Source of the DNA: Anaerolineae bacterium
Lineage (GTDB): Bacteria > Chloroflexota > Anaerolineae > Aggregatilineales > JAFGMM01
Direction: 5' to 3'
Assembly: GCA_027494055.1 (NCBI GenBank)
Contig: JAOSJO010000024.1
Location: 186,001-250,000 of the forward strand
Length of the DNA stretch: 64,000 nucleotides
Part shown: piece after piece, positions 1 to 64,000 of the stretch
Layout: each line of letters opens with the position of its first letter
Position numbering within the stretch: position 1 is the stretch's first letter
Made by a program: the position numbers and the translations under genes
The notes under the pieces: generated by a model
Database searches by the model: none
Seen by the model: the letters and a program-made list of their open reading frames with translations, nothing else
Told to the model about the DNA's origin: nothing

Positions 1-1313
1 AGTCCTTGAGCGCGGCGTCGCGGAACGCCACACCGTAGCCCGTGCTGCCACGGACGTTGGGCTTGATGATGACATACCCCCGGTCGGCGAGGAACTGTGC
101 AAACGGGTCGAACCCCCGGACCCACTGCGATGTCGGGCCGCCATGCACTTCCACCATCGCGGGGTACTTCCTGCCCGGTTGCATATCGCGCGGGCGGTAG
201 ACGATTGCCGGTATCTTGAGGCCATCGAACGATTCGTACCACACGTATTCATGCGGCACGAAGAGCGCGGGATCGACCGAACCATACTCGGCAGGAACCA
301 TGACGGCGCTGCTGCCGTCCGCGAGCCGGTAGTCGCGCAGTTCGGGCCGTGCGACGTCGGTGCTGATGTTCACGAAGAAGCGGCCATTGTCGATCCAGTC
401 CGGGTTGTAGCTCATGCCGGGGGGCATTTCCACCGGGATCGACGCGCCGGTTGCAACGTCGTAGACGCGCGTGACCATCGCGGAATCCTCGCCCTCCATT
501 GCCAGCAACTTCGTGCCGTCGGGCGAGAACGTGGCCAGATACTGTGTGCGGTCTTCCGGGCTGAGCCAGCGCAGCGCCCCCGTGTTCAGGTCGTAAACGG
601 CCACGCCTTCCCGGCCCCGGAAATCCGAGCCGATTGCCAGGTAGCGCCCGTTTTTGCTCCAATCGCTGAAGCTATCCTGCGCGCCCATCCGCGTCTGAAG
701 GATGCGCCGCTTGTTCCCGCCGTCGGCGTCCATCAGGTAGACATCCGAGTTCTTCAGGTCGTCGGTCTCATTGGCGACATAGGCGATCTGCTTGCCGTCA
801 GGACTCCACTGCGCCGTGAAGACCGGGTTCGGGTAGTCGGTGAGGGGGCGTATATGTGCGCGTCTCCAGGTCGAACGCATGGACGTTGAGCTGGCCGTCC
901 TTGTTGCTCAACACCAGGAGTGTCCGGTTATCCGGGCTGACCTCGACGGGATACTCCTGCGCGTGCGGGTTGTCGGTGAGCTGTTCCGCCTCGCCCGTCT
1001 CCAGGTCCAGCCGCCACAGGTTGTGCTGTTCGTCGCCGTCGTTGTCTTTGGCGAAGATGATGGCCTTGCCGTCGCGCGCCCACGCGAACCCGGCGCGCAT
1101 GTCGCGCGGAACCGAACCGTCACTCACCTGGCGCGGCGTCGCGCCTGCTGCCGGTTCCATGACGTAAAGCTCGATGCGCCCGGTCCTGTCCCAGTAGAAG
1201 GCGAGATGCTTCCGGTCGTGAGACAGCGTCGGCATGTAGAACGTTGGCAGCCTGGCAAGCTCCTCGATGGGGATTTTGCCTCCGTCAGTCGCGTAGGCTA
1301 CATCAGTGCGCAT
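1..1313 (-). CDS. S9-family peptidase (dipeptidyl/acylaminoacyl-peptidase type), partial, frameshifted
   Basis: Serine peptidase of the prolyl-oligopeptidase family, which cleaves short peptides. The first 155 or so residues (from ATG at 1313) show beta-propeller repeats with SPD/SRD-type blade motifs. The reading frame then shifts near 840-852, beside a G5 run, and continues in another frame to the window edge. That second part carries more propeller blades and the start of the alpha/beta-hydrolase domain, including the HGGP oxyanion motif (about position 140). The catalytic Ser, Asp and His would lie beyond the left edge. A perfect TATAAT -10 lies upstream. No signal peptide is visible, so it is probably cytoplasmic. 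It is divergent from the sulfatase gene. The family call is firm; substrate preference is unknown. Confidence 0.88.
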
Positions 1314-1355
1314 AACGTGTTACCCCCTTCTCAAATTGGCCAACAGGTGGACAGT

Positions 1356-1370
1356 ACCGGCCATTATATC
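1356..1370 (-). promoter_or_regulatory. Probable promoter -10 of the S9 peptidase gene
   Basis: Read on the minus strand, 1368-1363 is a perfect TATAAT. It predicts a start of transcription near 1356 and a leader of about 43 bases with a G-rich ribosome-binding site before ATG 1313. No convincing -35 hexamer is seen. Confidence 0.5.
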
Positions 1371-1490
1371 AGGCCCCTCCCCTTTCTCACAGCGCGCGTC
1401 ACGAGCTATCTGCGCGCCCGGCGGAATGCGGTAAAATCAGGCTAGCCCCGCCGCCCGGACGATCCTGTGTGTGTTAGGAGGAGCGTTGAT

Positions 1491-2876
1491 ATGCCTGACT
1501 CAAATCCCCCTGACCGGCCTAATTTCATTGTCTTTATGACCGACGACCAGGGCTACGGCGACCTGTCGTGCATGGGCAACACCGACTTCCGCACCCCCCA
1601 CCTGGACCGGCTCGCGGCCTCTGGCGCGCGTTTCACCAACTGGTACTCGAACTCGCCCGTCTGTTCGCCCTCGCGCGCGTCGCTGCTCACCGGGCGGTAT
1701 CCCGGCAACGCCGGCGTGCGGTCCATCCTGGCCGGCCACCGCACCGCGAGCGGCCTCCCCGCAGAGGCGCCGACGCTGGCGGACGCGCTCAAGCCGCTCG
1801 GCTACCAGACCGCGCTGGTCGGGAAGTGGCATCTCGGCCTTGCGGAGGAAAGCCGCCCGCACCATCACGGCTTCGACGAGTGGTTCGGCTTCATGGCCGG
1901 CTGCATCGATTACTACTCCCACATCTTCTACTGGGACATGAACCGGGGCGGGCCAGGCAATGACCCCACGCACGACCTCTGGCACAACAACGCGGAGGTC
2001 TGGGACAACGGGCGCTACTTCACCGAGCTGATCGCGGAGCGTGCCGTGCGCTACGTCCGCCAGGCGGCGAACGGCGGCCAGCCGTTCTTCCTCTACGTCG
2101 CGTTCAACGCGCCGCACTACCCGATGCACGCGCCGCAAGCGTACGTCGACCGGTTCCCGCACCTGCCCTGGGACCGGCGCATCATGGCGGCGATGCTCAG
2201 CGCGATGGACGATGCGGTGGGCGCGATCATGGCGGAGGTAGCGCGGCAGAACCTCGCCGAGAACACGGCAGTGTTCTTCATGTCCGATAACGGCCCCTCG
2301 CGCGAGACGCGCAACTGGCTCGACGGGCGCAAAGACCCGTATTATGGCGGCAGCGCGGGGATGCTCAAGGGGCACAAGTTCAGCCTCTACGATGGCGGCA
2401 TCCGCGTGCCGGCGATCATGAGCTGGCCGGCGCGCATCCCCGCCGGGCAGGTGATCGACACGCCGGGCGTGGCGATGGATGTCTTCCCCACGTTCCTCAA
2501 GGCCGCCGGGCGGCGACCCGCCGGGTATGAACTCGACGGCGTTGACCTGACGCCGGTGGTCGCCGGGGGCGCCCCCGGCGCGCAGCGCGACATCTTCTGG
2601 GAGATGGACGGCCAGACGGCGATGCGGCGCGGCCCGTGGAAGCTGGTGCTCAACGGCCAGCTTGTCGAGGGCGCGCCGCCTGAGGACGATGTACACCTTG
2701 CCAACCTCGACGAGGACATGGCCGAGCGCCACAACCTCAAGGACGCCCATCCCGAGCTTGTCGCCGAACTGACCGAGGCCGCCCAGACCTGGCGCGCGGC
2801 GATTGAGAAGCGTTGGGAAGCGGAGTGGGCGCCGCGCATCAGCGGCACGACGACCCACACCGCGTATGTGCCGTAG
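1491..2876 (+). CDS. Sulfatase (type I, formylglycine-dependent)
   Basis: Arylsulfatase-family hydrolase of about 461 residues that removes sulfate esters from carbohydrates or other substrates. The N-terminus has the metal-binding DDQGYGDL segment. The sulfatase signature CSPSRASLLTG follows; its Cys58 would be converted to formylglycine, which needs an FGE or anSME enzyme not seen in this window. GKWHLG and SDNGPS metal/substrate motifs are present. ATG 1491 is preferred over an upstream in-frame start at 1467 because AGGAGG at 1476-1481 is correctly spaced from it. A TAAAAT -10-like element is at 1432-1437. No signal peptide is visible, which is unusual for a polysaccharide sulfatase. The gene is intact. 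Exact substrate cannot be told. Confidence 0.93.
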   Translation: MPDSNPPDRPNFIVFMTDDQGYGDLSCMGNTDFRTPHLDRLAASGARFTNWYSNSPVCSPSRASLLTGRYPGNAGVRSILAGHRTASGLPAEAPTLADALKPLGYQTALVGKWHLGLAEESRPHHHGFDEWFGFMAGCIDYYSHIFYWDMNRGGPGNDPTHDLWHNNAEVWDNGRYFTELIAERAVRYVRQAANGGQPFFLYVAFNAPHYPMHAPQAYVDRFPHLPWDRRIMAAMLSAMDDAVGAIMAEVARQNLAENTAVFFMSDNGPSRETRNWLDGRKDPYYGGSAGMLKGHKFSLYDGGIRVPAIMSWPARIPAGQVIDTPGVAMDVFPTFLKAAGRRPAGYELDGVDLTPVVAGGAPGAQRDIFWEMDGQTAMRRGPWKLVLNGQLVEGAPPEDDVHLANLDEDMAERHNLKDAHPELVAELTEAAQTWRAAIEKRWEAEWAPRISGTTTHTAYVP

Positions 2877-2962
2877 ATGTGGGGATGAACGCCGACGGGG
2901 ACGACGAGCACGCCAGGCGCGGGGTAATGGGCGCGCTGGCTTTCGGGAGTGAGTAATGGCTG

Positions 2963-3667
2963 TTGCGGTGGAGACGCTTCCAGGCCATCTCCGCGCTCGC
3001 CGGGTTGTCGCCAGACTGCCTGGAGCGCCTCGCCCAGGTCATGGTCCGGCGTGAGGTGGCTGCCGGGGAGATCATCTTCCTGGAGGGGAACCCCGCGCAC
3101 GGTATCTGGTTCATCGCGAAGGGGCGGGTCCGGATCATCCGGCACTCGACCAGCGGGCGCATCCAGGCGATGTGCATGGCGAGCGCCGGCAAGTGCTTCG
3201 GCGGCTGCCCCCTGTTTGACGGCGAGATCAACCCCGCCAGCGCGCAGGCGGTGGACGACGTGACGCTGCTCATCCTGCCCGCCGCCGAATCGCAGCGGCT
3301 CACCCGCACCGACCCGCATCTGGCGCGCGTGCTGTTGACCGTCCTCAGCCAGCGCCTTGCCCATCTCGCCCGGTTGAGCGAGGGCCTGGGCACGCAGACG
3401 GTCGCCTGCCGCATTGTGGATTGCCTCCTTGCCTACGCCGATCACGCCCAGAGTCCGCCGGTCGTGCTGTTGACGCATGACAAGCTGGCAATTCTGGCGG
3501 GCACCACGCGCGAGGTGGTGAGCCGTCACCTCGCCCGCCTGGAGGCGAATGGTCTGGTCCGCCTGGGGCAGGGTCGGGTGGTGTTGCTCGAAATCGAAGC
3601 GCTCTCAGCCTCCCGGCCGATGGACGCGGCGTGCGTGGCGGCGCAGATCCGGCGCGCACGCGAGTGA
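2963..3667 (+). CDS. Crp/Fnr-family transcriptional regulator 1
   Basis: About 234 residues. It has an N-terminal cyclic-nucleotide-binding-like beta-barrel (about 20-125), a long dimer helix and a C-terminal winged helix (about 160-215). The recognition helix contains R-E-x-x-S-R, combining the Arg/Glu/Arg pattern of Crp with the ExxSR pattern of Fnr and Dnr. This fits recognition of TGTGA/TTGAT-like half-sites. There is no N-terminal cysteine cluster for an oxygen-sensing 4Fe-4S centre; three cysteines near the end of the barrel are of unclear meaning. The start is uncertain: the frame opens at TTG 2963, while a better ATG at 2956 is in another frame. It lies immediately upstream of a paralogue and the nar regulon, which suggests respiratory or nitrogen-oxide control. 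Confidence 0.85.
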   Translation: MRWRRFQAISALAGLSPDCLERLAQVMVRREVAAGEIIFLEGNPAHGIWFIAKGRVRIIRHSTSGRIQAMCMASAGKCFGGCPLFDGEINPASAQAVDDVTLLILPAAESQRLTRTDPHLARVLLTVLSQRLAHLARLSEGLGTQTVACRIVDCLLAYADHAQSPPVVLLTHDKLAILAGTTREVVSRHLARLEANGLVRLGQGRVVLLEIEALSASRPMDAACVAAQIRRARE

Positions 3668-3701
3668 GTCGCGCCGGGGGCTGTGCATCCCCGCGCCCTG
3701 A

Positions 3702-3744
3702 TGTGACCTGGGTCACACGACGGCTGCGCGATGTGTGCTATGCT
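3702..3744 (+). promoter_or_regulatory. Crp/Fnr-type box and -10 upstream of regulator 2 (site A)
   Basis: TGTGACCTGGGTCACA at 3702-3717 is a perfect TGTGAC/GTCACA palindrome. A -10-like TATGCT at 3739-3744 is centred 32 bp downstream of the palindrome centre, placing the box near -41.5 (class II activation geometry). It implies control of regulator 2 by itself or by its paralogue. Confidence 0.75.
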
Positions 3745-3775
3745 TCTGGCGTCTTCGTATTGCGGAGAGGGCCGT

Positions 3776-4468
3776 GTGCGTGTAACGCTCGAAACGCTTG
3801 CGGAGGTGGCTGCGCTCCATGGGCTTGCTCCCCAAACTCTGGAGCGCGTCGCGCAGTCTGCGACGCTGCTGGCCTGCGCTCCCGGCGACGCCTTCTATCA
3901 ACAGGGCGACCCACCGGCGGGGTTCTTTGCCCTGCAGACCGGTCGCGTGAAGCTGTACCGGCATTCCGGGGAGAAGGCGCAGATTCTCGCCATTCTGCTC
4001 CCCGGCGATTGCTTCGGCGCGGAGTCGCTCCCGGACGACGCGCCCTGCCCCTGGACCGCCGAGGCGATGGAAACCTCGACCGCGATCTACCTCGCGCCCG
4101 ACCGGCTGCGCCAGCTCATGGCGGTGTGCCCCGATTTGCAGGTGGCCCTGCTGGAACTCGTGTCGAGCCGGTTGCGGCAATTTGTGACGCTGGTCCATGA
4201 CCTGGCCTTCCGCGATGTCGCCGCCCGGCTTGCGGCGGTCTTGCTGGCGCGCGTCGAGGCGGAGGGTACCGTGACGGCAGCCGGCGTGCAGATCCGCCGC
4301 GCGTTCTCGCAGCAGGAAGTCGCGGCGATGGTGGGCACAGCGCGCGAGGTGGTCTACCGCACGTTCAGGCAGTTCGAGCGCGACGGCCTGCTGAAGCTCT
4401 CCCGCTCGCACATCCTGATCCTCGACATGGCGCGACTCGCCGAGGTTGCCCGGCGCGAGACGCGCTGA
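3776..4468 (+). CDS. Crp/Fnr-family transcriptional regulator 2
   Basis: About 230 residues. It has an effector-binding beta-barrel (about 10-115) with a PGDCFG turn, a dimerisation helix and a winged helix whose recognition helix reads AREVVYR, again the R-E-x-x-x-R pattern that reads TGTGA half-sites in Crp. GTG 3776 is chosen as start because GGAGAGG lies 5 bases upstream; the frame is open further up to 3731, but this would overlap the -10 element. There is no Fe-S cysteine cluster, so sensing through heme or a small ligand is possible but not shown. It sits between its own box and the next copy of the box, and is the best candidate activator of the four-promoter regulon. Confidence 0.87.
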   Translation: MRVTLETLAEVAALHGLAPQTLERVAQSATLLACAPGDAFYQQGDPPAGFFALQTGRVKLYRHSGEKAQILAILLPGDCFGAESLPDDAPCPWTAEAMETSTAIYLAPDRLRQLMAVCPDLQVALLELVSSRLRQFVTLVHDLAFRDVAARLAAVLLARVEAEGTVTAAGVQIRRAFSQQEVAAMVGTAREVVYRTFRQFERDGLLKLSRSHILILDMARLAEVARRETR

Positions 4469-4489
4469 TCTGCCCTTTTCCCCGCTTGA

Positions 4490-4532
4490 TGTGACTTGAG
4501 CTACATACGGTCATCCCCTTTTAGACTACCGT
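4490..4532 (+). promoter_or_regulatory. Crp/Fnr-type box upstream of rhodanese gene (site B)
   Basis: TGTGACTTGAGCTACA at 4490-4505 matches sites A and D with an imperfect right arm. TACCGT at 4527-4532 occupies the -10 position found 32 bp from the box centre in the other copies. The sequence just before the box (CTTTTCCCC) is also shared with sites C and D. Confidence 0.6.
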
Positions 4533-4679
4533 GATTGCGGGCGCATCATGCATTCTTTTGTTATGATCGCTATATCAGATAGGGGGAGAAAGGAGGGCGA
4601 TTACTATTACCACAGCGTGCCAAATTTCACAAAGGCGGTTTTACGTCCAACCTATCCTGATGATCGGGAGAGTGCGGAT

Positions 4680-5069
4680 ATGGCGAAGACCTTCAGTCAA
4701 ATGGTGGCAGAGGCGATGGCCGAAGTACCAGTCATTAGCCCGGAGGAAGCCCATCGACGGATGCAACAAGATCCGAGGACGCTTGTGATCGATCCGCGCG
4801 ATGCGGCAGACATTCCTGTCACGGGCATCATTCCAGGAGCGATGAACATATCCTACGGTGCGCTGACCTACAGGGCGGACAGTGAGCTTCCCCCAGATTG
4901 GCGCGAGCCGGAACTCGATGACCGCTCCCGCCCCATCATCACGGCCTGCCAAACCGGGGAGCTGGGGGCGCTGGCCGGAAAGCTCCTGAAAGATATGGGC
5001 TTTACAAACGTCTCGATTCTTGAGGGCGGTACCCAGGCCTGGAAAGATGCGGGGTTCCCGACCCAATAA
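4680..5069 (+). CDS. Single-domain rhodanese-like protein
   Basis: A 129-residue cytoplasmic rhodanese-fold protein, the type used for sulfur transfer or persulfide handling. The active-site loop ACQTGELGAL contains Cys90, and the usual GG-x-x-AW motif lies near the end (EGGTQAWKDAG). ATG 4680 is favoured because the homology starts there; upstream in-frame ATGs at 4548 and 4563 would add an unrelated stretch and lie in the predicted promoter/leader region. It is transcribed from the site-B promoter and followed by a structured repeat also found after the next gene. Co-regulation with nitrate reductase suggests sulfur supply to molybdenum cofactor or response to nitrogen-oxide damage, but this is inference. 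Confidence 0.82.
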   Translation: MAKTFSQMVAEAMAEVPVISPEEAHRRMQQDPRTLVIDPRDAADIPVTGIIPGAMNISYGALTYRADSELPPDWREPELDDRSRPIITACQTGELGALAGKLLKDMGFTNVSILEGGTQAWKDAGFPTQ

Positions 5070-5101
5070 ACGACGAGGAAGGCAAGCCGACGTCTGACGA
5101 C

Positions 5102-5206
5102 CTGGCCGGATTCGGCGATCTCCCGTGCGCCGCGCTTCTACGGAAGGCCCTGCCTACCAGAGCGCGGCGCACCGCTTTCCACAACGAAAGGCAGACAAGT
5201 CAGAGG
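5102..5206 (+). repeat. 105-bp structured intergenic repeat, copy 1
   Basis: Aligns without gaps to 6056-6160 with 9 differences in 105 bases. It contains a perfect 12-bp stem (5125-5136 with 5161-5172) around a 24-base loop, then a CTTTC/GAAAG hairpin with a 6-base loop. Differences fall in the loops and flanks, not in either stem. No T-tract follows. It is downstream of the rhodanese gene and just upstream of box C. It may be a 3' RNA element, a protein-binding site or part of a duplicated promoter module. Confidence 0.85.
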
Positions 5207-5233
5207 ATCCCCGCGCACGCTTTCCCCACTCAA

Positions 5234-5277
5234 CGTGACTTAAGCTACATCCTATTCCTTCTATTTCATGCTACTTT
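5234..5277 (+). promoter_or_regulatory. Crp/Fnr-type box upstream of secreted unknown protein (site C)
   Basis: CGTGACTTAAGCTACA at 5234-5249 is a degenerate copy of the box. TACTTT at 5272-5277 is the -10-like element, centred 33 bp from the box centre and identical to the hexamer used at site D. The leader before ATG 5453 would be about 165 bases and has no recognised riboswitch. Confidence 0.6.
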
Positions 5278-5452
5278 GTTGGTATGAATCATCGCATATT
5301 GGCGCCCCGCTCTCCAATGTTCCCAGGTGCAACACGATCAGATATCAGATGCGGTGACGCTGGAGGAGGGTTCTGCGATTTGTAAGACTGAATTCCTTCA
5401 GTAATAGACCAATGAATGGAAAAAACTGTTCTTGAAGAAAGGATGCCACGTC

Positions 5453-6028
5453 ATGCTGTTCATGAGAACCCTCAAGCTAGGGCTGGTTATCGTTGTCGCT
5501 GGCTTGACAGTAGCGATGGTCACTGCCCAGGATGATGCGGAGACCCAGGCCAAGATTGAAAGTGCGATGAGTGCGGCCCCAATGACGATCGCTCAAGACG
5601 CGACAATTCTGGATTGGGCGTTCGATGCAGACGGGAAATTCATCGTCCTGCGAGAAGGCACGAATGGCTGGAGTTGTCTGCCGGACGATACTGGAACGTC
5701 TATCGACGATCCCATGTGCCACGACGAGATGTTCATGGAGTGGCTTTATGCCCTCATCGCCGGGGAAGAGCCGAACATCACCGCTCCAGGGTTTTCTTAC
5801 GTGCTTCAGGGTGGTGAGGCCTTGAGTAATAGTGACCCCAGCGCATCGGAGCCAGCAGAGGATTATTGGGTATCGTCCTCTCCTTACATGATGTTCGTTC
5901 TGCCTCCCGAGGTGGACCTAAGCGAGCTCAGCACCGACGGCAGCTCCGATGGCCCCTTTGTCATGTATGCAGGTACTCCCTACCAACATATCATGGTGCC
6001 GGTGGGGGACGAAGAGCGCGACGAGTAA
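5453..6028 (+). CDS. Secreted protein of unknown function
   Basis: 191 residues. A hydrophobic signal peptide (about 1-25, ending AMVTAQ) is followed by an acidic domain rich in Trp, Met and Asp, with a conserved-looking centre (LREGTNGWSCLPDD, then MCHDEMFMEWLYA) containing two cysteines (about 74 and 88). Start ATG 5453 follows GAAAGGA at 5437-5443; a TTG at 5432 is less likely. No known domain is recognised. It has its own Crp/Fnr-type promoter, and the 105-bp repeat follows it. It therefore appears co-regulated with nitrate reductase and may act outside the membrane in anaerobic or nitrogen-oxide metabolism; no specific function is claimed. The gene is intact. Confidence 0.8.
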   Translation: MLFMRTLKLGLVIVVAGLTVAMVTAQDDAETQAKIESAMSAAPMTIAQDATILDWAFDADGKFIVLREGTNGWSCLPDDTGTSIDDPMCHDEMFMEWLYALIAGEEPNITAPGFSYVLQGGEALSNSDPSASEPAEDYWVSSSPYMMFVLPPEVDLSELSTDGSSDGPFVMYAGTPYQHIMVPVGDEERDE

Positions 6029-6055
6029 ACGCGCCCGACTTCAGACCAGTGACAT

Positions 6056-6160
6056 CTGGCCGGATTCGGTGATCTCCCGTGCGCCGCGCTTCCGCGGAAG
6101 GCCCTGTCTGCGAGAGCGCGGCGCACCGCTTTCTGCAACGAAAGGCAGATAAGTCAGAGG
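6056..6160 (+). repeat. 105-bp structured intergenic repeat, copy 2
   Basis: Second copy of the element at 5102-5206. The 12-bp stem (6079-6090 with 6115-6126) and the CTTTC/GAAAG hairpin are unchanged. The 24-base loop differs at several positions. It lies between the secreted-protein gene and the nar promoter. Confidence 0.85.
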
Positions 6161-6197
6161 CACCCGCGCAACACAAAATCCTCATGTCCTTTTCCCA

Positions 6198-6245
6198 CAG
6201 AATGTGACTTGAGTCACATTCTGTCCTCCCGTTTCAAGCTACTTT
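6198..6245 (+). promoter_or_regulatory. Crp/Fnr-type box and -10 of the nar operon (site D)
   Basis: TGTGACTTGAGTCACA at 6203-6218 lies within a longer perfect inverted repeat with 12-bp arms (6198-6209 and 6212-6223) around two central bases. TACTTT at 6240-6245 is centred 32 bp from the box centre, again a class II arrangement. It is the strongest of the four boxes and drives the nitrate reductase operon. Confidence 0.78.
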
Positions 6246-6307
6246 ATCGGTAAAAGTAATCGTAATCTGGCGGTGTATCGCCCTGTTGCCATGCTTGGAG
6301 GCGCGTG

Positions 6308-7163
6308 ATGCGTTTCATCCCTGGATGGTGGTTATCAACTGTGCTTGTGTTAGCCCTGCTCTCCGCTGGCCTGATGCTGGGGAGGGGCGCGCTTTGCGCG
6401 CCCGCCAGCGCAAGAGGGCGCGGAAGGGGAGGGCGCGACGTTGTTCCAGGAGAAGTGCGCCGGGTGCCACACGATTGGCGGCGGGGACCGGGTCGGGCCG
6501 GACATGGAAGGCGTGACCGCGCTCCGCGACCGCGACTGGCTGGTGCGCTTCATCGTGGAGCCGGACCGGGTCATTGCCGAGGGCGACCCGATTGCCGCCG
6601 CGCTGCTTGAGCAGTTCGGCATGCCGATGCCCAACCTGGGCCTGACAGAAGCGCAGGCGGACGCCATTGTCGTGTATCTGGAGGCGCAGGCCGGGGACGC
6701 TCCCGCGCCGCCGCCGGAGCCGCCCGTTTCTGTAACCGCGCCCACAGGCGACCCGGACATCGGGCGCGACCTGTTCAGCGGCGCGAGCCGGCTGGCGAAC
6801 GGCGGCGCGGCGTGCATCGCCTGCCACGACATCGCCGGCGTCGGCGCGCTCGGCGGCGGGGCGCTGGGGCCGGACCTGACGCAGACCCATGCGAAGTTTG
6901 GCGCAGACGGCACAGCGGCCATGCTCGCAAACCTTTCGTTCCCGACCATGATCCCCATCTTCGGCACGCGCCCGCTCACGCCGGAGGAGCAGGCGCACCT
7001 GGCCGCGCTCTTTCAGCAGACCGCCGAGGTCGGGCCGCCCGCCCAGCCGGTGGGCCAACTGGCGCTGGCGGCTGCTGCTGGCGCGGCGCTCCTGTTTGGC
7101 GTGATGCACCTTCTCTGGCGGCGCAGGCTCACCGCTGTCCGCCGGCCACTGGTGAAAGGATAG
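6308..7163 (+). CDS. Membrane-anchored diheme cytochrome c (NarC-like), frameshifted
   Basis: First gene of the nar operon, about 285 residues. An N-terminal signal/anchor (from ATG 6308, preceded by GGAGG) is followed by two cytochrome c domains with heme-binding CAGCH and CIACH motifs, a Pro-rich linker between them, and a C-terminal TM segment with basic residues after it. The reading frame must change near 6410-6420, in a GC-rich stretch, to join signal peptide and heme domains. In Thermus a diheme cytochrome (NarC) is encoded at the head of the nar operon and couples NarGHI to the periplasmic side; the same role is inferred here. An alternative is an electron donor for an outward-facing enzyme. 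Confidence 0.85.
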
Positions 7164-7168
7164 TTCGC

Positions 7169-10782
<3,614 letters not shown>

Positions 10783-10828
10783 ATGTAGAGAGATCGCTTG
10801 GTTTTGGCTTGATTCTGGAGGAAGAACC

Positions 10829-11320
10829 ATGTTAGCCGATCAGTTTGCTGAAATCTTTCGCGACGAACACCGCCAAGTGCGCGACACGCTGCTGGGCCTG
10901 ATCCGCGCGTTCCAGGAGCGGGACCTGAGCCGCGTCCGGCTCCTGGTCAACCAGACGGCGACGCTGACCGGGCCGCACTTCCGCTATGAAGAGGAGGCGC
11001 TGTACCCATCGCTGGTCGAGATATTTGGCGAGGAGTACATCGAGCAGCTTTACGGCGACCACGACCGGGCCATCCGGACCGCGAAGCAGTTGGCGCAGCT
11101 TGCCGGCCAGGACGCGCTCGCCGAGGACGAGGTGAGCGAGGCCGTCCGGGGCGTCCGCAGCGTCCTGCCGCACGTGAGCGATTGCCAGGGGCTTGCCATC
11201 ATGGTCGAGTGCCTGTCAGACGCGCAGGTGCAGGCCATTCTGGACGTGCGCGAGCGTTCGTTGGAGGCGGGGTTGAACCTGCTTGAGTGGGCCGATACTG
11301 TGCGCGCTCGCGCCCTGTGA
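10829..11320 (+). CDS. Hemerythrin-like HHE-domain protein inside the nar operon
   Basis: 163 residues forming one four-helix HHE domain. Iron-ligand candidates are visible as DEH near residue 14, HFRYEEEALYP near 50, GDHD near 74 and a His near 113. Members bind a di-iron centre and take part in oxygen, nitric oxide or iron-sulfur-repair functions. GGAG lies just before ATG 10829. Its place between narG and narH is unusual, since these two are normally adjacent. A role protecting the nitrate reductase from oxygen or NO, or in assembly, is inferred from position only. Confidence 0.82.
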   Translation: MLADQFAEIFRDEHRQVRDTLLGLIRAFQERDLSRVRLLVNQTATLTGPHFRYEEEALYPSLVEIFGEEYIEQLYGDHDRAIRTAKQLAQLAGQDALAEDEVSEAVRGVRSVLPHVSDCQGLAIMVECLSDAQVQAILDVRERSLEAGLNLLEWADTVRARAL

Positions 11321-11347
11321 GCGCATGGAAGCTTAGTGGAGGGAAAT

Positions 11348-11815
11348 ATGTACCGCTGGGTTGTGTTTATGCACATAGCCGCCACCTTCGGTTTCCTGCT
11401 CGCCCATGGCGTGCAGGCCGCCGTGATGCTGAAATTCCGCGTCGAGGCGGACCCCGAACGCAGCCTGACGCTCTTCAATGTCCTGCCCAGACTGCGCCTG
11501 GTCAGGCTGACGACCGTCCTGATCGTGATCACCGGGCTGATCGCCGGCTTCATGTTGAACTGGTGGCGGCAGGGCTGGCTGTGGGCGTCGCTGGCGCTTC
11601 TCATCGTGATTACGGTCTTGATGGCCCGGTACGGATCGGGCTACTTCGGGATGATCGCCGGGTCTGCCGCGCGCGCTGTCGAAGCGGGGAAGCGCGGCCC
11701 GGACATGGACGCATTCAATGCCGCGCGCACGGCCTGGCACCCGATCGGGATGACCGTCGTCGGTGTGGGCGGCTTCGCCGTCATTCTCTGGTTGATGATG
11801 TTCAAGCCGTTCTGA
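11348..11815 (+). CDS. Four-TM membrane protein (CopD/DUF2269-like), copy 1
   Basis: 155 residues with four predicted membrane segments, His in the first segment (FMHIAATFGFLLAHG) and near the last (WHPIG). It resembles small integral membrane proteins of the CopD/DUF2269 kind, some of which may bind heme b. ATG 11348 follows GGAGGG. It lies between the hemerythrin gene and narH. A second protein of the same build is encoded at 16424-16936 in the same operon, again next to a hemerythrin gene. Function is unknown; a quinone- or heme-linked partner of the hemerythrins is only a guess. Confidence 0.7.
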   Translation: MYRWVVFMHIAATFGFLLAHGVQAAVMLKFRVEADPERSLTLFNVLPRLRLVRLTTVLIVITGLIAGFMLNWWRQGWLWASLALLIVITVLMARYGSGYFGMIAGSAARAVEAGKRGPDMDAFNAARTAWHPIGMTVVGVGGFAVILWLMMFKPF

Positions 11816-11862
11816 GCGCGACCGGCTCAGGCGCATGAGGCTGTTTAGGAAAGGGGCATAAC

Positions 11863-13346
<1,484 letters not shown>

Positions 13347-13347
<1 letters not shown>

Positions 13348-13928
13348 TGAAGATGGCGGCGACGGCTTCCACACGGCGTATCTTCAACCTCTTCGCCGAC
13401 ATCCTGGAATACCCCCGGCCAGGCCTGGCAGAGACGGCGCGGGCGTGCGCGGCGCTGCTCGCAGAGGCGAACGCGGAGGCTGTGGCGTTGCTGGGCGAGT
13501 TCGCCGCCTTTGTGGCGGCAACGCCCCCAGGCCGGCTGGAGGAAATCTACACGGCGGCCTTCGACCTGGACGCGACGTACTACCCCTACGTGAGCTACCA
13601 CCTGCTCGGCGAGAGCTACACGCGCAGCGCCTTCATCGTGGAGTTGAAAGCGCGCTACCAGGTGCAGGGCTTCGATGTTGAAAACGAGCTACCCGATCAC
13701 CTGGTCGTCATCCTGCGCTTTCTGGCGGGATGCGACGACGCCGCGCTGGCCGCCGAGTTGATCGACGACGCGCTGCGGCCCGCGCTGGCGCGGATGGTCG
13801 GCCAGGAGGCGGCGGAAGACGCCAACCCGTATCGGGCCGTGTTGCAGGCGCTGCACCTGGCGCTCGAACCGCAGGCTGCGGGAGTCGTCGGTGTGCGCCA
13901 GATGCAAGGAGCACGCGACCATGCTTGA
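13347..13928 (+). CDS. narJ: Nitrate reductase molybdenum cofactor assembly chaperone
   Basis: About 193 residues, all-helical NarJ/TorD-type chaperone that binds apo-NarG and helps insert the molybdenum cofactor and FS0 cluster. The family pattern YPYVSYHLLGESYTRSAF lies near residues 72-90. ATG 13347 overlaps the narH stop (TGATG). A GTG at 13344 and ATG at 13353 are alternatives. The end overlaps narI by 8 bases, indicating translational coupling. The gene is intact. Confidence 0.92.
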
Positions 13929-14607
13929 TCTGCTGCTGTTCGCTGTTTTCCCTTATGTCGCGGTTGTCCTGGCCGTCGTGGTCGGGATGTACCGGTACTT
14001 CAACGCGCGCTTTTCGTACTCAAGTTACTCCTCCCAGTTCCTTGAGACGCGCGCGCTGTTCTGGGGGTCGGTGCCATGGCACTACGGCATCATCGTGATC
14101 CTGCTGGCGCACCTGCTCGCGGCGCTCTTTCCGGACGCCTGGGCCGCGCTGATCGCCGAGCCGGGCCGCCTGTACGCGCTGGAGTTGGTCGGGCTTGCGC
14201 TGGGGCTGCTGGCGCTCGTCGGGATGGCGTTGCTCATCGCGCGCCGCCTGTACAACGCGCGCATCCGCTCCGTGACCTCGCTGCTGGACTGGGTGCTGCT
14301 GGCGGTGTTGCTGGCTCAGGTGGCGCTGGGCGTGTGGGTGGCGCTGTTCTACCGGTGGGGGTCGGCGTGGTACCTGTCCTCGATCACGCCATGGCTGCGC
14401 TCGCTAACTGTGCTCCAACCCCAGATCGACGCCGTCGTGGTGCTGCCTCTGGTGGTCAAGCTGCACGCGCTGGGCGGGTTTGTCATCATTGCGCTGTTCC
14501 CGTTCACGCGGCTGGTGCACCTGATCGTCTTCCCGCTCGCGTACCTGTGGCGCGCGCCGCAGGTCGTGATCTGGAACCGGCGCGCGGGAGACAGACGAAG
14601 GGGCTGA
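13921..14607 (+). CDS. narI: Respiratory nitrate reductase gamma subunit (cytochrome b)
   Basis: 228-residue membrane subunit with five predicted TM helices, oxidising quinol and binding two hemes b. Candidate heme ligands are the His pair in PWHYGIIVILLAH (10 residues apart) and the pair in LHALGG...LVH (about 18 apart), matching the spacing known for NarI. ATG 13921 lies inside the end of narJ. It is intact and completes the GHJI set. Confidence 0.93.
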   Translation: MLDLLLFAVFPYVAVVLAVVVGMYRYFNARFSYSSYSSQFLETRALFWGSVPWHYGIIVILLAHLLAALFPDAWAALIAEPGRLYALELVGLALGLLALVGMALLIARRLYNARIRSVTSLLDWVLLAVLLAQVALGVWVALFYRWGSAWYLSSITPWLRSLTVLQPQIDAVVVLPLVVKLHALGGFVIIALFPFTRLVHLIVFPLAYLWRAPQVVIWNRRAGDRRRG

Positions 14608-14613
14608 CTGCGC

Positions 14614-15678
14614 ATGAACGGGACGCTCAAAGACGGAATCCGCGACCTCTTCCCCGGCTACTTCGCCCTGGTGATGGCGACGGGCATCGTGTCGATTGCC
14701 GCGCGCCTGCTTGGGGCGGATCCGGTGGCGCGCCTGCTGTTCGGCGTGAACCTGGCCGCCTACGCGGCGCTGTGGGTGCTCACGGCGGCGCGCCTGCTGC
14801 GCTACTTCCCGCACGTGCGCGCCGACCTTACGAGCTTCACGCGCGGGCCGGGTTTCTTCACCACCGTGGCGGGGACGTGCGTGCTCGGCAGCCAGTTCGT
14901 CATCCTCGCGGGCGATACCGCGACGGCGACGGCGCTGTGGCTGCTGGGCCTGGCGCTGTGGGTCTTCCTGGTGTATGCGCTCTTTGCGGCGCTGATCACC
15001 TCGCGCAGCCCCAAGCCGGTGCTGGAGGCCGGCATTAATGGCGCGTGGCTCATCGCGGTGGTGTCCACGCAGTCGGTCTCGGTGCTGGGCACGCTGATCG
15101 CCCCGCACCTGGAGGCGCGGCAGGAGGTGCTCTTCTTCTCGCTGGCGATGTACTTGCTCGGCTGCATGTTTTACCTCCTCATCATCGCGCTGATCTTCTA
15201 CCGCCTGCTCTTCTTCAAGCTGGAGCCGCAGGCGCTGACGCCGCCCTACTGGATCAACATGGGCGCGGTCGCCATCACGACGCTGGCCGGCGCAACCCTG
15301 ATCCTGAACGCCGGCCAGTGGACCTTTCTGGAGGCGCTTCTGCCCTTCCTGAAGGGGTTCACGCTCTTCTTCTGGGCCACCGCGACGTGGTGGATCCCCC
15401 TGCTCCTGATCCTGGGCGCGTGGCGTCACCTGTACGGGCGTGTGGCCCTCCGCTACGACCCGCAGTACTGGAGCATGGTCTTCCCCCTGGGCATGTACAC
15501 GACGTGCACGTTTCAGCTTGCCAGGGCGCTGGAGCTGGAATTTCTTTACGCAATACCCCGGCTCTTTGTCTACTTCGCGCTCGCGGCCTGGCTGGCGACC
15601 TTCACCGGTCTGGTCCGCAGGTTGCTCAGCGGCCTGATCGTTTCGGCGCGCACTTTTCATCTTTCGCATGAGCCATGA
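14614..15678 (+). CDS. TDT-family (tellurite-resistance/dicarboxylate) transporter
   Basis: 354 residues with about ten TM helices. The opening [19 protein letters not shown] is typical of the TehA/SLAC1/C4-dicarboxylate TDT family, whose members move anions such as malate, sulfite, nitrate or chloride. It begins 6 bases after narI, so it belongs to the nar transcript. No narK-type nitrate/nitrite transporter is present in the window, so anion (nitrite or nitrate) export or import by this protein is a reasonable but unproven idea. The end overlaps the next gene (ATGA). The gene is intact. Confidence 0.86.
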
Positions 15679-16370
15679 GTGAGGAGGCCAGCCCCGTGAG
15701 GCAAATCCCGGCGGTGAAAACGCCAACCCTGACAACGCTCCTGGACGAATCTGCCGCGCTGCACCGGCACCTGTGCCCCAGGCAGGTGCTCGGCGTCCGC
15801 ATGGGGCTGTGCGGCCCGGTCTGGCTCGGCCTTGAGGCCCCGCGCGACGACAAGCACCTGCTCACCATCATCGAGACGGACGGGTGCGCCGCCGACGGCG
15901 TGTCGGTCGCCACCGGCTGCACGGTAGGGCGCCGCACGCTGCACGTCATGGATTACGGCAAGGTGGCGGCGACGTTCGTGGACGTGCGCACCGGGCAGGC
16001 GATCCGGGTGGTGCCGCACCCCGGCGTCCGCGAGGCGGCGCGCCGGCTCGTCCCTGACGCGAGAAGCCGCTGGCACGCGCAACTGGAGGCCTACCAGATC
16101 ATGCCGGAGGCGGCGTTGCTGGTCGTGCAACCGGTGACGCTTACACTTTCGCTCGAAAGGTTGATCAGCCGGCCGGGCTACCGGGTGACCTGCGAGGCGT
16201 GCGGCGAGGAGATCATCAACGAAAGGGAGGTGGTGCAGCAGGGCAGAGTCCTGTGTCAGGCCTGCGCCGGGCATGGTTACTACCACGTCCGGGAAGATGT
16301 GCAACACGATGGCAGCAGAAGACACCCGCCCATGAATATGAGCACACATTCTCACATCTTCGCCGCTTGA
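15675..16370 (+). CDS. FmdE-family protein with C-terminal zinc ribbon
   Basis: 231 residues. The N-terminal domain (about 20-165) matches the FmdE family: an early [15 protein letters not shown] segment, then [10 protein letters not shown] and [13 protein letters not shown] treble-clef or zinc-ribbon motif follows near 178-205 (CEACG...CQACAG). FmdE was named from molybdenum formylmethanofuran dehydrogenase clusters but is not a core subunit; roles in molybdenum-enzyme maturation or metal handling are suspected. Overlap with the transporter stop implies co-translation. In a nar operon it could help mature NarG. The gene is intact. Confidence 0.85.
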
Positions 16371-16423
16371 GTGCGGCAGCTGGTTACGTTTCTGGCTCGA
16401 AATAACGACAGGAGTGTTATCCG

Positions 16424-16936
16424 ATGGATCTTTATGTGGTGCTCTTGCGCCTGGTGCACATCTTCGCCGGTATGTTCTGGGTGGGGGCCGGCGTGTTCAT
16501 GATCGGCTTCGTGCTGCCTACGGTGCGCGCCCTGGGGACGGACGGGCGTGCATTCATGCCGGGCCTCGTTAAGTACACCCGCTACACGCTCGCCATGCCG
16601 GTCGCGTCGCTGCTGACCACCTTGGCCGGGGTCCTGCTCTACCTGCGCATTGTGGAGCGGGTCAGCACGGCGTGGATCACAACCCCCGGTGGGCTGGTGC
16701 TCACAATAGGGTCGATAGCGGGGATTGCCGCCTTCCTCATCGGCGTCGTCGTCATGGGGCCGACCACCAAGCGCATGGAGATGCTGGCCCAGGAAGCAGA
16801 AAAGCACGGGCCGCCCTCTGCAGAGCAGACCGCCGAACTGCGGAAGTTGCAGGTGCGCTATGGGCGCATGGGCATCTACACCCTGGTGCTGATGCTCATC
16901 TCGCTGGCAGGGATGGCAATCGCACGCTATATTTGA
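16424..16936 (+). CDS. Four-TM membrane protein (CopD/DUF2269-like), copy 2
   Basis: 170 residues, four TM segments, opening LLRLVHIFAGMFWVGAGVF, which is typical of small CopD/DUF2269-like proteins. It has a charged loop of about 35 residues between TM3 and TM4. It has the same architecture as the product of 11348-11815 and is likewise adjacent to a hemerythrin gene, suggesting a duplicated membrane-protein/hemerythrin pair in the operon. It is 53 bases after the FmdE gene. Function unknown. Confidence 0.72.
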   Translation: MDLYVVLLRLVHIFAGMFWVGAGVFMIGFVLPTVRALGTDGRAFMPGLVKYTRYTLAMPVASLLTTLAGVLLYLRIVERVSTAWITTPGGLVLTIGSIAGIAAFLIGVVVMGPTTKRMEMLAQEAEKHGPPSAEQTAELRKLQVRYGRMGIYTLVLMLISLAGMAIARYI

Positions 16937-16997
16937 CCAATAAGGTACAGAAAGCGCGGCACAGGGTCCGCGCCGCCGACGCTTCAAAGGAGCAACC

Positions 16998-17557
16998 ATG
17001 CAGGCAACGCAGGTGTTGATTGAAGAGCACGAGGGCATCAAGCTCATGCTTCGGATTCTGGGCAAGATATGCGACGGAATCGAGGCAGGGGAGGCCGCGA
17101 ACACGGACCATCTGGCGGACATCATCGAGTTCTTGCAGGTCTTCGCCGACCAGTGCCATCACGGCAAGGGAGGAGGATTTCCTGTTCCCGGCGCTGGAGG
17201 CGGGCGGCATTCCCAAGGAAGGCGGGCCGATTGGCGTCATGCTCCACGAGCACACGCTGGGGCGCGACCACATCAGCGGCATGTCCGGAGGCGCTGACCG
17301 CCTACCGTGAGGGCGACAGCGACGCCGGGCGCGCCTTCGTGCGCCACGCGCGGGGGTATATCATGCTGCTCATGCAGCACATCGAGAAAGAGAACAACGT
17401 CCTCTTTCCGATGGCCCAGATGACGCTCTCCGCGCAGCAGGACGCCGAGCTTGTGCAGCGCTTCGAGCAGTTGGAGGAAGAGCGTATCGGTCCGGGGCGG
17501 CACGAGGCGTTCCACGAACTGATGCACCAACTGGAGCAAATCTACCTGAAGCCGTGA
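16998..17557 (+). CDS. Hemerythrin HHE-domain protein, twice frameshifted
   Basis: About 186 residues after joining three frames. Ligand-like motifs are EEHEGIKLM near the start, CHHGKEEDFLFPAL, HEHTLGRDH and MQHIEKENNVLFP, a typical di-iron hemerythrin set. Extra G residues at about 17168 (GGG for GG) and 17286 (CCGGA for CCGA) account exactly for both shifts; removing them restores a continuous domain. AAAGGAG precedes ATG 16998. It is the last gene of the nar transcript and ends at a strong terminator. Confidence 0.83.
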
Positions 17558-17614
17558 AGCCTGCGCGCGCCGACATGCACGGCACGCTTACGGACAATGA
17601 CAGGCTGACAGCGA

Positions 17615-17649
17615 GCGGGGCAGGGCGCGAACCTGCCCCGCGCTTTATT
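17615..17649 (+). terminator. Rho-independent terminator of the nar operon
   Basis: A 10-bp G+C stem (17615-17624 with 17632-17641) is followed by GCTTTATT. It lies between the convergent hemerythrin and cysteine-hydrolase genes. Confidence 0.8.
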
Positions 17650-18388
17650 GGCCTGCTACCTGAGTGGAGGCGTCAACCTGCCGCGCGGTCCTCTCGCAGG
17701 CGGCGATGAATTCCGCGCTGCCGACCGTGAAACCGACCGTCTCCTCGAACCAGGCCACCCAACGGTCGGTGTCGCCATAGCCGGCCAGTGTGCCGTCGCG
17801 CAGCCAGATCACTTCGTAGTTGCGGTAGAGCGCGTCGAGCGCGGTGGCCGCCATGCAGACGTTTGCCCACAGGCCGGCGCACACGAGCGCGCGAACGCCC
17901 AGATTGCCCAGCGCCGTGTGCAGGCGGGTGTCGAAGAAGGCGCTGTACACGTGCTTGCGGAGGTACAGCTCACCGGGCGCCGGGGCGAGGCGGGGCGGGA
18001 ACTTCAGCGGCGCGGTCCGGTCGCCCTGGTGATACTCGCGCGCGTCCACGCCGCCTTCGGCAAACACCTGGTTGAAGTCGCCGCCCCACGAGCGCCGGAA
18101 GTGACGCCCAAACGCCGAATGTTGCAGCCCGACGCGCGGGGCGCTGTTGGTGGCGTACACGACCGGGAGCGACGCGGCGCGCGCCGCCGCCAGCGCAGCG
18201 GCGATCGCGTCTTCCATGGCGCGCAGGTCGGTGGTCAGCGGGTCGTCTGGCGGTCCCCAGTGGCCTTGCTCCTGGTCATCGTAGTAAACGTCCACGAGCA
18301 GCAGCGCGGTCTCCGTTCGGCGCAGGTTCAGGCGTTCGCTCTGATGGCCTTCGCCCGCTCGGTTAAAACGCCCGTCCAGTTCCAGCAT
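17645..18388 (-). CDS. Isochorismatase-like cysteine hydrolase
   Basis: About 247 residues, alpha/beta hydrolase of the isochorismatase/nicotinamidase superfamily. The Asp-Lys-Cys triad is visible: Asp in LLLVDVYY, Lys in LRKHVYSAF and the nucleophilic Cys in GLWANVCMAAT. Substrates in the family include amides, ureas and isochorismate; none can be assigned. ATG 18388 is chosen because GGGAGG lies just upstream; in-frame ATGs at 18412 and 18463 would extend into the intergenic operator. It is divergent from the LacI gene and may share its control region, which suggests a role in the same pathway. Confidence 0.85.
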   Translation of the reverse strand: MLELDGRFNRAGEGHQSERLNLRRTETALLLVDVYYDDQEQGHWGPPDDPLTTDLRAMEDAIAAALAAARAASLPVVYATNSAPRVGLQHSAFGRHFRRSWGGDFNQVFAEGGVDAREYHQGDRTAPLKFPPRLAPAPGELYLRKHVYSAFFDTRLHTALGNLGVRALVCAGLWANVCMAATALDALYRNYEVIWLRDGTLAGYGDTDRWVAWFEETVGFTVGSAEFIAACERTARQVDASTQVAGQ

Positions 18389-18411
18389 CTCGGCCTCCCA
18401 CGAAAAACGCA

Positions 18412-18463
18412 TTGACAAGGCGCGCAAAGCTATGATACAGTAGATGTGGTATCGATGCCACAT
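18412..18463 (+). promoter_or_regulatory. Promoter and LacI-type operator between hydrolase and lacI-like gene
   Basis: TTGACA at 18412-18417 with a weak -10 (TACAGT at 18436-18441, 18-bp spacer) reads toward the LacI gene. Overlapping the predicted start of transcription is a 20-bp near-perfect palindrome at 18444-18463, ATGTGGTATCGATGCCACAT (one mismatched pair), with a central CG as in LacI-family operators. Autoregulation is the simple reading. Confidence 0.7.
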
Positions 18464-18514
18464 CGCAATTTCCGCATTCTACAGGGCTATTTGGTACAAC
18501 TTGTGCACGCACTC

Positions 18515-19576
18515 ATGAGCAGAGCCGTCACCCTCAAAGACGTTGCCCGAACCGCCGGCGTTTCGGTCTCGACGGTTGCCCGCGTCATCCACAAGAACGG
18601 TTATGTCGCCCCGGAGACGCGGAAGCAGGTCGAGGCGGCGCTGGAACAGACCGGCTATCGCATCAACGTTCTGGCGCGGGGGCTGCGCAAGCAGCGCTCC
18701 TATGTGATCGGCCACATCCTCAAAGCGACCTTTCCCAACCTGTTCTACGTTCAGGTATCGCTTGGCGTCGAGCAGTGCGCGCGTGAGAAGGATTACGGCA
18801 TTCTCGCCTACAACATCCAGGGCGACCCCGAACGGGAGCGCCTGGGCGTCGAGATGTTCATTCGCCGGCGGGTAGACGCGATCATCTTCACCACGCCGAC
18901 CGAGCTGTCTAACCTGCAACTTGCGCTGGATGCCGGCATCCCGGTCGTTCAGGTCGAGCGCCCGGTGACCGCCGACATGAACCGGTTGGTGGTGGATAAC
19001 TACACCGGCGCGGTCGCGGCGATGGAACACCTCATTGGGCTGGGCCACCAGCGCATCGCCTTTATCGGCCAGGACCCCGCCAGTGAGGCCAACCCGCACG
19101 TGCGCTACGTCGAAGAGCAACGCCTTGGGGCCTACCTTGAGACGCTTACCGCGCATGGCCTCCCGGTTGATCGGGACCTGATTGCGTTCGGCCGGCACTA
19201 CTTCCTGGATGTGCGCCGCTATTCCGGCGATGGCCGCCGGCTCGCCGACCACCTGCTAGAGGTCACGCCCCCGCCCAACCGCCATTTTCGCCACCGGCGA
19301 CCTGTTGGCGGCGGGCGCGCTGCAATCCATCCACGCGCGGGCGCTGCGCGTGCCCGACGACATTTCGGCCGTCGGCTTTGACGACACCTTTGCGCCTTTC
19401 CTCGCGCCGGCGCTGACCACGGTCAGGCTGCCGATGCTGGAGCTGGGCCGGGCCGCCGTCGAGATGCTCATCCGGCTCTTGGAGCGCGACCCCGGCGAGG
19501 CGGATGCCGCACAGGTCGTCTCGCTGTCCACCGAGTTTGTGGTCCGCGAATCGACGGGACCGGTCCCGTCGCGTGA
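18515..19576 (+). CDS. LacI-family transcriptional regulator, frameshifted
   Basis: N-terminal helix-turn-helix (VTLKDVARTAGVSVSTVARVIH with the hinge GLRKQRS) followed by a periplasmic-binding-protein-like sugar-sensing domain. An extra base near 19275-19290 shifts the frame; the C-terminal lobe (VPDDISAVGFDD, then STEFVVREST) continues in the new frame. That frame stays open past 19747 into the next gene, so a second shift before a stop near 19574-19576 is likely and the end is approximate. ATG 18515 gives the normal N-terminus. It faces its own palindromic operator and precedes the sugar ABC operon that it probably controls. Confidence 0.88.
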
Positions 19577-19669
19577 ATCCGAACGGCGTCGCGGCGCGCT
19601 CACGGTAGCTGTTTGGAATTGTGGGTGTCGCGGTCTGCGCCCCAGCGCACAGACAAGGAGGTCAGTTGC

Positions 19670-19682
19670 TATCGAATCGATA
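19670..19682 (+). promoter_or_regulatory. Candidate second operator before the sugar ABC operon
   Basis: TATCGAATCGATA is an inverted repeat with 6-bp arms around one base, 65 bases before the binding-protein start. Its TATCGA half matches the core of the operator at 18444-18463, so it may be a second site for the LacI protein. Confidence 0.45.
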
Positions 19683-19746
19683 ACCCGGAAGCGCCCCAGC
19701 CATGTGATTGGACAGTACTTGCATCTCACCGAGAGGAGTGAAGCAG

Positions 19747-21014
19747 ATGCACGCGAGGCGAGTTATCTGGTTTGCGCTGGCATTGCTGGCGCTGGTTCTG
19801 GGTGTGCCCGGTGCATGGGCGCAGGAGGAACCTATCGTTCTGCGTGTATGGGATCAATTCACTGATCCTAACGAAGACGAAGGCATGGAGATGATGATCG
19901 CCGCCTTCGAGGAAGCGAACCCCAACATCACGATTGAGCGGGATGTCATGATCTTCACCGACATGCAGACCGTCCTGCCGACGGCGCTGGCTTCGGGCAC
20001 CGGTCCCGACATCTTCTACTACGGTGGCGGGGCAGGCTGGCTTGGCCCGCTGGTCCAAGCCGGGCTGGTGATGCCCCTGGAAGACGCTTACGAGGCGCAG
20101 GGCTGGGATCACATCTACGAGTGGACCAAGCGTGACTCCAGGTTCGGCGATCACGTCTACGGCATCGGCAATGAGCTTGAGTTCCTTGGCGTCTACTACA
20201 ACATGGACATCTTCGAGGAACTCGAACTGGAAGTGCCGATGACGTATGAAGAGTTCACCGCCGTGTGCGACAGCCTCCTGGAAGCCGGGTACATCCCGAT
20301 CGCCTTCGCCGATGGTGACGGGTGGCCGGCTTACCACCAGTTCAGCATCTTTGCCAACAATCTCGCGGGCAAGGAGAAGATCGAAGCGGCGCTGTTTGGC
20401 GAGGGCCGCTGGGATGACCCTGAATTCGTCGAGGCCATCCAGCTCTTCTTCGTGGACATGAACCAGGCCGGCTACTTCATCCCTGACACCACCGCCGTCT
20501 CCTATGACGATGGCAACGCGGTGTTCTGGAACGGCATGGCGGCCATGCACATGACCGGCACCTGGCTCATCGGCGACACCATGAACAACACCGAAGCCAA
20601 CATCGGCTGGTTCTTCTTCCCTCCATCGACGGCAGCGACGTGCTGCCGCCCGGTGGGCTGGGGTCGGTGTACTTCGTGTCCTCCGCGACCGAGCATCCCG
20701 ACGAGGCCATTGCCTTCCTGGACTACCTGTTTGACCCGGTCAACGCCGAAATATGGATGGAGACCATGAACTTCGTCCCGCCATACCCGGTGGACCCGAC
20801 CAATTTCGACATCCCTGAGCTGCAGAAGTTCGCCGTCCAGGCGCTGGCCGAAGTGGAACTCGGCTACAACATCGACGTGTTGACGCCTTCCAACTTCAAC
20901 AAGACGATGTTCGATGGCTTCCAGGCGGTGCTGTTGGGGCAGAGGACGCCCGAAGAGATTGCCGCTCAGTTGCAGGCGGATATGGAGGCCTACCGCGCTG
21001 AACAGAGCGAGTAG
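19747..21014 (+). CDS. Family-1 sugar ABC transporter substrate-binding protein, frameshifted
   Basis: About 422 residues. A signal peptide ends near AWAQEEP (about residue 24), followed by a typical cluster-B sugar-binding lipoprotein-like fold (VLRVWDQFTDPNEDEGMEMM, then SGTGPDIFYYGGG). A one-base deletion near 20622 shifts the frame; the C-terminal part (LGSVYFVSSATEHPDEAIAF onward) resumes directly. GAGAGGAG precedes ATG 19747. Probably captures a mono- or oligosaccharide outside the membrane and delivers it to the two permeases that follow. No ATPase gene is in the cluster; a shared MsmX-like ATPase is presumed. Confidence 0.9.
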
Positions 21015-21056
21015 CGCCTCCTAGCGCCCGTTTTCGTGAGCGCTTTGCGCACCAAA

Positions 21057-21087
21057 GGGATGGGGGAGTGTTGCACTTCCCCATCCC
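21057..21087 (+). other. Strong hairpin between binding-protein and permease genes
   Basis: A 14-bp stem (21057-21070 with 21074-21087, one G-U type mismatch) around a 3-base loop, without a T-tract. Such hairpins between binding-protein and permease genes often protect the upstream mRNA and lower permease expression. Confidence 0.65.
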
Positions 21088-21132
21088 CATAGCCTGACCA
21101 CTCCGCATGTTCGCAGCGAGGAGCTTATCACT

Positions 21133-22038
21133 ATGCAAGCCACAGCGACCCCGCGATGGAAATGGAATCGCCAGAATGTCGGCTATTTCTTCGTGCTGCC
21201 CTCCCTGGTGCTTTATCTCATCTTCTTCGTCTACCCGTTCTTCACATCGATCTATCTGAGCCTGACCGACTGGGATGGCGTGCAGCCGGTTATGAACTTT
21301 GTCGGCCTCCAGAACTACGAGCGTATGCTCGATGACCCAATGGTGTGGCAGTCGCTGAAGCACAATTTGATCTGGGTCGTCGTCGGCACCGCATCGCCCA
21401 TCGTGCTCGGCCTGCTGTTGGCGATGCTGCTCTGGGGCAAGATTCGCGGGCGGCTTTTCTTCCGTACGGTCTATTTCATGCCGGTGGTGCTGTCCTCGGT
21501 CGTGATCGGCATTATCTGGGGATGGATCTACAACCCGATCTTTGGCATCCTTAACCGCTTTCTTAAGAGCGTCGGCCTGGGCGCGCTGGCGCGAGGCTGG
21601 TTGGGCGACCCCGACGTGGCGCTCTACGCGGTGCTGGTTGCCGCAATTTGGTCGTATACCGGCTTCTGTGTGGTAATCTTCATCTCCGGGCTGCAAAACG
21701 TGGATATGGACCTCATTGACGCCTCGACCGTGGACGGCGCCAACGCCTGGCAGCGGTTCATCAATGTGATCATCCCCCAGTTGCGCCACGTGCTCACAAT
21801 GGTGATCGCCTACACCCTGATTGGTGGTTTTAGCGTTTTTGACATTGTGTGGATTATGACCAACGGTGGGCCAGCCAACGCGACCGACGTGATCGCAACC
21901 TATACGTACTTCAAGTCATTCAAACAGTTTGATATGAGCTATGGTGCGGCGCTCTCCATGCTGATGACCATTCTGGCGCTGGTGGCGACGATCATCTTCA
22001 TGCGCATACGGGAGCGTGGAGAGGAGGAAGCCGCATGA
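21133..22038 (+). CDS. Sugar ABC transporter permease 1 (MalF/UgpA type)
   Basis: 301 residues, six TM helices. The cytoplasmic EAA-type loop DLIDASTVDGANAWQRF that docks the ATPase is near residue 195-215. The N-terminal LPSLVLYLIFFVYPF segment is standard for the family. ATG 21133 is the only sensible start. The end overlaps the next permease start (ATGA). The gene is intact. Confidence 0.93.
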   Translation: MQATATPRWKWNRQNVGYFFVLPSLVLYLIFFVYPFFTSIYLSLTDWDGVQPVMNFVGLQNYERMLDDPMVWQSLKHNLIWVVVGTASPIVLGLLLAMLLWGKIRGRLFFRTVYFMPVVLSSVVIGIIWGWIYNPIFGILNRFLKSVGLGALARGWLGDPDVALYAVLVAAIWSYTGFCVVIFISGLQNVDMDLIDASTVDGANAWQRFINVIIPQLRHVLTMVIAYTLIGGFSVFDIVWIMTNGGPANATDVIATYTYFKSFKQFDMSYGAALSMLMTILALVATIIFMRIRERGEEEAA

Positions 22039-22949
22039 AGAATGCATCGGTGCGCTACGATGAGAGCCATCCTGCGCCGCTTCAGGGAGCGCAAGCTGGA
22101 GAAAGCAGCGCTGTCGCCCTCAACCTGCGGCAGAGGTTGCTGAATTCTGGGCGGTACGTCATCCTGATTCTATTCGCGCTGATTGCCATCGCGCCATTTA
22201 TCTGGATGTGGTCCTCAGCGCTGAAGGAGTCAAGAGAGATCTTCAGAGACCCGTTTGCCCTCCCCACATCGCTGAACTTCGAAAACCTGGTGAATGCGTG
22301 GACCGTCGGGCGCTTCAGTGATTATCTGAAGAACTCCATTATCATCACGGTCCCAACCACAGTCGGCGTCGTCGCGCTTGCGTGTCTGGCGGGCTATGGC
22401 CTGGCGCGCTTCAGTTTCAGGGGCCGCAGGTTGGTCTTCTACACGTTCCTGTTGGGCATCATGGTCCCGTTCCAATCCATCATGATCCCGCTGTATTACA
22501 ACCTGCGCGATTACGGCCTCCTGGGCACGTACTGGGCCATGATCCTGCCGGCCATCGCGCTGGGCCAACCGTTCGGCATCTTCTTGATGCAGGCCTTCTT
22601 CCGGGGGCTGCCGGGCGAGCTGGCCGACGCGGCGCGCGTGGACGGCTGCAACGAGTTTCAGACCTTCCTGCGCGTCATGCTGCCGATGGCCGGCGCGGCG
22701 ATGTCGGCGCTGTTCGTGTTCCAGTTCATGTGGACCTGGAACGCTTTCCTGATGCCGTTGCTCTACATGCAGAAAGAGGAGTTGCGCCCGCTGCCGCTTG
22801 GTTTGATGTTCTTCCAGGGGCGCTATACTCAGGACTACGGGCTGATCGCCGGCGGCGTGACCATCGCTACCGTGCCGGTGATCGTGGTATACATCTTGTT
22901 CCAGCGACAGTTTATGCGCGGCCTCACCGCAGGTGCACTGAGAGGATAA
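22035..22949 (+). CDS. Sugar ABC transporter permease 2 (MalG/UgpE type)
   Basis: 304 residues with an N-terminal soluble extension of about 40 residues, then six TM helices. The EAA loop ELADAARVDGCNEFQTF is present near 195-212. Translationally coupled to permease 1. Pairs with it as a heterodimer in the inner membrane. The gene is intact. Confidence 0.93.
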   Translation: MKNASVRYDESHPAPLQGAQAGESSAVALNLRQRLLNSGRYVILILFALIAIAPFIWMWSSALKESREIFRDPFALPTSLNFENLVNAWTVGRFSDYLKNSIIITVPTTVGVVALACLAGYGLARFSFRGRRLVFYTFLLGIMVPFQSIMIPLYYNLRDYGLLGTYWAMILPAIALGQPFGIFLMQAFFRGLPGELADAARVDGCNEFQTFLRVMLPMAGAAMSALFVFQFMWTWNAFLMPLLYMQKEELRPLPLGLMFFQGRYTQDYGLIAGGVTIATVPVIVVYILFQRQFMRGLTAGALRG

Positions 22950-22956
22950 ACCCCAA

Positions 22957-23985
22957 ATGAAAGAGTTCGTCGTCACTGCTCCACGGACCATCGCGTTTCG
23001 CGAGTACACCGAACCGCCGCTCAAGGCCAACGAGGTCCGGGTGAGGACCATCGTCAGCGGCATCAAGCACGGCACCGAGATGGCGCTCTATCGCGGCAAG
23101 ACGCCGTTCCTGGATCAGGCCTTTGACCCCGACTACCGGCTGTTCATGCCGCTGGAGGGGCATAGCCTCTACCCCTGCCGGCTGGGCTCGTGGCTGGCCG
23201 GCGAGGTCATCGAGGTGGGCGCCGAGGTCCGGCGCTTTAAGGTGGGCGACCGCGTGCACGGCGGTTTCCACCACCGCCCGACCTTCGTCGCAGACGAGAG
23301 CCGGCTCTACCCGCTCGCGGACGGGATGAAGCCCGAAACCGTCCTCTTCACCGATCCGGGCATCTTCGCGCTGGGGGCGGTGCACGATGCGCAGATTAAG
23401 GTTGGCGACCGGGTGGCGATCTTCGGGATGGGCGCGCTGGGGTTGCTTGCCGTGCAGGTCGCCCGGATGAACGGTGCGGAACTGGTCATCGCAGTTGACG
23501 CCATCGACAGCCGCCTTGAGCTGGCGCGACAGTTCGGCGCGGATGCGGTCTTCAACGCCAGGGAATGCGACCCTGCGGTGGAGATCAAGAACCTGACCGG
23601 GAAGAAGGGCGTCGATGCCGCAATCGAAATCTCCGGGGCATACCCGGCGCTCCAGACAGCCATCCGGAGCGTCCACGTCTGCGGGCTGATCGTCGCCGCC
23701 AGCTACTACAGCGGCACAGAGCCGATCCAGTTGGGCGCGGAGTGGCATCACAACCGCCCCACGCTGATTTCGAGTATGCCGGTCTGGGGATGCCGCACCG
23801 GCGCTATCCCCTGTGGGACCTCAAGCGCATCGGAGGAGACCGTCATCCACCTGCTGGCGACGAACCGGCTCGTCACCGACCCCATGATCGGCCGGCGCTT
23901 CCGCTACGAGGATGCGGTCGCCGCCTATGAACTCATCGACAAGCAACCGGAGCAGAGCATCAAGACGTTCTTCGACTACACGTGA
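22957..23985 (+). CDS. Medium-chain zinc-type alcohol/polyol dehydrogenase
   Basis: 342 residues, GroES-like N-domain then a Rossmann domain with VAIFGMGALGLLAVQ (NAD(P)-binding GxGxxG, about residue 151-166). It resembles threonine/sorbitol dehydrogenase-like MDR proteins and probably oxidises a sugar alcohol or keto-sugar in the pathway fed by the adjacent transporter. It starts 7 bases after permease 2. Although the frame is open throughout, residues of about 278-294 appear scrambled: one base lost in the G run near 23789 and one G gained near 23838 put a 50-base segment out of frame, and the alternative frame gives a family-like segment (RRYPLWDLKR). Confidence 0.87.
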   Translation: MKEFVVTAPRTIAFREYTEPPLKANEVRVRTIVSGIKHGTEMALYRGKTPFLDQAFDPDYRLFMPLEGHSLYPCRLGSWLAGEVIEVGAEVRRFKVGDRVHGGFHHRPTFVADESRLYPLADGMKPETVLFTDPGIFALGAVHDAQIKVGDRVAIFGMGALGLLAVQVARMNGAELVIAVDAIDSRLELARQFGADAVFNARECDPAVEIKNLTGKKGVDAAIEISGAYPALQTAIRSVHVCGLIVAASYYSGTEPIQLGAEWHHNRPTLISSMPVWGCRTGAIPCGTSSASEETVIHLLATNRLVTDPMIGRRFRYEDAVAAYELIDKQPEQSIKTFFDYT

Positions 23986-24066
23986 CCGCCCATCGACTCA
24001 GGCGCGTGTTGGGTCGCGCCCGCCATCGACGCATTCAGACCACCGCCCATTGCGCAGGAGACTCAC

Positions 24067-25204
24067 ATGAACGACCGCGAACGCTTCAACGCCACCATGC
24101 ACTACCAGCCCCGTGATCGCGCGCCGCTGTGCGACTCGGCTTCTGGAAAGAGACCATCGTGCTCTGGTACGAACAGGGCCTGCCCCGAAGCGTCACACAG
24201 CAGACCAGCGACGACTTCTTTGGTATGGACTTCGGCCTGGACTGGGTCGGCACTGGAGTCAGCGCCGGCCTCAACCCGCCCTTTGAAGAGATTGTCCCAG
24301 AGGACCATGGCAACTACGAAATCGTGCAGCAGGATGACGGCGTGCGCGTGCTGCGCCAGAAGTTCATGCGGTCCATCCCGCAGCACCAGGCGCACCTGCT
24401 CGTGGACCGCGAGAGCTGGCGCAAGCACTACGCGCCGCGCCTGGACCCGACCACGCCCACCCGCTACCCGGCGGACTGGGAGGAGCGGGTAAAGAGCTGG
24501 CGCGACCCCAATCGCCCGAACGTCGTCTCGCTGCCGGGCGGCAGCCTGTATGGCTGGATTCGGGACTGGATGGGCATGGAGAACGTGTCGCTGCTCGTCT
24601 ATGACGAGCCGGCGCTTTTCGAGGAGATGGTCACGACGATTGCAGACTGCATTATCGGCGTGCTGACCCGCATCTTCGAAACGGGCGGGCATTTCGACGC
24701 CGTGGGGATGTGGGAGGATATAGTGCTACAATGCCGGCCCGCTGCTCGGCCCGAAGCACTTCAAGCAGTTCATGGTGCCGCACTACCGGCGCATCAGCGA
24801 CCTGGCCCACGCCCACGGCGTGGATGTGCTCTGGCTGGACTGCGACGGCAACATCGAGGAGTTAGTGCCGCTGTGGCTCGACGCGGGGATCAACTGCATG
24901 TTCCCGCTGGAGGTCGGCACGTGGGGCGCGGACCCTGTCCGGTACCGCAAGCAGTACGGCAAAGACCTGCTGATAATGGGCGGCTTCAGCAAGCACATCC
25001 TGGCAGAGTCCAAAGAAGCCATCGAGGCCGAGGTGATCCGGCTCGCCCCTGGTCGAGGAAGGCGGCTTCATCGGCTTCTGCGATCACCGCGTGCCGCCCA
25101 CTGTCCCGCTTGAGAACTACATGTTCTACCTTGAGACTGTGCGCTCGGTCTGGGGCAAGGGCCTCAACCTGAACCCGTTAGGGAAGCTCGTGAACCAGGG
25201 CTAG
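24067..25204 (+). CDS. Uroporphyrinogen-decarboxylase-family protein, frameshifted three times
   Basis: About 379 residues when joined. URO-D-like TIM barrel related to corrinoid methyltransferases; N-terminal NDRERFNATMHYQPRDRAP is the usual opening, and LWLDCDGNIEELVPLWLDAG and GGFSKHIL are conserved later segments. Shifts fall near 24137, 24722 and 25050; each next part resumes without loss. URO-D homologues are common in sugar-utilisation clusters of Chloroflexota and other bacteria and are unlikely to work in heme synthesis there; the real reaction is unknown. It lies between two dehydrogenase genes of the same operon. Confidence 0.82.
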
Positions 25205-25231
25205 CGCGCCCGCCGATAAGGAGCAAGGCCA

Positions 25232-26245
25232 ATGGCGAAAGAAGTCAAGGTAGCGATTCTGGGTTGCGGCGGCTTCGCGCGCAAGCGGCAGACGCCCAAC
25301 CTGGCGGCGCTGCCAGAGGTCCAGATTGTCGCATGTTGCGATCAGGTACGCGCCAGTGCGGAGGCGCTGGCGCGGGAGGTTGCGGGCGACCCGCCCGCTG
25401 TCTACACCGACTGCGAAACCATGCTCGATGCGGCGAAGCCAGACGCCCTTTACGTCGCGCTGCCGCCCTACACCCACGGCCCTGAGGTGGAGGAGGCTGC
25501 CCGCAGGGGGATACACATCTTCATCGAGAAGCCCATCGCGCTTGACATGCAGACTGCCTGGCGCATGGTCGAGGCGGCGGAGCGCGCCGGTATCGTCACC
25601 CAGGTCGATTTCCAGTTTCGGTTTGGGGTCGCGGTCGAATGGGTGCACAGCAAGATCACATCGGGCGCGGCGGGGACGCCCGGCCTGATGCTCGCGCGGT
25701 ACTTCTGCAACAGCCTGCACGCGCCCTGGTGGCGACAGAAGGACAAGAGCGGCGGCCAGTTGGTCGAGCAGGTCATCCACATGATCGACCTCCTGCGCCA
25801 TCTGCTGGGCCAGCCGACCTATGTCTTCAGCCGCCAGGCGAACCTCTTCCACCAGGACGTGCCCGACTACACTTCCGAAGACGTGAGCGGGACCATCGTC
25901 AGTTTCGAGAACGGCGCGCTGGGCGTGATCGCCGCGACCAACGGCGCGATTCCGGGGCGGTGGATCAACGAGTACCACGTGGTCACGCGCAACCTGACCG
26001 CCGATTTCATCGACGCCAACCACGCGACGGTCGCACACACCGACCAGGACCCGCCGGGTATCGAGGAGGTCGGCGGCGAGCGCGACGCCTGGGCCGCTAC
26101 CGCCGCCGACTTCATCGCGGCCATCATGGCGAACCGCCCGGCGCGCATCCCGCTCCGTGAGGGCGCACTGAGCCTGGAACTGGCGCTCGCGGCGACGGCC
26201 TCAGCAGAGCGACAGAAGGAGATGCAGCTCCACCGCCGGGTCTGA
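25232..26245 (+). CDS. Gfo/Idh/MocA-family oxidoreductase
   Basis: 337 residues, NAD(P)-dependent sugar dehydrogenase family. The N-terminal Rossmann motif GCGGFARKR and the EKPIALD motif with catalytic-region Lys (about residue 97) are present, followed by the C-terminal alpha/beta domain with VDFQFRF and an HMIDLLRHLLG segment. ATG 25232 follows AAGGAG. Likely oxidises or epimerises an intermediate of the imported sugar together with the MDR enzyme. Last gene of the operon, followed by a terminator. The gene is intact. Confidence 0.92.
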   Translation: MAKEVKVAILGCGGFARKRQTPNLAALPEVQIVACCDQVRASAEALAREVAGDPPAVYTDCETMLDAAKPDALYVALPPYTHGPEVEEAARRGIHIFIEKPIALDMQTAWRMVEAAERAGIVTQVDFQFRFGVAVEWVHSKITSGAAGTPGLMLARYFCNSLHAPWWRQKDKSGGQLVEQVIHMIDLLRHLLGQPTYVFSRQANLFHQDVPDYTSEDVSGTIVSFENGALGVIAATNGAIPGRWINEYHVVTRNLTADFIDANHATVAHTDQDPPGIEEVGGERDAWAATAADFIAAIMANRPARIPLREGALSLELALAATASAERQKEMQLHRRV

Positions 26246-26274
26246 GCCGCGCGGATAGGGCACGGCTGTCCGAA

Positions 26275-26325
26275 CCGGCTGCGTCTGGCAGGGAGCGCGA
26301 TCTGCCAGGCGCAGCCGGTGGTTTT
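26275..26325 (+). terminator. Terminator of the first sugar operon
   Basis: A 17-bp stem (26275-26291 with 26302-26318, one G-U mismatch) with a 10-base loop, followed by TGGTTTTGG. Confidence 0.75.
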
Positions 26326-26813
26326 GGTCTGTGGCGCGCCATCGTGTCCTGCGGTCACTGGCCTCGGCTGCGCGTGAAGGGTTTCGGGGCCGCCGGCGTG
26401 GTTCGGGCAGGTCTTGAATTATGGATAATTTATATAGTGAAAGTGCGAAAACCACAAAGTTATAGTTAAAGAATTTCCTCACTAATCGTTCACGCAAATG
26501 TCACCGTTGATCCGTATGATAAGCATAGGGATAAGCTGCTCGACGCGCACCGGTTACGATAGAAACAATACCGTCCCTGCAACAACCAGCAGCGCCTCAT
26601 CGTTGCCTCGCTGAACACTGTATCATTGAAACCCCATCATCCTATCTCGCCGGTCTGGCTGACTCCATCCCGCCCTGCAGCCGGCCTGCCGCTTATCCTG
26701 GCGTCTGGCGGCACCTCTGGAGTAATTAGAAGCGTTCGGACTGTCTTCAACAGCCTGTTGCGATGCGTTTGTTCACAAGTGAACGCCGTCCATCGATGCG
26801 CCGGGGGGCTATC
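26326..26813. other. Intergenic, AT-richer region before the polysaccharide locus
   Basis: No gene is supported here. 26400-26480 is distinctly A+T-rich and could hold the promoter of the polysaccharide locus. GTTCAC-AA-GTGAAC at 26771-26784 is a perfect 6-bp inverted repeat, 30 bases before the flippase start, and may be an operator. Confidence 0.5.
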
Positions 26814-28176
26814 ATGACCGACATAACCGACTCCCCCTTTCTTGAAAGGAATGCCAGGGCAGGGTCGCTCTCCCTCCGAGCGAACTTCTCGTGGACGCTG
26901 ATCGGCAACGTCGTGTACGCGGCGTGCCAGTGGGGAATGCTCGTCGTCCTGGCGAAACTGGGCACGCCTGAGACTGTCGGGCAGTTTGCGCTCGCCCTCG
27001 CGGTGACTGCGCCGGTGATCCTGCTGACCGATCTGCAATTGCGCGTGTTGCAGGCGACTGACGCCCGGCGCGAGTTCCTGTTTGGCGATTACCTGGGCCT
27101 CAGGATGGTGATGGTCGTTGTCGGGCTGGCGCTCATCGCCGGGATCGTTTCCATTTCAGGCTACCGGCGGGGAGACCGCGCTGGTCATCTTCATCGTGGG
27201 GGTGGCGAAGACCTTCGAGACCATCAGCACCACCTTCTACGGGTTGCTCCAGCAGCGCGAGCGGATGGACCGCATGGCGAAGGCAATGATCCTCCGAGGC
27301 ATCCTGTCGCTGATTGCGCTGGGAGTCGGCGTTTACCTGACGGGCGACCTTGTCTGGGGAGTCGTGGGGCTGGCGACCGTGTGGCTGCTGATCCTGGTCT
27401 GCTACGATGTTCCCAGCGGCGCGCTCATCCTGCGCCTCGCGTCCGAGACGGCCCAGGGCAATCCTGCGCCCGAAGCCGGGGTCGTGGAGACGCTCCGCCC
27501 GCGCTGGGACGTGCGGACGCTCGCCCGGTTGGCGTGGCTCGCGCTGCCGATGGGCCTGGTTATCATGTTGATGTCCTTGAATACGAATATCCCGCGCTAC
27601 TTCCTTGAGCGGCAGTGGGGCGAGCTTGAGCTGGGCATCTTCGCCGCGATGGCCTACCTGATGGTGGCCGGGATGACCGTTGTGAGCGCCCTGGGGCGCG
27701 CCGCCAGCCCGCGCCTGGCGGTCTATTTTGCAGCGAGGCAGAGCGCCGAATTCTGCCGCCTTCTCTTCAAACTGACCGGAATCGGCGTGCTGTTGGGCGT
27801 GGTAGGGGTCTTGGTCTCTATTGTCGCCGGCCGGGAAATCCTTGTGTTGTTCTACCAACCTGAGTATGGCGAACGCGCGGACGTGCTGGTGTTGATTGCC
27901 ATGGCGTCGGGTTTGGAGTATGCGACTTCCTTTGTTGGTTATGGCATCACGGCGGCCCGGTATTTCAGGTCCCAGGCCGCGCTCTTTGCGATCCTGGCCG
28001 CCGCGACGGTTCTGATCAGCCTCGCTCTCATCCCGACCAGGGGCCTGCAGGGCGCAGGGGAGGCGCTCGTCATCGCCGGTGTGTTCCGGCTGGTGGGCAG
28101 CCTGGCGATTCTGGCGCACGCGCTGCACGAACTGGGCCGCGCCAGAGACAGGATTGGCGACATTCCGCTCATGTGA
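26814..28176 (+). CDS. Polysaccharide flippase (Wzx/MATE-like), frameshifted
   Basis: About 453 residues, 12 or more TM helices of the oligosaccharide-flippase family that moves lipid-linked repeat units across the membrane. ATG 26814 follows a G-rich ribosome-binding site; an in-frame ATG at 26799 is an alternative. An extra base near 27170 in a GGCGGGG stretch shifts the frame; TM segments and the second half (LPMGLVIMLMSLNTNIPRYFL onward) continue in the new frame. First gene of the exopolysaccharide locus, in line with a Wzx/Wzy pathway together with the ligase/polymerase-like gene downstream. Confidence 0.86.
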
Positions 28177-28215
28177 CGACGGCAATCTGGGGCACTATCG
28201 CCTGGGAAATCAGAC

Positions 28216-29577
28216 ATGAGCCACTGGAAAGCAACGAAAGTCGGGCTGAATACGAGGATCAAGAGCGTCACCGGCATCCCGTACCGTGCGCGGGTGCGTG
28301 CGCTCTGGAACCTGTCCGCGGACGAATTCTGGCGCTATCAGGCGGATACCTTCAGGCGCATGTACGAATACGCGCGAACAGCCATCCCCCTACTACCGGG
28401 AGCGACCGGCTGCCTACCCGCCGATGCCGCCTGTCGGAATCCAGCCGCTTGAGTTCCTCGCCACCCTGCCCGTGTTGAGCAGGCCGCTCTTGAGGGAGCA
28501 CAACACGGCGTTTTGGGCTGCGCCCCGCGCGCCGCTGACCGTTATCCATTCGACGAGCGGAACCACGGGGACGCCGCTTTACCTCGCCGCCAACCTCTGG
28601 GAAAAGGGCCATGCACACGCCTTTACCGAGGAATGGCTCCGACGCCTCCTCGGAACCCGCAGCCCGCGAACCCTGTTCCTCAGCGGGTTCATGATGCCCT
28701 CGGTGGAGAACAAGGAGCTGTATTGGGTCGATCGGGTGAGTAAGAGTGTCTACCTGTCCCTGTACTCACTCAGCGCCGCCAACGGTGACGCCATCGTGGA
28801 CCTGTTTGACCGGTTGAAGCCGCAGTTGATCTTCGGTTACCCGTCGGCGATCCATCAGCTCGCGCTCTTGCTCGGCGACCGTGTACAGCCGTCGAAAGAC
28901 CAGCGCATCGCACTGACGACCGCAGAAGTCCTGCATTCCCACTGGCGCGCCGTGATCGAGTCCTCGATCTGCCGGAAAGTGTACAACCACTACGGCTCGA
29001 TGGAATGCAGCCACCGGGCGATAGAGTGCGAGGTAGGCAACATGCACATCAGCCCAATGCACGGCATTGTCGAAGTTCTGGACGAACAGGGTGAACCCGC
29101 CAGGCCCGGCGAGTTTGGCAGGGTGGTGGTGACCGGACCCTCTGCCGGAGTATGCCGCTGATCCGCTACGCGCTGGGCGATATGGCGGAGTCGACGGGCT
29201 TTGCGGTGGGGTGCCCGTGTGGGTTGCAGTGGCCGATGGTCGGTCGCATCGAGGGGCGGTGTGACGATCACGTGAGGACGCGCGACGGGCGTCAAATCGG
29301 CACGATTGCCTATGTGCTTGAGGTCCTCAAGGGCACGAAAGAGGCGCAATTGGTGCAGACCGACTACGAGAAATTCACCTGCAATATCGTCCTGGATGGG
29401 GTCGAAGCGCGCAATGTCCCAGCACTGGAGGCGGCAGTCAGGGACCGGTTGACCCAGTGTTTGCAGGTCCGCGATGTGGAACTCGACTTCCGGTATGTCG
29501 AGGCGATTCCGCGCGGACCGCGCAACAAGTTCAAAACGGTTGTGGTCGATTTCAACCCCGGTGGAGATTCCGGATGA
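28216..29577 (+). CDS. CapK/PaaK-like adenylate-forming enzyme, frameshifted
   Basis: About 453 residues when joined, phenylacetate-CoA ligase-like (CapK) family. The AMP/ATP-binding loop STSGTTGTPLYL, the YNHYGSMEC segment and a C-terminal lid (IPRGPRNKFKTVV) are present. Shifts lie near 28388 in a CCCCC run and near 29145. CapK homologues in capsule loci are thought to activate carboxylic acids for transfer to the polysaccharide. The end overlaps the following gene by 4 bases (ATGA). Confidence 0.85.
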
Positions 29578-30841
29578 GTTACAAGGACCTCGTTTCGCGG
29601 AATCTCTATCAGCGCGCACCGGCGGCGACGCTTGCGCCATCGGTCCTGAAGCAGGCGCTGCTGTTTGGCGTTGGGGTGATCCTGCCGCTGATCAGCTTCA
29701 GAACCGGCCTCGCGCGCGCGATGGCGTCGTTTTCCGAGCGCGTGACGCCGGTAGACATGCTGGTCATCGCGACGATACTCATTCTATTCGTTGCCGACGG
29801 CATCAGGCTGCACCTCTCGGTCGTCTTGTATGCTGGCGCGCTGATTGTCGCAATGACCATCAGCATGCTCTGGGCTTCGCCGGCGCGGTTCCCCAACGCC
29901 CTGACCGCCTCCATTGCCCTGCTGGTCGTGCTGTGCTACTGGGTGCTCGGCTACAACGTCAGCCGGTCAGCGACGCTGACGCGGGCGCTGCTGGCCGGCG
30001 TTGTGGTTGGCGTGCTGTGGGAAGCCGTCATCGTGGTGCACGACTATTTTGCCGCCTCGCAGTGGTTCATTGACCCCATGTCCGGTCGCGTCCGGGGCAC
30101 GTTCCGCGCGAGCGGGCAACTGGGCGCGTATGGCTTCTCCAGCGCGGGCCTCTTGCTGGCGCTGGGGTGGCCGATGTTTCAGAAGCGGTGGGTGCGCGGG
30201 CTTATTGTGGGGGCGGGCGTGCTGGCAATGTTCTTTGTCATTGCAGCGTCGCGCCGAACGGGCATTCTTGCGCTCTGCGCGTGGGTCGTCCTGATCCTGC
30301 TCCTTGGTCTGCGGCGCTTCCGCAGCCCGCGTTACTGGGCGGTGCTCGCCGCCGCGCTGGTCTTCGTGGCCGTCATCGTGTATTCCGTCGCGTCGCCAGA
30401 GGCGACCTTCCTGGGCAGCCGCCTGTCCTCGGCGGTTGCCGTGATCGGTACCGGGGATCGTACCCCGAAATGCAGCTTCAGTCTGCGATGCAGCATGTCG
30501 GCGCGTGGTTCCCCCTGGGGTTAGGGCTGGGCCGGGGCATCACCGTCATGCCCGGCGAGGCGAACGAAATCCACAATGGCCACCTGGCGCTTCTGGTCGA
30601 AGCCGGGGTGTTTGGGCTTGTGACCTACTACTGGCTGGCGGCGCAGCCGTTCTTCCGCAAGTGGGGTGACAGCTTTGGCACTGACACCGCCATCGTTCAG
30701 ACCCTGGTGTTGGCGTTTCTGCTCGCCGCCGCGTTCCAGATGATCCACGGCACCCTGCACCGTGATCGCGGCTTCATGCTGCTTCTGGGGCTGGCGGCCA
30801 ACCTGTGCGCCGGCCGTTCCCAGGGCCGTGAGCCTGGCTGA
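29574..30841 (+). CDS. O-antigen ligase/polymerase-like membrane protein (Wzy/WaaL type), frameshifted
   Basis: About 422 residues with around ten TM helices. The Wzy_C-type motif HNGHLALLVEAGVFGL lies near residue 335, after a long extracytoplasmic loop containing RRTG. A base change in the GGTACCGGGGATC stretch near 30457 shifts the frame. Probably polymerises the repeat units brought out by the flippase. Translationally coupled to the CapK-like gene. Confidence 0.8.
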
Positions 30842-30858
30842 CGCCGGACGGAGAATCG

Positions 30859-32078
30859 ATGAGGCTTGTGCTCTCGCTTGAACACCGTTTTGACCGCACG
30901 CCCGATGGGGCGGTGTGGACACAGACCGCGTTCGCGCACTCGTTCCTGTGTCGCTACCTGGACGTTTTCGACCATGTGCGCGTGGTGGCCCGCGTCCGGG
31001 AGACGCCTTCGGTCGGGCCGGATTGGAAACGGGCCGATGGCGAGGGGGTGTCCTTTGTCCCTCTGCCGCACTATGTCGGTCCCTACCAGTATGCGCTCCA
31101 GGCGCGGGAGGTCCACCGCGTGGCGCAGGCGGCGGTGCGGCCCGAAGACGCCGTCATCCTGCGGGTCGGCTCGCAGATTGCGAACGCCATCGTCCCGATG
31201 CTGCGCAGAAGCGGCCACCCCTATGGCCTTGAGGTCGTCAACGATCCGTATGACATCTTCGCGCCCGGCGCGGTGCGGCACCCGCTGCGCCCCTGTTTCG
31301 CCGGTGGTTCCCTGAGCAGCTCCGGCGCAAGTGCGCGGGAGCCTGCGCCGTCGCTTACGTCACCGAGGGCGCGCTCCAGAGGCGCTATCCCCCCGCGCCC
31401 GACGCCTTCTCGACTCATTACTCAAGCGTCGAGTTGCCGGGTGAGGCGTATGCGCCAGCGCCGCGCCATGCGCATCAGTTCGATGGCGCATCGACCGTGG
31501 TCTTTGTGGGCACCCTTGCGCAGCTCTACAAAGCGCCGGATGTGCTCATTGACGCCGTCGGCGCGTGCGTCCGGCAGGGGGTGAACCTCAGCCTCGTGGT
31601 GGTCGGCGATGGCAAACATCGCCCGGAGCTGGAGGCGCGCGCCAGGGCGTCAGGTCTGGACGGGCGGGCGCAGTTCCTCGGCCAGTTGCCCGCCGGCGCG
31701 CCGGTGCGCGCGCAGCTTGACCGGGCAGACCTCTTCGTGCTGCCCTCGCGCCAGGAGGGGTTGCCCCGCGCCATGCTCGAAGCGATGGCGCGCGCGCTGC
31801 CCTGCATCGGGTCTACGGTTGGGGGCATCCCGGAGCTGCTGCCGCATGAAGACATGACGCCGCCCAACGATGCAGACGCGCTGGCGCACAGAATCCGCGA
31901 GGCGGCGACGAATCCGCAGCGCATGGCCCAGATGTCGGCGCGGGATCTGCACAAGGCTCAGGACTACCGGGAGGACGTGCTTCGCGCCAGGCGGATCCAG
32001 TTCTACCGGTACGTCCAGGAGCGCACGGAGGCCTGGCTGCATCATGGGCACCAAGGCCGCTTCCACGGTGGAGGCTGA
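30859..32078 (+). CDS. Glycosyltransferase family 4-like 1, frameshifted
   Basis: About 406 residues, GT-B fold. The C-terminal donor-binding domain shows VVFVGTLAQLYKAPDVLI and the E-x7-E motif region (SRQEGLPRAMLEAMARALP). A shift near 31295 separates the N-terminal acceptor domain; the segment after it (FRRWFPEQL onward) continues. Transfers a sugar from a nucleotide donor to the lipid-linked repeat unit in the cytoplasm. Five bases separate it from the next glycosyltransferase. Confidence 0.86.
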
Positions 32079-32082
32079 GCGC

Positions 32083-33239
32083 ATGAATCGGTTGCTCATC
32101 GTGTGCACAGTCGCGCCAACTTTCGGTTTTCTGATGCCGTTCGTGCATCACTTTCGCGGCCTGGGCTGGCGCGTGGACGGGCTGGCGCAGGGCATCACGC
32201 AGCGCCCCGATTTTGCGCAGGCGCTTGACTACGCCTGGGAGGTCACTTGGTCGCGCAATCCGCTGGCGGTCAGGAATACGCTCCGCATCCCGCGCCGCAT
32301 CCGGGAACTCGTGATCCGGGAGCAGTACGACATTGTTCACACGCACACACCGGTCGCCTCAATGGTGACGCGGTACGCGCTGCGAGGCCTGCGCAAGAAT
32401 GGCAAGCCGCATGTCGTCTACACCGCGCACGGGTTTCATTTCCAGCGTGGGCAGGGCGCGCTGCAAAACGCGGCCTTCCTGACCCTGGAGAAAGTGGCCG
32501 GGCGCTGGACCGATGACCTCATCGTCATGAACGACGAGGACGAAACGGCGGCAAAACAGCATCGCATCGTGGCTGTCGAGCGCATCCACTACATGCCGGG
32601 GATAGGCCTTGATATCGCACGGTACAGCCCGGAGGCGGTCTCAGAAGCGGACGTTGCGCAGGTGCGCGGCGAACTCCAGCTTGGCCCGCAGGACAGGCTC
32701 TTCCTGATGGTCGCCGAGTTCATCCCGCGCAAGCGCCACCGGGATGCGCTGGCGGCGCTCCGGCAGTTGAACCGCCCGGAGGTGCATCTGGCGCTCGCCG
32801 GGCGCGGCCATCTGACCGAAGCAATGCAGAAGCTGGCCGCCGAACTGGGGGTCGAGAAGCAGGCGCACTTCCTGGGGTTCCGGCGCGACATCCCCGCGCT
32901 GACGCGCGCCTCCGTCGCTGTGCTCCTCCCTCGGCGCGCGAAGGACTCCCGCGCAGCATTCAGGAGGCGCTGAGCCTGGAGGCGCCGGTGATTGGCGCCG
33001 ACATCCGGGGGACGCGCGACCTGCTGCAGGGCAAATACGGGCTGCTGGTGCCGGTCGGGGACGTTGAAGGGCTGGCGCGCGCGATGGCCTGGGTGCTCGA
33101 CCACCCCGACGAGGCGGCGGCGATGGGCCGGCAGGGCCGCATCGCCATGCAACAGTACGACGTGCGCAAGGTCATTGCGCTCCATGAGGCGCTCTATCAC
33201 TGCGCGCTGGAGGGAATCCATGTACCGCAGAGCGGGTAA
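32083..33239 (+). CDS. Glycosyltransferase family 4-like 2, frameshifted
   Basis: About 385 residues, opening with a Wbp/EpsD-like N-domain (APTFGFLMPF, then HTHTPVASMVTRYAL and YTAHGFHFQRG). The donor domain has FIPRKRHRDALAAL and, after a one-base loss in CCCT near 32930, SAREGLPRSIQEAL. Resembles EpsD/WbnK-type transferases acting early in repeat-unit assembly. The end overlaps the sugar-transferase start by 20 bases. Confidence 0.86.
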
Positions 33240-33844
33240 GCGCATCCTCGACCTGTGCCTCGCCACTCCCGGCGTTGATCCTGGCGTCGCCCTTGCTCGC
33301 GCTGATCGCCGTCATGGTTCGGCGCCGGCTGGGCGCGCCGGTCTTCTTCTACCAGCAGCGTCCGGGGCTGGGCGGCCGGCCGTTTCGTATAGTCAAGCTC
33401 CGCACCATGACAGACGCCACCGACGCCAACGGCGCGCTGCTCCCCGACGAGGACCGGCTGACCCCGTTTGGCGCGTTCCTGCGCCGCACGAGCCTCGACG
33501 AACTGCCGGAACTGCTCAATGTGGTGCGCGGCGATATGAGCTTGGTCGGCCCGCGCCCGCTGCTGATGCAGTACCTCCCGCTCTATACCCCGGAGCAGAT
33601 GCGGCGGCACGATGCTCGACCGGGGATCACCGGCTGGGCGCAGATTCACGGGCGCAACGCGATCTCGTGGGAGGAGAAGTTCGCGCTCGATGTGTGGTAT
33701 GCCGATCACCTGTCGCTGTGGCTCGACCTGAAGATTATCGCGTTGACGGTCTGGAAGGTGCTGCGTCGGGAAGGCATCAGCCAGCCGGGGTATGCAACCG
33801 CCGACTACTTTCGGGGCAGCTTCCAGGAAACGGCGCAAGGATAG
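33220..33844 (+). CDS. Initiating undecaprenyl-phosphate sugar transferase (WbaP/EpsL type), frameshifted
   Basis: About 208 residues, one N-terminal membrane anchor and the bacterial sugar-transferase core. KLRTMTDATD and the catalytic-region motifs RRTSLDELPELLNVVRGDMS, VGPRPLL and ARPGITGWAQIHGRN are all present. A single extra base near 33264 separates YRRAGKRILDLCLA from the membrane segment. It is of the short EpsL/PglC kind, lacking the multi-TM N-terminal half of WbaP. It starts the repeat unit by moving a sugar-1-phosphate to undecaprenyl phosphate. Confidence 0.9.
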
Positions 33845-33858
33845 GGCAAAGGTGCACG

Positions 33859-35073
33859 ATGATGAAACCAGCAATTGTGCTTTCAGCGCACACAATGGGG
33901 CTTGGCGTGGCGCGCGCGCTCGGCATGATGGGCGTGCCGGTCGTCTCGGTGCACTACGACGAGCGCGACATGGCGCACGTGTCGAAGTACGTGTGCGAAG
34001 CGGTGCCGGGTCCGCACCCTGAGCATGACGAGGACCAGTTTGTCGATCTGCTTGTCCGGTGTGCAGAGCGCTTCGGCGGGGGTTGCTGATCCCGGCTTCT
34101 GACGAGACGGTCGTGACCGTGTCGAAGCACAAAGCGCTGCTGGAGCGCCACTACATCGTGGCCTGCACCGAATGGGCCATCACCGAACAGTTTATCGACA
34201 AGAAGCGCACCTATGCGCTGGCGGACGCAATCGGCGTGCCGGCGCCCAGGACCATCGTGCCCCCGGTCCGTCGAGGACGTGGAGCGGTACGGCAAAACGA
34301 TAGAGTTTCCGTGCCTGGTGAAGCCGTGCCAGAGCCATCTCTTCTATGACCAGTTCAAACGGAAGATGGTGCGCGTCGAAAACCTCGACGAGATGCTGGT
34401 CGCTTACCGACAGGCCGCCGACGCCGGCCTCGATGTGATGTTGCAGGAGATCATCCCCGGCGACGACACGCACGGCGTCAACTACAACGCCTATGTCTGG
34501 GAGGGCCAGCCGCTCGTGGAGTTCACCGCCGAGAAGGTGAGGAACGCCCCGCCCTGGCTCGGCTCCCCGCGCGTTGCGATCAGCAAGGCGATTCCGGAGG
34601 TCATCGAGCCGGGACGTGCGATCCTCAACGCCATGGGGTTCTACGGATATTCGTGCAGTGAGTTCAAGCGCGACGCGCGGGACGGCGTCTACAAACTCAT
34701 GGAGGTGAACGGTCGCCACAACCTGTCGTCGCTTCTGGCGGTGCGCTGTGGCGTCAACTTCCCCTGGCTCCAGTACCAGCACCTGGTGCACGGCGAGACG
34801 CCGTCGGCGCGAGCGGCTGACACCGGCGTCTACTGGATCGACTTCACCAGAGACGTTGGCTACAGCGCGATGTACTGGCGCAAAGAGCGGTATACGCTGC
34901 GCCAATACCTGCGGCCCTATCTCAGGCCGCACGTGTTCGCCATCTGGGACCGGAAGGACCCCAGGCCGTTTCTCAGACGCTGTTCGCATCTGGTCCGCGT
35001 CGCTTTCCGAAGCGCGTTTACGGCGCTGCGCGGCCCGCGCGCCAAGGACCGTGTGGTTCGGCAGGCTTCCTGA
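33859..35073 (+). CDS. ATP-grasp protein of the polysaccharide locus, frameshifted twice
   Basis: About 404 residues, ATP-grasp ligase resembling carbamoyl-phosphate-synthase/D-aspartate-ligase-like proteins: N-terminal pre-ATP-grasp domain (IVLSAHTMGLGVARALG), central DETVVTVSKHK and DKKRTYALADAIGVPAPRT, then CLVKP and the metal/ATP-binding segment KLMEVNGRHN. Shifts lie at about 34080 and 34265, both in short G or C runs. Such proteins in capsule loci are thought to couple an amino acid to a carboxylated sugar; the acceptor cannot be told. Followed closely by a methyltransferase. Confidence 0.8.
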
Positions 35074-35094
35074 GAGGAAGGGAAGAATTGCATC

Positions 35095-36000
35095 ATGGCC
35101 GAAAAGGTCTGGATCACCTGCAACGTATGTGGCGCGGACGCCTTTCGCGAGCTGTCAAGCGTGGGCGAGTGGCGCATCGGTCAGTGCGCCAAGTGCTCCC
35201 TCATATACGTGAATCCCGTCCCCCTGTTCGGGGCAAACTCGGACGAGTTCTCGGAGGTGTCGCTGGAATTCCAGTACACCCGGTTCATGTATGAGATCAC
35301 GCCGGAGCGCGTCGCGTATGAGAAGGGTCAGCTCCAGCGGCAGTACGACGCAATCGCGGGCTATACCGCGCTGCCGCTTCAGCCCATGCGCTTCCTCGAC
35401 ATCGGCTGCGGCTCCGGGATGCCGGTGCGGGCGGCCTCCGAATTGGGGTGGGAAGCTGTCGGCGTGGACATCAACCGGGTACTCATCGATCTGGGGAAGG
35501 AGAAGCTCGGCGTTGACCTCAGGTGCGTCGATCTGCTGGATTGCGGCTTCGAGGACGACTACTTCCAGTTCATTCGCCTCAGGGATGTCATCGAGCACCT
35601 GCCGAACCCCTACCAGATGCTCGCGGAGGTCAGGCGCATTCTCGCGCCCGGCGGCGTGGTGCTGGTCGTCACGCCGAACGAGGACGGCCTTCCCACGCAA
35701 CTCCGGCTGCTGCTCCACAAGAAACGGGTCACAGTGGCGACTGTGCCGCCGCCCCATCACCTTCATGGGTTTACGTCAAAGACCCTGAAGGCCATTGCCG
35801 ATAGGGCAAGGTTTGTGACGCATGTGGTCAGGACCACGACGCCGATGGACGCGCTGTACGTCACGCTCAACAACATGCAGAGCGCGGTGAAACTGCGGTA
35901 TGCGCCTGTCTGGCTTGCGTCGCGTGCGCTTGGGAGGGGGAGCGTGCTGGTGGGATGGTTCGGCAAGCCAGAGCAGCGTGGCCTGGCGGCAGGCGACTGA
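35095..36000 (+). CDS. Class I SAM-dependent methyltransferase with zinc-ribbon N-terminus
   Basis: 301 residues. The N-terminal CNVCGAD...CAKC looks like a zinc-binding knuckle. The methyltransferase core follows, with SAM motif I LDIGCGSGMPV (about residue 101-111) and the acidic GVDIN strand end. DVIEHLPNP and LAPGGVVLVVTPN are typical of the Methyltransf_23 type. Such proteins methylate sugars or small carbohydrate precursors in polysaccharide loci. The gene is intact; GAGAGGAAGGG precedes ATG 35095. Confidence 0.9.
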   Translation: MAEKVWITCNVCGADAFRELSSVGEWRIGQCAKCSLIYVNPVPLFGANSDEFSEVSLEFQYTRFMYEITPERVAYEKGQLQRQYDAIAGYTALPLQPMRFLDIGCGSGMPVRAASELGWEAVGVDINRVLIDLGKEKLGVDLRCVDLLDCGFEDDYFQFIRLRDVIEHLPNPYQMLAEVRRILAPGGVVLVVTPNEDGLPTQLRLLLHKKRVTVATVPPPHHLHGFTSKTLKAIADRARFVTHVVRTTTPMDALYVTLNNMQSAVKLRYAPVWLASRALGRGSVLVGWFGKPEQRGLAAGD

Positions 36001-36379
36001 GACGGCGCAAGGTCCGTGTCGCCGCGCTTAGCAATTAAAATAGTGGAAAGGACATTACTTGAAAGAATATTTAGATATTTTAGTTACCAGAAATTTACCT
36101 TATTTACCTATAATATATAAGGTATCACATATATGAAGTGATATTGTACCCTGAAGATGAGAGGTAACTGCCAGAACGACCTGACGCCAACCCCGGCCCA
36201 CTTTACCGTCGCAGACTCATCGAGTCGCTGACGCCCTCGTTGTTGCACAAGGCTTCCTCCTGCCACCGCCCATCCGTAAGGCAGTCCATCGCTGCCGAAT
36301 CGAACTCTTTGCCTCCGCCATTGCCGAACGGACTGGTTTAGTCGTTTCGTCAGTCAATGCGAGAGGCGGTTTCGTATGA
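36001..36379. promoter_or_regulatory. AT-rich intergenic region with a probable internal promoter
   Basis: 36040-36150 is strikingly A+T-rich against its surroundings. TATAAT at 36109-36114 is a perfect -10. Around it are inverted repeats: ACCTTAT/ATAAGGT near 36096-36122 and TATCAC/GTGATA with a 9-base spacer near 36123-36143. No -35 match is convincing and no gene is supported. It probably starts a second transcript (FemAB-like to CapD-like genes). Confidence 0.55.
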
Positions 36380-37432
36380 ATGGGGGAGATCATATTCCCG
36401 CAAGATTCGCGGTGGTCGGGGTTGCTGGGGTCTGCTGCACACGACGTTTACCATCTACCGGCGTATGTCGCGTTCGCCGCGCGACACGAAGGCGGGGCAG
36501 CGGCGGCATTCTATATGGAGCATGATGGCGTGCGGTTTCTATCGCCGATGCTGATCAGGGACGTGCCCGACGCGCTTGGCGCGCCGGATGGCTGGCGCGA
36601 CGCCACCGGCCCTTACGGCTATCCCGGCCCGATCCTGCTGCCCGCGCACGACTGCTCTGTTCTCAGGCAGGCGCTGTGCACCCTCCAGGAGGTGGGCGCC
36701 GAGCACCACATCGTCACCATGTTCTTCCGCCTGCATCCCTTGATTGCGCTCCCTGTGGACGTTCTGGCCGAATTCGGCGAGCTTGTGCTGCATGGTCAGA
36801 CCATTTCGATTGATCTCTCCCTGCCGGAGGAGACAATATGGGCGCGGACGCGGCAGAACCATAAAAGGGATATCAACAAGCTGACCCGGCAGGGCTTTCA
36901 AGCGGTTATGGATGCGTGGGAGTATTATGAGGCCTTCGTCCACATCTACCGGCAGACCATGGACCGCCTGTCGGCGGACACGTTCTACCACTTTGACCGT
37001 CCCTACTTCACAGACCTCCGCACCGCCCTCGGCGATTGTCTCCACCTGTGCACCGTGCTCTCTCCTGAAGGGGAGGTCGCATCGGGCGGCGTATTCTCTA
37101 CCGTCAATGGCATCGTCGAATACCATCTCGGCGGCACGAGCACGAAGTATCTCCCTTGCGCGCCCTCCAAACTGATGTTTGACCACGTGCGCCGCTGGGC
37201 GGCGGAGATGGGCCATCGCATTTTTCACCTGGGCGGCGGCGTCGGCTGCCGTGCGGACTCGCTGTTTGACTTTAAGGCCGGGTTCTCCGATTTGCGGAGC
37301 AACTTCTACACCTTCAGGATGGTCGTGGATGCGGAGAAATACGCGGCCCTCAATGGTCTCTGGGCCGAACGTCGTCGGGCGATAGACGATCACGCCGATT
37401 TCTTCCCCAAGTATCGCCAGTTGTGCGCATAA
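36380..37432 (+). CDS. FemAB/GNAT-like acyl- or aminoacyl-transferase
   Basis: 350 residues with duplicated GNAT-fold features. QNHKRDINKLTRQGF near residue 155 and the C-terminal FHLGGGVGCRADSLFDFKAGF pattern are typical of FemAB-like (GNAT) proteins found in exopolysaccharide loci. Family members transfer an amino acid or acyl group to a cell-envelope acceptor. The N-terminal boundary is not certain (ATG 36380, or ATG 36376 in another frame). It is 16 bases before the aminotransferase and probably modifies the amino sugar made there. Confidence 0.78.
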   Translation: MGEIIFPQDSRWSGLLGSAAHDVYHLPAYVAFAARHEGGAAAAFYMEHDGVRFLSPMLIRDVPDALGAPDGWRDATGPYGYPGPILLPAHDCSVLRQALCTLQEVGAEHHIVTMFFRLHPLIALPVDVLAEFGELVLHGQTISIDLSLPEETIWARTRQNHKRDINKLTRQGFQAVMDAWEYYEAFVHIYRQTMDRLSADTFYHFDRPYFTDLRTALGDCLHLCTVLSPEGEVASGGVFSTVNGIVEYHLGGTSTKYLPCAPSKLMFDHVRRWAAEMGHRIFHLGGGVGCRADSLFDFKAGFSDLRSNFYTFRMVVDAEKYAALNGLWAERRRAIDDHADFFPKYRQLCA

Positions 37433-37448
37433 GCTATGGAGGTGCGCC

Positions 37449-38663
37449 ATGCACGTGCCCATGTCGTCGCCCGATATCGCGGAAGCGGAAATCAACGCCG
37501 TCACCGAAGTGCTTGGGACGCAGTGGCTGAGCATGGGTCCCCGGCTCGCCATGTTTGAGGAGGCCTTCGCCCGGTACGTGGGTGCGAAACATGCCGTGGG
37601 GGTCAACTCAGGGACAAGCGGCCTGCACCTTGCCATGCGCGCCGCTGGCATCGAGCGAGGGGCGGAAGTGATCACCTCCTCGTTCAGTTTCATCGCTTCG
37701 GCCAACTGCGTGCTGTATGAGGGGGGAACGCCGGTCTTTGTCGATATCGACCCCCTCACCGGCAACGTCGCCCCGGCGGCGGTTGAGGCCGCCATCACCG
37801 AGCGCACGCGCGCCCTGATCGTCATCCACGTCTTCGGCCAGCCGGCGGACATGGACCCCCTGTTCCGGATCGTCCGGCAGCATAACCTCTGGCTGATCGA
37901 GGACGCCTGCGAGGCGGTTGGCGCGGAGTACAAAGGCCGCCGCGCAGGCACGATGTCTCACGCCGCCGTGTTTGCCTTCTATCCCAACAAGCAGATGACC
38001 ACCGGCGAAGGCGGGATGATCGTCACCGACAACGCGGCATGGGCAGACCTCTTCTGCAGCCTGCGCAATCAGGGCCGCGACGTGTTCGACGGCTGGCTAA
38101 ACCACACGCGCCTGGGCTACAACTACCGCCTGGACGAGATGAGCGCCGCCCTGGGCCTGGTGCAGCTTCAGCGCATCGACGAGCTTCTGGCAAAGCGGAC
38201 GCAGGTGGCGTCGTGGTACAACGAGCGCATCGATGCGATTCCGGGGGTCGAAAAACCCTACATTGCCGAGACGACCACCCGGATGAGCTGGTTTGTGTAT
38301 GTCATCCGGTGTGTGGGCGGCATCAACCGGAACCGGCTGATGACCTTCCTCGCCGGGCAGGAGGTGCCTTCGCGCCCGTATTTCACCCCCATCCACCTCC
38401 AGCCCTTCTACCGGGATCAGTTCGGGTGGAAGCCCGGCGATCTGCCCAACACCGAGAAGGCCGGCGACACGTTTCTCGCGCTGCCCTTCTCCAGTGTGAT
38501 GACCGAACCGCAGGTGGACTATGTCTGCCAGCAGTTGGCCGCGGGAGTCTGTCAGCAGTTGGATGAGGCAATCGTCCGCTATTGGGCGATCAACACGCCG
38601 CGTTACGTGGAAGGACGTGCAAACGTCGCTGTTCCCGAAAGGCAGACCTATGCGACTCAATGA
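37449..38663 (+). CDS. DegT/DnrJ/EryC1/StrS-family sugar aminotransferase
   Basis: 404 residues, PLP-dependent enzyme that aminates a keto-sugar nucleotide. SGTSGLHLAMRA (phosphate loop), EDACEAVGAEYKG and the PLP-Lys in FYPNKQMTTGEGG (about residue 181) are all present. GGAGG lies before ATG 37449. Intact. The last 14 bases overlap the next gene. With the CapD-like dehydratase at the end of the locus it would provide a 4-amino-4,6-dideoxy-type sugar. Confidence 0.93.
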   Translation: MHVPMSSPDIAEAEINAVTEVLGTQWLSMGPRLAMFEEAFARYVGAKHAVGVNSGTSGLHLAMRAAGIERGAEVITSSFSFIASANCVLYEGGTPVFVDIDPLTGNVAPAAVEAAITERTRALIVIHVFGQPADMDPLFRIVRQHNLWLIEDACEAVGAEYKGRRAGTMSHAAVFAFYPNKQMTTGEGGMIVTDNAAWADLFCSLRNQGRDVFDGWLNHTRLGYNYRLDEMSAALGLVQLQRIDELLAKRTQVASWYNERIDAIPGVEKPYIAETTTRMSWFVYVIRCVGGINRNRLMTFLAGQEVPSRPYFTPIHLQPFYRDQFGWKPGDLPNTEKAGDTFLALPFSSVMTEPQVDYVCQQLAAGVCQQLDEAIVRYWAINTPRYVEGRANVAVPERQTYATQ

Positions 38664-40303
38664 GTTCCTCAAGTGGTTCTGGGACCGGCTCTGGCTGTTC
38701 GCCCTGGCCGGCCTTGTCGTCGGCGGCGCGACCTATGTGGTGGTGGCCCGACGCCCTCCGGCCTACGAAGCCAGGGTCATGATGGTGGTAGGCGGCTACA
38801 TGCAAGCGCCCAACCCCGATACCACCGAGATACGCACCGGTGTGGAACTGGCGCGTACCTACGCGGTGCTTGCCACCACCCATGACGTGCTCCGGGAGGC
38901 GGTTGCGGCGGCGGACTTCCCGCTCGCGCCGGATCGGCTGGCTGAACTGGTGGACACCGAGGTCAGGTCTGACACCTCAATTCTCGAATTGAGCGTCACC
39001 TACACCGACGCGGAGCAGGCCGCCACAATTGCCAACGCCATTGCGCAACAGCTCATCGTGCAGAGTCCGACCAACCTGACGCCAGAGCAACAGCAGCAAC
39101 TCGACATGGCCTACGCCCAGATCGACCGGCTGAACCGCCAGTTGGAGAGGGCGCGCGCCGAGGTCGACGCGCTTGACCAGTCGTTGGCGGATGAGGGCGC
39201 GACTGCAGACCTGGAGCCTTTCGAGCGCACGTTGCTTCTCGAACAGCAGGAGCGGCTGACCAACCAGATAAACCAGCTCACGGCGAGTCTGGCCGAGTTC
39301 CTGGCGGTGGCCGCGGGTATGCAGGAGCGCACGAACGCGCTGGAAATCGTCGAGTGGGCGCGGACGCCGCCCACGCCCGTCAACACCAACACCTGGGTAA
39401 TCACCCTCTTTGGCGCGATGGTGGGCGTGGTGCTCATTGCCGGGCTGGTATTCATCGTCGAATACCTGGATGATACGATCTGGGTCCCGGACGCGGCGGC
39501 GCAGACGCTTGGGCTGCCCGTGCTGGCGGTGATCCCGGAAATTCGGCGACGCCAGCGACAGCCCGGCAGCGCGCCTCATCGTCGTGAAGCGTCCGACTGA
39601 CCCGGTATCCGACAGCTATCACGCGCTGTGCGCCCATCTCCTGGGGGCTGCCGGGAGTTCGGGACGGCGCATGGTGGTCTTTACCAGTGCTGACGCCGGG
39701 GCGGGTAAGAGCGTCACCGTGGGCAACGTGGCGGTTGCCATGGCGGAGGCCGGCCTGCGCGTGCTGCTGGTCGATGCTGACCTGCGCAACCCGAGTCTGC
39801 ACCAGTTCTTTGGCCTGCACAATGAGGTCGGCCTGACGACGTTGCTCGCCGCTGACCCGCCGGATCCGACGCCCTCCCCTGCGCCTGGACTCGGACGCTG
39901 CCTTGCGCCGGTGCGTGCAGGAGCCAGCCGGCCACGACCTGCGCGTGCTGACAAGCGGCGTGGTCACGGCCAACCCGACGAGCCTGTTGGGTTCGCCCCG
40001 TATGCAGGCGTGGTGTCAGGCGTTGCGGCTTGCCGAGGATGTCGATGTCATCCTGTTTGATACGCCCGCATCGGCCCTGGCGCCTGATAGCGCCGTCCTG
40101 GCCGAAGTCGCCGGGGCGTCGGTGGTGCTGGTCTTGCGGGCGGGCAAGACGACGCGCCAGATCGCAGCGGAAACCAGAGCGCACTTTGCCCAGTTCGCGC
40201 TGGAGATTGCGGGCGTGGTTCTCAGCTTCGTCCGGCGCGACGACCTGGGGACGCGCTATCGCAGCGCAGTCTCGCCGCACCCTGCGAGCAGCGCTGTATC
40301 TGA
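38650..40303 (+). CDS. Polysaccharide co-polymerase/BY-kinase fusion (Wzz-Wzc type), frameshifted
   Basis: N-terminal Wzz-like part: TM1 at about 12-35, periplasmic-side coiled-coil rich region, TM2 at about 250-275. Near 39573 one extra base breaks the frame, after which the kinase domain continues with LIVVKRPTDPVSDSY, Walker A SADAGAGKS and Walker A' VDADLRNPS. A second shift near 39880 precedes LRVLTSG and ILFDTPA (Walker B). Joined it is a single tyrosine autokinase of the Wzc/CpsCD kind controlling chain length. The stop is uncertain (40301-40303 requires one more shift). A typical C-terminal tyrosine cluster is not seen. Confidence 0.8.
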
Positions 40304-40419
40304 GGTACGTGACCCTCCATCAACCGGAATCTATCGCGCACAAGCAGCGAGTAGCGCCCAGGCCACATCGCGACGCACAAGCGCAGCAGCCTGTCTTCTG
40401 GGGGAAAGGCTCTCTTGTG

Positions 40420-42447
40420 ATGGGACGGCGCGGTTATATCTATGGATACATGCGCGCGCATCGCCACACCAGACGCTTTGTTGTCTGGACAGTCGCCGAC
40501 AGCGTGATTATCCTGGTGGCGTACATGACGGCCTTCTCAGCGCGCGCCATTTTCACGCCGTTGGATTACGTCCAGGTCCTCGATTTCACGCTCTTCTCCA
40601 TCGTCGTCACCCTGTTATCGCTTCACATCTTCGGCGTCTACCGGCGGATCTGGTCCCAGACCAGCGGACACAGCATTGTCGTCATCGTCAAGGCGGTGGC
40701 TGTTTCCACGGCGGTGACTTTCGCGGTCGACGTGGTGGCCGGCGCGCCGCACCCGCTGCCGCTCAGTGTGGTGCTTCTGGGTAACTTCCTGGCGTTTACG
40801 GGATTTGTCGCCGTCCGCTATCGCTCGCGCCTGATCAGCGGGCTGTCGTGGCGCTTGGCGCGCGATCTGGAAAAGCGAGTTTCCTGAGCCGCCTGTCCGC
40901 GTCCTGATTGCGGGGGCAGGCGAGGCCGGGCAGGCGTTCGCCTGGCGTCTGAAGCATCGGTGGTTCAAGGCCAATGCGCACTGCTACCGCATCGTGGGTT
41001 TCGTGGATGGCGATGTCGAAAAACGCGGCCTGTATGTCGAAGATTGCTGTGTGCTCGGCTCGTGGGCGGATATCCCCGCGCTCGTTGACCAGCATCGGGT
41101 TGATTTGGTCGTGCTGGCGCTGGAAGACGCCACCGGGCCGACCTTCCGGCGCGTGCTCTCGTTTTGCGAGCGCACCACCGCGCGCATCAGGTGGTACCCA
41201 ACACGCTCGCGCTTGTGAGTTCGACGAAGGGCTGCGCGCTGCTGCGGGATGTTCAGCCGGAGGACATCCTGGGCCGCAAGCCTGTCGGGCACCACCGGGG
41301 CGTCGATTTGACGCCCGTGATCGGCAAGGTGACGCTGGTAACCGGGGCGGCTGGCTCAATCGGCTCCGAGCTGGTCCGGCAACTGCGCGCCTACCAGCCG
41401 GCCAGGCTCATCCTGCTGGACAATAACGAGAGCGGCCTGCACGATCTCGTTACCGAACTGGGGGACGAGGCGTGCTCGAACACGGTCTCGGTGCTCGCCG
41501 ACATCACCCGTGAGGAAGCGCTGTCCCAGGTCTTTGCGTGGTACCGGCCCCAGGTCATCTTCCATGCTGCGGCCTACAAGCATGTCCCCATGCTGGAGCG
41601 ATATCCTCATGAGGCTGTGCGCGTCAACATCTACGGTACGTGGCTGCTCGCCGGGCTGGCGCAGGCCCACGGGGCGGAGCGCTTTGTGCTCATCTCCACC
41701 GACAAAGCGGTGGAGCCGTCGTGCATCATGGGCGCGAGCAAGCGCCTCTGCGAGTTGTCGATGTTCGCGCTGGCGCGGCAGAATGGATGCGAGACGCGCT
41801 TCACTTCGGTGCGGTTTGGCAATGTCTTCGGCAGCCGGGGCAGCGTCGTGCCGACGTTCAACCGCCAGATCGAGCAGGGCGGTCCGGTGACGGTCACGCA
41901 CCGCGAGATGACGCGCTTCTTCATGACCACGTCGGAGGCGGTCAACCTGGTGATTCACGCAGCGTGCCTGACGGCAGGCGGCGACTTGTTCATGCTCAAG
42001 ATGGGCGAGGACATCCGCATTGTCGATCTGGCGGAGCGCATGATCCGGATGCGCGGCCTGCGCCCGTACAAGGACATCGAGATTAGGTTCACGGGGATCC
42101 GGCCCGGCGAAAAGCTGCACGAGCGGCTGGAGAACGCATCGGAAGTGGCGACGCAGACCACACACCCGAACATCGTGCGGCTGGACGACCCAGGCGATGC
42201 GTTTGATCCCACCGCTTTTGCTGATCGCGTCACCCGGCTGATCGCCTCGTGTAACCCGCGTTGCGCCGTCTGCCAGGCGGACGGCGCGCGCCTGCCGCCG
42301 GCTGTCGCAGACGCAGCGCCCCACGACGACGCCAGGTCGCCCTGCCTGGGTTGTCTCACCAGCCTTGCCGAGACGCTTGCCCCAAACGACCCGGTTCATC
42401 AGATACTGTGGGCGCAAGCGACCGGCGCGCGGTCTGACGTGTCCTGA
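40420..42447 (+). CDS. CapD/PglF/WbpM-type UDP-sugar 4,6-dehydratase with membrane domain, frameshifted
   Basis: About 675 residues. The N-terminus has four TM helices (about 20-150), then a CoA-binding-like Rossmann fold (VLIAGAGEAGQAF), then an extended SDR domain: TGAAGSIGSEL (NAD motif), AAYKHVPMLE, STDKAVEPSCIMGASKR (catalytic Met/Lys arrangement of this family) and IRFTGIRPGEKLHE. Shifts lie near 40880 and 41188. The C-terminal tail contains C-x2-C and C-x2-C like pairs that could bind a metal. Makes 4-keto-6-deoxy sugar nucleotides for the aminotransferase upstream. Confidence 0.88.
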
Positions 42448-42482
42448 GCTTCCTCCCGCCTGACATCTGCCTCTTGTATCAT

Positions 42483-42508
42483 GGCGACGGCCCGGTGCGG
42501 GCGTCGCC
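42483..42508 (+). terminator. Hairpin after the polysaccharide locus
   Basis: GGCGAC/GTCGCC and GCCCG/CGGGC make one stem with a single bulged base around GTG. No real T-tract follows, so it is a terminator candidate only. Confidence 0.5.
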
Positions 42509-42537
42509 ACCGGTGCGTTTGCCCCCGGCTGAAGCGG

Positions 42538-42572
42538 TTGGCTGAATGCGGCTGCCGAAAATATGCTAGAAT
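42538..42572 (+). promoter_or_regulatory. Promoter of the rhamnose isomerase gene
   Basis: TTGGCT at 42538-42543, 18-bp spacer, TATGCT at 42562-42567 (or TAGAAT at 42567-42572). The leader to ATG 42643 would be about 70 bases. Confidence 0.5.
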
Positions 42573-42642
42573 TGCGGTTGAAGCTGCACGTCTGTGAGAC
42601 CCATCGCGCCATACGATTCGCACACGAGGAGGAAGGTGCATC

Positions 42643-43848
42643 ATGACCCATCCAGCCGCCTACGAGCGCCTGACTGAGCAACTGGCGCAGCGCGGCATCG
42701 ACGTTGCGCAGGTGAAAGCCAGGCTCAAGACCCAGCACATCGAGACCCCCTCCTGGGGGTACGGGAACAGCGGCACCCGCTTCAAGATATTCCCCTGGCC
42801 CGGCGCGGCGCGCGACATCTACGAGAAGCTTGCCGACGCCGGCTACATCCACCGCCTGACCGGCGTCGCACCCAGCGTCGCTATCCACATCCCCTGGGAC
42901 AAGACCGACGACTGGGACGGGCTGAAGCAGTACGCAGAGGCGCAGGGCGTCGCCATCGGCGCGGTAAACCCGAACCTCTTTCAGGACGAGGCGTACCGGC
43001 TTGGGAGCATCTGCAGCCCCAGCCCCGCCGTGCGCGAGCAGGCCCTGGCGCACATCGTCGAGTGCTGCGAGATCATGCCCAGGGTTGGGAGCACTCTCCT
43101 CAGCCTGTGGTTTGCCGACGGGACGAATTACGCCGGCCAGGACAGCATCAGCGGCCGCAAGCACCGGCTTGAGGAAGCGCTGGCGGAAGTGTATAAATAC
43201 GTCCCGCAGGGCGCGCGGATGCTGATCGAATACAAGTTCTTCGAGCCTTACTTCTACCACACCGACCTCGCCGATTGGGGCATGGCCTACGCCACGGCGC
43301 TCAAGCTTGGCGAACGCGTGCAGGTGCTGGTCGATACCGGGCATCACGCGCCGGGGACGAACGTCGCCCACATTGTCGCCTTCCTGCTGGACGAAGGGCG
43401 GTTGGGCGGCTTCCACTTCAACGCGCGCAAGTACGCCGACGACGACCTGATTGTCGGCTCGGTCAACCCGTTCGAGCTGTTCGAGATCTTCACCGAACTG
43501 GTGATGGCCGGCGAGCGCGCCAGGGACGTGGCGTACATGCTGGACCAGTGCCACAACATCGAGTCCAAGCTCGAAGCGATGCTGGTGAGCATCCTCAACT
43601 GCCAGGTGGCCTATGCGAAGGCCCTCACCGTAGACTACAAGACGCTCCGCGAGAAGCAGTTGGCCGGCGACGTGATGGGCGCGCACCGCGTGTTGTTCGA
43701 CGCTTACGAGACGGACGTGCGCCCGTTGCTGGCGCAGGTGCGCGTGGAGATGGGCCTACAGCCGGACCCGCTGGCCGTCTACCACGCGGACGATTACGCG
43801 CGCCGTGTCGCCGAAGAACGTGGCGTCAGCGCCACCGGGTGGTCATGA
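42643..43848 (+). CDS. rhaI: L-rhamnose isomerase, Pseudomonas/Bacillus RhaI type
   Basis: 401 residues, xylose-isomerase-like TIM barrel interconverting L-rhamnose and L-rhamnulose. Typical segments are [14 protein letters not shown] near residue 37, [21 protein letters not shown], the metal-ligand region [15 protein letters not shown] and [22 protein letters not shown] precedes ATG 42643. The gene is intact. It is followed by a ribokinase-family gene which would phosphorylate the product or a related sugar. The family also accepts other deoxy- and ketoses, so the true substrate is likely but not certain. Confidence 0.9.
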
Positions 43849-43921
43849 GCCTTCCCCATTAGCGGGCGCGCGTTTTGCGGCGCGCGCCGCGCCTTTCGCC
43901 GGTGATGAGAAAGGGACCACA

Positions 43922-44836
43922 ATGCCAGCAAATATCGTGATCGTCGGGAGCTTCAACACCGACCTGACGGCCTACACCGAGCGCATGCCCCGCCCTGGCG
44001 AGACCGTCAACGGGCGCAAGTTCGTGATCGGCCCCGGCGGCAAGGGGTCGAACCAGGCGGTCGCCGCCGCGCGCCTGGGCGCTCAGGTCACGTTCGTCGG
44101 GCGCGTGGGGCAGGACGTGTTCGGCGACCTCGCGCTGCGCACCTGGAAGGAGGAGGGAGTCAACACCGACTTCGTGATCCGCGACCCCGAAAACGTGACC
44201 GGCGTCGCGCCGATCTGGGTGGATGACAGCGGCGAGAACAGCATCATCGTCGTGCTGGGTGCGAACCTGGCGGTGAGCCGGGCCGACGTGGACGCCGCCG
44301 CGCGCGCCATCGCCCAGGCCGACGTGGTGCTCACGCAACTTGAAATCGACTATGATACCGTCGGCTACGCGCTCAAGGTCGCCAAGGAGGCCGGCGTGCG
44401 GACCATCCTGAACCCGGCCCCGGCCGGCAAGGTCGCGCCAGAGACGCTGGCGCTGGCGGACTTCATGACGCCGAACGAGACGGAGCTTGAGGCGCTCACC
44501 GGCAAGCCCGGCGCGCCGGTCGAGGAGGCGGCGCGCTCGCTCCTCACCGCCGCCGGCCAGACAGTCGTGGTGACGCTGGGAGCGCGCGGCGCGCAGTACG
44601 TGCAGCGGGACGGTGCGGCGCTGGTCCCCGCTTACACGGTCAACGTGGTGGATACGACCGGCGCCGGCGACGCCTTCAACGGCGGGCTGGCCGTGGCGCT
44701 CGCGGAGGGCAAGGACCTGAAGGACGCCATCGCGTTCGCCAACGCGACCGCGGCGCTCTGCGTGACCCGGCCCGGCACCGCGCCGAGTATGCCGCGCCGT
44801 GACGAGGTCGAGGCGCTGTTGGCGGCTGCGCACTAA
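43922..44836 (+). CDS. Ribokinase-family (PfkB) sugar kinase
   Basis: 304 residues. GGKGSNQAVAAARLG (substrate-binding) near residue 39 and DTTGAGDAFNGG (anion hole with catalytic Asp) near 247 define the PfkB fold. LNPAPAG and TPNETELEALTG are typical of ribokinase itself. A classic rhamnulokinase (FGGY family) is not present, so this enzyme may act on rhamnulose or on an unrelated ribose pool. ATG 43922 is chosen as it starts the family sequence; it follows GAAAGGGACC. The gene is intact and ends at a strong terminator. Confidence 0.87.
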   Translation: MPANIVIVGSFNTDLTAYTERMPRPGETVNGRKFVIGPGGKGSNQAVAAARLGAQVTFVGRVGQDVFGDLALRTWKEEGVNTDFVIRDPENVTGVAPIWVDDSGENSIIVVLGANLAVSRADVDAAARAIAQADVVLTQLEIDYDTVGYALKVAKEAGVRTILNPAPAGKVAPETLALADFMTPNETELEALTGKPGAPVEEAARSLLTAAGQTVVVTLGARGAQYVQRDGAALVPAYTVNVVDTTGAGDAFNGGLAVALAEGKDLKDAIAFANATAALCVTRPGTAPSMPRRDEVEALLAAAH

Positions 44837-44866
44837 CGCGTCGCGCCGGCAGCGGTCGAAATGCGC

Positions 44867-44908
44867 AGGGGCGGGTCCAGAAGACCCGCCCCTGTTTTGC
44901 TTCTCTTT
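44867..44908 (+). terminator. Rho-independent terminator after the kinase gene
   Basis: 11-bp perfect stem AGGGGCGGGTC/GACCCGCCCCT with a 5-base loop (44867-44893), followed by GTTTTGCTTCTCTTT. It separates two convergent operons. Confidence 0.92.
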
Positions 44909-44921
44909 CAGAGCGGCTCGG

Positions 44922-45254
44922 CTATTGCTCCGGCCCTGGGACAACGATGAACTCCTCGGTGTACAGGTGGACCCGGAGTTCGGTGAAGGCATCCCCATCT
45001 GCGCCGGCGGCGGCGCCGATCTCGGTGGCGAAAGAGGCTTCCATTTCCTCGATGCTGTTCCACCACAGCTCCGCCGTGCCGTCGAAGAGCGGTTCGCGGC
45101 CCTTTTCCTGGCGCTCTGTGGCGATGTTGATGCGATACCCCAACAGGCCCGGCAACCGGGCGGAGATTTTGGTGTGTTCCTCCACCCACCGCTTCTTGAA
45201 TTCTTCCATCGTCATGCCGGGCTTCCGCTTGAGAAAGGCGATGAGCTTGATCAT
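44922..45254 (-). CDS. EthD-family protein (dimeric alpha/beta barrel)
   Basis: 110 residues. MIKLIAFLKRKPGMTMEEFKK and WVEEHTKISARLPGLLGYRIN are typical of the EthD/ferredoxin-like family, used in ring-oxidation, dehydration and other small-molecule steps. Function in this setting is unknown; it is the last gene of the second sugar ABC operon. Intact. Confidence 0.85.
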   Translation of the reverse strand: MIKLIAFLKRKPGMTMEEFKKRWVEEHTKISARLPGLLGYRINIATERQEKGREPLFDGTAELWWNSIEEMEASFATEIGAAAGADGDAFTELRVHLYTEEFIVVPGPEQ

Positions 45255-45282
45255 GGGTTTCCCTCGCTTCGGTAGAAGACGG

Positions 45283-46119
45283 CTAACTCTTCAGCGCGCC
45301 CATCGTCAGGCCGCGCACGATATAGCGTTGCAGGAAGAGCACCAGGAACGTGCCCGGAATGATCGCCAGCACGCCGGTCGCCGCGATTTGCGCCCACAGG
45401 ATTTCATGCCCGCCGGCCAGCGATTGCACGATGACCGTCACCGGGCGGACGGTACGCCGCGTCAGCAGCAGCGCGAAGAGGAACTCGTTCCACGTAAAGA
45501 CGAAGGTGAAGAGGAACGCGGTCACCAGGCCGGGCGAGATAAGCGGCAGGGTGATGCGCCAGAACGCCCCGAACACGCTGGAGCCGTCGATGAAGGCCGA
45601 TTCCTCCAGCTCAACCGGCAGGTCTTCGATGAAGCCCTTGAGCAGCCAGATGGCGAACGGCAGGTTGAAGATCGCGTTGGCGACGATCAGCACCCAGTAG
45701 GTATCCTGCAGGTTCAACTCGCGGAAGATGAGGAACAGCGGGATGGCCGACGCCACCGGCGGGAACATCCGCGTGGAGAGAATCCAGAAGGAGAAGTGCT
45801 CGCCGCCAAGACGGTAACGCGCCAGGCTGTACGCCGCCAGCGCCCCGACACTGACGCTGACGACTGCCGTAGAGAGCGAGACGATCATGCTGTCGCGGAT
45901 GCCGTTAAGCGCGCCGCTGTCCATCAGCGCAGCGGTGTAGTTGTTGAAGTTCCACTGTTCTGAGGGCGGGATGAAGACGGGCGGGCTGGCGAAGACCTGC
46001 GCTTGCGTCTTAAACGACGTGAGGAACATCCACACCATCGGGAACAGGAAGAAGATGAGCGCGAAAGTGAGGACGATGCCGATGAGGATCTTTTTGAGCC
46101 GGATGTTACCGCGACGCAT
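45283..46119 (-). CDS. Sugar ABC transporter permease (MalG type)
   Basis: 278 residues, six TM helices, EAA loop ELEESAFIDGSSVFGAFWR near residue 180. Start ATG 46119 overlaps the preceding permease by 14 bases. Second permease of the SBP-MalF-MalG set on this strand. Intact. Confidence 0.93.
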   Translation of the reverse strand: MRRGNIRLKKILIGIVLTFALIFFLFPMVWMFLTSFKTQAQVFASPPVFIPPSEQWNFNNYTAALMDSGALNGIRDSMIVSLSTAVVSVSVGALAAYSLARYRLGGEHFSFWILSTRMFPPVASAIPLFLIFRELNLQDTYWVLIVANAIFNLPFAIWLLKGFIEDLPVELEESAFIDGSSVFGAFWRITLPLISPGLVTAFLFTFVFTWNEFLFALLLTRRTVRPVTVIVQSLAGGHEILWAQIAATGVLAIIPGTFLVLFLQRYIVRGLTMGALKS

Positions 46120-47060
46120 AGAGCGCTCCTCGCCGCCGTTGCAGCCGCAAGAACACCTGCGAGATGATGGTGATGATAATCAGTTGGATGAAGGCGAGCG
46201 CCGCCGTGTAGCCCATGCTGAAGAACTTGAAGCCATTCACATAGGTGTAAAAGGCGACCGTCTCGCTCGAACTGCCCGGCCCGCCTTCGGTCAGCAGGAA
46301 CACCAGGTCGAACGTCTTGAAGACGTCCATCGTGCGAATCAGGATGCCGATGAGGAGCACCGGCAGCAGCAGCGGCAGCTTGATCTGCCACAGCAGTTGC
46401 CAGAATGACGCGCCGTCCACCTGGGCCGCTTCGAGCACCTCAACGGAAATCGTCTCCAGACCCGCCAGGATAAGCAGGAGCATGAACGGCGTCCACTGCC
46501 AGATATCGGTGATCATGATTGTGAGCAGCGAGGTCTGCGGGTTGGCGACCCACGCCGGCGGCGTGATGAGCCCGCCGGAGAGCGTCTTGATGAGGTAGTT
46601 GAGCGGGCCAAACGTGTCGTTGAAGATGACGCGGAACTGGAAGCCTGCCACAACCGGGGCGATCATGATTGGGATCATGAACAGCGTCACCCACAGGCTG
46701 CGCTGCCGCCCCATCTCGTTTGCCAGCAGCGCCAGGATCAGGCCGGAGCGCCAGTTGGATGGAGACGCCGCCGAAGACCAGAACCAGCGTGTTCAGCAGC
46801 GCGTTGCCGAAGCGGGGGTCGTTCGTAAACGCGCGGACGAAGTTGTCGAGGCCGATGAACTGCTCGTTGGGCGATATGGACAGTTCCAGCGAGATGAACG
46901 ACAGGTACAGCGTGCGGATCAGCGGGTAGATCGTGATCGACAGCAGCATCGCCAGCGCCGGCAGCACAAACAGGAAGGCAATCAGCCGGTGCCGCCGTGC
47001 CAGGCCCATATTCGTGGTGCCGCTTTCGGGCAGAGGTCGGTGTACTCTCTGAGTTGCCAC
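46106..47060 (-). CDS. Sugar ABC transporter permease (MalF type), frameshifted
   Basis: About 317 residues, six TM helices. The first part (RRHRLIAFLFVLPALAMLLS) and the second part (MGRQRSLWVTLFMIPIMIAPV, EAA loop EVLEAAQVDGASFWQLLW) are in different frames that meet near 46735-46745. GTG 47060 is used as start because GAAAGG precedes it; ATG at 47009 is the alternative. Forms a heterodimer with the following MalG-type permease. Confidence 0.88.
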
Positions 47061-47131
47061 GGTGGCGCCTTTCGGGGAAGCGATCCCCGCTCCCGCACCT
47101 TGACGCGGGAGCGGGGACAGAGACGAACCGG

Positions 47132-48631
47132 TTACTCAATCAAGCCCAGGGTGCGATAGCTCTCAAGCGCCTGCTGCCAGACCGCGATTTGGGCTTCGCG
47201 GCCCAGCCGGTCGGTGATCGCCTCCCACTCGGCGGCGACGGCGTCCAGCGCCTCCTGCGGCGTCTCCTCGCCGGCCAGCGCCCGGTTGACGTGCAGGTCA
47301 AGCACGTCCTCGTACTGGGCAGCGCCAGGGATGAAGATTTCGGGGAAGCCGTCTTGCAGCGCCACCTTCAGGCCGTCGAGATACGCCACCGCGTTCTCCT
47401 CGCCCATGAGTGGCGCAAACGCCGACGGGTTGTCCAGTTGCGACAGGCGATAGGGGTCGAGGCCGGTCAGCGGACCTCGAGACATTCTCCACGCTGCGGT
47501 TGTAGGCGATGTGCTTAGCGACGCAGTAGGCGGCCTCCGGCACGTCAGAGTCGGCGGCAACGCCGACCACGCGGCCCACGGGCATCATCGAGCGATGCAC
47601 CACCTCGTCGCCGACCACCGTGCCGGGCACGCGGCCCACGCCCACGTTGCCGACGATGACCGACTGACTCGGGTCAGCGGCCTTCTTGGGCACGTCGGTC
47701 CACTGCACGACCATCGCAGCGCGGCCCTGGATGAACACATCGCGCAGTTCGTCGTAGCCGAAGTTGAGCACGTCCGGCGGGGCGAACTGGAGACCGTCGA
47801 CCATGTTCTGCAGCGCGGCCACCGCCTCCGGCGAGTTGATGAGCGGGACCATGTTTTCGTCGAAGTAGGTGACGCCCGCGCTCGCCGCCCGGTTCATGTA
47901 CCACGCCCAACTGTAGCTGCGGCGACCGAACTCAGCGAGGCCGTAGAAGTCCTGTTCCAGGGTCTCGCCGGCCAGCGTGTCGCCGGCCTTGCGCGTGAAG
48001 AACTCGGCGGCTTCCAGCCACTCGTCCCAGGTCTCCGGCGCGCGCAGTTCGTGGCCGTACCGCTCCATGAACGCGGCCTGTTCGTCCGGGTGCTCGGAAG
48101 AGGTCGGTGCGATATTGCAGCACGAGCACGTCGCCGTCGATGGTCAGCGCGTAGGTCTGGCCGCCGAACTTGTTGTACAGCTCGCGGAACGGCGCGAGCA
48201 CGTCATCCTGGTTGGGGTCCCAGACTACCGCCGGCTCCTGCGCCATGAAGTCATCGAGCGGCATGAGGTAGCCATTGCTGGCGAAGTCGCCGATGTAGGC
48301 GGGGTAGAACGTCACCACATCGAACGCGCCCGTCCCGGCGACGAACTCGGTCTTGAGCACCTGGTAGACATCGGCGAAGGGCACCTCGACGATCTCGATG
48401 TTGATACCCATCGCGGTGAAGTCGTCTTTCCAGAATTCGTAGGGCATGAGGTTGTGGCCGGCGTCGCCCACCACGGTGACGGTCACGTTGTCAAACGGTG
48501 GGGCACAGCTCGAAATCGACCAGGCCGAGCGGCTCAGGAAACCCCTCCTCCTGAGCGAGAACGGGGGCGGCGACGAGCAGCATCGTCGCCAGGATGGCAA
48601 GCAGGGTCATGCGGTGCTTCATCTCACGCAT
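47132..48631 (-). CDS. Family-1 sugar ABC transporter substrate-binding protein, frameshifted three times
   Basis: About 499 residues after joining. Signal peptide from ATG 48631 (REMKHRMTLLAILATMLLVAAPVLAQ; GAGGAG precedes it), then VTVVGDAGHNLMPYEFWK and a typical cluster-B fold. Shifts lie near 48500, 48095 and 47475. The lengths and the TDLF...ETWDEWLEAAEFF segments match sugar-binding proteins. First gene of the operon; promoter about 220 bases upstream. No cognate ATPase gene is seen. By position it could take up the sugar metabolised by the convergent isomerase/kinase genes. Confidence 0.86.
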
Positions 48632-49139
48632 TGTTTTCTCCTCGCAAACGTTTCATGAAGGACGCAGACGCGAGTGCCTGAGATAATCTGTTGTGGCTTT
48701 CGCCCTCCTTTCTCCGCGCGTGAGGCAGCAGGGATGCCAGAGTTCGGGCGCTGCGCGTGCGAAAACTGAAGGCAGAGATGCGACCTTGCCGTAACCTCTA
48801 GCTGAGCTTTCGCATCCCGTATCCGACTCCGGCTTGAGAATTCATCAACGGCTATATCAGCATACTACAGGATGATTCAATCGTCAAACGCTATGATACC
48901 CGGATGCATTTCGAGTCAGGGGCGGAAATGATACGACGGTGTCACCACCTCTGGGAATGTAACCGTTCACCTTTTGGCCCCAACTTCAGTCGCGGGCTAA
49001 TTCGCAATCTGGGCCGTGGTGTTCTGCGATTAACCGACGATTTCAGTCGGGGCTACGAGAAACGCAACGCCGCCCGCTTTGAGCTTCCTGGTGTAAGAAC
49101 GTGGCCGGCCTATTCGCTGCGCGTGGGTGTTTGGGCGGG
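48632..49139. promoter_or_regulatory. Intergenic region: promoter of the second sugar ABC operon, candidate operator and short repeats
   Basis: On the minus strand TTGACG (48887-48882), a 17-bp spacer and TATGCT (48864-48859) form a good promoter with a leader of about 220 bases. AAACGTTT at 48646-48653 is a LacI-family-like core palindrome just upstream of the ribosome-binding site. Two degenerate direct repeats of the form TTCAGTCGsGGGCTA lie at 48985-48999 and 49042-49055 and resemble short palindromic intergenic repeats of bacteria. No gene is supported. Confidence 0.55.
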
Positions 49140-50560
49140 CTACTGTGAGGTGAAAGCCGCCCCCGCGCTCCAGGGACCGGCCCCGGCTGTGTTGAGGCCG
49201 CGCACGTACCAGATGTAGTCGCCCTGGGGCAACTCGCCGTCAGGGATGGCGACGCAGACGCCCTCGCGGCAGATGTCGCCGGCCTGGAAGACCTGATCGA
49301 CGACCGTGCTGCCGTGCGGCGTTACGATGTACAGCTCATACGCGGTTGCTCTGGACGCGGCGCGCCATCGATAGGCTGGGCGGGTGTTCGCGCCCAGGTT
49401 GCCCGCGAGGGGGGGCGGGCGCCGGCTGGTCGGGCAGTGAAGAGTGGACGCGGAGGCGGTAGGTCTCTTTCGCTGTGCGCAGGGCGTCTACCCAGTCGTC
49501 GTCAATGCCTCCGGGCGTGACGAGATCGACCTGCTCGAAGTACAGCCACACGTAGCTGTCAGCCTGAGAGAGCGCATTGAGCGCCGCCTCCCCCATGATG
49601 GCGGCGTCCATGTCCCGCTGCCGCCACGGCATGTTGTAGAGGCCAGACGCGAGGCTGACCCGCGCCCGCCACAGGGGCCGCAGATGCGGCGGGATGAACG
49701 CGGAGTCTGCTGCGTCCGAAGCGATGCCATACCTGCGCCACTCGTAGAACAGCGCGAACTCCTCAGGGTAGCGAAGGCCGTAGGCCCCGCCCCCGTCGAT
49801 GACCAACGCGCGCGACCCGGTGCCCTCAAGGAAGCCGGCGAAGAACGCCCCTTTCAGTTCGTTGCGGTCGGCGCGGTTCACGGTTTCGAAGGCGGCGAAC
49901 TGGGAGGGCGAGCCGGGTTCGGAGACGTAAGGTCCCTGAAAGGTGATGATGTCGATGTCGGGGAACACCGCCGTGACCGCCGCCATCACTTGCCGGCCCC
50001 GGAGCCGCACCTGATCGTGGTATTCCTGAAGCGACCGCTCTGGATAGTCGCAGTCGTCGGGGTAATTCGTCCAGCGCGTGAAGTACTCTTCATTGTCGAA
50101 CGCGATGCCGGCCAGGCCGGCGTCCTTGACCGCGCGCGCGAAGTTGACCCAGTTCCCGATGCAGACCGACCAATCGTCGAAGGGGTCGGCGCACTTGTCG
50201 TTAAAGACGACGGCGAGGTTGTATTGCAGCGTGGACGAGCCGAGGTCCCGGACCGGCGCGAGTTCGGCGGCGACGGCGCGGTAGCTCAGGGGCGCGTTGC
50301 GCATGACCGAAGAGGACGCCTCGTTCAGGTTGAGCACCACGCCGTCGAGGAACGGTCGCTCGCGCTCGATCCACCTGATGTTATCGCGCACGTCCTGGGG
50401 ATAGATCCGGCTCCCGACCATCTGGTGCACGATCAGCCGCGCCGGTTCGGTCTGCGCCGCAGCGGGCCGCGTGGGCAGCGCGCCGCTGCCAGGGCATAGG
50501 ATGCTGGCGGCAAGGGCGACGAGGAGAAGACCTCGGAACCGGGAGGGTGCGCAACCGCAT
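49140..50560 (-). CDS. Secreted TIM-barrel-like protein (possible glycoside hydrolase) with Fn3-like C-terminus, frameshifted
   Basis: About 470 residues. A hydrophobic signal sequence (GLLLVALAASILCPGSG) precedes a barrel-like domain with FLDGVVLNLNEASSSVM, GIAFDNEEYF (candidate catalytic acids) and VMAAVTAVFPDIDIITFQG. The main frame ends soon after a 7-G run (49409-49415); the frame beyond it encodes a convincing Fn3/Ig-like end (PAYRWRAASRATAYELYIV, stop 49140-49142). The start is doubtful: ATG 50560 gives a normal signal peptide but needs one more shift near 50540, whereas the main frame stays open to 50709 with an unlikely N-terminus. Substrate unknown. Confidence 0.68.
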
Positions 50561-50805
50561 TGTGTGTATCCTGCTTCATCCACGGTTGCGATGCGAACGC
50601 CGGCGGGGGATGAAGTTGCTTGAAGCGCCTGGGCATCGCTGGCGGCGCGCTCTGTGAGGCCGACCAACGGCTCCAGGATTGGCGAGACGCCCGAAGTTTC
50701 CACGATCATACCATAGAACTGGAGTGAATTGGGTGTGTTTTTTGGGGCGGGAGGACGCTAGGGCAGGACGTTCAGGTAACGCGAAGTGTGGTCGGGGATA
50801 GATAG

Positions 50806-51693
50806 TTACATACCAATGTCATGAGAACCGAACTCTTCAAGAATGAGTCTACCTTTCTCTTCACGGTAATTCACACGCCATCCGCCTGTTACCCTAAAGC
50901 GGCGCATTCCCCTAAAGGGTTCATCGCGGAGGCCAGCGTCAAGTAATCCATAGACTCGTTTTGCTATCGCCTTGATCAAACAGTCGCGCAAGTGTCTATC
51001 ATTGTCACAGTAATGATGCACAGCATCCAGAAACACTCTACTCGCATCAAAAGGAATCGGCTCGGTCCTCGCTCCTGGGTGCATCTTCATGTTCGGGTTG
51101 GCTATAAAGTAGCTTTCGACACACCGTTGCAGATCAGGCCAATACTCTTGTGTCGCCAGTTGTGCGACCCAGCTAGCCTCATCCCAAACAATAGGTAGGC
51201 GAAATGCGGCGGCCTCTGCATCACGGATAGAAAGCTTCAGGGTGCTGGAGTCCTTGATAGATGACACAAACTCCCATGTACCGACAAGGGGATCATTTTC
51301 GAGTGACACTGGCTCGGCGACGCAGCCACATAGAATTCCATGCCATGCTATGATGATTTCGTCTGTCTCGATATACTTGCAAACTACCCCTGCCGGATAC
51401 AGCTCCACTTCTGCATTTGCTTCCTCTACGTAATATGCTTTCTGCAGCAGCTCATAAATGATTGTCCTGAGATCACGTAGTTCACGAACGCTACGTAAAT
51501 CCTCATTCCAGGAAAGTATTCCTGCATCAATCCCGCAAATGTGTTGGTCATTGCTATATTCAAGCCGTTTTCCTGAGTCACTCGGCGGTGGACAAGTAGC
51601 GCTTTTAAAGCGCCTAAAGCAATGTTCCTGCCTACTCTGCCAATGCTCGAATCTGTAAATAAGCAAGGCTGGATCGAGGATTGGAAGCAACAC
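50806..51693 (-). CDS. Unknown protein paired with the DUF3696-type ATPase; possible toxin-like C-terminus
   Basis: 295 residues from GTG 51693, only 3 bases after the ATPase stop, so co-translated. The N-terminus reads LLPILDPALLIYRFEHW. The middle has no domain I can name. The last 40 residues (RRFRVTGGWRVNYREEKG then LILEEFGSHDIGM) follow the strand pattern of RelE/ParE-type proteins, where Arg and a final His often sit. The DNA is clearly less G+C-rich than both sides and the gene is intact. As partner of an OLD-like ATPase it could be the effector of a defence or toxin system; it is not a family I recognise. Confidence 0.72.
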   Translation of the reverse strand: MLLPILDPALLIYRFEHWQSRQEHCFRRFKSATCPPPSDSGKRLEYSNDQHICGIDAGILSWNEDLRSVRELRDLRTIIYELLQKAYYVEEANAEVELYPAGVVCKYIETDEIIIAWHGILCGCVAEPVSLENDPLVGTWEFVSSIKDSSTLKLSIRDAEAAAFRLPIVWDEASWVAQLATQEYWPDLQRCVESYFIANPNMKMHPGARTEPIPFDASRVFLDAVHHYCDNDRHLRDCLIKAIAKRVYGLLDAGLRDEPFRGMRRFRVTGGWRVNYREEKGRLILEEFGSHDIGM

Positions 51694-51696
51694 GAT

Positions 51697-53104
51697 CTAC
51701 TCCCTCTGTCGCTTTTCCAGGCCTGCACGGAATATCGCTTCTGCTTCATCTGCTGACTCAGGCAAGAAGTCAGGCGGCCAGTTTTCAATCACACCATATC
51801 GGTCCACTCGCAGCGGTTCAATCGTTGCACCACGCCCATCTTCTGGAGGACACACGAAAAAGGATACTGACCATATCCTTCAACTTATCTGTCGGATCTT
51901 CTGCGATTCTCCTTCTCAGTCGATTTATGAAATGATCGCTATGTGTTTCAACAAGAATGCGTTTGCCCTCAGAAGCTAACCTTAGAAAGAAATCGGCCAG
52001 ATTGGCCTGGAGCTTGGGATGCAAATGGATCTCAGGTTGCTCGAACAGCAAGAGAGATTGCTTGGGAGACCTGAGGCCTAGAACAACAATGGGTAACAAC
52101 TGGCTAACCCGAAGCCTACATCAGCAATTGTCACTTCTTTTCTAGTTCCCTTCGCATCCTTGATTCCAAAATCAGCTGATACACTATAGACTTCGCCGAA
52201 CTGACGTCGATTGGCTGGTTAATACCCAGGCGCTGAAACTCGCTCTTAACGGCTTCCATAAGAGAGATTTCTACGGAGTCCTGACCCAAATCAGGACGAT
52301 AATGTACCTTCTCATCTTTTTCCAACCACAGTATTTGAGCCGCGTTTTCACCTCGCTGTCCGATCTCACGAGAGGGGCTGCCGGACTGCAAATAGGCACG
52401 CCGAGGTTCTTCTCTTAGCGGTCCTAGATAACTGAGGTGTTGTTCTAGCTCCCTCTCCAGATCAGTGATGGGATTCCAGAACACCCTATCAAGCCCCGAA
52501 AACAGTGGGCGTTCCTGTTGTTCGCCAGATTCGTAGAGCAGAAATCCTGGAAGGAACCGACTAAAAGCAACTCCAATGACATCACGTCCCTGGAATGATT
52601 CCGGAATATCAATGCCCTCCTGAGTAACCTGATATCTCTCACCCCGAAGCGTAGCGGTGAATCTTGGCCCGATAATATCATTCATCGATGATCTGATGTC
52701 GAAACATCTCACTTGAGCACGCCCATCCTTATAACGGAATATGATATTAATGCTACTCTGTAGAAACGAGGTATCTGAAACTTCCAGGCTGGGGAAATAC
52801 TTAGGTACTATTTCGGGCGGCATCTTGATCTCAACTGTAAACTCAAAACCTATTTCGCAACTTGTAAGTCTCGGTTTCCCAAAAACCAATTCTTTCAGTT
52901 CAAGTACCTCCAGGGATCTACCATCTAGCTTCAGATGAACGTCTGGCTCTTGTGATTCCAGGGTTTGCTTTAGCAGCAGCAAACTCTGAAGAATCAAGTC
53001 TTCCCACCACTGTTAGGGCCAGCGAGTACTGTGATTGGTCGCAGTTCAATCTCGCCTGTGTCCTCAAAGGCCTTGAAATTGAAGAGCCTAAGTGCCTTAA
53101 TCAT
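51697..53104 (-). CDS. DUF3696-type AAA ATPase (SMC/OLD-like), frameshifted
   Basis: About 468 residues. The N-terminus (IKALRLFNFKAFEDTGEIEL) leads to Walker A GPNSGGKTS. After a base loss right at Walker A (near 53005) the frame continues with ILQSLLLLKQ. The C-terminal half shows DVGFGVSQLLP, Walker B LLLFEQPEIHLHPKLQ, the ETHSDH switch motif, and a C-terminal IENWPPDFLPES segment typical of DUF3696. Four shifts are needed (near 53005, 52130, 52105 and 51855). Related ATPases drive OLD-, Septu- and PARIS-like anti-phage systems. Lower G+C than its neighbours suggests acquisition by transfer. Confidence 0.82.
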
Positions 53105-53196
53105 TCTGGTTGCTCCTCTCCTTTGCAGCCCCAAAAAATGACCCCAGGGGCCGCAATGGATAGCATCACTTCGCCTCTAGTCTAGCACGATTCTCA

Positions 53197-54390
53197 CTAC
53201 TTCAATATCAACCCGCTCGCCATCAGCGTCCCCGCCTCGATGAGCAGGCGCGGGTGGGCCTTGAACAACGCCAGCGCCACCTGCCCCAGGTTCATCTCGC
53301 GCAGCGGCAGCTCAGAGGCCGTCTTCACCAGCGCGTTGAGTTGCGCCTCTTCCATCTTGATGAGGATTTTGCGCACCCGGTAGAGCGCGTCGTGCTGCCG
53401 GCCGAACTGCTTGCGCCAGCGCTTCTCGTACTCGCTGAGCCGCCTGGCCGAGACATCGCCCGCCTGCACCGCCTCCGCCCCGACCTGCGCCGCGATGTCG
53501 CCTGCGATCATGCCCAGGTTGATGCCGCCGGCGGTAAGCGGGTCGGCCTGATGCGCCGCGTCGCCGACGACCATCAGGCCGTCGGTCACCATCTGCTTGA
53601 GCGCGCCCGTGATCGGTATGCCGCCCACCACCACGCTGAGCACGCTCGCCTCCGGGAAGTAGGCGGTCCACGAAGCGGTCCAGGTAGGCGCGCGCGCTCA
53701 CCGCCGCCGCCTGGTCCGCGCCGATCACCAGCCCGACGTTAGCGGTGTCGTCGCCCTTCGGGAACACCCACGCATAGCCCCCGGCGCTAGCGACGGGCCG
53801 AGGTGGTACTGGCACTCGGTCTGGTCCACCATGTGGTTCACGCCGCTGAGCAGGTACTGGAACGCGCTGTAGTAGTCGCGCATCGGCGGGACGGTCTTCA
53901 GCCCCGCCCAGCGCGCCACCTGCGACTCGGTGCCGTCGGCGGCGATCACCAGCTTCGCCTTGACGGCGTAGTCCTTGCCCTGGCTGCGCGTCTTCACGCC
54001 CGCGACCGCGCCGTTCTCGTGCAGCAGGCCCACCGCGCTCGTCTTGGCGCGCACCTCTGCGCCGGCCTTCGCCGCCAGGTGCGCCAGCTCCCGGTCGAAG
54101 ACCTTCCGCTCCACGATCAGGGTCGGCTCGGTGGGCGGTACGCTCACGTGGTCGCCGGCCGAATTCCACACCGCATACGCGCTGATGTGCGCGTTGATCC
54201 AGCGTTCGTCCGGCTCGATGTAGGGGCGCAGCGACTCCGCGCCGACTGCCTCGGCGCACCGCACCAGCGAGCCGATCTCCTGGCGCTTGTCGATGAGCAG
54301 GACCGACATCCCGCGCGCCGCAGCGACGCGCGCCGCTGTGGACCCCGCCGGGCCGGCTCCGACGACCATCACGTCATACGCCGCCTTCAC
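53197..54390 (-). CDS. Geranylgeranyl-reductase-family FAD protein, frameshifted
   Basis: About 398 residues. N-terminal FAD Rossmann motif VVGAGPAGSTAARVAA, then KRQEIGSLVRCAEAVG typical of geranylgeranyl reductases, and later GDAAHQADPLTAGGINLGM (FAD/ribityl binding). Shifts lie near 53795 and 53660. Members reduce prenyl chains of lipids, chlorophylls or menaquinones. GTG 54390 is the start; it overlaps the ferredoxin stop (GTGA), so electrons probably come from that ferredoxin. The native substrate (menaquinone side chain or lipid) is inferred. Confidence 0.87.
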
Positions 54391-54605
54391 TGGGCCGCCT
54401 CCGCCATGGTGAGCGCGTGCACCGGGCACATCTTCGTGCAGCGCTCGCACGCGGTGCACGTCTCCTGGTCGATTGCCAGGAAGCTGTCCGTCAGGAAGAT
54501 CGCGTCGGGCGGGCAGACCGCCACGCACGCGCCGCAGTAGCAGCACAGTTCGTGATCCACGATCACCTTCAGCTCGGTCTGGTTGCGCACAGCAGCGTTG
54601 AGCAT
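54387..54605 (-). CDS. Small 2x[4Fe-4S] ferredoxin
   Basis: 72 residues with CCYCGACVAVCP and CTACERCTKMCP cluster motifs, i.e. a bacterial-type two-cluster ferredoxin. ATG 54605 gives the shortest sensible protein. Coupled to the geranylgeranyl-reductase gene by a 4-base overlap and likely its electron donor (a FixX-like role). Intact. Confidence 0.9.
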   Translation of the reverse strand: MLNAAVRNQTELKVIVDHELCCYCGACVAVCPPDAIFLTDSFLAIDQETCTACERCTKMCPVHALTMAEAAQ

Positions 54606-54746
54606 GGTTTGCGCTCCCTGTCTAGCGGATGATGTGGCGATTCTACGGGCGAAGCGACCTCCTGACAAATCACGGGCTGGGGCTTTGCGCTTATTGACTC
54701 CGACCCCGCATCGTTCCATAATGGGGGCATCGACTCGGGGGAGGCC

Positions 54747-55466
54747 ATGGACGACGACAAAGTCAGGAAAGCCCGCCGCAGCCAGTTGCCCTCCAATGAA
54801 GCGCTGGACCGCATCCCGGTGGAGGAGCTGATCCAGGCCGCACGCGCGATGGAAGCGCGCCTGCGCGAGGCCAGCGAAGCCACACGCCGCCGCCTGGAGA
54901 TGGACCTGCGCGATGAGGCCATCGTCCAGAGCGGGCTGCGCATCGACAACGCCCCGCTGCCAATCCAGAAGTTCCTCAGCGGCGAGATCGACCTCGACAG
55001 CGAGTTGAGCCGGCGGTTCAATAACGCGCCGCTCCTGTCGTCCGCTACGTTCCGCCCCAAAGACGCCGGCGAGCCGGCGACCCGGTCCAGCGCCACCCTC
55101 GCCAGCCAGGACGGCGCGGCCTCGGTCACGTTTGAGATCATCGCCGGGGAGGGCAGCCCCACGACCGAGGTGGTCTTCGATCTCATGTCGATGGTCGCGC
55201 TGCGCTTCAACCTGCGCGGGCTGACCGAGACCGACCGGCGGCGCTGGCTGGACCTGATGCGCCGCGAGGACCGGGAAGGGAGCACGGCGTTCCTGTGGTC
55301 GGCGGCGCGCTGGCAGAGCGACTACCTCATCTTCGTGATGCGCGAGTACCACGTGCGCCTGTATGCCTTCTCGCCCCAACGCCACGAGGCCGCCGCCCGG
55401 CTCACCCGCCCTGTCGCCAACCAGCTCATCAACTGGCTGGACGCCCGCTGGTTCCCAGGCGGCTAG
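54747..55466 (+). CDS. Conserved-looking protein of unknown function
   Basis: 239 residues. The N-terminal 60 residues are charged and helical (VRKARRSQLPSNEALDRIP, then ELIQAARAMEARLREA) and could form a coiled coil. The C-terminal half has alternating hydrophobic pattern and a Trp/Tyr-rich end (SAARWQSDYLIFVMREYHV). No signal peptide, TM segment or known motif. GGGGAGG precedes ATG 54747. It faces away from the ferredoxin operon and leads, after 55 bases, into the epimerase gene. Intact; codon usage matches its surroundings. Confidence 0.72.
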   Translation: MDDDKVRKARRSQLPSNEALDRIPVEELIQAARAMEARLREASEATRRRLEMDLRDEAIVQSGLRIDNAPLPIQKFLSGEIDLDSELSRRFNNAPLLSSATFRPKDAGEPATRSSATLASQDGAASVTFEIIAGEGSPTTEVVFDLMSMVALRFNLRGLTETDRRRWLDLMRREDREGSTAFLWSAARWQSDYLIFVMREYHVRLYAFSPQRHEAAARLTRPVANQLINWLDARWFPGG

Positions 55467-55521
55467 GGGACCGCATCGCCTTACCTGCGCTCAGACCGGG
55501 ATCAACAAAGCGAGGTCATCC

Positions 55522-56574
55522 ATGCAACTCAGGACCGAAATCCTCACGCTGCATCTGCGCACGCCGTTCCGCATCGCGCACGGCGTAAGCGAGACCCGGC
55601 AAAGCGTGATCGTGTACCTGGAAGATGCGGTCGGCGAGGCCGCGCTTGCTCCCTACTACGGCGTCACGCCCGAACACGTCATCGCCTACCTGAGCGACCC
55701 GCGCGTCGAGGCGGCGCTCGACGGCGACCTGCTGCTGCGCGAGGACATCCTTGACCGGCTGCCTCCGGGCCCGATGCCGGCGCGCGCCGCCTGGACGTCG
55801 CCCTGCACGACTTCGCGGGCAAGCGCCTGGGCGCGCCGCTGTATCGGCTGTGGGGCCTCAACCTGGGCGGATGCCGCGCAGTTCCTTTACCATCAGCCAG
55901 GAGACAGACGAAGCCGCGCTGCGGCAGCGCCTCCACGAGGCGGCAGACTATCCAATTCTCAAGCTCAAGCTTGGCACAGGCGACCTCGACGCCGACCTGC
56001 GCATGGTGCGCATCGCCCGCGAAGCCACCAACGCGCAGCTCTGCGTGGACGCCAACGCGGGCTGGTCCGTGGACGAGGCCGCCGACATCATCCGCGCCTG
56101 GCCGGGTTTGGCCTGCTCTTCGTCGAACAGCCGCTCGCGCGCGACGACATCGCGGGTTGGCACAAACTCCGGGCGCGGCTGCCCGCCGACATGCCGCCCC
56201 CTGATCGCCGACGGGTCGGCGCACATGACAAAGGACATCCCCCCCGCTGGCCGGCGCTGCCGACGGTGTGAACATCAAGCTCGCCAAGTCGGGCGGCTCT
56301 CCGCGAGGCGTGGCGCATGGTCCAGGTGGCGCGCGCGTTCGACATGAAAGTGATGCTCGGCTGCATGGTCGAAAGCGCGGTCGGCGTGACCGCCGCCGGG
56401 CACCTTGCGCCGCTCGTCGATTTCGCGGACCTGGACGGCAACCTGCTTGTGTCGAACGACCCCTTCGACGGGCTGAGAATGCGGGCCGGGGAACTCGCGC
56501 TGCCGAATGATGCCGGCCTGGGCGTCAAGCGCGTGCTGCCCTCGGCGCATCCGGTCGAGCCGCAGATGAAGTAG
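55522..56574 (+). CDS. Enolase-superfamily (mandelate racemase/dipeptide-epimerase-like) enzyme, many frameshifts
   Basis: About 350 residues spread over several frames. The N-domain (LRTPFRIAHGVSETRQSVIV) and barrel motifs LKLKLGTGD (KxK acid-base lysines), CVDANAGWSV (metal Asp), FVEQPLARDD (metal Glu), ADGSAH and the late LGCMVES segment match the muconate-lactonizing/dipeptide-epimerase group. At least five shifts (about 55785, 55865, 56103, 56203, 56300) are needed within 800 bases, the worst density in the window. It may be a true pseudogene or several base errors; all active-site residues can be found. Confidence 0.72.
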
Positions 56575-56660
56575 CGCCGCGCCGCCGCGCGCGGGCGTCC
56601 TTGCGCTTTGAATTCGAAAACGTCAGAATAAGGGAACCGGCATAGTCAGAAGGTGCAGCC

Positions 56661-59600
56661 ATGCCGCTCCGTTCCCGCATACGTGCAACGGCCCGGAAGG
56701 CGTCCGACGCCGCGCCCCCGCAGGCGCTGGCCGCCGATCTGCGGGCGCGCGTCGGCCCCTACGCTGAGGTCATCACCAACGAGACCCGGCGCGACCTCTA
56801 CACGCGCGACCGTTCCGGGTGGCCGGCGTCCCCGGCGAAACGCCGGGACGCGCGCCCTGCGCTTGTGTTGAAGCCCGGCTCGGTCGAGGACATCGCTGCC
56901 GCTGTGGAATGGGCGCACGCGCACCGCGTACCCATCGTGCCGCGCGGCCTCTCGACCACGGCGCACGGCGAGTCCGTGCCGGCGTCCGGCGGCCTGCTCC
57001 TGGACCTGGCGCAGTTCAACCGCATCGGCCCGCTTGACCCCGACGCGCGCACCGTCCAGGTTGAGGCGGGCGTGACCTGGGGCGACCTGGATGCCTATCT
57101 GGAGCGGAGCGGGCTGACGCTCGCGACGTACCCGGCAAGCCGCTTTTCGACCGTGGGCGGCTGGGTCGCGACCGGCGGGCTGGGCGTCAACAGCTTCGGT
57201 TACGGGCACCTGCGGCGGTGGGTGGCTGCGCTGGAGGTCGTGACCGGCGCGGGCGAACGCCGGTCGCTCAACCCGCGCGACAAGCTCTTCGAGGCGTTTT
57301 TCGGCGCGGAGGGTGCGGTGGGGGTGGTGGCCGGCGTCACGCTGCGCCTGCGCCCCGCGCCGACGTTCAGCCTTGCGCACCTCTTCTACTTTGCATCGAC
57401 GGCGGACCAGATCGCCTTCGTCCGGTGGCTGATCGAAACTGAAACACAGGTCGCGCACCTCCAGCTCTACGACCCCCGTTTCATGGCGTACCAGAACCGC
57501 CTCTACGCCGAGTCGAACCCGGACCGCGCCCCGCTATACGACGCGCTGCCGGCGGCGCTCGTCCATGTCGACTCGGAGGCGCAGGAGCAGAAGCTGGAGG
57601 ATGTCCTCGCGCGCGCCGAGATGCTGGCGCGTGAGGGTCCGCGCTATGCGGCGGCGGCGCTCTGGCGGCAGCGTTTCTACCCGCTTGCGCTCAAGCGCTA
57701 CGGTCCCAGTCTGCTTACTGCCCCGGTCGCGGTGCCGGTCGCCAACGCCGCCGCGTTCCTGGACCGCGCCATGCGCCTGGGCGAGCGCTTCGGGCTTGCG
57801 CCGGCGGCGACTGCCGTGGTCGCGGAGAACGGCGGCCAGCACGAGGTGTTCGTGACGCCGCTCTTCCCCTGCGACGCGCGGCGGCGGCCCCATCGCTTCC
57901 ACACGCTGCTCATGCACCTGGTCACCGCTGAGGCGATCCGGCGCGGCGGGCGGCCCTATGCTGTTGGCGACGTGAACCGTCTCTTCGCGGAGAAGAAACT
58001 CGGCCCTGGCCGCTGGCGCATCATGCAGGCGCACCGGCGCGTGGTTGACCCCATCGGGGCATTCAACCCGCGCCCCGCGCCGGGGTGGGGCGCGGCCCTC
58101 CAGCGCATGGCGCTCCGCGTCGCCCGCGTGCTTGCCGCGCAGATCGGCCAGTTCGCGCGGATGCTGCACGGCGCGCGCACGCCGCCGCCAGCGCCGCCGC
58201 GCCCCCGGAGCAGCCCGCTCAGCGACGCCGAACTCCACGCGACGATCAACGCCTGCACCGGCTGCGGTTCGTGCGTGCCCGTGTGCCCCGCCTACCTCGT
58301 CACGCACGACGAGGCCACGACCGGGCGCGCCAAGCTCCAGACCGGGCTGCGTGTGCTCCAGGGGGAGACCGTGAGCGAGGTCCGCGCGGAGGCGACATTC
58401 CTCTGCACCTATTGCGGCGCGTGCCAGAACGTTTGCGAGGCGGAACTGCCTTTGCTGGCGGCGTACATGACCATCGAGGCGCAGCTCGCGGCGCAGCATG
58501 GCCGCCCCGACGCCCGCATTGCGGACTTCGTCGCCAGGGTTGAGTCCAGCGCCGCTTACAAGCGTTTCGCGGGCGTGCCCCCGATCCCCGCGCGCTCGGG
58601 TCAGGGCGGCGCGCAACAGCCGCCGCACGCGGCGCCCACCGATGGCGGCGCGACGGCGCGCCGCACGCCCGTTGGCCCCTTTCACGTGGCGCGCTCCGAG
58701 CACTGCATCAACTGCGGGCACTGCGCCCACGTGTGCCCGGTGGAGGTCCACAGCCGGCGCGCCGACGATGTGCGGCTGATGGCGCAGCCGGTCAGCCACC
58801 AGTGCGTGGGGTGTATGCGCTGCGTGGAGGAATGTCCTACCCGCGCGCTGACGGTAAGCCCATCGACCGCCTACGGCGCGATGGGGCAGGGCGTCTTCAG
58901 TGCCGGGGTGGTCCAGCGCCTGGCCCGCCTGGCCGAGACCGGTGCACAGGACCCGGCGGCGCGCGGAGCCGGCGCGCCGAACCTCCGCGTCACGTTGGGC
59001 CGCCGGCTTGAGCGCGTGGAGATCGACGCGGACGGCGCGCTGAAGCCCGCGTATCGCCCGCCCGCCGTCGAACTCGCGGCCCCGATCATCATGACCCTGC
59101 CCCGCATGGCGGCGCGCCGGCGGTCCCAACCGGGGGCCTCGCCGAGGCCCCTCACCGGGGCTATCGCAGAGGCCGCGCGCCGGTTGGGGCTGCTGGCCCT
59201 CCTGGACTGGGACGGGACTCCGCCCGCGCCGGCGGTGGCGCTGCGGGTCGCGGCGGGCCAGCGCGACGCGCTGTTGCAGGCCGCCGGGTCGTTTGCGGAC
59301 GCGCGCCTGCTGGTCGTCGAGCGCCTGGAGGGGGGAGGCAGCCGGGCTGCGCACCCGTTGCCCGGCGCTGGCGCTCGCCGCCGAGGCGCCGCTCGACCCC
59401 GCCGCCGCCGACACGGCGGTGAAGCTGGCGCACGTCGGCGCGGACGCCATCATCCTGAACGGGCGCGACGGACTCCAGGAGGGCCATCCCACAGACATTG
59501 CCCGATATTTACCGGAGGTTCACGAGGCGCTGGCCGCCATCTCGCGCCGCGAGCGCGTGAGCCTGGTCGTGCGCGGCGGCATCGCGGCGGCGGAGGATGT

Positions 59601-59943
59601 GGTCGAGGCCATCATGCTTGGCGCGGACGCCGTCATCGTCGATTGGCCCCTGCTGATCGCGCTGGAGTGCCGCCTGCAAGAGGGCTGCGTGGAGGGCGCG
59701 CACGTCTGCGGGGTGGACGCGGTTGACGCGGACTGGGCCACGCAGCGCCTTGTCAACCTGCTGGCGGCCTGGATGGACCACCTTCGGCAGGCGCTGGGCG
59801 CGCTCGGCGTCGATGACGTGGAACGGCTGCGCGGCGCACGCGGGCGCGCTGCTGCGGAGGCGGCAGCCCGCGCCGGCGCGCCGGGCGGCCTGCGCCACGT
59901 AACCGATCCATCCGTTTCGTTGGCCCACGTATTGGGGAGGTAG
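56661..59943 (+). CDS. Giant fusion: GlcD-like FAD oxidase + Fe-S modules + glutamate-synthase-like FMN domain, one frameshift
   Basis: About 1094 residues. Residues of about 60-210 form an FAD_binding_4 (PCMH) domain (ALVLKPGSVEDIAAAVEWA, STVGGWVATGGLG), followed by the oxidase cap to about 480. A GlcF-like pair follows (CTGCGSCVPVCP, about 533; CTYCGACQNVC, about 579), then a second pair (CINCGHCAHVCP, CVGCMRCVEECP, about 675-720). The rest is a GltS-like FMN barrel: GADAIILNGRDGLQEGHPTDI, RGGIAAAEDVVEAIMLGAD, then C-x5-C-x6-C resembling the 3Fe-4S ligands. A shift in a G6 run near 59335 divides the barrel. Probably oxidises a 2-hydroxy acid or amino compound and passes electrons through the clusters. 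First gene of the terminal operon. Confidence 0.85.
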
Positions 59944-59956
59944 CAGCATCCAGACC

Positions 59957-60382
59957 ATGGACAGTCAGGACGCGACGGCGCGCGAACTTCCGCTTTTCTA
60001 CCATGTGCGCTTGCGCCCCGCGAGCGAGGAGGCGGTGCTGGGCGACGACATGCGCGAGCGCTTCCGCCAGGTGGTCGAGCAGATCGCCGGGCGGGAGGGC
60101 TTCGAGGTCGTGGTAATGTCGGCAGGCGCGAATTTCGTGCAGTTCATCCTCGGCAACCTCGGCGCGCGCGACCTGGACGCGCTGGTCAGCACGATCAAGC
60201 AGGAGACCGCGCGCGGCATCCTGGCAGGCTGGCCGATGCTGGCGCACTTCGCGCCAGAGGGCGACTTCTGGGACGAGGGATTCCTGTACACGTGCCACAA
60301 TGCCGCGACGATTGAGGCGGCGCTGGACTACATCAAGCGGCACGGCGACGTCGATCTGTTTGGTCCGCCGGACGCGCCATGA
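59957..60382 (+). CDS. IS200/REP-type Y1-transposase-like protein without HUH motif
   Basis: 141 residues whose helix-strand pattern follows the Y1 (TnpA/RAYT) transposase: LFYHVRLRPASEEAVLG at the start, a central strand VVVMSAGANFVQFILG, then STIKQETARGIL, a WDEGFLYTCHNAATIEAALDYIK end. Where transposases have H-x-H, this has Phe60 and Gln62, so the metal site is lost; Tyr125 at the catalytic position is kept. It lies 13 bases after the fusion gene and overlaps the next start by 4 bases (ATGA), in the middle of a metabolic operon, with no transposon ends seen. A domesticated DNA/RNA-binding or structural protein is likely. The similarity was judged by eye. Confidence 0.6.
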   Translation: MDSQDATARELPLFYHVRLRPASEEAVLGDDMRERFRQVVEQIAGREGFEVVVMSAGANFVQFILGNLGARDLDALVSTIKQETARGILAGWPMLAHFAPEGDFWDEGFLYTCHNAATIEAALDYIKRHGDVDLFGPPDAP

Positions 60383-61695
60383 TCGAGATCGAGCGCCGGT
60401 CCACGCACCAGCCCCCACAGCGACCCCGGCACGCCATCGGGCCGTGGCGGCCAGCCGTCGCGCGCACCTGTATCGACTGCGGCCTGTGCGTGTCGGTCTG
60501 CCCGACGGACGTGTTCTTCTTCGCGCCTGGGCGGCGGCGTCTCGCAGCGCCGCGCGCCGAGGCCTGCCTGGGGCCGGACGCCTGCGGCGTGTGCGTGCCG
60601 GCCTGCCCCGCCGACGCCATTACGATCCCGCCAAACCCGAACTGGTCGAGCCTCGGCAACGCCGAGTGGACCAACGCGATGATCGCCTCGACCTGGGAGG
60701 CCGGGGCGCACGGCGCGCTGAGCCGCGAGGACCCCGTCGCGATTGGGGAGAGCGGTGACGGGTTTGACCAGATGGGCCTCATCGCGCCGGAGGGCGTGCC
60801 CTTGCTCATCCCGGACGAGGTTGACCTGCGCGTGCCGCTGCACCATCGCGGCCGGCAGGTGTGGATTGAGTTTCCCGTCATCGGTGGGGCGGTCGAGGCT
60901 GGCGCCGTGAGCGCGCCGGTGACGCTAGGCCGGGCGATGGCGGCGCGCGCGCTTGGCATCCTCAGCGTGGCCCCGGCGAGGGCGCTGGCGGGGCGCGGAG
61001 CGCGCTACCGCGAGAACCTGGCGCTGCCGCTGGACGACCGGCCCGACGGCGCTGCGCTCGCGGACCTTGCCCGCGCTGCCGCGATCACGCTGCGCTACCC
61101 CGCCGCGCCCGACCTCTGTGGGCTGAGCGACCTGAAGCAGCGGCTTGGCTGGCTGCAGATCCTCAACCCCGGCGCGCTCCTCATCGTCGAGGTGGACGCC
61201 ACCTCGGACGCGCCGGAGGTCGCCGTCGGCGTCGCGCACGCCGGCGCGCACGTCGTCCACCTGCGCCGCCCGCCCGCCGGCGCTCCCCTTGCCTACACGA
61301 TCAACCCGGTCCATCGCGGCCTCCAGGCCGAAGGCGTGCGCGACCAGGTGGCCGTTATCGCCAGCGGCGGCGTCCGAACCCCTCATGACGCCCTCAAGGC
61401 GGTCGCCCTGGGTGCGGACGCCTGCGCCATCGCCACCGCCGCGCTGGTTGCGCTGGGCTGCATCCCGCCGCGCGACCCTGGCGGCGCGCTGGCCGGTCCG
61501 CCCGGCGTCATCGCCGACGCGCCGTCGTTTGCCGCCCTTGTCGATCCCCGGTGGGTCGCGCGCACCACCGTCAACCTGGTCCTCGCCTGGGCTGCGGAGT
61601 GGCGGCGCGCGCTGGCGGTCATGGGTCTGCCGGACGTGCGCGCGCTGCGCGGTCGCACCGACCTGCTCGCCGTGGTCGGCCAGCAGCCGGCGTGA
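60379..61695 (+). CDS. Ferredoxin/glutamate-synthase-like FMN-domain protein
   Basis: 438 residues. The N-terminus has 4Fe-4S motifs (CIDCGLCVSVCP near residue 31; a second with CLGPDACGVCVPACP near 63-77). A GltS-like FMN barrel follows: PVIGGAVEAGAVSAP, GWLQILNPGALLIVEVDATSD, then ASGGVRTPHDALKAVALGADA, AALVALGC. Unlike the first FMN domain it keeps only one of the three cysteines for the 3Fe-4S cluster. It is the paralogue of the C-terminal part of the fusion protein, and the two may form a heterodimer. Translationally coupled to the Y1-like gene. Intact. Confidence 0.82.
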   Translation: MIEIERRSTHQPPQRPRHAIGPWRPAVARTCIDCGLCVSVCPTDVFFFAPGRRRLAAPRAEACLGPDACGVCVPACPADAITIPPNPNWSSLGNAEWTNAMIASTWEAGAHGALSREDPVAIGESGDGFDQMGLIAPEGVPLLIPDEVDLRVPLHHRGRQVWIEFPVIGGAVEAGAVSAPVTLGRAMAARALGILSVAPARALAGRGARYRENLALPLDDRPDGAALADLARAAAITLRYPAAPDLCGLSDLKQRLGWLQILNPGALLIVEVDATSDAPEVAVGVAHAGAHVVHLRRPPAGAPLAYTINPVHRGLQAEGVRDQVAVIASGGVRTPHDALKAVALGADACAIATAALVALGCIPPRDPGGALAGPPGVIADAPSFAALVDPRWVARTTVNLVLAWAAEWRRALAVMGLPDVRALRGRTDLLAVVGQQPA

Positions 61696-61712
61696 GGTCG
61701 GCGCGATCCGCC

Positions 61713-64000
61713 ATGCCTGCGCACACCCCCGCGCCACCGGACCACGCGCCGCCGTCCAGCCCGGTGGATGGCGGGCTGGTCGGGATCGCCAGCACCCTGC
61801 CGGTTTCGGGCCGTCCCACCATCGAGGCGCTGAGCCGGCTGCGCTGGCGCGGCAACGGGCGCAGCGGCGGCGTCGCCGTGGCCGGGTGCTTTCCCGTAGG
61901 GCTGGCCGACGTCTGTGCGCTCAACATCGCGCTGAGCGCGCGGCACCTGCGCGCCGAGATCGAGCGGGAATTCATCGCGCCGCATTTCGACATCGTGGAA
62001 GCCGAGTTTCAGCCGGACCTGGGCGATTTTCGCGCGCTGGCCGGCCTCCCCAGTCGGCCGCCGGTGGTGGTGCGCTATTTCGTCCGCGCCCGGCAGGACG
62101 CACTCGCCGAGTTCGCCGCACAGCAGGGCCTCGCCGCCCTCGACCGGGCGGAGGACGAGTTCGTCTACTGGAGCGCGACCCGCATCAACCGCGCGCTCTA
62201 CACCGGCCACCCGGAGCGGCGCGCGTTCGTCCTCAGCTATGGGCGCGACCTGATGATCCTGCGAGCCGCTGGCTACGCCGAGGACGTGGCGCGCTACTAT
62301 CGCCTCGACGAGATGCCTGCGCACGTCTGGCTCGGCCACCAGAGTTACGCCACGCGGACCGAACCGGCCGGCGCGAATCCCTTCCCCGCTGTGGACGTGG
62401 CGGCGGCCCTGAGCGGCGGCCTGGTCAACTACGACGCCCTGGCGACCTACGTCCGGCAGCGCGGGTACCTCCCGCTTTTCCGTTCGGACGCCGAGCTAAC
62501 CGCCGCGTTGTTCGACTTCTACCGCCGCGCGTGCGCCTACCCGCTCGACCTGGCGCTGGAAGCGCTCTATCCGACGCCGCGAGACGGCCTCGGCGGCGCG
62601 CCTCAGGCCCGGCGTGAGGCGTACCGCGCGGTCCAGCGCACGCACGTACACGGCGCGCTGGCGGGCCGCGTTGCTTTTGCGGTGGCGCGCGCCTGCCGTG
62701 AGGCGCGCGGCTGGGAACTCATCGCCGCCATCGACCCGGAGCGGCAACACGCCCACGCATTTGGGCTGCAAGAAGGCACGCTCTGGGGCGGGGAGCGCTA
62801 TGGCGTGGGCGTGGTCGCGTCTGAGCTGCAGGCGGTGGAGGCTGTCTTTGCCGCCATCGCCGAGGAGCAGAGCGCCGTGTGCCCCATCCCGGACAAGACC
62901 TGGAGCGCAGGCAGCCTGGATGGCGACTTCGCCGGAAGCGCCGCCGGGGGCGCCATTGGCGGCGCTGCATACAGCTTCACCGTCGCCCCTCAGGAAGACG
63001 GCGGCCTGCGGCTGTGGTGCGCCGACCGGTACGGGCGCGCCATCACGACCGACCGGGCGCGGATGCACCGCGACCCCCGGTATGCCTCGGCTGCGCCGTC
63101 CGAGCTTGACCCCTCGCCCGCTGAGGTCGCCGCCACCCTGCGCACGGATGACGTCGATTCGGCCTACGCGCGGGCGCGCGCGGCGGTCCGGGAATGGGGC
63201 TTCATCCTCCTCGGAAGCTGGCTCGATGGGGTTGTGACCCTGGCTGCGTCGGACCCGGCGCTGCGCTGGCCGGCGATCCAGTTGCTCACCTGGCTCCATG
63301 ACCGGCCCATAGACATCGGCGTCAAGAAGCGGAGCGCGGCGCTGGCGATGCTGCGCCGGGGGCTGGAGGTGCTGTTCCAACGCGCCCGCAGCCGACGTCG
63401 GCGAGTCCGACCCCGGCGACCTGGACCGCCGCCTGACGTGGGTGACGCTCGCCACGCGCGGCGCGCCGACGCCCACAAGCGGGCGGCTCTACATCGACGC
63501 CGCCAACCTGCCGCCCGACGGCGGCGACAGCGTGGCGCAGGTGCTCATCCGGGTGTGCCGCGCGGGCTGGCGCAACATCGTCATCTTCGGTTGCAAAGGC
63601 GACCGCTTTGTCGGCAGCGGGCTGGGGCCAGACGGCAGCGGCCTGCGCGTGGACATCTACGGGACGCCGGGTGATTATCTTGCCGCCGGCCTCGACGGGG
63701 CAGAGGTTCACGTGCACGGCGCGGCGCAGGACATGGTTGGCTACATGATGGCCGGGGGACGCTCGTGATCTATGGCGATGCCGGCCAAGCATTCCTGTAC
63801 GGGGCCAGCGGCGGCGAGGCCTATGTGCTGGGCGCGCCCGGCGCGCGTGCGTGCCTCAATGCCGGGGGACGCTCCGCGTGGCGACGCGCGCCGGCGCGGA
63901 GGTGATCGACTTCGCCCACCCTGACGCCGGCCCGGAACACATACAGGCGATGCAGCGCAAGGCGGCGGCGTTCTTTGGCCGGCCCGCCGGCGAGGACGCC
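61713..64000 (+). CDS. Amidotransferase-like (class II, apparently inactive) + GXGXG domain protein, partial, frameshifted
   Basis: At least 760 residues, cut off by the window end. The first domain follows class-II glutamine amidotransferases: GGLVGIAS, LRWRGNGRSGGVAV, WLGHQSYAT, then GGLVNYDALATYVRQRGYLPLF. The catalytic Cys is replaced (Gly20), and the usual GHTRY-type Arg and HNGE motif are missing, so glutamine hydrolysis is unlikely. After a linker, the beta-helix GXGXG domain of glutamate synthase follows (VDIYGTPGDYLAAGLDG, VHGAAQDMVGYMMAGG, VIYGDAGQAFLYGASGG). Shifts lie near 63380, 63757 and 63867; the last two occur in an identical 14-base context. Likely third subunit of the same complex. 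Confidence 0.8.

Follow-up and report, generated by a model that had tools for sequence, protein, structure and literature searches.

Results

Organization of the locus

The window, i.e., the whole stretch of 64,000 nucleotides that was analysed, corresponds to C24:186001-250000 of a 5.7-Mb genome (28 contigs, 86% complete). Two genes of Crp/Fnr-type regulators are followed by a Crp-type box (P1), a rhodanese-domain gene, a first copy (e1) of a 105-bp element, a second box (P2), a 198-aa ORF and the second copy of the element (e2). Downstream of e2 come a third box (P3), a cytochrome c gene and a gene encoding a nitrate-reductase-alpha-type molybdopterin oxidoreductase (Table 1). For the 198-aa ORF, an ATG near position 5453 is a likelier start than that of the longest frame. 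A signal-peptide-like start near 6308 is not in frame with the cytochrome c reading frame (6441-7163), and a stop codon stands between the two (window 6305-6441); this G+C-rich stretch contains either a frameshift or an error of assembly.

Table 1. Coordinates of the genes, promoter boxes and element copies within the window.
Feature	Position	Strand	Characteristics
Crp/Fnr-type regulator genes (two)	2963-3667 and 3731-4468	+	Longest frames; PF00027 and PF13545 in each
Box of second regulator gene	3701-3718	+	ATGTGACCTGGGTCACAC; 5′ of the second regulator gene
P1 box	4489-4506	+	ATGTGACTTGAGCTACAT; 5′ of the rhodanese gene
Rhodanese-domain gene	4548-5069	+	PF00581 (E 7e-17); 5′ of copy 1
Copy 1 (e1)	5102-5206	+	Starts 32 nt past the rhodanese stop codon; from sequence and fold
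e1, 12-bp stem	5125-5136/5161-5172	+	
e1, CTTTC/GAAAG hairpin	5175-5179/5186-5190	+	
P2 box	5233-5250	+	ACGTGACTTAAGCTACAT; degenerate; 5′ of the 198-aa ORF; -10 TACTTT at 5272-5277
198-aa ORF	5432-6028	+	Longest frame; no Pfam match, family unknown; 5′ of copy 2
Copy 2 (e2)	6056-6160	+	Starts 27 nt past the stop codon of the 198-aa ORF
e2, 12-bp stem	6079-6090/6115-6126	+	
P3 box	6202-6219	+	ATGTGACTTGAGTCACAT; 5′ of cytochrome c/narG; -10 TACTTT at 6240-6245
Cytochrome c and nitrate-reductase-alpha-type molybdopterin oxidoreductase	6441-9946	+	PF00034 and PF00384; served by P3

The rhodanese gene (GC 56%, GC3 62%) and the 198-aa ORF have a GC3 of 62-66%, compared to 83-94% in four measured neighbours; from this low GC3, both were probably acquired. 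Orthologues of the ORF were found in seven of 150 relatives and a rhodanese gene in 17 (E ≤ 1e-10). Eight named loci carry orthologues of the ORF, five of them titled Anaerolineae MAGs, one "Chloroflexi" and two "Proteobacteria". The two genes co-occur in several relatives and are adjacent in one of them (G111, contig C30). Neither of them nor narG was found in G001, the only other genome of the same family among those searched. G130 (L044 6001-7077, same as L033/L040) has two tandem copies of the 198-aa ORF, joined in a single frame of 391 codons; in G144, only its C-terminal end was found, at two places (L039, L042). The long leader of another orthologous ORF (L043 5780-5885) contains a palindromic repeat-like stretch (GTAGGGGCGGA...TTCGCCCCTGCA), and some gene ends of L080 and L081 bear GGGGC-rich palindromes resembling it.

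Paralogous Crp-type promoters

The boxes are TGTGA-N6-TCACA-like, degenerate at P2 and perfect at P3. Assuming that the TANNNT hexamer is the -10 element and that its last base is -7, counts made by hand on the sequence give a box centre of -41.5 for four boxes (3701, 4489, 6202 and a further copy on contig C4) and of -42.5 for one (5233); the spacing from box to TACTTT at P2 and P3 was likewise counted by hand. Centres near -41.5 correspond to the arrangement of class II Crp/Fnr promoters. Relative to the starts inferred in this way, the 3′ edge of the element lies near -78 for P2 and near -92 for P3. The transcript of the downstream gene would therefore not include the element, which belongs to the 3′ region of the gene before it.

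P2 and P3 are identical at 61 of 85 aligned columns, and P1 aligns with each of them, the three scores exceeding those of all 300 shuffles. With the C4 copy included, the pairwise promoter scores range from 46 to 116, above every one of 200-300 shuffles. The homology between the two places thus extends past the 105 bp of the element to the downstream promoters. The initial annotation had associated the element with these promoters, and both are indeed paralogous at the two places; a box does follow each copy, although at a distance of 26 and 41 nt and not immediately next to it.

The C4 copy (C4:30284; L052 1401-1700) is the one additional box of the genome accompanied by a matching promoter, and it is devoid of the element. 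The sequence on its 5′ side is similar to the end of the second regulator gene that precedes P1, and that on its 3′ side to the cytochrome c/nar leader. A transposase-like frame lies near this nar promoter copy. From its sequence, it is possibly a relic of an older gene order, which suggests that the regulator gene, the promoter and nar may once have adjoined each other and that the two genes of lower G+C, rhodanese and ORF, would have been inserted later. In total, three further promoters of this genome that have this kind of box (3701, 4489 and C4:30284) lack the element on their 5′ side.

Sequence and predicted structure of the two copies

The two copies, 954 bp apart, align without gaps with 96 of 105 positions identical (BLAST E 4e-37 within the genome, far above chance), exactly the coordinates and counts first given for them. 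The nine differences affect element positions 15, 38, 39, 52, 55, 57, 79, 80 and 95, and eight of them are transitions. Realignment also confirmed that a perfect 12-bp stem (element positions 24-35/60-71; 13 bp if a G-U pair is counted) and the CTTTC/GAAAG hairpin (74-78/85-89) are unchanged in both copies. The stem begins 55 nt (e1) and 50 nt (e2) past the stop codon and encloses a loop of 22-24 nt. As initially noted, no T-tract follows either copy: the ten bases after the stem hold three T in e1 and four in e2, and a scan of positions 4400-6500 found no terminator-like site. In the frame of the first base of the element, the differences are spread alike over codon positions 1, 2 and 3 (hand count), so that the element has no coding signature; the frames overlapping it are short ones and the tail ends of unrelated frames.

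The + strand of each copy has a folding energy below those of all 200 dinucleotide shuffles (z of -2.77 and -3.38), and several helices of the minimum-energy folds are closed by CTG/CAG. The predicted apical and 3′ structures are unlike between the copies. In e2, an apical extension gives 20-nt arms that are 85% complementary; it has a further 6-bp apical helix (CGCGGA/TCTGCG), four of whose six pairs, read by hand, are broken in e1; the differences therefore do strike one predicted helix. The probability that nine differences spare the 12-bp stem is 0.087, or 0.025 for the stem and the CTTTC/GAAAG hairpin together (hypergeometric, post hoc), which is weak evidence because the stems were picked after looking. 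The statistics for the initial proposal of selection on structure are thus weak (P 0.02-0.09), and two sequences leave no room for covariation.

Divergence is lower in the element than in the accompanying promoter (9/105 differing positions compared to 24/85 between P2 and P3, a gap column counting as a difference; P 0.0005), and the contrast persists for the sites outside the two hairpins (9/71 versus 24/85; Fisher P 0.019). Therefore, either the element copies are younger, through gene conversion, or they are constrained beyond the stem; on this sequence comparison, we favour gene conversion or a later copying of the element. The flank 5′ of the copies (19/28 matching; 38/300 shuffles score as high), the leaders at 4572 and 5342 (44/300) and the gene bodies (140/300) do not show significant similarity. 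A duplication of whole promoter-gene-hairpin units was considered and is thus without support beyond the promoter and the element.

Search for further copies

Neither BLAST nor a covariance model built from the two copies revealed a third full-length copy in the genome. The covariance model gave two further weak matches: one is e2 itself read on the opposite strand, and the other, a partial one, falls within an open frame on contig C22. Among 150 relatives, BLAST (E ≤ 1) returned short matches only (at most 52 bp on re-alignment of those fetched). Covariance searches covering more than 40 genomes used stricter filters by which weak matches were lost: under these conditions, 154 genomes of the order gave no convincing match, and 396 genomes of the class gave one match at E ≤ 0.001 outside the genome itself (L103). 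In two other genomes of the order, the matches at E ≤ 0.01 lie inside open frames. The L103 match (27.8 bits, E 9e-4 for one genome among 396), the only intergenic one in the class, is a TTTTTT-tailed hairpin starting 28 nt past the end of a 490-aa frame. It is probably an ordinary terminator, like the element in kind, and common descent is not clear. Weak matches in L059, L060, L061, L003 and L004 are located inside long open frames (judged on frames only), and an exact 14-base match to e2 in L033/L040/L042/L044 falls in a downstream gene region about 470 bp past the ORF; all were attributed to chance.

The genomes that carry an orthologue of the 198-aa ORF or a rhodanese gene yielded no copy of the element (BLAST and covariance model). 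Nothing relevant was obtained from Rfam 15 up to E 10, and nothing in the window reached the gathering score. The element was not found in phages and plasmids, nor was an exact 30-base pattern from it, the one pattern tried, in IMG/VR. No paper on this element was found in the literature, as far as its accessible part goes. The covariance search recommended at the outset, in this genome and in relatives, thus gave no convincing further copy and only the two sequences to compare, which largely amounts to the outcome named at the outset as refuting. Since no third copy was found, and since the C4:30284 promoter lacks the element, the ideas of a module spreading to other box-controlled genes and of a covarying structure are unsupported.

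Hairpins at gene ends

To place the element among the hairpins of its genome, the best ungapped stem was scored within 130 bases past stop codons having at least 130 bases before the next call. The sample (448,470 bases, 354 genes called, coding fraction 68%) amounts to about 8% of the genome and is not random, having been taken on contig C1 and in the surroundings of earlier matches. Genes were called by a home-made caller based on codon usage, which missed some genes including the rhodanese gene and the 198-aa ORF; e1 and e2 are therefore not among the 145 tails. Hairpins of score ≥ 30 were found in 18 of 145 tails compared to one of 165 stretches before genes, and in 2/290 shuffled tails, 4/330 shuffled upstream stretches and 2/302 coding stretches. 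This threshold was picked after seeing the scores, and the contrast between tails and shuffles holds at 24, 28, 30 and 33.

For 13 of these 18 hairpins, the ten bases that follow hold fewer than five T; five have at least five and one at least six. The mean is 3.06 T for an expected 1.88. The usual strong gene-end hairpin of this genome is thus T-poor and G+C-rich, with a slight T excess. The initial annotation had concluded from the missing T-tract that the element is not a simple terminator; since T-poor hairpins are usual at gene ends here, this absence is no ground to reject a terminator. The stem of the element scores 34.5, equalled or exceeded in 10 of 145 tails, and its loop is longer than usual (among the 18 strong hairpins of tails, a single one reaches a loop length of 15). 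The element possesses the G+C stem-loop of a canonical intrinsic terminator and lacks the T-tract directly after the stem. It also has what characterizes U-poor gene-end hairpins, a strong stem less than about 80 nt past the stop codon, in a genome where this class is enriched.

In relatives, after dropping the matches whose frame ran off the contig, a clear hairpin was seen in seven of 20 tails (four of 11 for the rhodanese gene and three of nine for the ORF; judged by eye, not blind), the others having no clear hairpin or running into the next gene. An unrelated hairpin of about 9 bp closes the rhodanese gene in L085 and L090; a GTGAC-N4-GTCAC box follows shortly after it, beyond which L090 has a 161-aa frame. 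The rhodanese tails of L084 and L091 carry a hairpin with TTTTTT and a long hairpin without T-tract, respectively, both again unrelated to the element. Among the ORF tails, the hairpins of L034 and L047, unrelated as well, are T-less and that of L038 is partly T-rich.

Discussion

The element looks like an ordinary gene-end hairpin that was duplicated locally, not like a new RNA family. What was observed is its sequence, its position, its propensity to fold, the enrichment of such hairpins at gene ends and the paralogy of the promoters; from these we infer that it terminates or stabilises transcripts, and in which order the parts were copied. We consider it reasonably probable that the element is a T-poor gene-end hairpin, acting as a terminator or as a protector of RNA 3′ ends, which insulates consecutive Crp-controlled genes and was copied locally. 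Each copy would belong to the 3′ untranslated part of a transcript that contains a single gene. There, the hairpin could help RNA polymerase to stop, or could mark or protect the RNA 3′ end after Rho-dependent termination, and would keep one Crp-controlled transcript (rhodanese gene or 198-aa ORF) apart from the Crp-type promoter that follows. Local copying of an intergenic block comprising the hairpin and the promoter, or later gene conversion of the hairpin part, may have produced the pair. The location of both copies 27-32 nt past a stop codon, in the sense direction, is in favour of this interpretation, as are the enrichment of strong, mostly T-poor hairpins in gene tails, the position of the element with respect to the inferred start of the next transcript, the unrelated hairpins in tails of relatives and the presence of a rho gene. 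Against it stand the loop, long for the strong tail hairpins of this genome, the conservation beyond the stem, which is not required of a plain terminator, and the low proportion of relatives' tails with a clear hairpin (7/20).

The main rival, which we regard as rather unlikely, is that a hairpin devoid of any role was carried passively in the duplicated block, the Crp-type promoter being the functional part and gene conversion maintaining the likeness. The paralogy of the P1, P2, P3 and C4 promoters, the conservation of the sequence between the hairpins and the existence of two copies only, close to each other, are all consistent with a passive copy. However, the accompanying promoter has diverged more than the element, the P1 and C4 promoters exist without the element, and strong hairpins are enriched at precisely this position in the genome sample. 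The folding energies, lower than those of all shuffles, and the recurrent CTG/CAG closing of helices could also evoke a regulatory RNA, either a small RNA derived from the 3′ untranslated region or a multi-branch structured RNA, but this is quite improbable given the lack of any relevant Rfam match and of any relative outside the genome, and an alignment of two sequences whose predicted apical and 3′ structures differ.

That the element stands 5′ of two paralogous promoters would also fit a DNA site (activator, silencer or insulator) acting on them from about -80 to -195; its absence 5′ of the 3701, 4489 and C4:30284 promoters, which have the same kind of box, makes such a role hardly probable. 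A palindrome after each of two consecutive low-G+C genes recalls a cassette array, and hence a mobile palindrome (REP or MITE) or a recombination site of the integron attC type. In an attC site, the palindrome would be bounded by the core sites RYYYAAC and GTTRRRY; neither copy is spanned by a pair of these, and an isolated ACTCAAC at the edge of the P2 box is outside the element. With, in addition, only two copies in 5.7 Mb, no target-site repeats at the ends (by eye) and none of the occurrences sought in phages, plasmids and IMG/VR, a mobile origin appears extremely unlikely. Finally, it is very doubtful that a 3′ untranslated element was recruited twice in a Crp-controlled, nitrate-linked array for more than ending transcripts and kept alike by gene conversion; it might then, for example, yield a small RNA released upon induction of the array.

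The significance of a locally copied gene-end hairpin is small. It should nevertheless be emphasized that, in this lineage, the lack of a T-tract is no reason against a gene-end hairpin, and that local copying of a block made of a promoter and a gene-end hairpin can give rise, next to a nitrate-reductase operon, to distinct units of one gene each that are co-regulated.

Comparison with known systems

The likeness to class II Crp/Fnr promoters (a TGTGAC-N4-GTCACA-like box around -41.5 and a TANNNT -10 hexamer, in four of five examples) belongs to the neighbour of the element and not to the element itself. With REP sequences and MITEs, the element shares its nature of extragenic repeated palindrome, but it is present in two copies close together and conserved throughout its 105 bp, instead of many dispersed copies.

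Hairpins followed by few U are described at transcript ends of GC-rich Streptomyces, including the "HS-U-lack" ends of Streptomyces clavuligerus, for which an optimal loop of 4-8 nt is cited (PMC8269248, in the part available), and poly-U was not required in 13 genomes according to the accessible part of PMC8355165. In cyanobacteria, the part of PMC13289151 available argues that U-poor 3′ ends mostly do not result from intrinsic termination, which by analogy would count against termination by the element. With the U-poor ("I-shaped") terminators of GC-rich bacteria and HS-U-lack ends, as presented in these extracts, the element shares a strong G+C stem soon after the stop codon and the lack of a T-rich tail. 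It differs from HS-U-lack ends by its longer loop and its two near-identical copies. With the U-poor hairpins that stabilise RNA 3′ ends after Rho action in Escherichia coli, as summarized in the introduction of PMC13289151, it shares a G+C hairpin without a strong U-tract, and a rho gene is present in this genome.

Follow-up and report, generated by a model that had tools for sequence, protein, structure and literature searches.

Glutamate synthase (GltS) is a central enzyme of nitrogen assimilation, and the electron donor of its characterised forms is NAD(P)H or ferredoxin. An operon at the end of the window (the whole stretch of 64,000 nucleotides of Anaerolineae DNA that was analysed) raises the question of what becomes of this enzyme when its domains are rearranged and its active sites change. 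A sequence-only reading of the locus had described a GltS scaffold to which a GlcD-fold FAD oxidase and extra ferredoxin pairs are fused, and the Pfam domains bore this out (Table 1). Gene A matched FAD_binding_4, a PCMH-type FAD domain (1e-35), FAD-oxidase_C (2e-12) and, in a continuing frame, a Glu_synthase-like barrel (8e-15). A ferredoxin pair and a second such barrel (4e-21, C-terminal half only) were found in gene C; gene D matched a GATase_6-like domain (7e-4) and GXGXG (6e-4), with its stop codon at about 64,006, just past the window end. GltS was the best match by Foldseek and by PDB sequence search: the model of D (mean pLDDT 79) was closest to GltS structure 6s6s, and the model of C (mean pLDDT 78, pTM 0.82), in which barrel 2 is predicted to fold, also had its best Foldseek matches in GltS.

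Table 1. Positions of the operon genes, their domains and the frameshifts in the window.
Feature	Position	Strand	Description	Basis
Gene A	56661..59943	+	FAD oxidase, GlcF-like 2x[4Fe-4S], ferredoxin 2x[4Fe-4S] and barrel 1 in a single fusion protein	Pfam
FAD oxidase domains of A (FAD_binding_4 + FAD-oxidase_C)	56856..58073	+	without Zn/His signature	Pfam
GlcF-like 4Fe-4S motif pair of A	58236..58448	+	CTGCGSCVPVCP / CTYCGACQNVCE	Pfam, sequence
Ferredoxin pair 1 of A	58695..58853	+	CINCGHCAHVCP / CVGCMRCVEECP	Pfam, sequence
Barrel 1 of A	58968..59820	+	apparent equivalent of GltS central (truncated-barrel) domain; frameshift inside	hhalign, alignment
A frameshift	between about 59321 and 59437	+		tblastn against G001
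Gene B	59957..60382	+	Y1_Tnp (IS200-type) protein without HUH histidines	Pfam (5e-11)
Gene C	60379..61695	+	ferredoxin pair 2 and barrel 2, derived from GltS FMN/synthase domain	Pfam, alignment, model
Ferredoxin pair 2 of C	60457..60627	+	CIDCGLCVSVCP / CLGPDACGVCVPACP; all eight Cys intact	Pfam
Gene D	61713..64000	+	class-II amidotransferase-fold domain, linker and GXGXG beta-helix	Pfam, alignment, model
GXGXG domain of D	63442..63900	+		Pfam
D frameshifts	near 63377, 63760 and 63870	+		tblastn against G001

Both catalytic centres of GltS are affected. The operon had been credited with two FMN barrels, which is more than the sequence bears out. Barrel 1 corresponded to the GltS central domain (described in PMC8097209) across most of its length, by hhalign and alignment, and FMN/2-oxoglutarate loops were not found in barrel 1 of any relative inspected; on these grounds we rejected it as a second FMN enzyme, and it looks from the alignments like the non-catalytic central domain of GltS. 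In barrel 2 the MSxGS, TGEGG, AQGAKPG and GGTGA loops were absent from the window, from its sister genus (G001) and from a further genus (G006); all are kept in E. coli GltB, the window genome's own GltB, G133 and relatives. By this alignment the FMN/2-oxoglutarate loops of barrel 2 are lost in the window lineage. The 3Fe-4S cysteine triad retains one of three residues in the window, none in G001 and all three in G006. In gene D the glutaminase cysteine site, EGGCGV in the ancestors, reads DGGLVG in the window, AGGLVG in G001 and EGGGFLG in G006, and the glutamine-site motif ALVHNGDFANY has become AAALSGGLVNY in the window. The catalytic Cys and HNGD are, as aligned, lost, in keeping with the sequence-only reading. 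With the FMN loops, the 3Fe-4S cysteines and the glutaminase site gone, one would expect neither of the two GltS reactions and no chemistry at an FMN site of the conventional kind, and the earlier proposal of chemistry in an FMN barrel did not survive.

The electron-carrying parts fared differently. In the window the six 4Fe-4S motifs retain every one of their 24 cysteines, and the GXGXG domain and ferredoxin 2 were the parts most conserved relative to G001 (about 70% identity). The C-terminus of GXGXG is truncated in G001. Gene A shares the FAD_binding_4 fold and a GlcF-like Fe-S pair with GlcD/GlcF, D-LDH and D-2-HGDH, but the Zn-ligand His/His/Glu and catalytic His (GDGNxH, GEHG), strictly conserved in those enzymes (PMC7801405), were absent from the window and from the operon FAD oxidases aligned, which argues against the 2-hydroxyacid oxidation proposed earlier. 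The cysteine-rich (CCG) domain of GlcF was not detected in A. In the best tree a single branch separated the operon FAD oxidases from the other sequences, with support of only 64/54. Matches of about 1040 aa to the FAD oxidase-Fe-S portion were GlcD/GlcF-like fusions; GltS genes were not adjacent in the two loci read.

The window copy contains about four frameshifts, which we located from tblastn frames against the intact G001 homologue. Three adjoin runs of five to six G, and genes next to the operon are broken in the same way, which makes assembly error their likely cause. These frameshifts are the one point in favour of the view that the active sites are intact and their apparent loss is sequencing error. 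The losses lie within uninterrupted stretches and recur in the independent genomes G001 and G006; they are thus not sequencing artefacts, and that view has a negligible chance of being right. Gene B, thought earlier to encode a subunit, has ANFVQF at the site of DHVHLL in the solved TnpA (2xm3), and so does not carry the HUH motif. A Y1_Tnp gene occurs at this place in the window genome only, with no such gene between A and C in G001. We rejected the transposase-like subunit for both reasons; B is probably not part of the complex, to judge from these comparisons.

A contig search with gene D of the window alone returned nothing, while an alignment of D as query recovered 339 relatives in GTDB species genomes. 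The window, G001 and G006 formed a clade with 100/100 support in the D tree, the distinct clade that had been foreseen, and the expected conservation of gene order was found as well: A-C-D is intact in G001 (open frames of 1140, 483 and 837 aa, the first being the homologue L014) and so not unique to this contig. G006 has A and C, with D not adjacent to C. In G133, where the A homologue has 1230 aa, the order is A-C-GlnA-D and the catalytic Cys and full FMN barrel are kept; judged by gene order and motifs, this arrangement is intermediate between a split ancestor and the window lineage. The split, intact operon of four genes (FAD oxidase, ferredoxin-barrel, ferredoxin-FMN barrel, amidotransferase-GXGXG) was found in Dehalococcoidia, Syntrophaceae, Syntrophomonas, ANME-1 and Methanocella, with glutamine synthetase nearby in several. 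It has homologues of every domain of the window operon, with the four modules in the same order (FAD oxidase/Fe-S, ferredoxin/barrel 1, ferredoxin/FMN barrel, amidotransferase/GXGXG); the FAD oxidase is separate and the amidotransferase and FMN sites are intact, unlike in the window, where A is a fusion and neither site survives. Given the intact catalytic sites and the nearby glutamine synthetase, the ancestor is, as far as its genes can tell, a GltS that serves nitrogen assimilation and receives its electrons through a non-standard input. Across 80 loci this input slot held an FAD oxidase in 20 and the methylene-THF reductase MetF in 24 (usually with MvhD, often with MetV), never both. Intact relatives seem, from these loci, to be widespread in anaerobes and to swap their electron-supplying modules. 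No description of an FAD oxidase- or MetF-linked GltS was found in the literature searched (open-licence papers only), and a modular GltS class fed in these ways is apparently undescribed.

The closest known systems differ in layout. GltB and Fd-GltS (1ea0, 1ofd, 7mfm) have the amidotransferase, central barrel, FMN-type barrel and GXGXG beta-helix in common with the operon, which differs in being split over three proteins with the amidotransferase joined directly to GXGXG, in adding an FAD oxidase and three pairs of 4Fe-4S motifs, in having no GltD, and in lacking the catalytic Cys, HNGD, the FMN/2-oxoglutarate loops and the 3Fe-4S cysteines. MgsABC, GlxBCD-type and archaeal three-gene GltS (the short family L051-L056) share the amidotransferase, GXGXG and ferredoxin-FMN barrel modules, but amidotransferase and GXGXG, fused in D, are separate proteins there, and the second barrel and FAD oxidase are missing; this type was separated from the operon type by 100/100 in the D tree. 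The F420-dependent FGltS (PMC3448663; ANME FrhB10 clusters, PMC9012536) is likewise a GltS with a swapped electron-input subunit. Its input is an FrhB/Fsr-N homologue, as opposed to the FAD oxidase here or MetF/MvhD/MetV in other relatives; a Pfam scan of the operon genes detected no FrhB-type F420-binding domain.

The explanation we favour, at a probability of roughly 55%, is that the operon is a derived, partly fused descendant of split GltS that now works as an FAD-dependent dehydrogenase with an Fe-S wire and a scaffold. The proposed order of events is as follows: in the ancestor, the FAD-oxidase/Fe-S subunit very likely fed ferredoxin-type clusters, from which electrons would pass to the 3Fe-4S centre and on to FMN, reducing 2-iminoglutarate made from 2-oxoglutarate and glutamine-derived ammonia. 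In other organisms MetF with MvhD, often with MetV, would replace that subunit. A canonical one-piece GltB is encoded elsewhere in the window genome and would have freed the operon from its GltS function. On the way to the window lineage, the sites for glutaminase and FMN/synthase activity decayed, and the FAD module, the six [4Fe-4S] motifs and the scaffold domains would have stayed under constraint; pN/pS values of 0.36-0.62 with a third-position excess and the full-length open frames of G001 speak for this. The FAD site would then be the only catalytic centre, that of a predicted FAD-dependent dehydrogenase whose electrons run through the [4Fe-4S] clusters to an acceptor, and the amidotransferase, barrel and beta-helix domains, now catalytically dead, would act as an assembly scaffold. 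The genes around the operon, read in the window, G001, G006 and G133, did not point to a substrate. The fuller proposal is tentative, and we would place it a little short of even odds: a conserved pseudo-GltS would provide both the scaffold and a wire of six clusters for an FAD dehydrogenase with a new specificity, and would descend from a modular GltS class fed by FAD oxidase or MetF.

Several observations sit uneasily with a functional descendant. Branches are long, and pN/pS is higher than the 0.10 of an intact reference pair that is less diverged, both of which also fit progressive decay; pS is near saturation. The window copy is frameshifted, and in G006 D does not adjoin C. One could argue from the long branches, the raised pN/pS and the frameshifts, from the canonical GltB in the genome and from the truncated GXGXG of G001 that the split GltS lost its sites once GltB took over and is now a decaying relic of no present function. 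We consider this unlikely, since the frames of G001 are open and full-length, every cysteine of the 4Fe-4S motifs is kept in the window, the ferredoxin and GXGXG remain at about 70% identity, and three genera share the same losses, so that the inactive state has persisted. Less likely again is an active redox complex in which the FAD site oxidises a 2-hydroxy acid or amine and so drives a different reaction at FMN in one of the barrels: it would be in line with the conserved FAD and ferredoxin modules and with the predicted fold of barrel 2, but that barrel lacks FMN and substrate loops and 3Fe-4S cysteines (window, G001), barrel 1 lacks loops in all inspected relatives, and the Zn/His signature is absent. 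A still GltS-like enzyme, using free ammonia or another amine at a rearranged active site, would account for the retention of all GltS domains and of the 3Fe-4S cysteines in G006; the absence of AQGAKPG, TGEGG and GGTGA from all three genomes makes it very improbable.

If the favoured explanation holds, the window complex is a natural experiment in what stays useful in GltS once it can carry out neither of its reactions. The intact relatives suggest, from their gene content, two further inputs to GltS, an FAD oxidase and a MetF/MvhD/MetV methylene-THF reductase module. Which partner MetVF exchanges electrons with physiologically is still debated as an open question (PMC8760232), and the MetF-linked GltS operons offer a testable candidate. 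With such inputs, syntrophs, sulfate reducers and ANME archaea would have a direct link between the oxidation of C1 compounds or organic acids and the assimilation of nitrogen.

Four genes form the operon (see the table), on a 648 kb contig of a 5.7 Mb genome. The FAD oxidase of gene A matched FAD_binding_4 (1e-35) and FAD-oxidase_C (2e-12). About four frameshifts interrupt the window copy; these are likely assembly errors, since three adjoin G5-6 runs and neighbouring genes are disrupted in the same manner. The reductase-like and enolase-superfamily genes, each split into several frames, point to indel errors in the window contig. G+C is 72.5-73% across the operon (window 56001-64000) versus 59-67% in the remaining window. 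The Y1-transposase domain of B is without the HUH histidines; B overlaps the start of C and has a single weak relative (28%, in G049).

Features of the operon and its neighbours (window positions)
Feature	Position	Strand	Content
Reductase-like gene	53197-54546	-	geranylgeranyl-reductase-like FAD protein, ferredoxin motif adjacent
Enolase gene	55363-56574	+	enolase superfamily
A	56661-59943	+	FAD oxidase, GlcF-like pair of 4Fe-4S motifs, ferredoxin pair, Glu_synthase-like barrel (barrel 1)
B	59957-60382	+	Y1_Tnp protein
C	60379-61695	+	ferredoxin pair, Glu_synthase-like barrel (barrel 2)
D	61713 to just past window end	+	class-II amidotransferase-like domain, GXGXG

Beyond the window, a search with the D alignment found 339 relatives of D in GTDB species genomes; counts of upstream modules rest on the 80 loci kept. 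The FAD oxidase lies upstream in 20 (Dehalococcoidia, Syntrophaceae/Smithella, Syntrophomonas, Opitutia, ANME-1, Methanocella), MetF takes its place in 24, none of the 80 has both, and 11 have glutamine synthetase. We read the oxidase as an electron-input module of glutamate synthase mainly because of this mutual exclusion in one slot and the nearby glutamine synthetase. Two genomes of another class (G807, G669) have four adjacent genes: FAD oxidase-FeS (614 aa), ferredoxin-barrel 1, ferredoxin-FMN barrel and D. Downstream of the operon in G807 (L085:69-3572, -), HisF/HisH-like genes occur together with a gene for a free-standing GXGXG protein and one for a nitrogen regulator of the NrpR type. 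Judged by sequence, the intact split glutamate synthase is widespread and is the ancestor of the window operon.

The sister genus (G001) has A, C and D intact and side by side (open frames of 1140, 483 and 837 aa) and lacks B; a third genome, G006, has C and A, the latter divided across contig ends, with D located elsewhere. An intermediate of the same class, G133, encodes a fused A (1230 aa) and a C whose FMN barrel is complete, followed by a glutamine synthetase (L106:246-1637, -) and then D, with EGGCGV at its N-terminus. Glutamine synthetase also adjoins the FAD oxidase operon at loci L109, L145 and L181. In about twenty further genomes of the class, D comes after a double-barrel protein or after separate barrel genes, and no FAD oxidase adjoins these. 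G001 also carries another D, in which EGGCGV is intact, and, on a different contig, separate intact barrel genes (L018:325-2868, L073:125-2876); together they probably make up a working split glutamate synthase that coexists with the dead one. In the D tree, which is arbitrarily rooted and places G006 on a long branch, the window, G001 and G006 form a clade (100/100) near G133 and apart from the MgsABC-like three-gene type; a distinct clade is what the sequence-only reading had named as support.

Within this clade the ancestral D motifs EGGCGV and ALVHNGDFANY have become DGGLVG and AAALSGGLVNY in the window, and G001 and G006 show corresponding losses. The loops MSxGS, TGEGG, AQGAKPG and GGTGA are absent from C in all three; they are kept in the GltB of E. 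coli and that of the window genome, in G133 and in every other relative shown. The 3Fe-4S cysteines of C are lost in the window and G001 and retained in G006. In barrel 1 the four loops were not found in any relative inspected; most of its length aligns with the glutamate synthase central domain, although by profile it is nearer to FMN barrels. That central domain is described as a truncated barrel that may have arisen from the FMN domain (PMC8097209). With the loops missing from both barrels, a working FMN site is not expected in either, and the FMN-barrel reaction proposed from sequence alone is not borne out in the window lineage.

The main rival explanation is progressive decay since canonical GltB, encoded elsewhere in the window genome, took over. 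The cysteines of all six 4Fe-4S motifs are retained in the window lineage, as are the FAD pyrophosphate loop and FSTVGGW motif of the oxidase. Between the window and G001, differences are most frequent at third codon positions, and pN/pS is 0.36-0.62 (minimum in GXGXG and ferredoxin 2), with pS near saturation. When modelled with AlphaFold, C (mean pLDDT 78, pTM 0.82) and D (79, 0.77) had glutamate synthases as top PDB matches; the input alignments contained intact relatives and so biased the models toward that fold.

D-2-HGDH, D-LDH and GlcD share strictly conserved Zn ligands and a catalytic His (PMC7801405), seen as GDGNxH and GEHG in E. coli GlcD. In contrast, these residues were not found in the window oxidase or the other operon oxidases aligned, which have another signature in common (CDxR, PYGxGxWN in the split forms), of which the window retains part. 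In the oxidase tree, a branch with 100/99 support sets E. coli GlcD apart from the operon oxidases and GlcD/GlcF-like fusions; the best tree groups the operon oxidases together, with weak support (64/54). A 2-hydroxy acid as substrate of the oxidase is therefore unproven.

By inference from glutamate synthase (PMC8097209), electrons in the intact ancestor would pass from FAD through [4Fe-4S] and 3Fe-4S to FMN, reducing 2-iminoglutarate; the window lineage would retain a FAD site and Fe-S wire upon a dead scaffold. We found no description of an FAD oxidase-linked or MetF-linked glutamate synthase in open-licence literature; the putative F420-dependent glutamate synthases, a known case of swapped input subunits (PMC3448663, PMC9012536), are a precedent. 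In MetF-linked loci (L144, L162, L172, L179, L183, L186 and others) this methylene-THF reductase, usually accompanied by MvhD/FlpD and often by MetV, lies directly upstream of the intact split synthase, about 3-5 kb upstream of D, an arrangement that suggests a direct electron link between MetF and glutamate synthase.

Follow-up and report, generated by a model that had tools for sequence, protein, structure and literature searches.

A small gene in an Anaerolineae operon encodes a protein that resembles an IS200-type transposase, which raises the questions of where this protein came from and what it does among metabolic enzymes. The gene (59957..60382, + strand) lies in the window, that is, the whole stretch of 64,000 nucleotides that was analysed, and its product, P0001, is a stand-alone protein of 141 aa. 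The initial annotation had reported a Y1-transposase pattern from start to end, and this was borne out. Pfam Y1_Tnp (PF01797) matched P0001 over profile positions 6-120 of 121 with an E-value of 5.2e-11 and 43.2 bits (cut-off 23), and Trp105 and Tyr125 were kept. NCBIfam transpos_IS200 also matched (E 9e-10), at 38.8 bits, which is under the model cut-off of 55. TnpA chains in the PDB were matched at about 4e-5 to 4e-4 overall, including 2fyx at 3.7e-5 and 2xm3 at 2.3e-4.

Coding statistics show 59957-60382 to be a genuine gene. With three neighbouring genes as the training set, a codon log-odds score favoured frame 1 in 8/8 sliding windows, with 0.55 per codon for frame 1 compared to -0.75 and -0.80 for the other sense frames, and the base composition of the three codon positions (0.72, 0.42 and 0.88) likewise pointed to frame 1 as the coding frame. 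The GC3 of 0.88 is like that of the neighbours and the codon usage is host-like. Since frame 1 is coding in all windows, the missing histidines of P0001 are not a frameshift artefact, and a pair of frameshifts as the origin of the HUH loss was ruled out. A direct genome search found one copy of the gene in its own genome.

The structure of P0001 was modelled with AlphaFold from an alignment of 44 relatives (pLDDT 82.7), and the model has the element order beta-alpha-beta-beta-alpha-beta-alpha. A structural match to Y1 transposases was looked for with Foldseek and found: at E <1e-5 the model matched Y1 transposases only, with ISDra2 TnpA as the top match (4e-9). Comparison with ISDra2 TnpA (2xm3) using VIA-align gave a Z-score of 14.3 and 2.3 A over 112 residues, and the best unrelated fold, tRNA-His guanylyltransferase, scored Z 9.1. 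Because the input alignment was drawn from relatives with the Y1 fold, the model and the sequence match are not independent lines of evidence. Together, translation, Pfam, codon scores, AlphaFold and the Foldseek and VIA comparisons identify P0001 as a HUH-less protein of the Y1-transposase fold, and the prediction of a full Y1/IS200-transposase fold is well supported.

Y1 domains for comparison were gathered from the class of the window and beyond. The alignment is gapless around the active site, where D-H-V-H of TnpA aligns with N-F-V-Q in P0001, confirming that both HUH histidines are changed, as had been noted from the sequence; the codons of Phe60-Val61-Gln62 (60134..60142, + strand) stand at the position of HxH in TnpA. 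Among 29 other short TnpA-type ORFs, with domain matches <100 aa left out of the count, these columns read HxH in 27/29 and YxH in 2/29, compared to FxQ in P0001. Trp105 (60269..60271, + strand) is conserved. Tyr125, the first residue of the stretch that ends at His129 (60329..60343, + strand), aligns with the catalytic Tyr on the last helix of TnpA, a correspondence of position in the sequence alignment. The two histidines and a residue ~4 after the Tyr are metal ligands according to a passage of PMC6006769; the third-ligand position (Q131 in IS608) is mostly Gln and sometimes His in intact TnpAs, and is His129 in P0001.

The basic KYRK/KYRR loop of TnpA is replaced by Ala22-Ser23-Glu24-Glu25 (60020..60031, + strand). 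The KYRK loop aids DNA hairpin binding. Basic residues in this beta1-alpha1 loop number 2.96 of 4 in TnpAs (25 rows), 0.81 in the long ORFs described below (36 rows) and 0 in P0001. The net charge of the domain is -9 in P0001, compared to a mean of +6.2 (range -1 to 13) in 31 TnpA rows, -4.9 in 51 long ORFs and +0.1 in seven stand-alone HUH-less forms from elsewhere, which as a group are not acidic, unlike P0001. The whole protein has a net charge of -11 and a pI of 4.6. P0001 thus resembles the IS200/IS605 TnpAs (ISDra2, 2xm3; IS608, 2a6m) in its full predicted Y1 fold (Z 14), its size and its Tyr and Trp positions, but differs from them in lacking the HUH motif, the basic loop and transposon ends, and in being acidic, single copy and placed inside an operon.

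All genes of this operon lie on the + strand. A fusion of a GlcD-like FAD oxidase with 4Fe-4S domains (56661..59345; Pfam), with a frame break near 59322-59344, is followed by a first GltS-like (Glu_synthase) ORF directly upstream of the P0001 gene (59293..59943; Pfam), which is in frame with glcD in a same-family orthologue. Directly downstream are an Fe-S/Glu_synthase protein (60379..61695; Pfam and comparison), a GATase_6-like subunit (61713..63390; weak Pfam match, frame breaks near its end) and an ORF with a GXGXG-like domain (63442..63768; weak Pfam match). The setting between Fe-S/FMN enzymes that had been described needs a small correction: the upstream gene is a split pair of GlcD/Fe-S and GltS-like ORFs, separated by a probable frameshift. 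The operon (56661-63768) is unusual in its combination of a GlcD-like FAD oxidase/Fe-S fusion, two GltS-type domains and GATase-like and GXGXG-like parts, and only three other genomes (G001, G035 and G186) clearly have a GlcD part next to their GltS pair. Genes in the window are apparently broken by single frameshifts at 59322-59344, 63380-63442 and 55363-56574, and a relative (L012) reads through at the first two sites. These breaks probably stem from indels in the assembly, but may be true lesions.

The P0001 gene fits closely between its neighbours. Only 13 nt separate the upstream stop from its ATG, and the reported 4-base overlap with the next gene was found as ATGA (60379..60382, + strand), with the ATG of the next gene at 60379 and the TGA of P0001 at 60380-60382. 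A repeat search gave no candidates for IS200-type ends at the gene and only short chance-like repeats in 59300-60700, and because of the 13-nt gap upstream and the overlap downstream no LE or RE is possible there, in agreement with the earlier observation that transposon ends were missing. By sequence and model, P0001 can thus securely be predicted to be a HUH-less, non-mobile protein of the Y1 fold.

In a genome of the same family (G001), the gene order is glcD-FeS, gltS', gltS, GATase-like, GXGXG-like, as in the window, and gltS starts 13 nt after gltS' with nothing between. In 15 genomes, we searched 16 further loci with orthologous or similar gltS'-gltS pairs (L012-L016 and L240-L250) for ORFs of at least 50 aa matching the Y1 profile with filters off. 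A Y1 ORF was present at 0/16 loci, and the same search recovered the window locus at 3e-27 as a positive control. This rules out P0001 as a conserved partner of the GltS-like operon, and constant co-occurrence with GltS-like genes, raised in the initial annotation, does not hold. The metabolic operon is indeed home to the gene here, but an unstable one, and a role as assembly factor for the complex is weakened, though possible. Because none of these 16 loci carries a Y1 ORF, entry of the gene is simpler than loss elsewhere: most simply, it slipped into the operon of this lineage as a bare gene, after one gene's stop codon and before the next gene's start, and loss from all the other GltS-like operons examined is less likely.

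Y1-like domains are widespread in the order of the window, where a profile search found matches in 124/154 genomes. In 110/154 the match lay inside an ORF of at least 500 aa, and each of these genomes has a single ORF of this kind; one of the 110, in G146, is instead a fusion to squalene-hopene-cyclase-like repeats. The Y1 domain of this fusion (L059 1274-3400; G146:C112) is HUH-altered (HxR). A general scan of genome contigs added 80 more loci, and almost all of them belong to Anaerolineae or Chloroflexi records. The family members are single copy and as a rule 430-1400 aa long (loci including L067-L146 and L150-L196), and the window genome has its own copy outside the window (G000:C24:635491-635874; L047, 1935-5387) in a 1151-aa frame. 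HxH was found in 0/122 domains of this long-ORF group, in which the HUH columns read YxQ in 74 and FxQ in two, keep the first His only in three and the second His only in four, and hold neither in the rest. The 122 include five hand-assigned ORFs that are <300 aa or cut: L051, a stand-alone form, and L085, L088, L168 and L175, at the end of a sequence stretch or contig. Loss of the histidines is thus a feature of the family in this class, and P0001 itself has no close homologue in the data searched. Since a HUH-less Y1 is common to a large family, the loss is not a chance lesion of the fold.

A middle domain is shared by 114/115 distinct ORFs of at least 430 aa, the G146 fusion being the exception, and an N-terminal domain by 98/115; we think that many of the other 17 are cut off at the limits of the sequence taken for their loci. 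At the N terminus lies a response-regulator receiver domain (Pfam matches in 5/10 and 2/5 proteins scanned, some below cut-off; model Z 19). The profile of the middle domain matches MglB (5e-4) and LAMTOR2 chains, by which it is Roadblock-like. The Pfam Roadblock models matched no family member, and the matches listed for a structural model of the family were receivers and did not reach the Roadblock part. The C-terminal domain is Y1-like. For these receiver-Roadblock-Y1 proteins, IS200-like transposase is often the sole strong Pfam label. The family forms one clade (100/99 without the G146 fusion, 77/90 with it) whose branches largely follow genome families, as vertical descent predicts, and it is apparently vertically inherited.

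The gene directly downstream on the same strand is polA at 82/100 receiver-Roadblock-Y1 loci with enough flank, comprising 73/81 elsewhere in the class or in general contigs and 9/19 in the order of the window; the count leaves out two loci with <700 bases downstream, and the G146 fusion has no polA. The arrangement is seen, for example, at L142 6440-9268. Stand-alone HUH-less Y1 forms of 144-231 aa also occur (L212-L217, family f34) and branch inside the f34 clade; they come from G656, G669, G770 and G784, with four paralogues in G784 alone. In a sample of 241 genomes of the phylum, three matches outside the class lay in frames of at least 500 aa; the two sequences read (G467 and G512) are HxH TnpAs, and the third is from G631. 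Full-text searches on Roadblock, response regulators and Chloroflexi/Anaerolineae, in a literature with subscription journals mostly outside its scope, returned no description of such proteins, a hint that the family may be new.

As a lone query, P0001 had no match in general genome contigs or in viral contigs, and found one further genome in the search of the order (154 genomes) and one in that of the class (298 genomes). In plasmids and phages, the matches (7 and 19 records, respectively) were distant and mostly annotated transposases, with no close homologue among them. Close homologues with an intact HxH at unrelated loci were looked for as well, and only distant TnpAs with about 20-25% identity were found. 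With no close homologue in the data searched, no conserved partner of P0001 can be named. Trees were built from 70-77 domains and 132 columns with the fragments L042, L044 and L167 left out and, for two of the three trees, with near-identical or similar rows thinned. P0001 fell on the TnpA side in 3/3 trees, with support of 100/99 where the G146 fusion was left out and 98/88 for 27 rows with G146 included; grouping with TnpA rows alone fell short of the support threshold (69/85 and 94/92 in two trees). With 132 columns and a branch of ~3 changes per site, a firm placement of P0001 is beyond these trees.

These results bear on a credible minority reading, in which P0001 is an offshoot of a receiver-Roadblock-Y1 protein whose C-terminal domain was duplicated and freed. 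The stand-alone f34 paralogues are precedents in the class, and P0001 is likewise short and made up of a HUH-less Y1 domain only, but in the best tree it falls outside the f34 receiver-Roadblock-Y1 clade that contains them. A GDFW motif that P0001 shares with the f34 type points to the family, as do the same class of HUH replacement (FxQ, with YxQ and FxQ in the family) and an HMM score of 44.6 bits for HUH-less domains compared to 32.7 bits for intact TnpAs. HMMs built from only part of the HUH-less family gave 30.6 and 30.9 bits, no better than the TnpA HMM, and the C-terminal spacing of P0001 is TnpA-like. Forcing P0001 into the HUH-less family cost ~7 log units and was not rejected by the AU test (p 0.21 and 0.22), whereas a grouping with just the stand-alone forms gave p 0.08. 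Like the long proteins of the class (L047 in its own genome), P0001 has a HUH-less Y1 domain that has lost the basic loop, and such domains are often acidic; unlike these long, fused proteins, whose genes often lie next to polA, it stands alone and is much more diverged. With AU values of about 0.2, either TnpA directly or the receiver-Roadblock-Y1 family of the class may be the source.

On balance, we favour the interpretation that P0001 is a domesticated, catalytically dead, stand-alone Y1-fold protein, probably serving as a non-catalytic protein-protein module in the GltS-like operon. Domestication is likely, and the proposal fits the HUH-less Y1 fold, the single copy, the absence of ends and the host-like codon usage. 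In this lineage, a gene derived from an IS200/IS605-type TnpA, or from the C-terminal Y1-like domain of a receiver-Roadblock-Y1 protein, would have landed between two genes of a GltS-like oxidoreductase operon with no transposon ends attached, and co-translation of P0001 with the Fe-S/GltS-like protein encoded downstream is now probable. The product would be a small module, probably dimeric like TnpA, acting for example as a regulator or chaperone of operon products; a nuclease or nucleic-acid binder is less favoured. We infer the protein-protein role from charge and lost motifs only, and, with both the positive charge and the basic loop gone, we prefer a protein module to a hairpin binder. 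Against a pure protein-binding module, Tyr125 and the possible third ligand His129 are kept though not needed there.

P0001 might also be a non-functional passenger, either a decayed yet intact transposase or a recent arrival from an unsampled lineage. Its gene is missing from all related operons examined, no orthologue was found in any data searched and its branch is very long, at ~3 changes per site. We consider this unlikely given the intact, strongly coding frame with host-like codon use, the clean stop/start fit with translational overlap and the survival of fold-critical positions through this divergence, which neutral decay would not have spared. Less probable again is a non-catalytic regulator that binds RNA or DNA hairpins. 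TnpA and RAYT bind hairpins with the Y1 fold, according to the titles of PDB 2xm3 and 4er8, and the helix-2 block of P0001 (TIKQETAR) retains K and R, but the pI of 4.6, the net charge and the lost basic loop count against such binding, and Rfam had no match in 56000-64000; the RNA-binder role first suggested is accordingly disfavoured. It is very improbable that P0001 is an active Y1 nuclease whose metal site has changed (Gln62 and His129, with Tyr125), for although some HUH Reps have Gln as their second ligand, YxH occurs in TnpA-type ORFs (2/29) and in PDB 2fyx, and Tyr125 is kept, Phe60 is unable to bind metal, the basic loop is gone, substrate ends are absent and the gene is single copy.

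Domesticated bacterial transposases are reportedly the subject of Bertels et al. 2017. P0001 shares the Y1 fold with RAYT/TnpA-REP proteins (4er8, Z 11.1). RAYTs have been proposed as domesticated, and those surveyed in PMC6006769 retain the HUH-Y motifs and are accompanied by REP hairpins; that survey judged sequences without core motifs probably non-functional and left them out. Unlike the surveyed RAYTs, P0001 lacks the HUH, and the search for repeats around it (59300-60700) showed only short chance-like ones.

More broadly, and tentatively, the HUH-less Y1 fold could be a recurring non-catalytic signalling module in this class: the ancestral form would be a single-copy regulator with receiver, Roadblock/MglB-like and dead-Y1 domains, encoded beside polA and perhaps still reading the replication fork or sliding clamp, and P0001 would be a second, separate co-option into a metabolic operon. 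IS608 TnpA is reported to bind the beta-clamp and to prefer the lagging-strand template (PMC5371812), and because of this and the polA adjacency a link of the receiver-Roadblock-Y1 family to replication is a natural guess by analogy. RAYTs already offer a known case of domesticated Y1 transposases, but one in which the catalytic HUH-Y core is kept (PMC6006769). Here, a HUH-less Y1 is the end domain of response regulators across a class and, in addition, a stand-alone protein in a metabolic operon. If true, this would mean that a transposase fold is able to persist purely as a binding module and that automatic annotation mislabels a large number of regulators as IS200-like transposases. For these regulators, the polA linkage provides a direct, testable lead.
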